Below are positions 1 to 64,000 of a DNA stretch of 64,000 nucleotides, piece after piece. Position 1 is the stretch's first letter. Each line of letters starts with the position of its first letter. The stretch comes from Branchiostoma floridae. Its lineage: Eukaryota > Chordata > Leptocardii > Amphioxiformes > Branchiostomatidae. The DNA is taken from NCBI RefSeq assembly GCF_000003815.2, contig NC_049983.1, positions 13,514,000-13,577,999 on the forward strand, given 5' to 3'. The notes under the pieces were generated by a model. The model searched no databases and was not told the origin of the DNA. It was given only the letters and a program-made list of their open reading frames with translations. Position numbers and translations under genes: made by a program.

Positions 1-3000
1 GCTGTACATGCACTTTGCAGTTACAGGTAGATATTGAATCAAGTGACGGGCGTACAGCATATTGAAATGAATGCAGTCAATATGCATTGCTAGTTACGGT
101 TCGAATGGCTATGGTGTGTTATAAAATACATGTAGAAAGAAACAAATCAACACATTTGCCCTTTATTGTGACAAAGTTATCCTATCAAACTTGAAAGAAA
201 ATGAATGGTTTCCTAGGAGGCCTGATTACGAACCCTTCCAAAAGTCCGTTCACTGGAAAATTGGACAGCAATGACCAAGGTCAAGACATAGCTCTCCATG
301 TGTGAGCAATATACTTGAGCTGCAGAGAGCAGATTGAGATTCGTGTGCAACTGCAAGGTTTCGACCAATCATGCCTGGAAAGAAGGGAGGCTGTAGCTGT
401 GTGCGGTGTGCTGTATGTATATTACAAGTCAGGTCAAAGATTTCAGGTTAACTAATAATCAAGAAGAAGTACAATGTATATCAGCATATTTAGCACCATC
501 AGACAATGACCAGTGTTTGCAATATAGATGACCTTGTAAACGTATAGCTTTGGGGAGACATAATACTAGCATTTCAGATGTAAATGAACAATATAATTTC
601 CACCATGTGCAATGGTTTCAGCATCATGGTTGGTACTATAACATGTAAGTACAACTCAGTATCCCTATTAAGAAATTCTAACTATCAGTACAAGGTGACA
701 AGCACTGCCCATTCCATCACAAATGTACATGCCAAAAGAGCATCCATGCTATATTCTTTTCAGCTGGGTGATCTGTGGATGGTTCAATTAACATAATGGT
801 AAAGAAAACTGCTGGGACATATGAAAATCCCTGAATGGACTTAGAATGTGCAGAAATAGACTTGTGATGGAGATTTGCATTTTGGGGTGCCCCTCTGCCC
901 CTCTTCTCAAGAGAATATCCTGCAGCTGAATCAATTCTCCTTCCTCCACTAATTAGAGGTCAAAGATCCTGTCAAGGTTGATTTCATAGTGCCTCCACCT
1001 GACTTGGTGAGTGTTCCACCAGGCATGATGTGACCTTCTTGACCTTCACTGGTGATTAGTGCGTAAGAATGACCTCTGCTCCCAGGAGGCAATGATGTGT
1101 TGCTAGGGTCACAACACTTCATCAGCCTTCAGGTGCAGGGCAATCTTAAAATAGACTCAAAGATTCAATGTATCTCATTAGGTGTTACATGCACTCTACC
1201 AGATACGCAGCATCCACTTTCTTTTCACCAACAGCCAAAGGCTATGCCACAAATTCTAAACTTTCTTGTGATTTCAAGTCCTACAGAATGTCAAGTAGTT
1301 AGGTAAGTTAAGCAAGTTATGGCTGGTTGGGCAACCTTGGAAAGTTGCACACCTCTGACACTTCTAACAAGCTTTTTCTACTATACCAATTCTTCCGCCG
1401 CCTGTACACCAAGAAAGGGCGGGGTCAACATGAATATTTCATAAAGCAGCATTTCTAACATCCTGCAGGCTTAGACCTCCCAGGTCAAACCAGCAGGGGT
1501 TCCAACAGTACCTGACGGTGAGCAGCTTACTGAAATGTTTTCTAAAAGCTTATCTAGGTTGCAAGGCTTATCATAAGATTAAATATGAGATCTTAACAAG
1601 ATTAAGAAACAGTTTAAGGATGAAAAAAGGATTTTGTGTAGTTGAAGCAAGGCTGATGTTACAAAGCAGATGTAAACAGGAAGATTTGACATAACACTAG
1701 AGTATTCCCCTACAGTTGCACCTTCAGCACCAAGGACAGCATCAATATGGCGATAATGGTTTTGGGCTAACGAACTAAGTATGTAATGTATAAGCAACTT
1801 AAACTCAAATCTTTTGCCTTCACAAAAACTTCACTATCACACAATATTTGTGAAGTCCTTGTGGGCATCTACATTGGAAATCAGGGTATCACAATAGTGT
1901 GGGGAGTTCCTTTGAGTTGATCTCACTCCTGATATGCAAATTTTGACCTTTGCTGAGCAGCAAGAAAGCAATTAACTAAAGCTCCAGGGGAAGGCAAATG
2001 ATCTACTGGCTCACTAGAGGGGAACAAATCTTCACTAGTGGTCATTACATTTGTCTGCCCAAGGGAAGAAACCTTGAGAAACATCATTAACTTTCTCCCT
2101 TTTCTTTTGACAAGCACAGAAGAAACTTTTCCTTCTTGTATGAAAGTCTAGTGTTCGACCAAACCATATGCAAATACAAAACAAAAGCAAAAACTTTGCA
2201 AAATCTTAAAATGTTGCATTCCATAAAGAAAATGGAAGCCTTGTGGCATTCACCATTAATGCAACTGTCATAAAAGTAATGTATTTGTCATGTTTTTTTT
2301 TCCACCAGTGACACTGAACAGACAGTTATGACATGTACAATGTGGCTTTCAAATGGCACAGCCACAAGGGATTTGACACAAGTCCAACCTTAGGCTTTGT
2401 GCACTTTGCTTTCGCTACAGTGAACATGGTCTTGTGCTTCACTTTGCCCATTTCTAACAATTTATTCCTCTGGCAACTGGCATAAGACATACCCGGCATA
2501 CCAAATCAGTTTGTTGCTTCTCAGATTCTTTCTGAAAAACCACAAGGTAAAAAAATTCTATGACAACCAGCCTAATCCTGGTTCTACTAAGTATACATTA
2601 GATCCAGAGATTCGTTGAAAATCATTTAAAAACAACATGTTTTATATGTACTTCTGTCATTCATAGGAAAAACCCAAACATTAAAGATAAAAACACTGCC
2701 AGACAAAATTGAATGCATCCATATAATCCTATCTGCATAATTAACCCAGTTCTTGGCAACATTTAAAAATCATCACCAAAACAAGTACAGTATTTGGAGA
2801 ATCAATACAATGTAGTACAGTACTTTAGCTTAGCAAGATAGATGCAGTAATTGCTGTGTTCTTTCCTGCAGGACAGCTTTATCCTACAAGAGGTCTCTTT
2901 TGGAATTAACATAATTCATGTCAGATTCAGCAACAGCATTTTAAATCACCAAATGAGTATTGTTTGAATCACCCATATTTTTAAAGTAAAACAACATTGT

Positions 3001-6000
3001 ATAATATATGAATTCAGGAACAGGTAGATATGGAATAACACCAGTGGCATCATTAGAAAGATTTTACTGCAATATGCCAACATCTACACAGGCATGAAAA
3101 GGCACTTAGTGACAGGCCAGACAAGCAGGAGATCGGAAAGGACGATGATGAAAAATAAACATTACAAAGAACTTAAGAGCCATATTTGAAAATATTTTAT
3201 CATGTACAATGTTAGTTGTATAGATAATTGATCTGCAGTACAGTCCCCTGCAGATTTCCCCGCCCCAATCTGTGGAGCATTTTATGTCCGGCTGCTTGAT
3301 ATGACTTACTGGAAAGATGTCAAAAGTCAGGTAGGAGTTATAGTCCCAGCCTCACATTTCATCAGCTGTGGTTTAGGTCAGCTTACTGGCAGCAGCTCCA
3401 GCCTCATTGCGCACCAAATCTCCCAACCAGACACCCAGCACTGTCCGCAAATTGCCTCTTAACCAGATTGATACAGCCAATGCGGGAGTCATTCCCAAGT
3501 CGCCGCACCGTGCACAACCTGATTACAACGTCCCTACCAAGTGGCAACACCCCATCAGTGGTGAATTCCTCAGCACTGATTGCTGTTTGATAAGATAATG
3601 TGTAGTCAGTATTGCTTAAGTGCCACACATTGGGCTAAAGAGCTTGACGCAAATTCTGTCCTCATCAATGAGATGCTGCCTCAGCTTCTTCTGAATAATG
3701 CTGGTCCCTGTACTGAACTGAAGGACAGATGGTAGCACCCAGGGTCTGTCATTAATGGAACTACAGGGGCTCGTTGACTAGTGTACAGCATATTACTATG
3801 CTGGATTCATATTTCTAAGACTTTAAAAGGTACACCTACACAGTAACTTCCAATTGATCAATACAATTTAAGTTGAAGGCTGCTGTTTGTTTCCATATGG
3901 TGGTCCTGAACAAAAAGCTCTTCATCTGATCCTTGCCATAATATGGTTTTTTAGCTACACTTCAAATGGGACAAATAATTCTATGCCAATCTGGAATTAC
4001 ACTGAGTCACAGACAAGCAATGTGCATTGGATTCAAGTGATTATTATCAGCACAAACCCATCATCCATCTATGGTCTTATTGTCTAATCATCAAAAGATC
4101 AAGGCAGTTGTTTAAGTATGTACTACAGTTTTCTTGTCAGGTCTCTTAAAATACTATCTAAAAGGAAGCAGAGAGAGTGCATTCTACTGGAATAGTGACT
4201 GATGAGTCCTTTTGAAACAGGCTGATGTATATGTTCCCTACAGGAACCAAATGAACTGCCAAAAGAGGATGTACAACATTTCTGATGAAACTCCGGAGTG
4301 TGAAGCTTTCTATCACACCACGTTGTTAATCTCAAGAGTGCACAATTTCCCGGCTCCTGGTAAAGCTGTGTACATCACCAGAGACATCAATGCCAGGCTA
4401 GCCATAATGAATTCCCAACGTTCCTGTGCCATCCATCAAACCTGACAGTAAATCAAGCACTACCGATTAAAGTGAAATTACAGACACCCCAACATGTCAC
4501 ATGTTACATACTCATTAATACACAGCAAAGATACATTTAGACATGTTTAATGCTGTAGAAGGGATCACAGACCTCTCCGAAGGAATTTTCTCAATCCCGA
4601 CATCAACGAAATAGCTTTCACCCTCCATTAACTCTGTTGGAAAGAGCTCTCAGGCAATCCCTTATCATTTGCTACTCCCATGTTGTACAGGGTGTCTTCC
4701 TGGAAAGAAATCTCAATGTAACCACACACCTTTAAGCACCAAGCTGTGAAAATAACCCCGTCTTAATTTGCAGATGCACTTAAAGGCACAAATCAATGTG
4801 ACAGGATTGGTGCAATCTATTGCAGTATTTATTGTGGTTGACAATTTAAAAACTATTAGTAGAGCCTTAACACCAGGTATTACTTTGCTTAATTATACAA
4901 TGGTGAAGGTGAAATATACATCAAAAACGTTGCAGTAATCTAATCCACGAGTCCCCTACTCTGCTACTTGCCAGGAATGGAAATTAGCTAACGCATAAAG
5001 GTTGAAGCAGGCATGAATTTAGAGGTTTGTGGCTGGAGTTTTCATCTCTCTACAATGATGCGATGTGTACTCATGTAATGACACCATAAGTAGAAATTGT
5101 ACATCAGAATATCAATGCAAATGAGCATCTACTTAGGAACCATGCCAGCAAATTGGTCTGTCAATACACATCAATCATGGAACAGGAAGCTTTCCAGCCC
5201 CCAGGCTCGCTGGCTACTTTGTTCTTATTGCTGCCTCTATATATACAGGCCTGTGTAAATAGCAGTTGAGTATAATATCAAATAGATATTTCGTTACAAT
5301 TCCCAAGGCAAGACTTCAGGAATGAACATTGTGTACAATGGACTTAATGGGATATTTTTTCATCTACCACCTGTTACTGTACCCATTAATTCCTGCCCTG
5401 GGAGCAAAACTGAAAAGGTAGATGGCTGTATTTAAATACAGCCAGTGTAGCAAATTTGTTAAATATATCGACTCATTGATTCTATCTAAGAAGTTGTTAA
5501 AATGAAACTAAAACAGCAGACTAAAAGCCATCCATAACATTCCTAATTAGTTACATGCTTAGCAAACGAAGTTTTAAAGTGCTATATGTATGTTTTCCCT
5601 GATAGGGAAAACATGTTGTTGCTTGTGTGTTATTTTTATTTTCATTTCTCATTCTCTTTATGGCAGGAACCAATCAGAGCTTAGAATTCCTGTAGACCAT
5701 TTAGAGCTTAGAGCTGCATCAGCATATTAGTAATGTTTAAATACGAACAATTTTAGGTTTACGATGGCAAAAACTACATTAATTTTTGCTTTCGTTATCT
5801 TATTCACACACAATACTATAGGGCAAGTCTAATGGTATTGTGCAATTATGTTAATGACCAGGTTCCAAAAACCAAGTAGATGACAAGTGGCTCTTTTTAC
5901 TTTATGATTCACACACATAAATTACTATAGTGCATAATAGGGCAAGCCTAATGGTATGGTATTGTGTGCAATTAGCTTGCCAAAAGGCTACAGGAAAACA

Positions 6001-6765
6001 TTCTCAGTGAGTCCAATGGATATAACTTGCCTTTCTAGCTGGCTGGTTTCTTTACTTCAGTGCTTCTGCGATCAGACATATCAACATGTCTTATCTTGGT
6101 CCTACCCATAGATGAAAGGAATGTTTGCACCTCATTGCCATAAAGAGTCAAATTACATCACCAAACCTGAGAGCTGCATTGACTTTTTTGTGCATTGTAC
6201 TACAGCCAGTAAAATCCTTTAGTCCCCTGGTACCTGGCCTGTATTCCAGCATTGTAGTAACACGAGTAATGAAAGGAGTGGTATTGTCCTTCCATTAAAG
6301 ATTGAGAAATGACTTAAATGCACAACATTGGAATTTTGTTGTTGTGCTAATGCTGATTTATTCATGAAAGATCAGTATCTTACAACTGTTTTACTATAAA
6401 AGGCAGAGTAAAATGCTATGAAAATGGGTCACTGATTATTTGTTGGGTTAGATCTTGCGGACAATTTGATAAGCCAAATGCCCCAAAGCACTCCATTATT
6501 AATACATGTATTATTGGTCAGCACATACACTACCTCAGCTACACTAACATCTGATCGCTTCTTGTAAAGATTGAAAAATCAATAAAACTAGGGCGTTTTC
6601 AGTTGAAGCTGCTCTATAAACACCAGAAGACACACTTGCCTGATGCTAGCTTCTCTTATCTCAAAATGCTATAACCATCATTGTAATATCAAAGGTATAC
6701 ATGTAGTCTACATTACTTTCAAGATTTGAAAAATGGAAAACTCTTCTTTTTCTGTATGATCAAAT
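1..6765. other. Non-coding stretch, probably ERC intron
   Basis: No exon with recognisable protein similarity was found on either strand. Open frames are short (below 80 codons) and have no conserved motif. The composition is AT-rich with many CATGTA/TACATG-type words. A perfect hairpin lies at 5590-5614, and a diverged direct duplication lies at about 5805-5850 and 5907-5975 (ATTCACACACA...AGGGCAAG.CTAATGGTAT...GCAATTA). A slightly GC-richer patch at about 3390-3600 has an open frame on both strands but matches nothing I know. By position this lies downstream of the ERC coding exon at 33809-34465 on the minus strand, so it is most simply intron. It could also contain short exons I cannot see. 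Confidence 0.5.
5590..5614. repeat. Perfect 11-bp hairpin with 3-nt loop
   Basis: ATGTTTTCCCT (5590-5600) is followed by GAT and then its exact reverse complement (5604-5614). There is no flanking target duplication. The function is unknown; it may be a decayed foldback element. Confidence 0.7.
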
Positions 6766-7152
6766 TTAGGTATGGGTGTCAGTATGGTATACCGGTACAA
6801 AACCATTTTTTCTTGTTGGACCGGCCCAAAAAAAAAAAAAAAGACCTAAAAAGTGGATGGATTTTGGATCAATTAGAAAATGAACAGATTATATCGACAG
6901 GCTCTCACACATTTGGGGGCTTACTGGTCCAATAGAATAACAAGAGCAAAGTAGAGTATAGTTTATGACTAATTTCTGGCAAATTTCCAGTCATATTTGA
7001 CAACTTTCACTCCTCTACATGTAATAGACACGGCTATTGCTGTTGCAACCACCATGAGTTAAGGACGTAAGTTATCAGACAAGTTCAGGTCCGGACCTCT
7101 GGACCTGAACCAGACCTGGACTTGAATTTTCTGTACCGGTACCCACCCCTAA
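6766..7152. mobile_element. MITE-like element with imperfect terminal inverted repeats
   Basis: The left end reads TTAGGTATGGGTGTC followed about 15 bases later by ACCGGTACA. The right end (reverse complement) reads TTAGGGGTGGGTACCGGTACAG. The interior includes an A-homopolymer and a repetitive GGTCCGGACC/GGACCTGAACC tract at about 7085-7120. There is no transposase frame. The left arm carries an extra segment of roughly 11 bases relative to the right arm. It is a likely non-autonomous DNA element; the superfamily was not determined. Confidence 0.55.
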
Positions 7153-7497
7153 TATAATCGACTTGCTGTGGCCTTACAAGAAAACACATGGGATTAATAG
7201 ACCTTTTCCAAATACGTCAGCCACAAAAAGCAGTGATGACAGGCAGGAGTGTTAATCAGGGGGTTACTGATTGGGGACGTTAGTTCAATTCAACAGGGGA
7301 AGACAGAGACAAAGTGGCTCCAGTCTGATATTCTTATCAGACTTTTCCTTAATAATTGCCAAGCCTGTCAGTTCTGCAAGATGAAAAAAAATCTCACAGA
7401 GTGACCTTAAAGTTTAAAACTCTTTGCATATATTGACCAAGGAAGAATGCAATGTTTAGGCCAAAGCATTGGAAAATATCATACATTTAATAGGTTT

Positions 7498-7593
7498 CAG
7501 TGCACATACAGAGGCTTGAAACAGTGCACATACAGAGGCTTGAAACAGCGCACATACAGATGCTTGAAACAGTGCACATACAGAGGCTTGATA
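7498..7593. repeat. Tandem repeat, 4 copies of a 24-bp unit
   Basis: Four head-to-tail copies of CAGTGCACATACAGAGGCTT plus GAAA start at 7498, 7522, 7546 and 7570. Copy 3 has two substitutions (CAGCGCAC, GATGC) and copy 4 ends in GATAA. There are no unique spacers, so this is a minisatellite and not a CRISPR-like array. Confidence 0.9.
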
Positions 7594-10287
7594 AAATCTT
7601 CTGTGCTGTAGTCAATAGCAATACAAGTCTTATACTAAACAGGACCATGTTAAATCATTGTTAAGAAAGAAAATAAAAGAAACTCCTGAACAAATCTTTT
7701 GGATGGCACTATTACAAGCATCAGGCTTTTCAGCACCACGGACAGGACAGCACTCCTCCATATCATGGTACATTTTGTCAGCCCCAAGACCATTGGCAAC
7801 AAAAACTGATGAATCACAAGATTTCATGCATGGTTAACCTTAATAAGAACAAGACCAAATTCTACTTTTCAAGACAAAAAGTTTGCCCACATACCAACTT
7901 TTCATGTCAAGCATTCTTTGCTCCCAGGTTCTTTCTTCTATTCTAGCTATCTGAATCAAGCCTCAGATGAAAGTCTATGTCTATTGAAAACAACTGGCCC
8001 GCATCGTTTCTGCAAGACTAAGGCAACAACTTGAGGGAGGGGGAATCAAGTTGTCAGGGCTGTGACAGAGGAGCAGGATTGGAGGCGACAGCTGATATGA
8101 AGACTGAGATTACCAGGATCAGTCGCCATGTCATACGACCTTCTCCATCCATAAGAAGGTCAGTCTTATTTCAATACATGCTGAATCCAGTTTCTGGTTG
8201 AAGACAGTAGATGAGGTGATAAGATAAACCCATAGACTTATGTGGCCCACATTCAGAAAAAAATCATTCATCACTCAAATCATACAAGACTTCCCATATG
8301 TCTTCAATGGAGTGTAAAACCATACACACTATCCATCTTTTAGACTTAAGGAAGGAACATAAATCTTCTGATTCCTTTAGCTGCTGTATACAAAGTACAA
8401 GAATCTGTAAACTCAAGACGCTGAAATGGGTACCTGCTGATGGTATCTGCTTGAAGGATGTCACCAAAAAACTTCTAGGAAAGTAAATGGAGACAACCAT
8501 GAAAGACTTGATCGATCTTTTACTTAAGCTTGTGTGTGTTGGATAGGCTTACACCTACCAGACAGAAGCAGCAAACACTTAACCAGATTGCATCGAGTTA
8601 GCCAAACCCAGTTGGTAATCTACATGTAGCGCTGACAATTTTTCTGGGATTATTCCTCATCCTTACTTTAGACAACTGAGAGCAGAAAGAGCAGAAGAAT
8701 GTATATAAGTCATATCATATGACCAACATATCCCAATATGTCACCTACAAATTAATGCACAATCAATTTGATAACATCATAGAGTTCCTCTCCAACCACT
8801 TACCATAGACCAAATGTGGATTATAATTTCAAATGACTTCTCTGTCTTTTCAAAGAAAACGCCACAAGATATACAATTTGTACCCAAACGATACATGACA
8901 CTGAATGGAATGATTCACCACTGGCACTGGGTGCTTTCTCAAATTGCTTTCGAATGACAGATAGGTCTGAGGCGCCAGTATCACATCTGTATGACGCAAG
9001 AACAAGAATCTCATCTCAACAGACTCCCATTACTGACATTTCCTCCCTGGCTCTGCACAGGATTACTGGTTATGGTTTTTACGACCGCAGCTATCCGGCT
9101 GACGTCTCAGACGATACTCGCAGCAGCACAACAATCACATTAACAGACTGTGCACTCTGTTTTTACAGCCTCTACGTCATGATGTCTTTCAACACAGTTA
9201 GGAGACTTGGCAGGGGATTTAATGCAATATTGGAAGGACTGGCTTGGTGCAGTGCTTGTTTATTGCCTATGTAGGTGTGTGTCCCATTATCATAGGTCAA
9301 CACTCCATCAGTAGCTATGCCTACCAGGTATATACATAAGTTATACCTGCAAGAGTACTCTGTGTGTAGGGGCAGGCACAACCATGTACATAAGTATTCA
9401 TACCTCAATTTTGGGATCACCACACATATGATTCATGTGTACACATATTTGTACAGAATTACTTCACTGCAGGCTCCATGTCTGTAATCTACCACATGGT
9501 GCATCCACACTAGTGCATCATACATGTACATGGATATGACTTTTGAAGTCCCTTACAGAAAATATGTGCAGCAAAAGCAGAGGCATAAAAGATGTGAAAC
9601 AATAGGGGATTAGCAATTAAAAATGCATTCATAACTCCTGGAGTCATATTGGCTACAGACCAACCAAGACCAGTAAAAATATATCGTTATTTGTGGAGGT
9701 AACAAAACCCACTCAACATTTTCCCCATGGGTTACTTTTTGTTTCATATGACTTCTTTTCTATTCTAATAAGCCAGAAAGATTCTGCCCAGGTTTCCCAT
9801 GGGACAAAAGAAGACAAATGCTAAGAGATATGTCCTCAGGCAATATTCAGCAGCTTGCTGATGTAGAGATGAAAGCTATGTCCTGGAGCTCCTGGCTGGT
9901 ATGAAAGCGTAGCTGGGAGTGCAGTTGAATGCTAATGAGCATCATGCCGAGAACAACTTTACAGTTACATCTTCTAGCATGTTTTAAAAAAACAGGCGTG
10001 GAATTTACTTGTCACGTAGGAGGATAGACTATTCAGTTCAGAAAGTACAAAGTAAAGCTTTGTTATGACTAATGGTTTTGGTATAGGAATGTACAAAGCA
10101 GTTGGGATCTTCTGTAATAGGGCCTGCACACTGAAACTGAATCAGTAGGATTCAATGAGAACCAGCTGGAACAAAGAATTTGAAAAATTCATGCCACATT
10201 CGAGTGGAAGTTTCAAATGGACCTAACACCCCTTCAGACAAGAAGGGAATGAGCGAAATGAGTCAAACTGCAGTTGGAATGAAAATT

Positions 10288-10630
10288 CCTGGGTATTGGT
10301 AGTGCATTCCTGTATATTCCTGAATATTCGTTCATTCAAGAAATTCCCACTGCAGCCAGATAACTGTGCCCATTCTTGCAGACGGCTGGTTCACCACTGA
10401 ATGGGATCAGAATAATTTGAATAATGTTAGAATGCAGTGGAATGCTGTCATACTGCAGTTAAAATATACTTTGAATACCGTTTGATATTTCTCCCCTTCA
10501 AATTCACCTTAAAAGTTTTGAACTTTACCAAAACATTCAGGACAGCCACAAGAATGTGCACAAATAACTGGAATTCTGTGAGGATTTTTAGAATACACTT
10601 CGAATACCCAGGAATATACAAAGAATGTTC
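10288..10630. repeat. Possible degenerate inverted-repeat element
   Basis: The left part has AATTCCTGGGTATTGG followed by CATTCCTGTATATTCCTGAA. The right part has GAATACCCAGGAATATACAA, which is close to the reverse complement. Several GAATA/TATTC and ACTGCAGTT words recur in between. The arms are imperfect, the boundaries are uncertain and no target duplication was identified. Confidence 0.35.
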
Positions 10631-11095
10631 AGTTTGATGGCATTTTATATATGTATCCCATCCTCCATTTCTCAATGTCTCAGTGCCTACTAGTACTTTT
10701 CTATCTTTTAGTTTGACTTAAATGGCCATGGCTTCAGCTGATACATTTGTACTTTGAGCAATAAAACCCGACCAATCTTGTCAAAATCTCAGAAACACTC
10801 TCTGACATTTTCTTCCATCAGTTCTAAAATGAGTATGTGAGCTCTCAAAGTGCAGCACAGATAGAGTACCAGTAAAGGAATTTACAATGTATATATGGGA
10901 AAAGTTAGACATGCTTCGCTTATACTCCCAGCATCATCCTGGAACAGAGCACTTAAGCTAAAGCTCTGCGCACACAATCACATGGAATATCTCTTGTCAA
11001 TTCTAACATCTCTGTGACACTAATCTTTATAGTAGTGACTGCTTTCAGGCCTAAAAATAGTAAAGCTAGTGAGAAGACCAGTTTTAGTCATCTGT

Positions 11096-11125
11096 CATAT
11101 ATATATATATACATATATATATATA
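11096..11125. repeat. AT dinucleotide microsatellite
   Basis: About 15 AT units with a single C interruption near the middle (ATAC). Simple sequence repeat. Confidence 0.9.
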
Positions 11126-14100
11126 AGTTGTGGATTCCCTATGTACATGTACATGATGCACTGAATCATTCTTCTGTCTTCAGTTGTTGTTTTCACATGC
11201 TGTCTTGCTGTAAAAAGCACAACTGATGCATTCAGCACAATGGTCTTGAGACTGAATGAAATATCACACACAGCTCAGGATGTAAGTTGTGAAATATGAA
11301 ATAAGGCATGGAATGCCTCAGCTCATTTGCAATATTTCATAGGATCACACCCATGATTTGTGAAAGTGACTCAATGCTAGTATTTTCTGGCAAATATTTT
11401 GTCTTTATTGGTACATTTGTAAGCTGTGAGATACCGTACTAAAATAAGATACAAAGCAAAATTTGGGATGGCTCTCTCATTTCTACTGTATCTCCATTTG
11501 CCCCAGAGTGAGCAGTCAACGTATGGCTCTAGTAATGTAAGGAAAGTAGCAGACATCCATATTTCCTGTAATATATCATAGAAATGCTATCTATGAATCT
11601 CCTGTCTGCTTCTTTGTACGAGGCAGGCGAGGGGTATTCTTTCCCTGGTTGAAGAAAAGAAGTGATTTGAATGGGATTTACGGTCAGTGATGCTTCATCA
11701 TGTGTAGTCTAAAGCCTGTCCTTTATCTCATACATGTATCTTACTTTCTTTCCTTTGAGAGGCTTGAGGGACATCGTACTTCATATACATAGATCTGACA
11801 TTGTAGAGAAGACAGTTCATGAGACCCATTATCAGATGCTCTTGAGTATTCCATACCTTTTGTATATTCAAGGAGCATTGTCTGTTTAGAGATGGGTACT
11901 ACTAGGCTTCTGCCATCAACATTCCGAGTTTTGAAATATTTGCCAATTTCCTGACTTTGTACAATCATCAGTGTACAGATATTATCACTACCCCTACTAA
12001 TATTAACAATAACACAGCATCAATGATATCATCGAGTTTGCAGACATTCATACTACCAATAAACTTGTTGCCTCTAAAACCAAATTAGGAGTTCTGGCCA
12101 AACTTCAATCTGGCAGCAAAGTCATCCGTATTGCAGCACGCAAGGGGGATCCCCCAGAGAGCTTTGTACATGGAGGAGAGATAATTACATTCTAGTGATG
12201 ACAATGAGGCGGAGATGGGGCCGGCTCCTCTGCCTTAACTATCCCTGATAGGAGCAGAACTAGTTATCTCCGTGAATGCCTGAGAGAGTCCTAATAATCA
12301 TCACATACAGACGGCCATTGTTGGCTTTTCTTCTGAAGTTTAAATGAGATTTTGTCATTTGCGGACTTTTCATGCTTAACAAAGTCATACGAAGCTTTTA
12401 GATATTCTGACCTAATCCCTAACATAGATATTGTAATGAGTAAAGAAGAATTTGATGATTTGACATATTGTTGGGTTGGCTGTGATACTGACACCGATAT
12501 TGATTGTTGCCCTAAAAACTGTAATTTGCTAGAGATGTGAAAACTAGTACAAGTCATTTTACTGATAACAATTCTTGACTGTGGTACTGAAATCTGTGCT
12601 GCTGTTGGTTTATGTAGAAATCATCATTACTTTCAATTGTTTAAAATTGTCTGGAGTTTCACAGAGTAAAATTATTTTCCTTCCTTTAAGAGATACCAAA
12701 AAAAGGAGAGCTCATGCAGATTAACTCTTGAACCATACTTTCAATTTAGATTGGTCACATGTCTGATTATAGACTTGGGGATTGGAGAAAAGGACAAATG
12801 ACAAAGAAAACTACACAATGCACTATATTTTCCACTCCCCTACACTGGCGTGAAACACATTAAACATATAATTATTGTCTATAATGTTACAGTACTGCTA
12901 ATATACATACATGTAAGCCTGGTTTCCTCCTTCCTGGGCTGACACATATGCTGCTAGATTACAATCGACTGTGACAATATAATTAGCCGTGGTACCTGAA
13001 CCTGTAATATGCCCTTATCCCTGATTTACACAACTCTTTCTCTTCTGAATGTTCTGCTCATGTATATTTTATCTGTTATCAGTAGTCACAGCCCGGTTTA
13101 CATGTAGATTACCCGGGCAACCATCAGCAGTTTGTAGCAACATTTCCTATCTTTTTACGTTTCTTCATGACTGGCAGTACAATATGTGGAACATTTCTGA
13201 AAAGAAAGTGCTAAAAGTCCAAGCTTCCATATCATAGATTTTCCTTAGAATGTTTGTGTTTAAGGTTGCCTTCTAAGTAACTACAACCTTTCAATAAAGC
13301 TTGGATGCCACCGTGCAACGTTGCCAATTTGCCAAGTGAGCAGAACAGTTACCACAGCAGATGGTGAATCCAAGTGTTATTGGATACTCGATAATGACTT
13401 TTCGGTCGTACCATCAACTCTCGTAATGTACCCTGCAACGGGCTGTACCTATAACCTCATTTGACCTTGAAGGCACAATACAAAAGTAAAAAAATATTCT
13501 CTGCGCAGAACATTGTAAATTCCATGCTTTAGCATGCTGTGATTTCATCACAATCCTACCACCGTAAAATAGTCCAGCTTGCCCAACTGTAAAATTACAG
13601 GCAAATTATAAAGCCAGCATTGGGATCTCTCCTGCTGGAGATCTCGTAAACTTGCACAGCGAATGGCACAATTGCACCCTGGGGGCTCTTCATTGCTGGT
13701 CAAAAAGACAAAGGGAAATCCAATGGTTTGGTCGAATAAAGCTTTGCACAAGCTTCTGTGATGCTCATTTCTACATGATAAATTAACCCAATGTATAATC
13801 AGACATGTTACAGATATAATGGAAAAGAGCCATTTCAATCATTTAACATAAAATCTAGTTTCTCAGCATTACTAAATTTACCAAAATCCATATACTAACT
13901 GTTTCAAAAGCCAGTTTTGAAAATACCACTGCTAGCCATATCACTTCAACCAAGTTGCTGACTCAGAGTCTTTCCCTGGAACTGGAACCACAAGGGAAAG
14001 ATGTAAAAAAAAAGGAAAGGTAGCAAGTGTTGCAAGCCCTGCTGGAATTTAAAGCTGACAACATTTTTTGGGGGTTAAAGGCAAACATACAGATTAATAT

Positions 14101-17100
14101 TGAGCTACATGCTACCTACTCACAACTGGCTTCACAGGGTGTGTCACAAAGCACAAGAAGCAGATACTCATTGTACATGAATTTCTATGTTACACACATG
14201 TATAATGTAAAGGATCTTTAGTTGCCCACATGTATTTGAATCTGTGTCTCCCTAAGATTATATCTTTTAAGCATGCTATGAAACAAGTAATGCCTTTAAT
14301 CTACTCCCTACTGTGTTAAATGAGTAATAAAAGTGATAAACCTGACTTACGGAACATTCCTTTCCAAGTCAATGAACATTGACATCCAGCTTAATGAAAT
14401 TGCAGTAAAGCAGTGAAAGAATTGTAAAATATTGGTTGGATAATATGACATTAATCTCTGAGAAGATTCACTTCCCTCTGCATTTCCATTTAGATTGCTT
14501 TTCCAATAACAAATGCCGGCTTCTTAGATTGAGCACACTTCAGAAGAAAATATGGCACAAGATTTCAGGATTAAGAAATTCTCCAAGCTTGGTAGTTCAC
14601 AACTACCAAATCCTTTAGGCAAATATATTTTGTACATAAAAAATGTTATCGATAAAAGCACAGCAGGGGTTGAGCATGTGCGTCATGCAAACCATAAAAT
14701 CACCTTTTCAACACTAATTCATAGCTGTGTAGTTAATGTGATTTTACTATATATTTTGTACTAAATTCATCTTAAGCATATATGGCTCTTTTTTTATGTC
14801 AACATAGCTGCGACACAAAGTACAGTTGTTACAATGGTACATAGTTGTATATGTGTTACCTTGGTGATATATTGAAACTGCAAGTACATGTATGCCAAAA
14901 GTCGACAATTGGGCAAGAATTGTCAGGCATAATGTTAATGTTTATAGAGAAATCTTGTTATAACATTGTTTATTTGCTGAGAACAAGAGTTTTAGTTTTA
15001 CTTTCTACTAGTAATACTAAAATTTCATAATACTTTGTTACATACATGTACAGGTTTACGCTAAATGTTGAATTCTTTCATCAGCATCAATTCAATAGAT
15101 ACGAGAAAGAAACCGCCTTCTTATATCCTGATATCGATCTTCTATTCTCATAGGTAAGAGGAAATATCACTCGACCTTGATGATGTGACCTCCACGGACA
15201 CAGCCCACTAAGTTTTACAAGGAAGTCAAATTGACCGAGAAAGATGGAAGTCTGCGAGCCTCTGTGATATCTGAACATGGCGGAGTGCAGCGTTTGTGCT
15301 GGAGCATACTGAGCCTTAATGTCATATAGGTTTGGTGAGATTAGGTGTTTACAGCATCAAGATCCATCAAGGGATTCAAGCATTTTGTAGGGTGGAGTCC
15401 TTGGTAATAAAATCCCAGCTGGCTGTATCAATATGCAGCAGAAGTCACGCAATATGCAGACATTTTCTGGGTACCCTCTACAGAGCAATCACTGAGATCC
15501 TTATCTTCTTTGAGCCCTAACAAGTACACTTCTGCATTATTTCTACCTTCAATCTAGATGAACATAGGGAAGGAAATATTCATGAGGACTGATGGCGGAA
15601 AAAGGTCCACTCCTAGATGGGCATGATGACGGTTCTGTCCTGGAAACCTAGTTTTAGGGACACATGTCTCAATATTTCTCTGCTGTAGGTATCTGATCTG
15701 CGCAGATTACTGATGACTCTAGCTGTTAGCACCTGGCCTTTTTGTTATCTTTGCAATGGCCGGAATGACAATATTGCTCTCACCTTGGCATAACCTTCAT
15801 ATCATCATAAGTATTAAAAATTATATTCATGCGACCCCTACTTTGAGTGGTGCTGACAGACCACTATGGCTTAATGAGGTAGAAGAGAGAGGTAGGTACA
15901 TTTTGTAGATGCCCTACACTCTTTAAGGGTAGAATCCATCATCTTGTTTAAGAGCAAATTAAGTTATAGGGTGGCTCCAGCATGGTACACATATACATAA
16001 TGATGCTATGTGCTTGCATTGCTGCAAAAGTGTTCTAGTCTCAAAGCTGTACATTGTGTTCTGAATATCTAATGTCATAGTTAATCAAGAACCGCACAGT
16101 CCGCACTATGTATACATGCAGTAGAAATGTCCTTAGAAAAGGAAGAAAATGTATTTCACTACTACCAGTAGCATCCCAGAATTAGTTTTTCTTGCAAAGC
16201 TTTTTGCAATTATCATTTATATGCAGCTCACATGGCAGTCACTTAGTGCTACCAGTCTCCCAAGCAATCCTTCAAAACATCATCATCTGCTAAGATGTGC
16301 TCTTAAGTTTAATGGTGCATACATTTCAAGTCCAATTCAAGTGACAAGTCACCCAGATGGCTAATGCACAGCTTAGAAACTTATCAACCATCCAGTCATG
16401 CAAAGTCTGTCCTACTTTCTGCACATAGAGTTGCATTAAACTTAAAGTTGTTTGGAAACAGCAGCGAAGCTAAAAATAACATCAAGCATAAAATGTATGG
16501 AACTAATGATATCAGTTCTCAGACTGCAACCTAATCTTGAAATATTGGTAAAATGAATTATTCCTACTAGAGAGAGGAGTGCAAGTTTAGAATATAGTAT
16601 CTACTTGACAGGTCTTTTTTTACTTAATTTTCTTATTGAATGAATATTCTATGGTTAAAGGGGTGTATTTGCAACGATGTGTAAAACTTCAGAGCTTTAT
16701 ATAATATAACTAATGTACAGACTATACCAAGCCTTGTATTCCTAAGTGTGAACTGAATGTGTTGAAATACAGAACATCACACACAAGCAATTTCATCTCC
16801 TCTGGCATCAGGAACATATTTTGTAGAATAGCAGTATATATGAAATGGAAACAAGATATCCCTCTGGTACCCATAGATCTAAGTAATTTTCTTCCATACC
16901 TTAGAGATTAGATGTTGATGAAGGATGCCACAACAGGTTGATGAAGAGAATATTGTATGTAGACACATCAGCAATGGCAGCATTCAATTGTTGTCAGCAC
17001 ATGCAGAAAAGGGAAAAAATGGAGACAAATTTTGTGAAAACATATTTGAATCAGTAACATAATTGCAACACAGAAAACATGTAAATTTAATTCTAAATCC

Positions 17101-18175
17101 ATAAAAAATATTTTCTATGTTCTGAAATCCTGTACATATACATGAATGTACATTATGTTCATGCATGTTTAGTATCTCCATTTTTCTAAACCTAGAATGC
17201 TGTAAGTACCTAATGTTGATTTAGGGTAACCGTTGTTCCTTTCAAAACTGTAAGATTTATAAGCGACTGTTTCACAATCCAAATGGTCAGAACCCATACC
17301 ATTTAGTTTCAAACTGCCCCATCATTTCAAGGGAATTCCACACAAATTGTACATTTTCATGGTTCAATGAGAAATTTCCATTGAAATAGGCATAAAGTGA
17401 GGTTCACGCTGACTTTCACATGATGTACCACCAAGTCACTCATAAAACATGCTCGTGTTCAAAGCCCTGAGCGTTTCACTCCCAACACAGGCTAATACAA
17501 GTAATAGGACTGTCAGAATGCTCTTCCTACATGTAAAGCACAAGACAGATAGCAATATCAGTATGAAGCTACCATATACACGTACAAGCATTCCGCCACC
17601 CCATTACGACCTGTGGGTGTGCACATTTGGGAACCAGTCTACATGAAATGCATGTTACAGCAGTTCTTGCTGAAGTTCTCAAACTTGGAAAAACTTATCC
17701 ACTCCCAGCATCTTTACCAATACCTTGGCCTGCTGGAGGTGATTTTTTAAGGAAGACAGATTTTAGGGATTTGGGGGTTCCTGGGCCACCATCAAGAATT
17801 CCCAGCGCATGGCAGAACTGCCTAATAGGGAAGACTGAGCTGGTGATCCTGACATGGAGGGTTAATGAAATGCAGAAATCAAGGCAGCCTTCAGCAAGCT
17901 GACCTGTGATGTGGGGGCCACACTCCATTCCATACAAACTATCAATCTGCAGGGAAATGCTATCGGCTGTGCAAGTAATATTGGGAAAAGTTTCCTTGGT
18001 AACAATTTGAAGACATGATACAGAATGCTATTAAGATATGTCAGAAAGTGTATGATTTCCAATTGATTTTTAAATTCGGGTCTTAAGACAAAAACGTGTA
18101 TGTCTTGTCCATGAAGGAAGGAAATGTTTGGTCTTGTATTAACCGTTAATACTTGTGTGACAAGAAAACTGACAC

Positions 18176-18201
18176 CAAGGAGGTTCCATATAACCTCCTT
18201 G
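18176..18201. mobile_element. 26-bp foldback insertion, locus A
   Basis: CAAGGAGGTT, a 6-nt loop CCATAT, then AACCTCCTTG: a perfect 10-bp stem. It is flanked directly by the 7-bp direct repeat CTGACAC (18169-18175 and 18202-18208). The same stem core with other 7-bp direct repeats occurs at 35704-35723 and 45621-45657. Insertion with target duplication is the simplest explanation. There is no coding capacity. Confidence 0.75.
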
Positions 18202-20651
18202 CTGACACTGACAAATGAGGGTGAAAGCAAGAAGATGCCTCCTGTAATGAGTGGTGACATTTGGTAGGTCATTCCTTGAGAGGTGATACAATAAATCTTT
18301 AAGGAATATTGAATATACCTGTTTGTTGTAGACTGAGTCTTCCTGACCAACAAAGGGGCTCATGGGTGCAACTAAGATGAACCTTAGCTGCATTGGTAAA
18401 TTTAACAATTCAATGCTCATTTTCCTATTCAACTCATGCAAAATATATTCATATAATTATTAGCTCAAAACATTTCACTGCAGTTATGTAGTGGACATCA
18501 AAGGTTGAAATGAAATATGGCACACTGCACTACATGCTGAAGTGTTACACCCTCATCTTACCGCAACAAAAAAACACTAATCTCTGGATTGGTACTGAGA
18601 AACCGTATACTGTTGCTATTAACACTTGTACTCCACAAAGAGTTATGGTCTAAAATATCAAAAGCTCTAGTAGGGACCTTTAGCAGAAATCAATATTTTC
18701 CACATTAATCATTGTAAAGCTATCACTACAAGAAGCATGTACAGCCTGATATTTACTTGTGATCCGCCTGCACACCTGCACAGGGCACATAAACTCTGAC
18801 GAGGATTTTCAATTTATAGCCTGTAAAAAGACCTTGAAAACTTTAACTTCAAGGTCTCTATACTGAGCTATAAACTTACACTTACATGGGATGCATTTCT
18901 ATTCTCAAGTTTATCTAAGGGGATAGCCAAGGTCACCATAGGTCATAGTCCATCTTTCCATGCAACATAAATCTTTTCCCATAAATGATAAAGGCTATAT
19001 GGCTCTAGTCTACCTTGCAGCACTGAAGGACAGGAATGCAGTATGATATATAATAACACTGAGAATTTGTCTGAACTCAGACCAATGTCCTTAGCTGAAG
19101 TGGAGAACCTAAGAAGTGGCACAGGGTGTTACAGATACGGCAGTTTGAAGATCGCCCTATTTGATTGAAAGATGCAAATAATTTGTTGTGTAATTAGTTT
19201 ATAATTGTTTTGATAATCCATTGTAATGACCTGTTCACAATTACACAAGCCACTCCCTGCAGATATAAGTTTGCAGTTTACATATTAAACAGAATAAATA
19301 AATTGTGGCTTGCTAACAGCTCTTCTCATAAATCATTCTCACAGAAAAACAAAGGCATAACAGATCACATGACAAGTCATGACAGCTATCACATGGCAGA
19401 GTCTATAATGAACTGACTAGGTGAAAGGCTGACGTGTCCCCTAACTATGAACACTACAGTTAGTAACACAATGTTTTCATGTCAGTAGGATTTTGCACAT
19501 TCTGGTCACGTAGATCAAGCAAAATACAATAGCCATCCTTTCAAGATGATAAAAGTAGAGCAGGACAAGCTCACAGTTCTGTCGATGCTGACTACCATGA
19601 TGTACCTTTACCATAGCTCAAACTTGCAATAAAAAAAAAATTAAGCTGCTCGACTGATAACGTTACATATTTGCTCCCACAGCAAAGGAAACAATATCAA
19701 AATTCCTAAATTCCAGAGTTACAACATCACACAACCAAAGAGTGCTACGTGAGCATTGTTGACCTAGAGACAAGGACAGTCCAGAGGGACATCTACATGT
19801 ATCATCACAACACTGGCATTGTCCACAGCCAAGGTCAATTACGTGTATGAATCACAGCAAGAAACGTGACTAGGGAGCAAAGGAAATTTCAGCAGAAGTG
19901 TCTTTCTCGAAGATTGTGTCATACTCTGAGACAAATTATTTATGTAGTATACAAGGAGAAACTAAGTATCTACATGGTAAAATGTGCAAGTACCTTCTAA
20001 TGATATCATTTGCTCATTCATCAATTACATAATCCATTCAGCCATATATCATTATAATATAGGCATTGTTTGTCACAAAATTTTAGATAAGAAACAGATC
20101 AATTTTTTTCATATTTTGTCTTAAAATTTTCTAATCATCTTTACTCTACAGAGGCCCAAGGTCATTTGTGCATCCTTACCCATATAATACATCTGTGTAA
20201 CATGATTAATACTAACTTTTTTGCTGGCATCGTCCCAAGGGGTTTGTGCCCTCTATCAGCAACACTTCATCATGATCCATCAACTTGGACATTGTACCTG
20301 CCATACATCCTGCACTAACACATCAACTCAACAGCCACATCATCCCTTACTGGTAGTATGAGGAGTGATAGACATCCAAGCTTTTAGACTTGAGTTTACC
20401 TTGACATTCTTCAATGGACTAGGCTATGACATGTAAGATTGCCCTTGCCATCATGTGAGTAGTTTTTTCCGACAGTTCCAGCTAAACTTTGGTCCAAAAT
20501 CTATACCCTAAAGCAAATTGTCACTCAGAAAGGAGGCTTTCACCCTCATGTTCACAACTTTTGAAAGCTGTACCAAGTTGGCAAGTTTTGATCAGTGGAG
20601 TCCATGTTTGAAGAATACACATCATGTATTTGCCTGCACCCAAATGGGACT

Positions 20652-20871
20652 TAACGCTAGTTCACCTTTATTCGCAGGGTACCTTTATCCCTTGTATTTA
20701 ACTCCAGGATATTTCAGAATATCAAGTTGACGGACGGTGGTCTCAAACTTCATTATAAATGAGAAAAAATGCAATTTGAAACCACTGTCCATCCACGCCG
20801 TGTCCCTAAATATCCTGTTTTTAGGTACAACGGATATAGGTTACCACACGAATAAAGGTGAACTAGCGTTA
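20652..20871. mobile_element. 220-bp MITE with long terminal inverted repeats
   Basis: The left end is TAACGCTAGTTCACCTTTAT, continuing with TCG. The right end is the matching inverted copy ending CTAGCGTTA. The similarity continues inward for about 40 bp as GG.TA.C.T.TATCC on both arms. There is no transposase frame. The immediate flanks suggest a short TA-type target duplication, but this is not decisive. Confidence 0.85.
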
Positions 20872-23278
20872 CATACTTGAGGAAATATCTTTCCTCTTGC
20901 TACAATGACATGCACTGATGACACTTATGAGTTTATCTATCAAAAGAATGCAAGACAACTTTGAACTGAAGGCCACTATCTTCCATAGCATTAATCAAAA
21001 TAACTCTGTCTCGCTCTGCTTGGCTTCACGAACGAAGATCATCCATATTTGACTCATATTCAACCCAAAAAACAGTACCTACGAAAGGGTTTCAACATTC
21101 CAACACACTATAGATGAACTCACAATTTGTAAATGTTACGAAAAATATCAGTAGCTTTTCATCACTCTACTCATATATTATCTACTTTTCTATCAACATC
21201 AATTTTTATTTTTACTTAATAATTCATAATCCTCCAGCAAAACAACATGAACCAGCTGAGATTGAACAGCATTTCTTGCACATACCACTGCGACTAACTT
21301 TATTGAGCGTAACATAATTACATTGTTTAATAAGCCATTACAATGACTTCAATCCATGATTGATGCTATGGTATGTGTTAAGTGTGTGATGAACCTATAT
21401 TAATGCTCAAGTACAATAGCAGGGCCTCTAAATTTCAGCAAGATACTGGTAATAAAGCCTCCACTGCTATGGTATTACTCGTATATCAGCATTTTGGTGA
21501 CATAAACTTTCTGCAAGTGTTACACATTGGACGTGACATAAATCTAAATGGCTGAACAACTTGAGAATCTGAGAATTGCTTGGTCAACTTATTACATACA
21601 CTGGATGTGATTATGTGTGGTTAAAGTTGAATGTTCATAATATTGATCATATATATAGTGCTGTTCCCTTTACTCTACCAAACAATACCTTATTGGCTTA
21701 TACAGATATGTCCTCCTAGACCTCACCAGGGCATGGTTATCGATCTTTTTTGATGTCTTGAGATCCTTGTCCTGAAGAAATTTGCTGCCTTAAATCAATC
21801 ATGTGAATGCCTGTATCATCAGTCATAGCCCTCCAGATTAGCAGAACAGCGAAAGGGCGGAGATTTTTTAGCATTACGAATTCTCAATATCCGTGAGCTA
21901 TTCTCCATTTTCGTGTGCAAAATAAAGTTTTCATGTGAACTTTCCTAATCAGCATTTCTTCAAAGGCCCTTTGCATATTTTCTTATGGATATGTCTCCTG
22001 GATTTTATGGACTATCCCTGCAGCTTTCATTGGGACCCCTTTAGCTTTGATAATCAAACTCTCTGGCTTCTGATAGGCTGGAACTGATATAAACATTCCT
22101 AAGGGGTGCTGCCCTAGCTGGGGGAGTCAACTACACCTACATACCCACTCATATGAAATTAATGAGGGAAACAGGACAATCTGCAACTCATTCCCGCAAT
22201 TTTGTATTTTCTCGTTGAACATTTCAGCAAAAAGAATTAATACCAATACTTGCTATCAATACTAAACTTGTTTTCATTCTGAAAACTGAGAGACTAGCTG
22301 ATACATTCTTCACACCTGTTTCAAGTTTGTTTCAAAAAGTGACCATGCAACCAAAGCGCTCATCCCAATATTCTATCTTGGACTTGGAACACATGCAAAT
22401 CAGACTCACATCAGGAATCAGTTACATGTACATGCACCGCTCATCCAATTAAGACCAAGTTGAAAGGATTTTTGACCCTCTGTTTAAACTAATAGTATAA
22501 CTTGCTCGACCCACATTTGACACTAATGACATCCTACTCATTCTTTGGTCATTCTTACTACAATGATAGTGACAACTGCTGGTATCACTTTATAAGCTCT
22601 ATTTTAGCTCCCTACAGCTGTTATCGCTATCCTTGACTCGGAATAAACTTGACTTTGCCTTGGGGAAGGCCATGGCAGCATGCATGTTGTCAAGATAAAG
22701 GGCGACACCCGGTTACCTAGAATGTACATACAGTATGTGGGGGAGGTCAAGAAGAATAGGGAGGCAAAGGCTGTACAAGCGCCTTTGATGTTGCCTGTTT
22801 TCCTTCTCCATTGACAGCAGGAATTGTAACAATTCAGTTCTAGGTTATCCACACGGCTCAACATAGCTGCTACTGTCTATTTATACATGTATGTATAAAT
22901 GTATCAAGTTATCAGCTGACTTCCTGATACACTCTGGAGGAAGGGTGGCCATAAGTCTGGGTACACATCAGGGACCCATCTATTACTAAGCTGCTTTTCA
23001 ATTTCATGCCTTATCTATACACACAGTGACCTGTTTTTTCCAGTGTACAGCAATCCAACATGGAGTTTTGCTGCTAAGGTGAAATAAAAATCCAGACCAC
23101 CAAAGGGAAATTTATAGACCAAGATTTTCAATTCTGGAAATCATCACACTGCACCTTGGATAATAGAGGTAGACATTAATAATGTAGATGTTTCTAGTTT
23201 TCTGTTGTATAGGAATGTCCATATGGTTTTCATTGTTATGCATGTAGTTCTACACACTGTACAAAATACACTGTAAAT

Positions 23279-23330
23279 GGGAGGGCACCATTTCATCACA
23301 TGAAACCCAAACCTCCAGAAGTGCCCTCCC
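23279..23330. repeat. Perfect 10-bp inverted repeat, 32-nt loop
   Basis: GGGAGGGCAC (23279-23288) and GTGCCCTCCC (23321-23330). No direct repeats flank it. Function unknown. Confidence 0.65.
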
Positions 23331-25281
23331 TGCCCCCTCTACTCATGTTTACAGCAGGTTGCTAAAGCTGGCTACAAGGCCCATAGGTGACATAAAGGGT
23401 CAATTGAGGCCATCTGAGAGGTTTGCAGTAGTGCTGAGGTATAGGCAGGGTAGTGCTAATGACATTTTCATCATCATAAGCTTTCAACAATATGTGTGTG
23501 TTCTTTTATTCCAGCATCATTTATTATTTGTACAGTTAATGTTACTTTTGCATGGTTCATGGCATTTATAAGCACTGATTGGCTTCTGACAGAAGAAGAA
23601 TAAAAAGAAGACAAACACACCAGCAAAAATATATATTAAAATAATACATAAAAAATATATCTTTATATTCTATTCTAAAGTCTATGACCACAGGAATATG
23701 TGCGGATAATGTGCCCTTTTCTGTTTCCCTTACAATGAATTGACTCCTATATATTCTATACCACTATCATTGTATCCTAATTATAAGCATATAAGGTTTG
23801 CATGATAAATCTGGGTAACCTCTCAAGTATACCTGTGCATTTGAGCCCAATAATTTGTCTCCAACACAGCCAGAGAGGTATTCCCATCTGTGCCATATGG
23901 GCCCACAGCCAAGTTCAAGAGTGCCACCAAAGTCATCAATCTTGCATGGGGACATGAGACGAAAATTAGGTGCAACCAATTTTCCAATATCTAAATCACC
24001 AGCGAGTGAGCAGACAGCTAATGTCACGTGACATCGATTTGAGTGTTCATAAACTTCTCTCTAGCCTTTCAAAGCAGGGTTGCTGGAGCATTCAACGTTA
24101 AGATGGCTTTGAAAAGGTCATATTTTATATTCAATACCTTCTGATATTTCAGTTAGATTTGGACTTTAATTGACCTCAGAAGAATGTGAGGTAGGCCATG
24201 TGTAATTTTTGGTTTATAAGCTCTGTTGGCAGTCCTTGGTGGTCTACAGTCTAAAACATACACATTTGTGTGTAAGACATGATACCTGTCAAAATAAAAA
24301 CGAACCAATGGATTAAACTTTTTCAGAAAGGCAACAAACATTTAAACTCATACACCTGTCACAGCTCTTTGATTAACGTTATATGTCAAGTAACTAGTTC
24401 AGCAAAAAGCAAAGTTTGTATTGGTAGATAACATAAGGTTGTTATCAAACCCTACAGCGTTGTATTATTCCATTGACCAAAATGCGGATACACTGCACAA
24501 ATTACATTCACAGAAAATATCTAACATTAAATCATTCCTAGTTTGTTTCAAAACATTGTGCGAGGAAATTTGGAAAGTGAAACAAGCAGAAATTTGATAC
24601 TACTTAATCCTTTAATGTGGACAGTAATGATTTCTGTAAATAGGTCACATTATGCAACATGTAGGTTGGCTTGCCAATGCAATGGATTAGGTGACGTTCT
24701 GACAATATCCAACTATGACTAGAATCATACATTGACTAAATCAGGCTAAAGATACATGTACTGTAAAAATTGTTAGTCTTGTTGTCTCATGAACAGATCA
24801 TCTAGTCATGACATAGCAGCTACCCACATGACAGATGTCCTGTTGATGGTGAGGGTTTAATTCAATCCATACTAGCAGGCTCTGGTAATGTAAACATTCG
24901 GCAACCAGACAAATATTTGATGGGCAAAGACTGATGTTGGCTCAGTGCAGGGTCAGTCTGGAATTCTGGAACACCAGTGCCAACTTAACTTACTCAAGCA
25001 AAGGGGATGACATTCAGATTTGATGTAAACTGAAGAGTAAATGTGCCATCCCTTCCCTTGTCCTACATTTGCTAAGTTTTACTTTTAGATATGTGAGGTA
25101 AAGGAACAAGATATTCTTGTGAAATATAGTAACAGGTCATTTTTTCGATAAGTTATAATATGCTATAATAGTATCATCATCCCTTAATTGATATGATTTG
25201 CATGATAAAATATTACATGAAACATGAACATGGTAATGCTAATAGAAAGCCATCATGTCGAATGACTGAGATGACAATTTT

Positions 25282-25325
25282 AAACCAATGATCATGTTCC
25301 TTTAAACCAATGATCATGTTCCTTT
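25282..25325. repeat. 22-bp tandem duplication
   Basis: AAACCAATGATCATGTTCCT plus TT is present twice in direct head-to-tail arrangement (25282-25303 and 25304-25325) with no mismatch. This is a recent slippage-type duplication or an assembly artefact. Confidence 0.9.
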
Positions 25326-26674
25326 ATTGATATGTGGTACTTATCATATTTCATACAAAATGGATTAGGCATTACAGATGATAACTACTTTGGATATGCT
25401 ACACAGAGAAGTAGACAACTTCATCCAATATTTATGCAACAGATTATCTTAGTAATTGTGATTGACAGAGATGTATGCCTTCTATACAACATTCTAAACA
25501 TATCTCTGAACCCTCTGGCATAGCACAAGACTTGGAAGCATATCAAGTATGCAAAGGAAGCTGGGGTTAGGATTGTTGTTCAAATCATATCCCACACAGA
25601 CAGAAAAGGCAAAACTACCTACCACAATATTATTATCCTAGGCTTAGTAAAAAAAGGATGTCTTACAATTTAAATTCAAACAACTATGTATAAGACCTGT
25701 TAATTATCACTAACGACGTAAAATATCTAGAAAACAGAGCAAGATGTAAATCTCCCATCCCTCCCCCACCTGGAATGGGCTGACCCATCCTAGTACCAAA
25801 AAGCAGTATTACAGAAAACCATTACTTTGATACTAGACACTTAGGCTTTATATTGAATATCCTGATAAATATGTTTTTAAAATCAATAGAATTCCCCAAT
25901 TAGTCTCCACAATTCCCAGATAACCATCTGACTATTTCTTTCTCGGCATATCCTTGTAGTTTCAAATGTCTGATTAATAATTCTGCTTTGTTATACTTTC
26001 AATTTGTCTCTTCAATCTTTTCTTGTATCGTCCCTTGTGTACGTCGGAATTGGGGCATTGCATTTCAAATTCAAACCACAGTTGCTGCCTGAATCAATAA
26101 AATTTTGCTAACCCTCATTACAACATGATACAGGTTATTGGGTGTGCTGCCATATGGTAAGTTAAGGGGTCAGAAGAAATAGACATCACTGGGTCAGGTC
26201 TGACTAGACTGCAGTATAGAAATGTTTTTGGTTTTAGAATACATAAGGTGCTGTATGGGATGCGAAAGGCAACCATTTGCCTCCACTTTTGGTAAAGTAA
26301 TAAGGAAAGACGGTCCATATAATATGATGTTTTCTTTTTTTCTGAATTTACTTTACTGTTCAACCTAGGCAGCTTTTCTTCAGATTTCTGGGACATTCTT
26401 TTATTGTTTTAATTTTGCACAAGTTGCTTGAGTCTATTGCAGCTTTATTCATAAAGATTGCCATTGGGTTAAAGTTGATTTTTCAGGAGCCTTGTGTGGT
26501 GTGGAAGCAGAAAGATCACTTTGGCAGCCTTCCTTGTTTGTGGACTGCTGATGCCATAACCTTGGAAACTCTGTACTGTGATCCATCCAATATTCCCCGC
26601 CAAGAAACCCGCCACGCAATATGGTCTACAGACACTACTTTCATTCACTACTGCAGACACTACAGTGTGTAGAT

Positions 26675-26894
26675 ACTGTAAATGCAGAAGTGTTCGCTGT
26701 GGATTAATGTTCGCGGTTTTCGTGGTGACCACTTCACCACGGAGAACTTTAAACCACTGCGAACATTTTTCTATAATGGTATAGACTGCAGTTTTAAGTT
26801 CGCGGTGTTGCCGCGAACTTAAAACCACCACGAAAAGCCCCTTTTCCCGCTACCACGAAATTAAATCCCCCGCAAACTTAAATGCATTTACAGT
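26675..26894. mobile_element. 220-bp MITE with ACTGTAAATGCA ends
   Basis: The terminal inverted repeats are ACTGTAAATGCA (26675-26686) and TGCATTTACAGT (26883-26894). The interior is built from alternating GTTCGCGG/CCGCGAAC words and includes a perfect 14-bp hairpin at about 26791-26823 (TTTTAAGTTCGCGG / CCGCGAACTTAAAA). There is no transposase. The protein frames across it are by-products of the palindromic structure. The superfamily was not determined. Confidence 0.85.
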
Positions 26895-28641
26895 TCCCCC
26901 TCATTATCTCCACTCTTTCTTGATCTTTGGTACTGTCCCTAGCAAGTCACAGTGAGACAGATTAGGACTCAGTTGTAGGAGAAGAGGTGGCTACCAGTAC
27001 CAGGTATTTCACTTTCACTGTAGCCTAACTAGCATAACTTCTAAAACACCCCTGTTGCGCAAGTGGTCTGTTCCAAAGTTAGGTCAGTACTATAGGGAGA
27101 TGGATGACACCATACTGTGGCAGGAGTCACCCGTAATTTATGGCCAATGCATTGGAATATTCCCCACTGCCATTATGAAAGCAGAGAAGAATGCAAAGCA
27201 AGTTGTCTGTCCCAGTAGGGGAGCTCCAAAGGCCCATGCTTTTATATGATTGATGACAAACCTATTCTAGTCTGAACAGCAGCATACAAAATATGGAGCT
27301 CTGATGCCTTGTCTGAGAAAGCCACTATTCCAAGTTCAAGACACATCTGGGAAAATACACCAAGGTCAACCAAAATAAACAGCCTTCTGGCATCAAATAT
27401 CATACAAGGAGTTTTCAGTTTGTCATCACCTCAAAAACACATAAACTTCCTCAAGTTCCTGCACATACCAGTAGGGCAACCTGAAGTATTCTGGTAAACT
27501 TGAACGCCCTTGAACACAGTGAATGGATGTAGCAAGAGAATGTGTTAGGTAACAAAAAATGCATTCAAGGAAGCTGATACAGATGTCAGGGTACCTTGAA
27601 ATTCAACACGTAATTGTAAAGAGGTTTTGACATCTGTCTCAACAGTGAAATGGCCATCTACTTTCCCTTGGAGCATTTTGTGGGTCTACATAGAATAACC
27701 TTGAGTCAGTACTGCCCAGTCGTTTTTTCATTATCACCAGGAGCTTGACAAGCCCATCAATAGCTGCATGTGCATGTACTTTTTATTGACCTGAAAATTT
27801 AGGTATAAACATAAAGCAGAAATGCTGCACTTGTTGATTCAATGATTGTCCTGTCATTACCTTTATGGCCAAATATGGGTCATGATTTCGACTCTAACAT
27901 GGTAGATCATCTATCTTATGTTCCTTCATTAATGTTTTAAATACTTAGCCTGGGTATCAGGCCCCCAACCCGATCTCACAAGATAGACATTTTTGAGATC
28001 GGGCTGGGGTCTGGTATCATACAGCAAAAAAGGTACCGTATTGAATACTTCATCTGAAACAAAAGTGAAGGCCATACAAATGAGGCATGACAAATGAATT
28101 AGTCTTGGAAAAGCCTCTTAACACAAGAAGGTGTAAAGGGCCATCAGCAAAACAATCCTTATTTGTCATGCTCTCTTGAACAAACTCCTGAGAAAACCAC
28201 TAACAAAACTGGTGACATGCATGACAAATAACACAGATTTAAGGATCACAAGTTAGTGCTTGACTAAGTCTCCTAGGGTTGTACTGAGTGTTGATCTATC
28301 TTCTATTTTACCTCATCGTGCTGATAAGGGGCAATTCAGCAGTTGTGGAAACTTTACCAGAAGCCATAAGAGTGGGGAACCTTAAAAATGCTCCATTAAT
28401 TGGCAATATTCTTGTATTGGCTGGTCTTTCATTAGCTTACTTTGCACTTAAGAATTCTCATTTACACTACAGCACATATAACTCAACCATCTAAAATGTT
28501 CTTTTGTAAACTCAATACTGGCTGTAACAAAGATTCTATATTTGATATGTAAATACAAATTATTCAGACAGCCACAGAATATGGTGATGGTAGGATTGCT
28601 AATAGAGCAATCGTAGGGAATTTCGCTGACGGAAACGACCC
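26895..28641. other. Non-coding stretch with one hairpin element
   Basis: No supported gene. The only structure I see is the foldback element at 27946-28018. Sequence becomes CpG-rich from about 28,600. Confidence 0.45.
27946..28018. mobile_element. Foldback element with TAGCCTGGGTATC end
   Basis: The left arm (27953-27978) and right arm (27994-28018) form an imperfect stem of about 25 bp, sharing CCCGATCTCA / TGAGATCGGG and GGTATC / GATACC. The left end TAGCCTGGGTATC matches the end of the element at 47862 (TAGCCTGAGTACC) at 11 of 13 positions. The right terminus lacks the expected AGGCTA, so it may be truncated. Confidence 0.6.
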
Positions 28642-29370
28642 TTGACCTCACTGAGCGACATCCGCCAGCTAGGTCGGCCGGGCTCGCATTTTGCTTATCC
28701 TTTCGTTCAAAAATTCTGGAGTTTAGTTCTTATCAAGAGCTTCTACCCAGTGCACAGCGTGTCTGAACCACTGAGGCACACGATTCCGCCAGTAGACGAT
28801 GTGGGACCGCTGGATGGCTCACGGAATCGGCCGATAAAGCGCATCACCACGAAGGACGAGCTGTCCGAACACCACGCCATGGCCAGGCGCGCCATCCAGC
28901 CACTTTCGACAGCCAGTAACTCGCTCTACCTGGGGCTCCGAAACATCACGTCACTGAAACTCTGTCTCAGACAACCTTGCAGATGCTACGAAGGACTTGC
29001 CCTCTCTATTAGGGGACGTACAGTCCAACTGGAGGCCAAACGGTGACCGCCCCCCACCCCTACAGTTCCACCGAATCTTCTCGAATTCTCGCGCCCTTCC
29101 CGTTCTCGCGAGACGTTCGTGATTTCCCGTGACAATCATGGTCCCATCAGCGGCGCGGCAGCTACGTACATGAGCGGCACTTCCTTCTCTGCGTTTCTTC
29201 TGTTCACCTTCGACAACACTAGGAAACCAGCTCCAGCGGCGTGCTGAAGACCCTCAGGACCCCTCACTTCGCAGTACTAAGTTAGACTCACCGCGTCGGC
29301 GCACCTGTTTCCGGCCCGAGTCTACGCTGTTCGACAGTGCCCAGCGGCGTTCTGCAGGCAGATCTTCACC
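28642..29370. promoter_or_regulatory. GC/CpG-rich island of unknown role
   Basis: This stretch of about 730 bp is clearly richer in G+C and CpG (CGGCCG, GGCGCGCC, CGCGCC, GCGGCG, TCTCGCGAGA at about 29104) than the AT-rich DNA on both sides. A 134-codon plus-strand frame (28642-29046) runs through it, but the protein is not recognisable and high GC lowers stop frequency. The TCTCGCGAGA palindrome is known in animals as a core-promoter motif. Plausible readings are an internal promoter or first exon of an ERC isoform, an unrecognised gene, or part of an unidentified repeat. Confidence 0.4.
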
Positions 29371-32300
29371 AGTTCTGGACTGTTTCCTTGACACTGACCT
29401 GAAATCTTATACTCTCTCTAATTTACTACAATAACAATACCACCCTTCTCCACACATTTTGAAGCCCAAGGAAAACGAATCCTTTACAAAAAAACTTGGG
29501 GGTTTTATATCTTGTCTCATCTATCAATGGCTGGTTAAACAAAAGTGAATATAAAAAAAAATACCAATCTGAATGACTCTTCTCCAGATGGTATAAGTCA
29601 ACAATGTTTGTGGAATCATGATTGAACCAAAATTATTTCAATACATTACGAATATTTTCAGAACTGATAATTCAAATTAAGATGCTCTCCCAGGAACGTT
29701 CTTTAGTTTAATTGAAACCTTGAGGATATGCAGTACTATATGTGGGAAGAAAGATGAATCATTGAACTGCTCTGAAATCTAACCTTTCAGAAAAAGAAAA
29801 AAGATGGATTGACCCATTCATGTCAGATAGTAAAATGTCTGCTCTCCTGTAGAATCTGGCCTTTCAATCCAGACATAAGAGGCTCATGTCTGGGATTTAT
29901 ATAATTTAGGATAGGCATTACAGAGTGCTCTCCTGCTTGGACTTTGTGTAGACTTCAATAGTGTACATTATCGGCCTGGCAGGCGGTGTTTTGTGCATAT
30001 CTTTTTATTCCCTGCAACTGGTAGCCAAAATCACCCTATTTCCTCACCAGAATTATTCAACTCCCAGGTGGCTGTGTTTGAAGCTGCCATCACAAGTATC
30101 AGCCTTTTGTGTCCTACAAAATAAAACTTATATACATGACAGACATCATCTTGTTCAATATATCTAGAACTGCAATGTACATTTTAACATGCTCTGGAAA
30201 TATGCATTTCAATGTTCAGGTTATGTGCAAACAGGCTGACCCATGTGCTGGGTCTACTGTACTTTTGTCCAACCCTACTGCTATTATGTACTTGCTCCAA
30301 ACCTAATCATTTGCACATTTGGAGAGGGTGGGCAATTACTGTGGTCTAGTCTAGTAGGACCCTCCAGGCTACTGACTGAAATTTACATCAAAATAGAGAA
30401 CCTTCCAGCACAGTCTGCAGCATCATGATGTATAAACTTCAACTACTGTTATTTCTGTCTAGACAGATTGTTGCTCCTGTCTCTCCTAATTCTTTCAACC
30501 AAGCTAAATATGACATTTGTCCTTTTGTGACTGAGAACAACAAATCCGTAAAGGTAACATAAATTTGGTACTTGCTTTTAGTTTTGCATTCAATTTGACA
30601 GATGTCAGATCAAAATACTTTTCCTGTCTTTTCCTTTTACCACACATGTAAATGATGAAATACGTACTGTTTTCATTCATAACAAATCTTCAAAGCCATG
30701 ATTTCCTCTTCCTTATTCCACTCATTCTTATACATATGTGTATCAACCATTCTCTACCTTGAGAATGACAAGTAAAATTGGAAAGGAAGTTATCCCAATT
30801 GTTCCTGTTGCTAGAGAGTCCTCAGCATGACTGTACAAACAGAACTAAGTAACGAGCAGATGGAGTAAACAGTTACAGGCATCTGATCAAAAAGCAGAGA
30901 TGCCCTCATCCTGCAGTGAAGCATCCTCAACTATCTACACTACTGTAGTCATCACTTCCCAACAACAGTATCCCTTTCTTCCTGTTCCACAAAAAAGGCT
31001 CTGTGATGTATTGTGACTACTCCGTATACCAAATACAGGTAACGTTAGAAGAAACACAAGGAAAGAATGTCTATTTGAATGCATGGAAGTTCCCAGTTTA
31101 TTCTGAACAAGAAGAATGATGTATCTTATAATTAAGAAAAAAAAATACTGACCCCACATCTCATCTAAGTAAATTGCTACTTCCAAATATATGTACAGAT
31201 TTTCACGTGGACACTTCTACTAAGTGGTGAGGACAATCATGCTTGTTTGTCTGCCAGCCATCTTGGCAGGTAGGAAATGTGGCTAGAAGATATTCTTCCC
31301 AAAAAAATTTTAGAAATCAATCATTCATAACAATGAAATCCAAGACTAAAAAGCATCATCATCGTGTAACATATATGGGTATTTTTCCCTCCAACTTGTA
31401 CAGTCACTCAGTACATCCTCCAAAGTTCATGTCTAGCATTCTTCCTGAGTCGGTATTATCACTTGTCTCAGGTGACAGGAAGCAGTTGTCATGTCACCAG
31501 AACGTCACAGGTAAGACAGGCCCAGGTCAGGGGGTAACTGAAGCTTGATGTTTTCATCATGATGATTGAGCAATTGTAAACATTTACAGTTTTCATTCTC
31601 ACAGCAATCAACTTTACATGCACTTAATCTTATAAACTATTATTGGATTACAGATGACAATTGGCCACTTTCTCCAGGTCCTATAAAACCCTATAAAAAT
31701 GTATGCCCTGCTTAAAATTAACATGTAGGGCATGGAATGTGATCACAACAATATAGAGATAGGGACAGTAACACAACAACATCAGGGTGTCCCTTTTCAA
31801 ACTTTGACCTTTGCCCTCAGGTCTCCACATATAGGCCACCATCATATTTGTCAACCAATTATAAAACATGATATGTCTGCTCCACCCAGAAGTGCCCATA
31901 AATATAGATGAAGCTTAATGAGAAAGAGCTGCCTTCATTCCTGTAAATCTGCCCAGATTTCTTCCTCAAGGTAGCAGCAATCCTTGCATAAGCTGCTAGT
32001 ACACTATACAGTGTGAGTAACATATTGACAGACCATTATTCCTCCCATTATTTTGTGTGTCATCATACAGATAAACATTGGACATCACTCCATCTTCTGG
32101 ACAGCTTTAGAGGAAATTCTTCAGATGAATCCCTTCCTGACCCAGATCACGTCTCCTGCACTGCTTTAGAGGTTCTCTTGTATCAAAATCACTGGCAGCG
32201 CCAGCAGTACACAAATCAGCAGGGTTGAAATAGGTCAAGCACTAGACTGAGCCCCATTTTTGGTACCTCAGGAGACTTCATCATGGTGATGAATGCTTTG

Positions 32301-33808
32301 AATTACGTTGCAACATAAAATCCTCTTGTTTGAGTTTGATGCTGTAACAAAGGTCAAGTTTTACAGTGGCAATTTTGTCTCAACAAATTGAAAAGTGCAG
32401 TTGAGCCGCACAATTCGAAAGAAATGCGGCTCAACCAAATTACAACAAACTAACAAACTTACTAGAATCCTAAGAATGGCAGTTGTTAGAAAAAAATTTA
32501 CCCACTTTCTTAATTTGATATTTCCTTTTATAATTGACAGAGTCAAGTGTGACAATGTCCCATTGACCTTTGATCCCTGTGGTGGCCATGTTTGCAATCT
32601 TGCAACATCACACCATAAACACTTCAGTTCTGCTCCATCAGCCTTCTCTCTACAATCAGAACATTCCTACCTTGTGATAACTACACTAGTCCTTAGCAGG
32701 ACAGCTCTCCTTGGCACAATATAGTCAGTGGGTGTTTCAAACTGACATATTCCTGTAGCCTGCTAGGTAATAACATCTCAAGAGATGGCATATTGACAGC
32801 TAATTGTTTATCCTAACATCCTGGAGGACCACAAACTCCTTATTACAAAACTCCTGCATGATGTATGAGCAATAACAGTTTTGCCCTGATACAGTATTCA
32901 CTTGGGTCACAGTTGGGTGGTTCAACCAGTTCAGAAATAAGAAACTCAGTATTGGATATCTGGTGTCCAATCTTCTAGATGGTGGGTGTGTCACAGCATC
33001 CTTTTGACACTTATTTACAGTCGTTGCCATACTTGGTACCATGTACAAATGTCGAGCAATAAAGTTCTACATATCTAATATTGATATCGTAATTTTTGTT
33101 ATTTTCCACATCATATTCATAGCTGGATAAAAAAAGGCCTCCAAATTGTGGGTGGGCCAAATGCCCTCCCTGTTTCAGATCTGCTGGTCCAAAGTCCAGG
33201 AGAGGGGGTATGGGGAGGTCAGAGCACTGAGCTTGGGACACAGATTACCAGTACAGTTCTCTTGGGGAACCATGACAATAAAGATTTCATTTCATTTGAG
33301 GATTCATATTGTGCACTTAGTTGTTGACTGCATGAAAGTCACTGTACTTTTTGTTGTCGTGTCAATAAATCTTCTGTGTGTGCTTCTGCCTTCAAGTGAT
33401 GCAGAACTGATGATCAACAGCTACATGTTAATTTGACATCTCAGTTTGGTGTCCCAAAGCTCCTACAACCCCAAAGCTCCTACAACCTCAGGTCCACCTG
33501 GACATCCTCATTGCCCTATGATACTGAAATGATGGGTTCAATCAACCTCCATCAGCTGCCATCTTGGACATCAGAATGACCACTCTTCAAATAAATAAAA
33601 ATTGGCTCTTTCTTAGATAGGTGCTGAGGGGACTACAGAATGAAGCGTAAATCATCTGAATACGATATTGAATCTTTTGTGTGACAGAAACAGATGGTCA
33701 ATGTGAAAATCACACACCACTTTCACCTTGATCTTATCAGACCCTAGGTGTGAAGTGTGCACCCCTTAGGCAGAATTTACACCTGCTGTGTACGTCTCAA
33801 GTACATAC
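29371..33808. other. Non-coding stretch, ERC intron next to coding exon
   Basis: No exon with recognisable coding was seen. It contains a hairpin at 32400-32435 and a small tandem duplication at about 33453-33487 (CCAAAGCTCCTACAACC twice). The intron starts at 33808 on the minus strand with GTATGTAC. Confidence 0.5.
32400..32435. repeat. Perfect 11-bp hairpin, 14-nt loop
   Basis: GTTGAGCCGCA (32400-32410) and TGCGGCTCAAC (32425-32435). It is flanked by loosely similar CAACAAATT / CAACCAAATT words but not by a perfect target duplication. Origin unknown. Confidence 0.65.
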
Positions 33809-34465
33809 CTGGTTCTCCTCGGACGTGACCCTGAGTTGCTCCTTGAGAAGTGCAAGTCTGCTGGCCTCCTCCTTCCGGATGGCTCGCTCCTTCTTCAGCT
33901 CTGGGCTCCAGAACGTCTTGATCGAGTTCATGGAAGACTGCAGCTTCCCCTCCTTGATCTCTATCTCCTTCCTTAAGGCTGAGTTCTCCCGCTGCATTTC
34001 CTTGGTCTGGGATTGCAGATCGACCATCACATTGTCCCGGACCTGCCTCAGCTCATGGCTGTGCGGCAGCTGTGAAGCCATGTTCGCGGTCACCGTGTCT
34101 GCACTGGAGCTGGCGGGGAGGTTGGGACTGGACCCGCGGGCTGGGAGAGGGGAGCCCCCGAAGGAGCCTGACCGGGAGTGCCCGGAAGCGGCAGGACTAC
34201 GTAGCGGAGACGAGCGGCCTGATCGTGGAACGTGAGTCGGACTGCTGATAGGATCTATGTACGAGGACATACCTGTGTTGTAGACAGCGTTCAGGGACTG
34301 GATGTTCTCCATCGACATGCTGGATGCTGAGTTCTTTCTACCGAGGGAGGGGGAGCGGTGCTGGGCCTGGGGCCGGGGCGCAGTGTGGGAATTACCTGGC
34401 CGCGACTGGTGCCCCGAACTGCCGGGACTCCGGCCGTCGGGAGATGACCTGCTCTGCGTGTACAT
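33809..34465 (-). CDS. ERC1: ELKS/ERC (CAST) active-zone scaffold, first coding exon
   Basis: This exon encodes the N-terminal 219 residues of an ELKS/Rab6-interacting/CAST family protein, a coiled-coil scaffold of the presynaptic cytomatrix that also acts in cortical microtubule capture and vesicle docking. Family hallmarks visible here are SMENIQSLNAVY at about residue 51, a Ser/Pro/Gly-rich low-complexity N-terminus, SSPNLPASSSADT near residue 112, then SSMNSIKTFWSPELKKERA beginning the coiled-coil part, and RKEEASRL. It starts at the ATG complementary to 34463-34465: MY at the start matches the vertebrate ERC start. A clean acceptor (TGTCTCCTTCAG) lies at 34520, so bases 34466-34519 would be 5' UTR in the same exon, although that stretch is also open in frame. 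The exon ends with GAGAACCAG followed by donor GTATGTAC at 33808. No later exon is visible in the 33.8 kb to the left, so the gene is partial. Vertebrate ERC1 and ERC2 come from one ancestral gene; the symbol is nominal. Confidence 0.93.
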
Positions 34466-35703
34466 CGTGGTCCGATCAAGCTGGAGGTATTCCCGCGCCG
34501 GGCATGGCAGTCCGTTAGGCTGAAGGAGACAAGATACCGGAGAATTTCCCTAACCAAACCACCATTGTTCGACTGCGATTGCGGTCCTCAAAATGGCCTT
34601 TCGTTGAAGCTGGGCGAAACCATTCGGTCAGGGAGAGTGGCATTTGTTTACATTCTTACAAAAGCAACATACTAAGCAAATAATACAAGTGGTCTTCACC
34701 CTGATATTACAAAAATCTATTTCAAACGATATAATTAATAAAGCTACCATTATATCTTTATAGAAATGAACAGCGGTGACTAAATTTGGGATTCAAAAAT
34801 GATACGGCCCCTACAGTATATGCATTCTCTGCATGTGTAATTGATTTGCGGAAGCCAGTTTTCTACTTCCGGCCCCGTTCTCGATCTATGATCTCTGACT
34901 CTCTGAGCAACAAACGAAATCGCAGCACAGCCCTGAAGCATACATCCTGGGCGAGTATTATCCCTGTGAATTGAATAGAAAAGAAAGTTTCAAAAACCTT
35001 TTGCTCATCCTTAGTCCTTAGACATGCTATCAAATGTTACACTCGTTAATTATTTGCGACAAAGTATTTGCATCCTTGACCTCATCCCAGAAGGCAGAAG
35101 CTCGCTGCTGTCACTGACTGAAGACAATCGATATTTTCCAGGGGCAAAACGGGTGAATTTTTGCGCTTCCTTCTTCCCTTGCTGGAAAAGATAGATGGGT
35201 TTTGAGTGATTTCTTTTTTCCTGCGCGCTCTATTGTTGCTGATTGTTGCTTGAGTGCACTTCTCATTTTTCATTTCAATGCGGGAATGTTATTCAGCGAA
35301 GTCCAGTGTTGTTAAACGGCAAGCAAGGAAATGAATTGCCATCATTGGAAATCACGTCAGGATGGTAATTCCCGCCAAAACTGAGTAAAGAAAGGGAACT
35401 GTTACATCATTTTACCGGTTAGTAATTCAAAGACAAGACCGTTGAGAAGTGAAATCCGGAAGCGTCGCCTGTTTGGATGAATCACGCGAAGGTGCACCGA
35501 TAGAGTTGCCTACGGCATTGTGGGAATGTTTGGCGGTAAATTTTGGTTTGTGACGGCTTTTGCTACAAATTCCAATAAATACATCATTGCATTAAGCGCT
35601 TGCGTTATCCACATTCAATATAAATTATTACGCACCGTACATTTTCCAAGGACACTTCGGAACTAAAAGCCGCTAAAGGGAAAGTTTGGTATATTTGTCG
35701 GAG

Positions 35704-35723
35704 CAAGGAGGTTATCCTCCTTG
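35704..35723. mobile_element. 20-bp foldback insertion, locus C
   Basis: CAAGGAGG, TTAT, CCTCCTTG: an 8-bp perfect stem with a 4-nt loop. It is flanked directly by the 7-bp direct repeat GTCGGAG (35697-35703 and 35724-35730). It is the shortest of three loci in this window sharing the CAAGGAGG/CCTCCTTG ends. Confidence 0.7.
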
Positions 35724-36262
35724 GTCGGAGGAAAACGGGCTGCGTTTGAATCGAAAGGATACTAATACATGTATGACAAGACATGACTGGAATCATGATT
35801 TCTCGACCTTTTTAAATTCGTTTTAGCCGATTCGTAACTAGCATCCATCAAGTGGAAGTAGTAGCTTCGCTACCCACTAGAAGACTTTCAACTTGAGCCT
35901 AGCTATTATAGTGACTGTTAAAGCTGAGCCAAGTTATCCTAGTAGCGCTTACTCCTCAAATTGACGAAAGCTTGCATTCAAACAGTTGCGATTTTCTTAC
36001 TGGCAACATGTAAGGTCAGTGAAGTTTGTGTTCTGTGTTCCATCAGATCTGGACGCGCGCCCGTTCCTCTTTTAAGCTATCTGTATCTGTATCTATATAG
36101 CCGGTATAACCGCCGTTCGGCGTAACACACCAAGCTGAACTACGGATTCAATAGTAAGTCATCCTCCTAACGCCCGGTCCCCAACGGCACTACCTTATGG
36201 GGCCCTGCTGTCCCAGGCCCTACCTACGGGTATTATGATTGTCGCCACAAACAAGCTGTCAA

Positions 36263-36430
36263 CCAATCAGAGAACAGGCCTTCCTTGGGCTTCATTTTGT
36301 CGGAAGCTGTCTCGCAAAGGCCGCTGGGAAGCTATCAGCCAATCATGTTACGTATTACCATGACTTTGTTTGCTCACCATGCCAACGCCCGATCCCCAAC
36401 GGCTGACTGCCCATATAAGGGCAAGCTCAT
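36263..36430. promoter_or_regulatory. Candidate promoter: two CCAAT boxes and a TATA-like box
   Basis: CCAATCA occurs at 36263 and again at 36339 in the same orientation, with a TATA-like CATATAAGG at about 36412. No gene can be assigned downstream with confidence. It could serve the weak plus-strand frame at 37064 or be part of a repeat; similar blocks (AACGCCCGGTCCCCAACGGC at 36169 and CAACGCCCGATCCCCAACGG at 36383) flank it, which favours a repeat or local duplication. Confidence 0.25.
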
Positions 36431-36480
36431 TAATATGTAATAAGTAGGGCGGGTAATACCGCCGGCAAAAGGGAAGGAAA

Positions 36481-36520
36481 GCAGAGTACAGTCAGGAATA
36501 AATGACTGACGGTACTCTGC
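36481..36520. repeat. Hairpin with 15-nt arms
   Basis: GCAGAGTACAGTCAG and CTGACGGTACTCTGC pair over 14 of 15 positions with a 10-nt loop (GAATAAATGA). A second weaker hairpin (TGTAGTA...TACTACA) follows at 36531-36556. It could be a transcribed structured RNA or a MITE remnant; there is no flanking duplication. Confidence 0.55.
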
Positions 36521-37063
36521 TGTAGGAGAATGTAGTAAGTAGTTCTTTACTACTACACCGGATAGATACCTTGGTATCCTTGTTACTAGTATTTGGAGAA
36601 CCCTCTGTTTGGCATTGAAAATGGTTGAATTTTCATATGGTTTATCAAGGGCTTATTATAATAACGTCCTTTTGCTTTATCAAGTGTAAGCTTACTTTAA
36701 GGGCCGGTAATTCTAAAGAATGAGTAACATCGCATTGACGCTACTTGCAGGTAGTTGCTGTTCTCATATAAGTTATGACGTTACTGTTGTGTCAAGTTAT
36801 CACAAAGGCGCCGGTGTGTAAAATAAACGTTTGTTGGCCATGGTGCTGCCTGGCGAAAGTTTGTGCTGTTGTTGTCATCTTTCCTTTTGATTGCATTGGG
36901 GATTATCATATACTTACTGTTGCTTTTTCCTGACAGGTGTGGTAAAGAAAATCCAGGCGCTTGGTCGGGTTGCGTGCAACGGGCGGACCGACCCGGTGGG
37001 GACTTCTCCAGAGTGGGCGTTTTGTTGGGCATTCGCTAAAAAGTTCGTGCGAGATACTAGCAC

Positions 37064-37261
37064 ATGGCCGAAGGCTGGTATGGCGGAACAGACTGTCAGA
37101 AGCTAAACAAAAAGTACAAGACGATAATGCACCGATATGATACTTTGACGACCACTTTGTTGACGATTCTACTCAAGATTTGTCTCTTGGGCAGTGTTTC
37201 AGTAGGTAGGTGTAGAGACCTTGAGCATTTTGAACCGTTAACCCTCACTGGACTCTCACAG
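37064..37261 (+). CDS. Unrecognised possible exon/ORF
   Basis: A 66-codon frame starts at an ATG in good context (CACATGG). It encodes an acidic-to-basic N-terminus (MAEGWYGG...KLNKKYK) followed by a hydrophobic stretch of about 17 residues that could be a membrane segment. A donor-like GTAGGTAG lies in frame at about 37201, so it might be a first coding exon. I recognise no family and found no matching downstream exon. It may be spurious. Confidence 0.2.
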
Positions 37262-39462
37262 TGATTATCCAGAACAAAGAGGGATTTTGTACAACTAACG
37301 TTACATGTAAGATCTAACTACTGCAAACCTTTGATTCTCAGTGTTGAGTAGATGATAATAACGTTTCAGGCCACTTTTGGAAGTAAAGGTAGGTTTATTG
37401 GACAAACGCATGTCCTTTGGCAACATGTTACAGGAATATATCTACTGCAGATCAGAAACATTTGATGCTAACGCAGTACCTTATTGTATGCAGTCATAGA
37501 TAAACACCTACAGAGTGTCTGAGAAAAACAATTTCATACAGCCCATTAAACTGAATCTGGAATGTCAGTTAAACCATCTACAACACAGTAACGTTGACTT
37601 GGTCACAGACATGCCATATGTTGGATATGAAACGGTCATAATGTGACATGCACCATAAAGTTGAAATTGCATAAGTAATCTGAGCGTATCCAACAAGAAT
37701 GCATTTTTTTCCACTATAGAATTTTAACATTCAAGCACATTGACTACATCTTTATACAGTGAAGCCCTTTGCATATTAATTCAAATCAACTTAAAAATAT
37801 ATTTCTTATAACCATAAATAAAACACAATACTATTCCATTCAGTCCATTTCAGTCATTTTACACTATAATTTGAGTATAAAGCCTGGTGCTAGAGTCCAT
37901 TCCAAGACACCATGAGGGTTTTTAGGTGATATTTATAATTAGTCTGAATTATTTTGAATAAAAGAATATCTGAGCCACAATAATCAAATTATTTTCAAAA
38001 AATTGACTAAGAAAATACTCATTTATTTGATTTTCTTTGAATATTTTAGAAACATTTTGAAAGTAACTGTACAAAAATATCTTTATTTAGAATAATTGTG
38101 AAACCTCTCTGTGATTATTTCACATTTACAAAAAATGGTAAACCTGGCCAAATGGTTAAATTAGTTTATTGCCCCCATAAAAGTAAGCCCTATTGTTGCA
38201 TCTGTATATTTTTAGGTTTCACTGCTGGGCACCGGTGGATCCTTTGTGGTGGGCCATTGTTGCATGGCACCCAACCATACTTTGCAAGGATGTGTGAATT
38301 GCTATCTTCCCAGCCCACCGAACCATTTACAAAAAATGGTAGAAAATGGTAAATAATGGTAGAATGCTGTTATCATTATTTAGAAACCATTAGAAGTATC
38401 CAATTCCACAGCATGAATATTTCCAAAGTTTTACAGGACCAGGGAAATATTTATAAAGTTGAAACAGTGTTAAAAATATTTCTGAAGTATCAAATGTCCT
38501 AGACATATAATTACAAAACTTTATAATCAATTCTAAACAATGGCACCAAACATCCGCATGGTGTCTTGGAATGGACTCTACATGTCAAAGACTACCAATT
38601 CATTGGATAATGCTGGAATAGTAAGGAAAATATAATGCATAAGCTAATAATGCTTGAATTCAGTAATGGTAACAGAAGCAGTTGAATGCCAAGTAAAATC
38701 TTACATTGATCAACTTAAATGATACAAACCTTGAGGAAATGTTGATTTTCTTTAGATAAAAAAAATAAAAGAAACCCCCTTATAACAGTCATGGAGGACA
38801 GAAAGAAGGCAAAATCAAGGAATGGATCCAGCTCTATGGATTGAGTGCTACATGTAGAATGCTGTCACACTTCCACTCAACAGTAGCCAATACATGTAAA
38901 CAATACTAAAATTCTTATTTTGATTGTCTTGTCCAACAGCCACTTTCCTGTTTGTTGCATGACCAATACAAATTTGCTACAAAAAAAAAATAGGGAAAAG
39001 GCCAAGTACCTGCACCATTTAAGTGACAAAGAGAAAGCACCAACCTGATGAAATTATTTTTGGTAACAATACAATGACCATCATAAAAAAGACATACAGG
39101 TCATGCATACAGGTCATATGTTGTAAAGCTCATAATGCGGAATATTAGTAGCACTTATCCGTCTTATGTGTACTATTCATATCATGTATCACAGATACTT
39201 TACTTTACTCTGAGGTAAGGTAATTTCAAACAATATACACCACCAAGCAGACCGAAGTATATTGAAAGCTTATTCATCATCATCATCATCAAGCTTATTA
39301 GCCAGGGAAAATACAAGAGCATGTGGTATGTACTGGTACACTGCAGCATGAATCATTACAATATTGCATATTTACAGCTGCCTCTCAAACCCAACCCATT
39401 GCAAGGCTGAGAAAAGGGCCTTAAGGGTCAGCTTGCACCAGTGGCAGAGATGTGTACATTTT

Positions 39463-40171
39463 GGCCCCGTTCATGATGCAAAAAATTAAATGGTTCTATC
39501 GGTTAGGCCTGGAAATCCGACAGCAAACGACAGGAAACAGTTTGCATTTTAAGTTCACGATGCAAACTTGCAAACAGTTTCAGTTCCCTGAAAAGGCAGG
39601 GTATTGCCTAATGCGACCTCTGAGGTTGTTGTGATCTTGCCCAAACTTGTACTTCTGTGTCAGATTATTGGTCTTTGATCGAAATTGAACCAATGTCTTA
39701 CTGAATTCGAAGCTGGGTTCTGTTATGACCTTGGAAAACATTGTGGTCCTGATATATGCAATGCTATGACATTTCCACTGGATCTCCTGACACATTCCTC
39801 TTGCGATATCAGGACTGCTGGCTCCTCAGTCGACCAAGAGGCGGCCTGATAATAAAAACGAGTTTTACGATTGAAAATGTGGCCGAAACACCCGAATAAC
39901 AGATTAAAAATTGTACTTTTCCTCCGTGGCGCCACCAAATATGAACGCACATGCCCAGATGTAGAAGTAACTAAAACGGATCGCACCGCTTTTGCATTCA
40001 TGATGCAAATCCGCAATTCCGGATAAGGAAGAAACTGTTTCAATACTACCTTGCGAGGAGGTACCGAAAAAACCGTTTCCTATCGCTTCAGATCCGTTGA
40101 TGACAAAACTTATCTGTTTCAGCTGGCCTAACCGATAGAACCGTTTCATTTTTTGCATCATGAATGGGGCC
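39463..40171. mobile_element. 709-bp inverted-repeat DNA transposon, non-autonomous
   Basis: The left end GGCCCCGTTCATGATGCAAA and the inverted right end (40152-40171) match over about 50 bp, continuing inward as AAAATKAAAYGGTTCTATCGGTTAGGCC on both arms. There are few mismatches. A 3-bp TTT may be the target duplication but this is weak. Minus-strand frames of 106 and 104 codons inside it have no transposase motif that I can identify. It sits just downstream of the HDAC11 3' end. The superfamily was not determined. Confidence 0.85.
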
Positions 40172-40457
40172 TTTGTACATAAAACATACAAATGTACTTC
40201 CTCTATTACCACATACATATCAAATCTGAAAACATCACTTTCCTTTAGTAAATTCTATAGTGGGTTTGTCATTTTAAAAAGACAAAAAGCTGTCAAGACC
40301 TTACATACAAAATACAAGCTTACATGAACAGGTTTCAAAAATCACATTTAATTCAAATTTTGCATATTGAAACAGTTTGACACTTGTCTCATCAGAACAT
40401 AGTGTTTACATGCATGATCATCAGGTAGATCTTCATAAAAACTGTGAGATCAAACTC
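40172..40457. other. HDAC11 3' flank / likely 3' UTR
   Basis: AT-rich sequence immediately downstream of the HDAC11 stop codon (minus strand). It probably includes the 3' UTR, but no unambiguous AATAAA on the minus strand was identified near the stop. Confidence 0.4.
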
Positions 40458-43400
40458 TCAGATCTCTGTCTCGACTGCTGCAGCTTGGTGTGAGATCAGA
40501 CCTTTTGCTATCAAGTTCTTGATGGAATCTGCGATGATCTGGGCTGTTCTCTTCTGGTACCCACCTGTAGATGGAAGTAGGACAAATAAGTATTGGAAAA
40601 TGAATGAAAAGCAGTAGTTTGTGTAACCTTTGCACATCTATCTGTAGTTGTTTAAAGCAATCCAGATACAAGATCCCATACCACTGCTATAAACATGTAA
40701 AATCCTCATTTTTGTAGTCCTTCCAATTACTGGCTCTATGTTTTCAAACCCCTAGTAGAAAACAAGGAAGGAATCATGCCCGTTACATGTCCTTGTGACT
40801 TAAACACGTACAAATATACTTACCCGAGGTAACCATGAGGATAGGGATTTGCCTGGGTCTGCCCTTTCCCCTAGCAAGCTCAAATACCAACTGATCTCTC
40901 TGAACAATACCCTGCAAAAAAAGACAATAAAAGACATACTTTTGAGTACATACACAACAGACTACACCTGCATAAAGACTGTACTTGCAGTTTAACTTCT
41001 CATAATGCCAATGCTGGTTCAATAAAAATTTAAGACGCCATCAACTTGTGCAAGTTAACAACATGTTGAGTACATAGACTGAAAGCTAGTAAATACCTCA
41101 GGTGATATAGACAGGGCTCCCAGTGGATCACCCTCTAGGACATCAGTACCTGCATTGTACACTATGATGTCTGGGTTAAACTCTTCCAGGGCTTTCTCAA
41201 GGTTTCTGTAATAACAAACATTTCACACTGTCACATGTCAACCGATACTAGAGAAGTTCATAGATAATATCATAAAAGGGTCTATCAAAGCAATCTCAAA
41301 CCTGAACAAAAATGCTCTTAATAGCCAAAAGGAATAAAAGAATTTTCAACACTTACATACACTAAAGAACTTTCTTTCAGGTCTAGTTTGTTGACATGTA
41401 GTTTGTTGGCATATTTAGGCACACTGTGACCATATAAGATCAAAATCATGTACCTCCTTACAAGATTATGACATTAATATGTACATGTGTGACTTGAGTG
41501 AGTGTGACTTACTTCCTAACAAGACTGAGGTAGCGATCATCTTCAGTGTAGGCCTGTAACTCTACCTTCCGTCTGATTGCACCTGAAACACATTGAAGGC
41601 ATCCATGTAACACTTACTCAAATCTTCCTGTAAGTACTTATTTCTGAAAACACTGCATTTCTTCCAGGAATCTTAAGTAATCTTGGCAACCTACCTTTTG
41701 CATAGCTGTCATGTGGATAGATGTACCTATTGTATACATCCATGATGTAAACTCTGCTGTCATTGATGAAGTCCCTTTCATGGCCGTTACCCTTTGATGA
41801 AGAGAAAGACATTGAAGTTAGTATATATGTCAGGGTAAAGATTGTGATCTGGTAGAATTACCAATTCTGCCAGTACAGATCCTAGTTGGAGTTTGTAGAA
41901 GGCATTCATAACTTTTAAACTTCATGTTTTAGATCAATGAAATGGAAGACCATCCTAATGCATTCATAGATCAGAGACAAACATATATATACAGATAAAA
42001 GAACAAGCCACGGAACATTTTACTTTGGTCCTTGGGCAATGATAAAACTACTGATGGGTAATAAAAATATGCCATGTTTTCAAATATACATTCTTAGGTT
42101 TATGTGTTGTCAGTTCATCCCTTTGTAATTTTTACTAACTTACTTCAACAATTACTCGCACTTACTACCAGGATTCCCACCTACAAATCTTCCCCATTGA
42201 CAAACTAGTACTTCTTAATGTTTCCCCAAACACATACTAGCTTTTTATGTGTCCCTGTTTGTAAATAGAAATGAAACATTTCCTTATACATTAGTGCATA
42301 ATGTGTCCCCAATCACTCACAATACTCCTTTATGTTTCCCTCTCTGCACACATCGATAAATGAATTTGAACTTTTCAACCATAAGTTAAGTTTTACTTCA
42401 CAGACCTACCTGATGGGCATCTAGATCTACAATCATGGCCTTGGAGATGCCTTCCATTCTCTCAAACAGAAACTGTTCTTGACAAAAGAGATTATACAAA
42501 CAATCATTATTAGAAAGACAGCCATTCATATTGGGACAAATAAATGAAAGGTATCCAAGCTATTGTTCCACACCAAAGATGAATATCAGTTTATTCGACT
42601 GAATATGTGATAGTGTACATTATGCACACTTATTGAAAATAGCATCCTCTCACCTTGATAGAGAGTGTGATGTCTGCATATGCACAGAACCCCCCTCCCC
42701 TCTCTGCAGAACAATGATGGAACCCACCACCTGGAAATAAAAGTGATATCATACCATGACCCTACAAAGTCACAGTTAATCATGTGATGTTGCACATAAA
42801 GAGACTACATTGCTTTCAATGATACAAGGAAATGAACAGGTGGAAAAATGCCTTGTAATGGCGCTTTAGTTCTGAGCGTTTTTCCCAGTTTTTGCAACTG
42901 CTGTAAGTTTTACTTACCAATGTTCAAAGCCCAGCCTCTTTCCGTAGCTAGCTTTCCTGCCTGCGTTAAAAATAAAAGTTGGAACAATCCTGGCTTTAAC
43001 CACTACAACAGTGACATCATGTGTCATGACTTCTTAAAACAGAGCTTTATTGCGCTTTTGTATGCTCTTGCTCTTATGCTTACCTGGTATATGTAGCACT
43101 ACTGTAACAGTAACTTTAAAACAGTATGTGGCTCTTCCCACATGCTGTCCTACATGAAAAATGTTGGATGATCTTTAGAAACAGGAAATGATGTTTTGTT
43201 AGAGTTTTCTCCAGTAGCACACATACCATAACTGTTCCCCCTGTCTGCAATCTCAGTGGTTTCAGCAGCTTTCTTTGCACAATGAAGTTTGGCAGCAAAG
43301 CAACAGGGGGCACTTCTGTGATGCCAGCCACAACCATACTCCACTGAAGAGGAAGAAGAATTCCAACTTACAATGTTACTCCCTGAATACATCTATGTCA

Positions 43401-46400
43401 TAAACATACACAGTAATAGTATTAAAAAGGCTTAACATAAGTTTTAACAGTTTTTTCACAGTATCAAAGCAACACAAGGATATGGAGTCTCATAACTTTT
43501 TGTGTAATTTACTGTACATATCATTGAAAAAAAAATGAAAATGTCAACTTATGAATTGACTTACCTTTTTTGATACACATATATTGATAAATGTATACTA
43601 GGATGTTCACTTTTTAACCCATGGTACCATTATACTATTTTTGTCTATGGCTATAAGGGACCGTACGGCATTTAGCGAGGGGGGAGGGCCGGTCGCCAGG
43701 GGGGGGAGGGCCAAGCAAAAAAATATTTTGCCAGGGGGAGGGCCTAGCAATTTTTTTTTTACTTGGGGGGAGGGCCAAGCAAAAAAAAATATCTTGGTCT
43801 GCCAGCAAAATATGTCCCTTAAAATCCAAGAAACGGCGTTTCAGAGGGTCAAGATTTCAAAATTTTTCTGGACCTCTGCAAGGGATCGCCCGAGGTTGGC
43901 GCTCGGGATACAGTGAAAATGCGAAAGGGAGGGGGCGGGGCTTATGCATGACGCCCTCGAAAACCTTCTTCACGTACAGAAATGTTATTAAACTCTAGAT
44001 TAGTCTGCCAGCAAAATTTACCCCTGTCTTATTGCCCACAAAATGTAAGAAATGGCGTTTCAGAGCTCGAGGGTAAATATTTGCAAATTTCTCTGGATCC
44101 CTTTTGACGTGACCGGCCTCGCGCCTTTGATGACCGACATCGTGATAATGTGTTTGGGGGGATTTAATTTTGTATTTCTAAATTGAAATGCTATTAAAGT
44201 TAGCTTTGTTTGTCAGCAAAATATCTCCTCAAACTGAAGGAAATAGCTTTTAAGAGGGTCAAGATTTCAAAATTCTCCCGGACCTACCTTGCGATTCTTC
44301 GTGCCTTTGGCGCCGAACATGGTGTTCGGAACGTCGTTCTCAAAAACTTGAAACCCTCGTATTTTTTTTTATAAAAATGTCATCTAACCAGCAAATTTTC
44401 CCATAAAAAAGCAATGCAGGAAATCGTGGCCCAAAAAGCGTGGCATTTCTAAAAGACCTCCTGCTAATCTGCGGTCTCACGCCCGCCGGCGGCTAGAGAG
44501 AGGCGACCGGTCTTACCCCGCCGTGGGAATCAGCGTCACGCGTCGGCGCCCCCCTCCCCACTACAGTTTTGGAAGTCTAATCGTGCTGTCGTTTTGGTTT
44601 TCATTTTTTTCCCCGATTTACCGTAAGTTATTACCACCACAGAACCAAGAAAAAGTCCAAAATATGTAAATTGAAAATAGTTTCCGTCAAGCCGCTCAGG
44701 CCCGCGAGCTTGCAATACGTAAATTTAGGGAGCGGGGCGCGCGCCGCTTCGTGGCGCAAATCTACTAGAAATCCAGGTACAAATGCTTTTAGGTGTTGTT
44801 TTAATATCAAAACAATGAAATAGCTTCTATAAAGCAAATATTTATGCCTCTATGAAGGAGATATTTATCCCTCTATTAAGCAGATATTTTGAGCCATTCT
44901 GTTTTCCTTTTTTTACTAGGGGTGAGAGATCTGCTTCTCGATGAAAATCATAAAAAAAGTATGACGCAAAGCACATTTCCAAATGCGGGAGCGCAGTGTT
45001 TTATCGGCGTCTTGAATATTTTTTTTCAAAGTTGATAGGAGGGGGGAGGGCCAAGCAAAAATATTTTGTCTTGGGGGGAGGGCCTAGCAAAAAAAAATTT
45101 ACCTGGGGGGAGGGCCATGCAAAAATTTTTTGACCCGACCCTCTGGCGACCGGCCCTCCCCCCTCACTAAACGCCGTACGGTCCCTAACACACTCACCTT
45201 GAGGCTGTTAAGGTACCCACTGCTATGTACCATCAGCAGGTCTTCCTCAGTGGCCTCTACAGGAGTCACTACATCATCATCCTTCAGTAAGCCGCTCTCT
45301 GCAATAATACCAATGTGTATTATAATATAGCAATAATTTCATTTGCTTAAAGACCTTGTCTAGCTTGGTCAAATAAATGATGATGTAATGCTTAACTTAA
45401 ATGAAATTCTCCATTGCCATATCTGTGCATGGTTCATTTACAGTTACACCTTTAAATACTTTTTGATGTGCACTTCTTGATAATTCTTGAATCCAAATGG
45501 TGGTCTGGTCACTGTTAGTCCATTGGGCCAGAGGATAGGTTGGTACTGCCCAGGACCCAGGTCGTGCCGATATGTAATTTGGGATCCTGACCCAAGGACT
45601 ATTAGTTTGTTTACTATCATCAAGGAGGTTGAAAAAGAATTTTTTTCAACCTCCTTGCTATCATAATACAGTGTTGAATTACCTTTCAGATACCTGAAGA
45701 CTTTACCCCATTTACCAGAGTCGAAGGGATGCAGCTTTTCCAAACCCAGGAAACCAATATTGTAGTCAGAGCTGTAGACGATGGGCCACTTGGACTGGGG
45801 GATATCTTCATGTAGTCTGGTACTGTGGGAAAAGTGGTCAGACAGTTAAGCAGCTTTAGAAGATATATTTGAACATGTTTGATATTGTCATTATGCCATA
45901 TACAAATGTACAATATAATCTTAATGCTGATTATAAAGAAAATAAACAAGACCATAGCATGTCTATAAGACAAAAGGTCCAAAAACTGGAAATTCTTCTG
46001 CAGTACCAAGGTCACATGCCAGGAGGGCCAAACTTGACCTTGACTTTCATCTTTCCAACTCCTACTCATATACCAAATGTCATTACAATCCATCCAGAGA
46101 TTCTAATGTTATGCTAACCAGAAATATCTGTAAAGACAAACACATACACAGGCAGACAGGCACACAAACAGACAGACACACTAAAAACAACATTTTTCAT
46201 GGAGGAAATAAAGTCACCAAATTATGAATCAAACTAAAACAAACAAACTGACAAAGATACAGTTGGATCTGTCAATATTCAGATACAGATCTACAAATCA
46301 CCAGGCCATTAGGTGATTGTTTTTTTCTCTGTTGCCATCAAAGTTCAAAGTCTAGTGTATGGATGATGTTTTAACATTTTTCGCTTCTGTTTTCTGAGGA

Positions 46401-46789
46401 TTGGGATCTTGTCTTTAATTGTGCCATTTGTGGGAGAAATAAAGTGCAAAGTAACAATACTATAGGTGACATCCTCACCAAATTTACCGAGAAAATAGCA
46501 TTATTCATCACACTTAAATTATAATGATGATTCACCATCATCACTTAAACATCAAACAGGTAAGATGACATCATGCCATCACACGTAGCAACTTCCTTCT
46601 TCTGCAGAGTTTGGCAAATTTGGCAAAATTGCAAGTAAGTCAAGTCACAAAGACATGTACAAATGTATGTTGAGTTTCTATTCAACTTATATACGCTGTA
46701 TAAGGTAATGATGATTGAAGGCTAAGCCAGGAATCACAAGAAAACAAGTTGTGAAGTACACACCTCTTTCTGTCATCTGCAGCCGCCAT
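40458..46789 (-). CDS. HDAC11: Histone deacetylase 11 (class IV HDAC / lysine defatty-acylase)
   Basis: Complete class IV HDAC: 12 coding exons giving 345 aa (human protein is 347). Exons in transcript order: 46789-46764, 45822-45683, 45298-45198, 43343-43227, 42960-42918, 42730-42654, 42472-42410, 41791-41695, 41582-41513, 41205-41097, 40911-40824, 40564-40458. All junctions are GT-AG and phases join without a break. Conserved blocks are LEKLHPFDSGKWGKV, ITEVPPVALLPNF, LRLQTGGTV, the catalytic GGGFHHCS, the zinc-binding DLDAHQGNGHERDF, VYIMDVYNR, YNAGTDVLEGDPLG with the third zinc-binding Asp, and TSGGYQKRTA with the catalytic Tyr. All expected catalytic residues are present. The start is MAAADD at 46789; an in-frame ATG two codons upstream (46795) is the alternative. 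It is known as a Zn-dependent deacetylase with strong long-chain deacylase activity, nuclear and cytosolic. Intron 3 carries a 1.5-kb transposon, and intron 2 a 37-bp foldback insertion. Confidence 0.97.
43657..45185. mobile_element. 1.53-kb non-autonomous DNA transposon, Harbinger-like, in HDAC11 intron 3
   Basis: Near-perfect terminal inverted repeats read GGGACCGTACGGC, then (A)TTTAGCGAGGGGGGAGGG, then CCGGTCGCCAGGGGG on the left, with the mirror image at 45135-45185. The flanks are TAA on both sides (43654-43656 and 45186-45188), a 3-bp target duplication as used by PIF/Harbinger elements. The subterminal regions hold several copies of GGGGGGAGGGCCAAGCAAAAA. The interior has at least three diverged copies of a unit containing GCCAGCAAAAT...GGCGTTTCAGAG...TTTCAAAATT (about 43799, 44007 and 44213). 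No transposase frame. The superfamily is inferred from the target duplication only. Confidence 0.88.
45621..45657. mobile_element. 37-bp foldback insertion, locus B, in HDAC11 intron 2
   Basis: CAAGGAGGTTGAAAAA, a short loop GAATT, then TTTTTCAACCTCCTTG: a perfect 16-bp stem. It is flanked directly by the 7-bp direct repeat CTATCAT (45614-45620 and 45658-45664). It is the longest of the three CAAGGAGG foldbacks here and lies about 20 bp inside intron 2 from its donor (45682). Confidence 0.78.
46139..46186. repeat. CA/CAGA-rich low-complexity tract
   Basis: Alternating CACA and CAGACAGA words in HDAC11 intron 1. Simple sequence. Confidence 0.7.
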
Positions 46790-46795
46790 GATCAT

Positions 46796-47175
46796 GACGA
46801 TTGTTTTGGTCGAAGTCTCGTGTTTTCTCGCAAACTTTGTGGGCGTGAGTTGTGCGAGATTTCACATTGGAACCAATCAGAGAGCAGCTTTACATCCGGG
46901 ATCTTGGTACTCTAATGGCGTCTCTTTCGAAGTAGGAAGAGGCGAGGTGAGAGCGCACCGAAAATATCCTACAAATTCCTGGCTCAAAACAAATCCGTTC
47001 ATAATTTTTCCACCAGACTGACGCCCCTTCGCGGAAGGTTTTGCCTGGATATCTATTTGTTTGGAAGGAGGGGAGTTTTGTTGGTCGGATTTCAACTCCT
47101 ACGTTGGCGGAAAATTTGAGTTGGTGACTTGTGTGTTGGTCCCCTGTGGAGTGGTGTGGGAGGGGTAGTGGTGGC
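46796..47175. promoter_or_regulatory. Bidirectional promoter shared by HDAC11 and LIN37
   Basis: Only about 380 bp separate the two divergent start codons. The segment is CpG-richer than its surroundings and has no TATA box. ATTGGAACCAAT at 46866-46877 is a perfect palindrome giving two opposed CCAAT boxes (NF-Y type). TTCGAA (46926-46931) is a recognised CHR variant. Nearer LIN37, GGCGG (47106-47110), 4 nt, then TTTGAG (47115-47120) has the spacing of a CDE-CHR tandem, although TTTGAG is not a standard CHR. CCAAT plus CHR/CDE is typical of promoters repressed by DREAM, of which LIN37 is a subunit. Function is inferred. Confidence 0.7.
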
Positions 47176-50100
47176 ATGGCCGCCAAGGTGAAAATCGAGA
47201 AGCCAGGTAAGGAAAAACAAAATTCCACTGCTGATAATCGGATTGTTGATGTGACAATACGTTAAACAAGTGCGGATTCCAGTGATCTGGACTTGTGTAC
47301 CAAACAAAGTGTTGGGAAAAAAGAAAAATATCATGCTACTACTTATATCTTTAGACAAAAATAACTTGTGTTTGTCTTATGATAACAAGCAGCTTGTGCT
47401 AACTAACCCTGTACAAAGGTGTCGATCACATAGCAGATTGTGGTGATAAAATATCTTTTATAACGTTCTCAGCATACATACTGCAACAATAATTTTGTGA
47501 AAAAAATATGGTAGAATTTAATTAGAATTAGAAGTTGCTTCCATAATTATGATAGTTTATAGAAATTATTTGACTGCACCTGTCAGATCTATCTATCTAT
47601 CTATATTGCTACTGGCCAAAACCCACTACGGGGTATCCCGGCCAGGGAGGTGACGGTAGTGTGGCCGGTGGTGGTGCGTAATAAAAGCGCGATGCGATGG
47701 AGCGATGGAAGTCAAATGAAATGATGCAGAAATGTGCTTGTTGGTTTTATGTTCTTGTTTTTTGCGATGATTACTTCACTGCAAACTCAAAGGCAAACCA
47801 CCCTGGTCCCACGTAAGGCAGTTTATCATGAATGGTTTTGGAGCTAATGGCAATTTATAAGTAGCCTGAGTACCATCATCCTTACTAACTGCTGGCTTAG
47901 TACTTTCACTTACTTTCCGTGGTTAGCAAGGGAAAGTGCTGAGCCAGCGGTCACTATGGACCAAGGTACTCAGGCTAATTTATAAGTATGATATTTATTT
48001 GCATATGTTTTCTTTCAGCCATGGAGGTGACTGCTGCGCGCAGTCGGCTGGATGGTATCCTACAGCACATGGTGGAACAGAGAGAGGATGGGTAGGTTTT
48101 GGGGCACTTAGAAACAAAGTATGGTAATGGTAGGAACTGATTTTTTTTAATAGGTATACTGGTTATACGAGTAGTTTTGTTTTTAAGATAAGTAAGCAAT
48201 ATGGAATTACATTCTGAACATTAAGTATGATCTGTTAAGAAGATTAAGATTTCAGGTATCAAGGACTGGGGTATTGGACTTTGGGCTTGAATGTGGATTT
48301 GATTGGATTTGAATATAGACAACATTGAGAAGAAAGACATATTACTAGAAGTAATTAAGGCTGCTTGTAGCATCTTAACAACATGATTTGCAGGAGAAAA
48401 TATGGCTAGTTTTCTAGAGGTCTGTATTATAAAATTAACAAGCTGATGCGTTAAATATAGACTATTTTCTGTTTGTGTACAAGTGTGTACAAATAGGGTA
48501 CCAGTGTCATTCCTCAAATAAACATGCACTTTCCACAGAGCTGGGGATGATGGAGACAAGGACGAGTCTTCAGGAGAAAACAAGTAAGTCTGGCAAAATG
48601 TGTCCTCTTACTCATACATATACCTGTACACTTGTAAAATTTACAGCTTGTCCACATTGATGTGATCCATGTGACAGCTGCCATCTGAATATGATGAATA
48701 GATGCTGTATGATATTATGACATCAAATGTGGTAACATTACATTAATGATTTTATAATGTTTCCATTTCTTATCCTCTGCAGAGAGGTATCCCCATCAGC
48801 TGGAAGCTCAGGCAAAAGAGGAGGGTGAGTTGTTTTTCTTTTGATGCTGTGTTCTGACTTTGGTATCTACAGATATTTTCTTAGGTGGTACTTACTGTCC
48901 TACAACTCCTGGTTGAAGTCCATTGGAAAAGGTATGAATGTATAAAGATGATTTTGTTTTTGGTCTTTTGTAACTTTTTCCCTATTTCCAAGAAGAAGAT
49001 CAAATCTCTTACCTCCACAAAGTTTGCTTATAAATAAGTATGTATTAATCACTGAATGCCTCCTACTTATTTCAGTGGTGGTGGGAAGTCATCCAGAAAG
49101 AGGAGAAAGAAGGATTTATCTTCAGACCTGAACAGTGACTCAGCACACTTCCCACAACGTAAGGATGTGTTCATGAGGGTACAATGTACCATTTTGTGGT
49201 TTGGTTCCAAAAAAACACAGTAAGATGTGCAGAAGACACTTGAGAGTAGACCATAATAACCCACATGTAAGAGTACTGGCATGATGATTTTGAAATGCAA
49301 TAGATTTGTTATTCAGAGCCAGTTATTTCATACACTGTTTCCTCCACAGATACATACATTATGAAGCTGTTTGATCGCAGTGTGGACCTGGCCCAGTTTG
49401 AGGAGAGCACCCCTCTCTATCCCATCTGTCGGGCATGGATGCAGAACCAGCCCCACAGACGTGTCAAGGTAGAGCCCGACTCCTCACCTCAGCCTCTACC
49501 AGCAGAGCCCACACCAGGCACCAGCAGTGAGGTATGTTTCCTGTAGTTTGTCCCATTCTCTCCACTACAACAAGGTGTACAGAGCTTTCCTCTTTTCGGT
49601 TTTCCTCTCATTTTTTCAGCATTTCCCTCTACAATTCTTTGGGCGTGTGATAGCTGAAGCGAGCAGTTCTGTTGTTTTGAGCTATAGACTATGTGGGAAA
49701 AGTCATGCAAGGTTTAAGCTGCCTTCTTATATGTTTTTAGGAGGGGAGGATCCTGACAAGCCCAAGGAATACTTCAGCCTCCCTGCCCCTGCACCCGGGC
49801 AGGAAGAAACCACTACAGATGGGGAGGTGCAGGATAGGAGAGTGCCTTCACCAGTACCACAGCCTGATGAAGAACTCAACATCCATGCTGTAATTATGCC
49901 GTTTTTCCATCAGCATCTGTTTGTTATTTTATTGTTGACCAAAGGAAGTAAAAAAAGCGTGAAGATCTTCTTCATCATTGCCTTGTCATAGGGCTGTACT
50001 TTCCAAATAATCTCTGGTTATGGTAGTGATTTTCTGCTGTGGTTGTTCCTTTCTTCTTGGTTGTTAGATATCTATAGAGTTTTTAAAAATGTGTAACTGA

Positions 50101-50501
50101 AATAACAGATCAGGGTCACAGTGTCTTCCAGTGGCAATACATATAATAGAGTTATTCCAAATCTTTTCTTTGTAGGATCAAGACCAAGCACCGATACAAG
50201 AAACTTTGCTGAGCAATCATTTGCAGAGGTGGAAAAAAGTCAGACAAAAGTAAGTTTGTTCCAAAGTATTAACTGCTGACCCTTGAATGTTTCCTGTTCT
50301 GTCATGAATGTTGTGTAATGTAAGTCTTGTGTTACTGCATGTGTACAGATTGATGTGTTGGATGATTATTATATTGCTTCATGTGTAACAAACATGACTG
50401 TTGATTTTCCTAGGTGGAAGGAGACATCAGGGTTGAACCAGGGTCGATATGCAGAAAGCATGACCATCCTGAAAAACATGTATGACAGGACAGTCAGATG
50501 A
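47176..50501 (+). CDS. LIN37: LIN37, MuvB core subunit of the DREAM complex
   Basis: Complete gene of 9 coding exons, 252 aa (human 246): 47176-47206, 48019-48091, 48539-48583, 48783-48824, 49076-49158, 49350-49531, 49749-49889, 50176-50249, 50414-50501. LIN37 is a scaffold-type subunit of MuvB, which represses cell-cycle genes as part of DREAM. Diagnostic blocks are an N-terminal helix ([13 protein letters not shown]), a basic patch [10 protein letters not shown], the signature [18 protein letters not shown] then [16 protein letters not shown], a Pro-rich stretch [10 protein letters not shown] with RRVPSPVP, and the C-terminal [13 protein letters not shown] followed by [15 protein letters not shown]. 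Phases match at every junction. The start ATG at 47176 opens [10 protein letters not shown], similar to the human N-terminus. Exon 7 needs an acceptor at GAGGGGAG/GATCC (49749), because the stronger-looking TTTTTAG eight bases upstream gives a wrong frame. Divergent from HDAC11. Confidence 0.95.
47585..47710. repeat. ATCT microsatellite with adjoining repeat-like block
   Basis: ATCTATCTATCTATCTATAT leads into CTGGCCAAAACCCACTACGG and a GC-rich block. The structure parallels the TATCTGTATC run leading into a GC block at about 36076. It may be the end of an unidentified interspersed repeat; no inverted ends were seen. Confidence 0.4.
47862..47977. mobile_element. 116-bp MITE with 9-bp target duplication, LIN37 intron 1
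   Basis: The terminal inverted repeats are TAGCCTGAGTACC (47862-47874) and GGTACTCAGGCTA (47965-47977). A perfect 9-bp direct repeat ATTTATAAG sits on both sides (47853-47861 and 47978-47986). Inner arms also pair partially (CACTTACTTTCC / GGGAAAGTGCTG). A 9-bp duplication is typical of Mutator-type elements, but the superfamily is only inferred. It lies about 40 bp upstream of the exon 2 acceptor of LIN37. Confidence 0.88.
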
Positions 50502-53046
50502 AGGGGAGACTGTTGTTCAGGTCAAAATTTCAAAGGCTTGTCTGTGTCTTTCCAACACACCATCGCCTACTCATAGAAGCTACTACATGTACAGCTAATT
50601 TGGTTTCAATATATTTTTAACTTTTGTACTTTGTATACTCTAGTGCAGGTGTATTTTTTAGTTTAAATGCTGCCTGTATTTGTGGTTCTCTAGTATGACA
50701 GCTACTGACTGCCTTGTACACTTGTAACTCTTTATCCTGGTATAAACAGTACCACATGACATACATTCCACTTGGGGACTTTTCTGATACTATAACAGCT
50801 CAGTAGTAACACAAACTCATTGTTTCTCATACAACCTTCATTGTTTATCAAATATGTAGCAGTGTTATATTCAAGTAAAACCACTTGTTGATTCTCAGTA
50901 GTTCTCAACTTCTCAGGGAGCCATTACAAAACTCACAATGTCAAAATGTATGATGTAGCCTGAACAAGAACAAGACTCTTATTTCTGTACTGTATTTTGC
51001 TACTTACTAAATTATCCTTAAATTAACTTTATGGAATTATTTACATGTTTTATCTACAAAGCCCCATTTAAATCTGGTACGTTTGAATCTAGTACAATCA
51101 ATGTCTACAGTAAGTAGAATGATACAGTCTCACTGCACATTATGTTTCTAGTGTGTGAAACATCTGATAGGGCTATATGTAAGTGCAAATAACAAAACAC
51201 TTTTTATTTGTGTGGTAAGCTACAGGCAAGTCTTCCAGCTTGTAATAATCTAGTAGGGGTTTGTGTGAAGAATGTACTCACTATGTTTGTACCAATTATA
51301 TACATGTGTATATATACACTATATTGATTAATAAATCGGAATTGTTAATGCCCAGAAGAAGACAGACAAAAGGTAAACTTTGGTAGAGAAAAAATGACAT
51401 AGTTACGTAGTGTGGTCTACTCATTTAAGCTGATTGCAAAAATAAATGGTATTGCAAAAATAAAGTTTTGTATGTTGTTTTAGAAAGCTGATTGCAAAAT
51501 AAATGGTATTGCAAAAATAAATGAACAATGTACTCTTGGTCACTATTTTGATGTCATTCACATACATGTAGTTGGTCCTTTTTGCCACTATCTTCAGAAA
51601 TGGTCAATTTCAATTATTTGATACCAGTACAGAGACATTAAGACTGATGGTGATACTACAATGTAGTATATCCGATAGGTATAGTACAAGAGAGGTTGGA
51701 GATATTTGTGTATTCAATGATAACTGTAAGATGACATTAATGTAGCTGTTACAAAAGTTTTTAAAATGTGCATTTCTTCACATTTCTTTTGAGAATAGGA
51801 ATGATGTCGATATATGAGATAAAATATGCCCCTGTAAATCTTGGTTAGCTACTTACATAATGATGGTACATAAAAGTAATATGTATGTCAGGGCTTTGTG
51901 TCATATACACTCTGGTAATTTAGAAATGTTGGATTGAAGAGAGTGGACAACCTGGGGAAATACATAGCATTTCTTAACAATTATGCTTTACACATGTTGA
52001 AGCAAATTTCTTGTATACAAATGTTGGCTGTGACATGATTAATGGTAACATAAACTTTATAGTAGTATGTCAATTAGTTAACCATATTTCCTACCTTTTG
52101 ATAAAAATGAAGAATTAGAGCACAAACCTCTTGAATTTATTTATTTTCCTGCTGCGCTTTCTCATGTAGCTTATACAAATAATCTGCACTCAAGCCAGTG
52201 TCTTCAATTACCTTGGATTGTTTAGCTTCATTTTTTACTCTGCATTTTATCAAGGCCTGTTAGGACCAAGAACTTATCAAATGTCCATACTGACCTAGTT
52301 CACTAGAGTATCATTGCCTCTTTGGCTCTGGCTTGTTTTTTATGTGTTTTTAGTCAGCCTTTCTACTTCTGGACTTAAGGCATAGGCATTTTTCCCTATG
52401 GGATGTACAAGAATAAGCAACATAACAGTACGGTTTGTTATCTGGGTCTCAGTGTTTCTTGTTTGTATCCAGTGATGATAGTCATTTCATTGAATCACTA
52501 GTTTACATCTGAAGGTTGATGTATCAGAATTAGAAACTTTGGCTTGGAAATGATATATGATATAACTGTTAACAATGATAGGTAGCTATATCATTGCAGA
52601 TTTCTACTTGTACTTTCAGCATATCATATTGGCAGTTGATGTGCTCCATTTTGTAAATGAAGTGAAGATGAAAAATGAAATATAAAATGATTTTGTGTTA
52701 TCAATGTCACTTTTCTGTATGTCAATGTACATGTAACGTTACTTCTGTTTCTGCATTTCCCCCACGTGTCTATTTTATGATCTATAAAGGTATCTGCTAT
52801 GAAATAACGTTCCATTCTGTCTCTTGAATGATGAATGTCGAGAAGCCAAACACGCCATGTCTGTAAGATAAATGTACGCTTATGCAATAATGTTGAATGT
52901 AAATGAAGTCTTTACTAAGTCGCTTTTACACTAGCTATTGGGCGGTTAAGTTCAATACCTTGAGTTGCTCCTGGTAGGTTAATTGCCAAGCCGTACTTCT
53001 TTCTTGCTCCTGAGAAGTTTCTTTTTCACAATTCACCTCGAAGGCT
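50502..53046. other. LIN37 3' UTR and intergenic sequence
   Basis: No further gene seen. AATAAA words occur at about 51330 and within the duplicated block at 51427-51521, and are candidate polyadenylation signals for a long LIN37 3' UTR. The remaining sequence is AT-rich and featureless up to the assembly gap. Confidence 0.5.
51427..51521. repeat. Direct duplication carrying AATAAA words
   Basis: AAGCTGATTGCAAAAATAAA, continuing TGGTATTGCAAAAATAAA, is present at 51427-51464 and again at 51485-51521 (one A shorter), 58 bp apart. Each copy contains two AATAAA hexamers. Confidence 0.85.
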
Positions 53047-53146
53047 NNNNNNNNNNNNNNNNNNNNNNNNNNNNNNNNNNNNNNNNNNNNNNNNNNNNNN
53101 NNNNNNNNNNNNNNNNNNNNNNNNNNNNNNNNNNNNNNNNNNNNNN
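53047..53146. other. Assembly gap (100 N)
   Basis: Exactly 100 N, a nominal gap size. True length unknown. It lies upstream of the SK-like channel start. Confidence 1.
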
Positions 53147-53490
53147 ACAGATATGCACAGAATTACAATTATGTATGTATTGTTCAGACCAATTGATATA
53201 GAAGTAAGCCATGTAGTATAGGATACTAATCTTTCATGAAGTAAATTCAGTAGAATTGATTTCTGCTGTGTTGTGATACGCACTAAACCAGGGGAAATAA
53301 GGTCATAGAATACGTGTACTAGAACCTGTTTCTTACGTTGTGCTCTATCGAACACACCCACCATTCAATCTTTGTTTGGCGACTGTTTCAAAAAGAACGC
53401 CCAGTGAGTTGAGCAAAAAAGAAGGGGACTTTTAAATTCAATGGAGACAGTGGCAAAAATGGTTCACCCGGGGGAATAGCAGGTGCCAAT

Positions 53491-56400
53491 ATGTCAGGAC
53501 GTCTAACAGGTGTGTCCAGGTTCTTCAAGAGTCACGGGATCCAGGATGTGGAGAGCCAGGGTTTGCCGAGAGTGGCGTCAGGTGCGGGCAATCAAGGACA
53601 AGGTGAGTCGCGAAGGATGGGTGATTCATAATCATAAAGATGACGGCGATATAAAACAGCAACTTTGCTGGACAAACTTAGGTTTGTGACATATCGATCA
53701 AAATCTTTCGCACACAACGGTTGCCGTTTAAAGTGACTCGTGTGTATCAGGGGGGTGCACTCTACTAAAATGCCATGCGTATGATAGTCTTGTCTTTGAT
53801 GCACACAACAACGCGTCCCTGCAATATGACCTTTTTCGGAGAGCACATGAGCATGTAACTTCGTTATTTCTTTTATAATTAAGTGATATTCTGAAACGTC
53901 AGATGAAGACCACGTAGCCTTTTGCTTTATCTTTTACGATTCTTGGATATTTTCCCGATGCCTTGTGTGACATCTTTGTTCAGGTGTCTGGGTCACCTGT
54001 TCCAGGAGTCCAAACGGTGGAACGGTTGAAAGTAGAGCTCGGAAAGAGCAAAAAGCGGACCTCAACGTACCTTCTACTGTCAGCCTACATGGCCGTGATA
54101 CTTACTTTTCCTGACGTGGAGTTGAATTACAGGTAACTCCTTGGGTTCAGTTAGTCTAAAGTGGCTGAAATATGTGTTGCTGATGTAAAATGATAGCCAT
54201 GGAAAATGAATAGAATGTATTACATGTCTAGCGCCTAAAAACTTCTCGTTGACTGATATGAAGAAATATAGAGAATGGATGCGAAACTGCTTTATGTTGA
54301 GCAATTTTGTGTTTGGTCCATTAGCAATCAGTCATTTTCCCCCCAGATCACGACAAAACTACGACACAAGCTACAGCTCTGTTCACGAGATGTTTTCTGC
54401 CGCTCCGGGGATGTTCATAGCGGGGTTCGTCATCAGCGTTGTCTTGACGCTTCTGTCTCTGGGGATGTTCATAGCGGGGTTCGTCATCAGCGTTGTCAGT
54501 TAAGGTTGATTTTGCAAGACAGAAGAAGGTTCATAGTTCATATCCCACAACCAACGTATGTCTTGTTAGCATTTGGTCCATCATAGTTCATATCCCACAA
54601 CCAACGTATGTCTTGTTAGCATTTGGTCCAAGTGAAGTCCCTCTCTTTCCTTTGATCGATGCTTCCTTAACGTATGCTAAAGGTAAAAAGAGGGTTATAG
54701 AGTATAATGTAATATAAATATATTTCACAGAGACAACAGAGGTTTATGTTATTTGGCACAAATGAAATCGTGGCGCTTAAGAACAGACCAATCAGAGCTT
54801 TTTTATCCACTAGTTTCCCCAATTGAGAAAAACATACTCTTTCAGCCCTCTGTCATATGTGTCAAACTCAAGGGTCAGATGTCTCTATGATAGGTACTAC
54901 AAAATGGAACTGGACCTACTGAAGATCCGACACCGTGTTCCCGAGAACGCCAGTTTGTTTAAAGTTCCATCCCGGTACCGCTTGGCGATAGAACTCTTCG
55001 TCAACTTCCTTCACGTTCCTCCCATACTGCATATTTACGTGCCACCAGAACTGCAGCTCATCGTGTTGTTGAGATTTTATCACCTGTTCCGATTCCTAAA
55101 GGTGAGAGATATATGAGTGTATTTGTTGCTGACATTTAACCACTTGATTCTAAATAAAACTTTTGATAAACAACATCTTCGAAATCTCCGCTGTTGTGTT
55201 TTGTCACAACGGTACGAACCCCATCACTTCCCGTTTTTTATTGTTTTCTAAAGTCCTTGTGTACACCCTTAGAACCACAACACCATTGCGAAGTCCGCGT
55301 CCATTCGTCTGCTGGTGTCCTTCATGCAGAAGGATCTAAGTGACGCCTTTCAGTTCAAGTCGTTCTTCATGAAGCACCCGTTTTCGATCATCTTCACGCT
55401 GTACCTGTTCGACGCGTTCGTGATTGGATACGTGGTGTTTGTCCTGGACAGAGCTTCTGGCATGTACAGGAGTTACTCGGTGGGTCATTCATTACTGATA
55501 TTTGATTGTTAAGCAACAGGGTTAAAAGTCAAAGTAGTTTCTGAGAACGCACACTGCATCGAACGCACGTTTTGGAACCGATGACCCCCGCTCATTGACT
55601 TTACAAGGTCCGATTTGCACAATCTTCACACGGATTGGTTATGATTAAAAAGGCGCATATTCCTGGATCACAAACACACGTTTTGTTTCCTTTTTTTCCA
55701 GGATGTCGCATGGTTAATGGTAGTTACGATGACGTCGCTCGGCTTCGGTGATATCGTCCCGAACAGCGTGGGCGGGCGCGTGTTCATCAGCCTCTCGTCC
55801 ATCTACGGCATCCTTCTCATGGCGCTGGTCATCGGGATTGTGCAACAGCTGCTTACTCTTACCGATGATGAGAGACGGGTTCTGGCGTACGACGAATTTA
55901 ACAGTGGGTGCATCTGTGTGGAACTCAAGTACCTTTCCAATAGACTAAATCATTTCTTCAACAAAACAATAAAGATATTAATTGTCCCCATTCCATAATA
56001 TCTCTATCTTCCTAGAATTCACCAAGAACAGAAAGTCCGGAGCAGCCCGCTGTATCCAGGCTGTGTGGCGTATCTACAACTGTAAGAAGTACGGCAGGTA
56101 CAGGGGCATTGCTGAGAACGAGTCGGCTCAACGCCTGCGTTTCAAGCTGCTACTCCACCAGCTGTACGTCGCACTTAATGACTGGCGGCAGATGAGTAGG
56201 TTAGACATCGGTAAGTTGTACTGGGCGTGGGACCCATATAATCCGACAAACAAATTTCTGAAAACATTCACAGAATACTGATATGTGAGTCTATTGCGGC
56301 TGTTTGGTACCCGAATTACATGATCTATTCCCACCCTCAGATCATCGGCTGCGGGAATCCATGGCGGAGAGTTTGAACACAACGATGACTAACGTGGACC

Positions 56401-57215
56401 GGAAGGTGGAAACTCTGGATGCGAAACTGGCTAAACGGCGGAGATCATCCCTAACACACGATGGACTCCCTCAACAGGTAATTTCACACACAAGGACATG
56501 CTTAAGTGAGACCTTTTAATGCTTTACGAGAATCCTGATAAAACATTAAACCGAATCGGTGTGTCTTTTGTGCTACGGTATTGTCCACAGTCTCCACAAC
56601 TTAAGAACGAACTATTTCGTCGTCCTTTGCAAATTTACTACAGCACCACAAGACTCCCCTGGCCAAGTCGCCGTCCATACCCGAGCATCCTTCCACGCCG
56701 TTCCATGCTTCTTCATCCTCACCACTGCCGCCCATCGCTGGCAGACTCCCCCCGATATCTGCCGGTCCAGCCGTCGGGCATATGTCTCTTCCCCCGATCC
56801 AGCCCTCTGCGTCAGGCCCGGCACCTGTCATCCCAGAGGAGCAGGCCATTGAATCCATACTTAAGCATGTGGAGCGGTTGGAGCAACGGACGAAGAAGTT
56901 CTTTGACGTACGTAAATAGCCCTTCTTATCTAAATCAAATTAGGCTGGTCTAATACAGATGTAGTCGTCATAAGTAACGCTTTAGACATTTCATTGTAGC
57001 AAATGCGGTTGCCGTTGAGATGTTGAAGGTAAGGAATATATAGCTAAACTGACGTTTGCTGTGCACTCATACAGAATGTCATGGAAGAGACGGCTTCCAT
57101 TCGGTTGCTGACTATCTCAGCGATGAACCACATGAGCTCCAAGTCCCGCCGGGAGAAGGACGGCCTGCCCCAGCTGAGCCTACCCTCACTGGTAGAGGTG
57201 GCAGAAGACAGCTAG
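53491..57215 (+). CDS. SK-like (KCNN-type) calcium-activated K+ channel, divergent
   Basis: Ten exons, about 575 aa: 53491-53602, 54006-54132, 54347-about 54466, 54879-55101, 55273-55479, 55702-55903, 56016-56210, 56341-56477, 56644-56907, 57075-57215. Phases fit at all junctions; only the exon 3 donor is uncertain. It has six membrane segments: S1 (STYLLSAYMAVILTFPDVEL), S2 (GMFIAGFVISVVLTLLSLG), S3 (AIELFVNFLHVP), S4-like (LQLIVLLRFYHLFRFLK, few basic residues), S5 (IIFTLYLFDAFVIGYVVFVL), pore, and S6 (YGILLMALVIGIVQQ). The pore is VVTMTSLGFGDIVPNSVGGR. After S6 comes a calmodulin-binding-domain-like helix region (GAARCIQAVWRIYNCKKY then LRFKLLLHQLYVALNDWRQM), a coiled coil (MAESLNTTMTNVDRKVETLD) and a Pro/Ser-rich tail with a second coiled coil. 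This matches the SK architecture, but the filter is GFGD where classical SK channels have GYGD. Convergent with the dynein gene. Confidence 0.88.
54407..54497. repeat. 37-bp direct repeat with 54-bp period across S2 of the channel
   Basis: GGGGATGTTCATAGCGGGGT, continuing TCGTCATCAGCGTTGTC, occurs at 54407-54443 and identically at 54461-54497. In frame both copies encode GMFIAGFVISVV, so the S2 peptide is repeated before an in-frame TAA. The second copy lies over the place where the exon 3 donor should be. Confidence 0.95.
54531..54630. repeat. Perfect 2 x 50-bp tandem duplication, channel intron 3
   Basis: TCATAGTTCATATCCCACAA through ATTTGGTCCA is present at 54531-54580 and 54581-54630 without a mismatch, only 34 bp after the repeat at 54407-54497. 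Confidence 0.95.
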
Positions 57216-58831
57216 ACAACAACGTTGCTTGGAATCCACTTATCAAAGCCTTATCTGCTTTCTTTTATGGCATATTTTGTGTTGAAAATTTAATTAACGT
57301 CTTTGATAGTCAATTGCGTGTTTGCTCATAGAAGATGTTGTTCTAACTGATAAAATAGAGGAAGAAGGATGTAGTTCATCGAGCGCCAAACCATAATGTC
57401 TTCAGCCTGACAAGCGGACTTGTCCTTGGTGCTGAAACTGCTGTACACCTAGTCGTGAATTTAATACACTCGTTTGTGTTGGACACAAATGTTCTTGAAC
57501 CACATCTGTGACCCCGTTACTATGTCCTTACAACTGATTTTTCTCTCTTCACATACAAATGGCCATAATGACTTGATTTTGTGGATGGCTTCCACCGGAC
57601 ATCCTCAGATATGAGAAAAAAGTCTTGATTTCTTACATCTAAGTGATGACGAAGGCTATAGGCTATGAATTAATTGAACACTCCAAACAGTTAATTACTT
57701 GTCATGTGTTGTTATTGTTTAGGCAACAATTCCCAGATGTGATATTAGCTTAGGTAACAACAGTAGTTTGATATACATGGTTCACTCCACAAAAAGCAAC
57801 TATTACTAGATTTGACCGCTATCTATCATACCAGTTTTGTAAAGTGTATGTAGTTGCCTTTAGCCACTGGAGGCGTGATCAGCTATATGATTGATATTTT
57901 ACGGTTTTCAACAAAAGGACGTTTATTCAACATGAGAATCTCAGTAAATACAAAAATATAATTCCCCAATAGTTCACTTTAATTATTTGCGTATATACAC
58001 TAATTGGGCTGAATTAAAGACTGTGCATCCTCACTTGGTATAGCTGACTACATTTTGCTCCACTTCAATAAACATTGTTCTTAAGCAGCAATTTGCTCTT
58101 AACTCTTTGATTCCATGGGCATGGGATAATGCATTTTCTGATAGAACATCTGATGATATCATTTTCAGGGAGCGGCTCACAAAACACTTTATACAAAAGC
58201 AGAACAAAAATATGTACACATTCAATTAATTCTCCTTATTTCTAATTGTGATCCTCTGTTACAAGTTGCACATTGCTTCTGGTAAAATAACATGATTATA
58301 TACTCTCTTGATTACTGCTATTATGTACATCATGAAAGATAATCTTTCAAGCTGAAATTTTTTATCCAAAGTTCCATCATTCATTACACATGGAATTGTA
58401 GTGCACTTAAGTTTTTTAAATGTTGCAAGATTCTTTAGTTTGTTTATGGTGAAGATTGACTGCACCCATGTATACAGAAATGTACAAGTCACGTAAATGT
58501 TAGCTCAGTGATATAACGTTTAAATCAACATTCTCTACAAACATGACAAAAAGTTTCAAACAAAAGTGTGAGGGACCAATAAATCAAATGCTGTTGGATT
58601 AAATGTTAGAATAGTGGAGGTAGTTATTACAATGTACACATAGATGTTATCAGTTACTTGTAGTTGGGCAACTGTATTACAAATTAATCTGTATTCTTTC
58701 TCAAGTGTAATACTTAAAATATGGGGAACTGGTGTGCTAAGACTAGAGATTGTATTTGATAGCTATCCTGGCTTATGGTGAGATGGGGGGCAACGCTGAG
58801 TGATGAGGTTGTGGCAGCCATGGCACAGGCA
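57216..58831. other. Convergent intergenic region / 3' UTRs
   Basis: AT-rich sequence between the stop codons of the SK-like channel (plus) and the dynein heavy chain (minus). It probably holds both 3' UTRs. No gene or RNA recognised. Confidence 0.5.
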
Positions 58832-61800
58832 TTAGTCATTAAGCTGACAGAGGCCAGCCACGCCGCGGATGATCCAGTGGTCCTGTGGTTGGTCGGTTGG
58901 CAACTGGATACTCAGCACGTAGTTTGTGGAGTGGCCAGTCGTTGAGAGGACCCCACGCCGCGCACTTGTCTTATACACTGTGGATGGAACATTTAACGCA
59001 ATTATCATTTGGTCACAACTTTCTGACATTCCTTTTTTGTATTCAACATCAAACACTGTTACACCAAGAGAGGTTGCTTGGAGTTTCATTCTTTACAAAT
59101 GTTTACAGATTTACATAGGTCTTGAAAGTACTTTACATGCAGCTGGCAAGTTTAATGACAAAAAAAAAGAAGAAATCTTTACCTGGACACTCATAGGTTG
59201 CCTTTTCTGTGATCTCAGATATCTTTCCTGGTTTGAGCCATATGACTGGCAGGGTGTCGTAAAGGATTTTGGGTAGAGACTCTGCGAGAAGTCCTTTCTG
59301 TCGGTCCCAACGTGCGCCCTCAAGGAACAGGCCCCTCACATAGACTCCATCAGTCTGACGAAAATAAAAATGGCTTTTTCAATTTACATTCAGCATTAGT
59401 TCATACTCAAATATATGTAACTGTATCAACTCATCCTAATTCTGACAGATTGGTCTTACTATTAGATTGATTATCTTCATACTGATAATTCCTGAGGATA
59501 CATGTATTTTGGAATGGTCTTAGATGATCTTAGATGAAGCAAACACTTCTATTTATCAATATGAACAGTGTCACAGTTCAATCCGTCCAATGATGTTAGC
59601 AAAACTTTGATTTTTGGGGGGTTTGGTGGGTGAAACTTTACATCAAGGTAAAATGATGATATTGCTTAATAAGTGTAGACCCTACCGGTTTGCCTGGCAT
59701 CTTCTTCTCCTCCTTCTGTACAAAGAACTCAAAGGCCAGGTGGTCAATGGGGATCTTGTACTTCCTGGCATAGTTCTGGATGGCCCCAGTCATGAAGGAG
59801 TGGGTGAAGTAGAACCCTGATAACCAGAACACATGGGGAGGACCGCCATCTATCCACACCTGGAAGAACTGCAGCCTTGCTATCAGGTCAGCAATGTAGC
59901 TGCCCAGTGGCTTGAGAGAAGGGTAGGACTTGGCAGCCCACATTGCTGGGATCTGAAATAAAGAGAGAAGAAACATTACAAATACTGAGGGAATCGCCAA
60001 ATGTTTTAAAGTCACATCTTCAGGATTCTTTATTTTCTGTCCCTGATATACCTGGTGCTCTGAATTGAAAGTCGGATTTTAAGGGAGGATTGCAGCAGAT
60101 GGCATGAGAATACCCTCTCTAACACATGTACAACCATCCTGGGAATATCCACACTCCTGATGCTTCATTAAAATAATGCTGTATATCACTGAAAGGTGTG
60201 TTTTACCTTTCCCACCATCATGCTGTCAAACACATCCTCCAGTTCTGACGACATGACCACCAGCCCGTTGGTGGCCTTGCGGATGTCCTGCAGACTGGTG
60301 CGGATCACCGTGATGAGGCGGTTGAACCGGATCAGCTCCTGAACCAGGACAGTGTTCATGGACTCCTCATAACGGACTGGGTACTTGGTCTGAAATGAAA
60401 ATGATGAGGATGGTAACTTAGGTGAAGGGAAACAAGGATACATGTTCTAACAGAAAAAAGTCAAAATTCTAATGATTCAATTTAGAAGACATTTATCACT
60501 TGATTAGTAAAGATTTTCTTTTAGTTCTATTGTTAATATGGATGGCCTAGTGTGAATTGACAGGTGCAAGTAGTGCTTGCTTGTGAGCTAGCTAAGCCAT
60601 GAATCACCTGCACTTGCTCCAAGTTGAAGTTAGGAGGGATCTTGGAGAGGATATCCGAGGCCAGCTCCAGGATGAGGTCCTCTGCAGACTTGCCTCCCCC
60701 TGCTGCCTGTCGAGGCTGGGTCAGCAGGATCCCGTCCAGCAGCTGCTGCGTCTCCTGCTGCTCCTTGGAGATGTCTGCATTCTCGTGGAGACCGAACACC
60801 TCAGGGTGTGGTGTCCATGGCAACGCTCGCACATACTCCACAAAGGAGTCGTAGCTACCTTGCTGAGGTGCGTAGTACAGGCCACTGGGGGATAACTTGT
60901 ACTCATCATCCTGGGTGATCTGTGGGCAGTAGAAGATGGCCAGTATGCTGGTGAGCAGGCGACGGTCACGCTCGTCAGTCACCCGACCCCCGTAGTTGCA
61001 TTCTCCGGTCAGATACGTCAGGGCATCTAGTGGAACCTTGTCGTAGTCGTTGAGGAACATTTGGAGTTGCTTGACGCTGATCCTGAGGTCGGACTCGTTG
61101 AACTCGTATGGAATGTTCCATCCCAGGGGACCAAAGTTACGCCGCTCCTGGACTAGTGCGTGGAAGAAGCACAGACCAAACAGCAGCTTCTGCCAATGCT
61201 GCAATAAATACATACAATATACGTCAGCTATACACATGTGCATCAAAATGAACTTACACTCTATATCACTCTTTGTCTTTTTACAAGTTGTTGTGAGGCA
61301 GATCTGCCTGTATTATAAACATTTCGACAGGAACACTGAGTTATTAACATTCGGACTGTCCTAATGAAGTAACACCACATCTGTGTACCTTAGGTTTATT
61401 GCATCCATTGAAGAAGTCTGGGTCACTGATAGGATCATTCAGGTAGGACCTGAGCAGGTTTGCCTTCAGACCCTTGGGTGGTTCATTGGTCATCTTCACA
61501 CCATTCTGCAGGGCTGAGACAGGGAAGGCTGGGGAGGGGTAGGACGTCAGCCACAGCCGGAACTCTGGCTTTGTCTTCTCAGGATCTGTGATTACCTATC
61601 AGAAAGAAAGAAAGATATCTTTACATACCTGATACTGCCATAGGGACCCTCAGCTTTTCATTGAATTTGGTTAGAAATTGATACAATGTGAAGTTTGCTA
61701 CATGTCATTTGACCAGAACTTTGATGATGTAAAATGAAGTTTGATGATGCTGTATCCACTCAGTGCTATGTGGNNNNNNNNNNNNNNNNNNNNNNNNNNN

Positions 61801-64000
61801 NNNNNNNNNNNNNNNNNNNNNNNNNNNNNNNNNNNNNNNNNNNNNNNNNNNNNNNNNNNNNNNNNNNNNNNNNTTTGTGATATCGAGACAGTAAAGCCCT
61901 GATGTTTATTTTGAATGCCCCTTAATTAGACAACTTTGTAGATATATATGAAAATACTGGAGAAGGACCCATTTTATTTAGTGCACAATAACCATGCAGG
62001 AAGACAGCAAAAAATTGGAAAAAGGCAAAGAAGAGAGTTTCACCTTGTCTGGCCGGATGCACCGTAACACAATTGCCTTCTCCAGAAAGCTGAGTTTACT
62101 GTTCCAGGGTTCAGGCAGCTCTTCCTCATGGGGACAGTTGGAGTCGTAGATGCTCTTCCAGGATCCCAACTGGTAAAATAGCATGGACACAATAATCTTA
62201 CTAAAATCGTTGGCAACACCTCAGGATAAGAGCTTTTGAAAAATCATAAAATAGAATGTACTCCTACATCAAAACTTTATAGTTTGATACAATACTACAA
62301 AATAATAGTAGAAGAGAACAAATTAAAGAAACTTACGTTGGATTTGAAATGTTGCATAAAACCTTGGAAGGCTGTCAGATCAGAACACCTCACAATCTCA
62401 TTCCAGGACTTGTCTTTCAACCAATCAGGAGCAGGGTTGGGGTAAGGGTTGTCAAGGGCAACACCTCCAGTCAGGAGGAACCTCCACTCATCTTCATCTA
62501 CTGCACCCCTGCAAGAAGTACATTCAATTCAGTTAAGTCTGACAGGGAGATGGCTAATTTTACTGCAAATGTCCCACTAAATCTCTGCGTGGCATATCAT
62601 GTCCTACAGAGAGTTATATAACTAACCTTATATACATCAATCTGGTTAACCCTTTCACTTTAAAGGGATTCAATGCAACAACAAAAAGTAACTTACTCGA
62701 CCATCCTGGCCAGCCCAATGGACAGTAGGAAGGAGAACAGAAGCTTGTCCTTCTCAAACAGGGACCTGCACACGTTCTGGTAGATGCTGTGGTTTACAAA
62801 AAAATGTGTTAATGCAAATGATAACAAGTTACTTTACTATAAAGCAACAATGTCAGGTTAAACGATTCTGCTATCAATGGCAAAAGTTATGAGAACAATG
62901 TATGACAAGCTCTAACCTGTATGTGAAGTGGTTGTTGAGATTGGTGATTCTCTCCTCCAGTACAGGAGATGGATCACTGTTTATGATGGACTGTGGGAAA
63001 GGAAGATAACAATTGAGTATTGTGTACAAATGTAAAGCTTCATGTATCTTCATGTATCATATTTGTTAGCAATTCATTTCTCTGATCCTTGATTTAAGGA
63101 GAGATACATGTATGGCTAGTACTGGGAATTTTTACCTGTAGATACAGGTTGATGAACCAGGTGAGGCTGTACTGGTACATGGGCTCAATGTTGGCCAGGT
63201 CCGAGATGGCAAAGAACAGGACAGAAGAGTGCTTGGCAACCTGAAAGAAGAAACAATCAGTTTCTGTCATCATCATAAAGTGTTTTGATTTTAAAAATGT
63301 CAAAGTCAGGAAGGAAACAAATTAAACATTACCCTTTGTCAAATATTCCATACACTATAGATTGTGTCAAAAGCCTCTTTAGATATTCACAAAGCATCTC
63401 GAGATCATGTAATCAACATTTGATCAGTCCAACCTTGTACAAATTTCATACAATCTACAATACAGATTTTGTACTATATAGCCTTACTAAGCTTGTGGCT
63501 ATTGGACTCACAGGTTTGTAGCCATTCCTGGTGTCGTCGATCTCCCGTTCTGTCCGTGAGGCCACCTCCTGTTTCTCACTGATCTCCTGACTCAGGGCCT
63601 TGCTGGATGACAGAATCTCTATGGCAGTCTCATCCTCCAGGATGTTGCCTGAATATGGGATAATACCAAAACAGTCAATATTAGATAGATGGGAGTAGGA
63701 GTACTAACTATGTAGTTTACTTAAGATATGGCGGTGCAAGGCTCTTTCAACCTTCTTGGGCAATGGAACATGAATAACCATACAAGCAATGTTATGATAT
63801 TATCATAAAGAAATTCAGCATAATTCTCTAGTGACCAAATGACTGACTGAATTACCCTGACTCACAAAGGGGAAAATTCAAGTGCAACAATGTCAATGAG
63901 TTCCTACCTTGAGATAGTGCCAAGACTTTCTAGGATCTGTCCTCTATCTCCTTGAGGAGTTTCTTTGTGCGAGCCCCCTCCAGATGAGCTCGCTCTTCTC
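58832..64000 (-). CDS. DNAH3: Axonemal inner-arm dynein heavy chain, C-terminal part (DNAH3/7/12 type)
   Basis: 3' end of a large motor gene, running off the window. Exons in transcript order: (64000)-63908, 63648-63512, 63240-63136, 62990-62917, 62786-62697, 62508-62337, 62169-62044, [one missing], 61595-61389, 61198-60608, 60389-60207, 59952-59686, 59354-59183, 58977-58832. The encoded part runs from the end of the stalk/AAA5 linker (GNILEDE) through AAA5, AAA6 and the C-terminal domain. Markers include [169 protein letters not shown] and the end LCQLND. The protein drives ciliary beating as a single-headed inner-arm dynein. The closest match from memory is DNAH3; DNAH7 or DNAH12 remain possible. 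The exon at the edge has a compensating frameshift pair, and one exon is lost in the gap at 61774-61873. Confidence 0.95.
61774..61873. other. Assembly gap (100 N) inside dynein gene
   Basis: Exactly 100 N, a nominal gap size, between the exons ending at 62044 and starting at 61595. The reading jumps from RCIRPDK to VITDPEK, skipping roughly 120 residues of AAA6 that every dynein heavy chain has, so a coding exon of about 350 bp must lie in the gap. Confidence 1.

Follow-up and report, generated by a model that had tools for sequence, protein, structure and literature searches.

Cutting by P-type transposases is known in detail from Drosophila, where the P transposase makes the second-strand cut at a distance of 17 bp into the inverted repeat and thereby creates 3' tails of 17 nt (PMC7776569). 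The repair product listed in Table 1 of PMC2895639 consists of the target duplication, up to 17 nt of each element end joined by microhomology or by a short insertion, and the second copy of the duplication. Within the P superfamily, target duplications of 7–8 bp have been described (PMC4168063).

The genome analysed here appears to carry thousands of P-element-like excision scars. They take the form of short hairpins, each of which very probably marks the germline excision of a cut-and-paste transposon of the P superfamily. Like the Drosophila P footprints, they show a duplication, a limited number of nucleotides from both repeats, microhomology or inserted bases, and the duplication again; they differ by a duplication of 7 bp instead of 8 bp and by 18–21 nt instead of the 17-nt tails (PMC2895639). 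The Drosophila footprints were moreover obtained experimentally at one locus in a repair mutant (PMC2895639), whereas those presented here are spread across a genome assembly. Target duplications of 7 bp are shared with Galileo, a member of the P superfamily in Drosophila, whose repeats, however, are long and variable with GTATTAC as preferred target, while the repeats found here are perfect over 31 and 38 bp; the word 'footprint' does not occur in the main text of the Galileo paper (PMC4168063). In zebrafish, the P-type transposase THAP9 excises its own 1.1-kb element Pdre, which is close in size to the 1.16-kb elements presented below, but with larger flanking deletions (PMC10983969), and Pdre has 8-bp duplications and 13-bp inverted repeats (PMC7776569). 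Excision products of DNA transposons, with filler, were also recovered from assembled rice genomes; in contrast to the present scars, these 94 putative excisions came from a comparison of two genomes, displayed mostly flanking deletion or filler and were not due to P elements (PMC4423477). No genome-wide report of P scars was found among the literature matches listed, a search in which most subscription papers and Repbase were outside the scope. Full-text searches with the scar end CAAGGAGG (among the matches listed) and with CAAGGAGGTT plus 'transpos' gave nothing relevant by title or abstract. P excision scars and their mechanism are of a known kind, and the interest lies in the scale and in the family-specific cut depth. 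The differences from known P scars are the 7-bp duplication (known in Galileo), the kept length specific to each family, a THAP domain undetected so far, a second gene in both parent elements and the number of scars.

The following sequence of events would account for the hairpins. A longer element would insert and duplicate 7 bp of its target, as observed for the intact elements. The transposase would later excise it by a staggered cut about 18–21 nt inside each end, which would leave single-stranded tails of terminal inverted repeat (TIR) on both donor ends, as suggested by how far the scars reach into known ends. End joining would then fuse the tails, trimmed or not, with an overlap of 0 to 2 bases or a little filler between them, and the expected product is an imperfect palindrome of 20–40 bp with a copy of the target duplication on either side. 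The duplications and the elements with the same ends were observed in the assembly, and so were the composition and the boundaries of the scars. We infer the strand polarity of the cut and the repair pathway, and likewise the immobility of the hairpins, which are not thought to move themselves.

The window, i.e. the whole 64-kb stretch of DNA that was analysed, is located on contig C5. The first-pass annotation had reported three sites with CAAGGAGG...CCTCCTTG ends, each flanked by a perfect 7-bp repeat of its own, and the window sequence bears this out for all three, positions included (Table 1). The pattern CAAGGAGGN{4,30}CCTCCTTG matched three times in the window. A direct repeat of at least 6 bp adjoins only 3 of the 468 short inverted repeats in the window (arm of 8 or more, loop up to 60), and these are exactly the three sites. 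On the plus strand of the window CAAGGAGG is confined to them, while its complement CCTCCTTG has one extra copy at 33949. A looser scan of the window for CAAGG..CCTTG with an exact 7-bp repeat recovered the same three sites and detected neither a one-sided scar with an exact repeat nor a longer element with such ends; five block-shuffled controls contained no two-sided case and 2 one-sided ones. The left 20 nt of scar 3, CAAGGAGGTTGAAAAAGAAT, are the end of a longer relative at C4:10733098-10733163 (reverse strand), in which CAAGGAGGTTGAAAAAGAAT is directly followed by AGGAGTCGG. Scar 3 stops right before this internal AGGAGTCGG, and its remaining 17 nt come from an opposing end. The first 19 nt of this end type occur at 31 places; none of the 20 examined continues into AGGAGTCGG, so that no intact parent was found for site 3.

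Table 1. Positions of the putative scars and their target duplications in the window, and of the two long elements with related ends elsewhere in the genome.
Feature	Position	Basis
7-bp target duplication CTGACAC, left copy, site 1	18169..18175	sequence
Putative scar 1, 26 bp, CAAGGAGGTTCCATATAACCTCCTTG, two truncated transposon ends joined	18176..18201	pattern + repeat analysis
7-bp target duplication CTGACAC, right copy, site 1	18202..18208	sequence
7-bp target duplication GTCGGAG, left copy, site 2	35697..35703	sequence
Putative scar 2, 20 bp, CAAGGAGGTTATCCTCCTTG	35704..35723	pattern + repeat analysis
7-bp target duplication GTCGGAG, right copy, site 2	35724..35730	sequence
7-bp target duplication CTATCAT, left copy, site 3	45614..45620	sequence
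Putative scar 3, 37 bp	45621..45657	pattern + repeat analysis
7-bp target duplication CTATCAT, right copy, site 3	45658..45664	sequence
Element A, 8442 bp, 31-bp perfect TIR CAAGGAGCTTTTATCAGGAGGAGAGAGCAAG (starts CAAGGAGCTT), duplication CTCTAAC	C19:10308832-10317273	
Element B, 8684 bp, 38-bp perfect TIR CAAGGAGGTTGAATAAGGGAAAGGAGTCGGCTCATAAT (starts CAAGGAGGTT), duplication AAGTCAT	C11:17071456-17080139	

The genome-wide search proposed in the first-pass annotation was done on 513 Mb and yielded 2018 sites, versus 5 for a reversed-pattern control. Flanking 7-bp repeats were analysed at 48 sites, namely the three of the window and 45 of the 50 genome matches listed; as this listing follows the contig order, the sample represents contig C1 plus the window and is not random. 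The five other listed sites are one in L006, where two scars are nested and no repeat is present at the inner boundaries, and four outside the flank analysis. An exact 7-bp repeat was found at 30 of the 48 sites and a repeat with one mismatch at 11 (at most one mismatch, 41/48). Left and right flanks taken from different sites (2256 pairs) agreed exactly in 2 cases and with one mismatch in 21, so that the excess of 7-bp repeats anticipated earlier is great genome-wide. Both copies of the duplication are therefore retained as in P excision footprints, and repeats that are specific to each site, compared with the cross-site control, indicate transposition products with a 7-bp target duplication. 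Against this stand seven of the 48 sites, which display 2, 3, 4 and 6 mismatches in 2, 2, 2 and 1 cases; at the one with 6 mismatches, a repeat is exact over 8 bp. At the 48 sites, the counts of exact repeats of 5, 6, 8, 9, 10 and 11 bp were 0, 0, 1, 0, 0 and 0. The perfect stems of 8 bp or more could also be taken for functional hairpins (RNA structures or protein-binding palindromes) or for chance inverted repeats. With no match to the pattern in 100 dinucleotide shuffles of the window, the count of 2018 against 5 in the genome and a duplication of its own target at every site, such an origin is already contradicted and its probability is negligible.

The three window bodies and the 50 listed ones were compared. 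Their first 8–10 nt are common and are followed by several different end sequences, with unequal cut depth on the two sides. As in P excision footprints, the bodies combine truncated tips from the two inverted repeats, which meet at a microhomology or enclose a short filler. Among the 53, 47 are distinct and five bodies recur.

The P-type RNase H domain PF21787, used in a profile search of the genome, gave three matches, two of them long. Both long matches sit within elements of 8.4–8.7 kb (A and B, Table 1) which have these termini and exact 7-bp duplications. The longer elements with the same termini that had been suggested as worth looking for were thus found, as were the 1.16-kb elements described below, and the earlier view that the hairpins derive from transposons is upheld, since they are built from the ends of longer elements in the genome. 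The frames of A and B matched PF21787 with E-values of 7.3e-22 and 5.8e-21, which assigns them to the TNP-like RNase H transposases, and other pieces of both elements matched PF21789 (E 3e-8 and 3.3e-7). Between A and B, the transposase frames share 47% identity across 577 aa. Ends of P-superfamily elements are known to begin with CA. The repeats of A and B start in the same way and are accompanied by duplications of 7 bp, a length within the range of this superfamily. The transposase at work, left as unknown in the first-pass annotation, is consequently most likely of the P superfamily, on the basis of PF21787 and PF21789 in elements with the same termini. No Pfam match to THAP or to a GTP-binding domain was obtained in the nine A and B frames scanned, which may not cover all 5' exons. 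The transposase frame of B gave no sequence match in the PDB. Both results count against P excision scars. PF12017 matched neither this genome nor any of 14 control genomes, so its absence is uninformative. The third, shorter PF21787 match (L062) has no perfect CAAGGAGG within 3.2 kb around it. P transposase copies were counted via PF21787 alone.

The 20-nt end CAAGGAGGTTAAAGAAAGAG occurs 103 times in the genome (60 forward, 43 reverse). Twenty of these loci were examined; they correspond to 19 sites, one palindromic site being present on both strands, and three of them overlap the 48 sites above. Intact elements of 1157–1167 bp, 97.3–99.7% identical and with exact 7-bp duplications, are present at four of the 19 sites. 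Their ends read CAAGGAGGTTAAAGAAAGAG followed by AGGAGAGCG, and CAAGGAGGTTAAAGAATCAC followed by AGGAGAGAG, and about 268 bp are about 70% identical to a subterminal part of B. At 11 of the 19 sites a two-sided scar with duplication was found (10 exact, one with one mismatch). L077 and L079 carry the left end and 0–4 nt of the other end before the second duplication copy, while at L070 and L071 this second copy is not clear. Comparison of 12 loci (11 sites) with the intact element showed that 20–21 nt are kept on the left and 10–20 nt on the right, with a remainder of 0 or an overlap of 1. Two scars have 21 nt in common with the parent, and the last base fits the other side too. One scar, a 39-mer present at four of the 19 sites with four different duplications, equals 20 + 20 nt of the parental ends with one-base overlap. 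Three further scars of this family, among the 41–46 bp matches listed, keep 22–23 nt on one or both sides. Four sites are thus intact and 15 carry a scar or a broken end (n=19), a ratio which is no estimate for the genome as the sample was selected for a fully kept left end.

If the scars derive from P elements, family A (ends CAAGGAGCTT) must have left scars of its own. The pattern CAAGGAGCTTN{2,30}AAGCTCCTTG indeed yielded 561 sites, with none in the control. Among ten sites examined, the 7-bp duplication was exact at eight and had one mismatch at two, and no exact repeat of 5, 6, 8 or 9 bp was found. Taken together, the duplication counts cover 58 of 2579 pattern sites (2018 + 561) in one genome assembly, and both totals come from exact patterns which shorter, one-sided and mutated scars escape. 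The 50 family A bodies listed comprise 34 distinct ones, while 16 repeat another, one 31-mer accounting for eight. They keep 10–19 nt of the 31-nt TIR, mostly 14–17, and the three cases with 19 nt can be read as 18 nt plus one base of the other side. The middle left unexplained by the two ends measures -2 to 8 nt in 48 of the 50 and 12 and 18 nt in two.

These bodies bear on the earlier proposal of a mobile family of ultra-short hairpins, 20–40 bp long and moved in trans by a transposase. It would account for the 7-bp target duplications and for the few bodies found unchanged at more than one site (the 39-mer at four, the family A 31-mer in eight of the 50 listed bodies), and the recurrence, with five repeated bodies among 53 and 16 of 50 in family A, does count against excision scars. 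A mobile family should however share its body, while 47 of 53 bodies differ and 34 of 50 are distinct in family A; those which repeat are what would be expected if complete or almost complete tails were joined at a base common to both. Longer parents ending in the same sequences are present, and Drosophila P elements require 138 and 216 bp at their ends (PMC1562414). Bodies that differ, that consist of truncated parental ends and that stop at a fixed depth are what is expected of excision scars, and the mobile-hairpin proposal is given up as very improbable. The alternative offered along with it, residual ends left after internal loss, came close: the scars are truncated ends, to be read as the outcome of excision. 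Could the excising element belong to another superfamily that came by the termini of P elements through chance or capture? No autonomous copy was traced for most end types, elements with a transposase numbered just two, and THAP was not found in the frames scanned. The divergent A and B nevertheless both have these termini and 7-bp duplications, family A scars match element A over up to 18–19 nt, and the 1.16-kb elements share their 268 bp with B, which makes this origin extremely improbable. Excision by hAT elements was considered as well and dropped; hAT excision goes with 8-bp duplications and small footprints. Foldback elements with long arms were also considered and dropped.

In family A and in the 1.16-kb family, the boundaries (18 and 20 nt, respectively) immediately precede an internal AGGAG. 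From these two boundaries, 21 nt were predicted for B before the search was made. Seven B-type scar sites were found (control 0), of which two keep 21 nt and one keeps 20 nt, and none keeps more. In the three families compared, the usual maximum is therefore 18 (A), 20 (1.16-kb family) and 21 nt (B), rarely 22–23 nt, values which depart from the 17 nt of Drosophila P and in this respect speak against a P excision footprint. Kept length reflects the cut position indirectly, AGGAG is found twice in A (at 16 and 19), which offers two possible anchors there, and the comparison covers no more than three families.

The 53 bodies measure 20–39 bp, except two of 43 and 46 bp. Genome-wide, 1896 sites have 20–40 bp (the control of 5 applies to the total of 2018), 122 have 41–46 bp (control 2) and 117 have 47–76 bp (control 7), corresponding to about 90, 20 and 4 sites per bp of length; nested and compound scars account for some of the longer bodies. 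Aborted gap repair, in which faulty copying loses the element and the tips remain, is known to produce internal deletions in P elements. Such deletion could explain the 122 and 117 longer sites, which retain more, as well as L005, L012 and L013, where flank and end are repeated as in interrupted templated synthesis. A broad range of kept lengths would then be predicted, yet the density drops steeply beyond 40 bp, and each of the three families has its own usual maximum, so this deletion is a very improbable source of the hairpins.

Excision scars thus remain the preferred reading. A short palindrome with a target duplication may be taken for a new tiny mobile element; here such palindromes were traced to probable parents. 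The scars allow cut depth and repair outcome to be read from the assembly alone and for several families together, and they may also serve to count excisions. We further propose, tentatively and at somewhat less than even chances, that the roughly 2,500 pattern sites form a readable archive of P-type excisions in which the family-specific cut depth (18/20/21 nt) would arise from a transposase that takes its measure from an internal AGGAG-containing site and not over a constant 17 nt from the end. If true, germline double-strand-break repair would be naturally recorded in this archive, which would also show how often such elements leave without restoration from the sister copy.

Several minor observations were made on unusual scars. 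The compound scars L005:1501-1563, L012:1501-1560 and L013:1501-1555 carry the target duplication and the initial scar bases twice in a row ahead of the second end, an arrangement that resembles templated repair cut short. L010:1501-1554 is a 54-bp palindrome with these ends, flanked by CTAGGGA, and exceeds the usual 40-bp limit. Among the 41–46 bp matches listed, one 46-bp compound body occurs at eight places (for example C1:6076960, C1:9022849, C2:11755708 and C3:19643398) and a one-base variant at three; judging from its recurrence, this scar is probably carried and multiplied inside another repeat.

Both A and B contain a second gene in the orientation opposite to the transposase (L065:1474-1845 (+) and 2438-3490 (+) in one element, L064:3089-3436 (-) and 1427-2512 (-) in the other). 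It consists of a short exon with a C2H2-like finger, below the Pfam cut-offs, and a frame of 350–360 aa, which is 54% identical between A and B and has no Pfam match. In the genome, 22 matches to the second gene were obtained, with six long stop-free frames (C11, C1, C3, C7, C19 and C17). Contig C6 (mainly 14.97-15.01 Mb and 27.0-27.9 Mb) holds 15 of the 22, most with internal stops, and the third PF21787 match is located on the same contig, where decayed P-type copies are thus clustered.

The window has three scars in its 64 kb, where about 0.25 would correspond to the genome mean, a contrast which is no test of clustering as the window was picked for its scars. It also contains two long open frames resembling coding exons, 33797-34549 (-) and 60533-61312 (-), the latter of which we take, judging by eye, to be dynein heavy chain-like.
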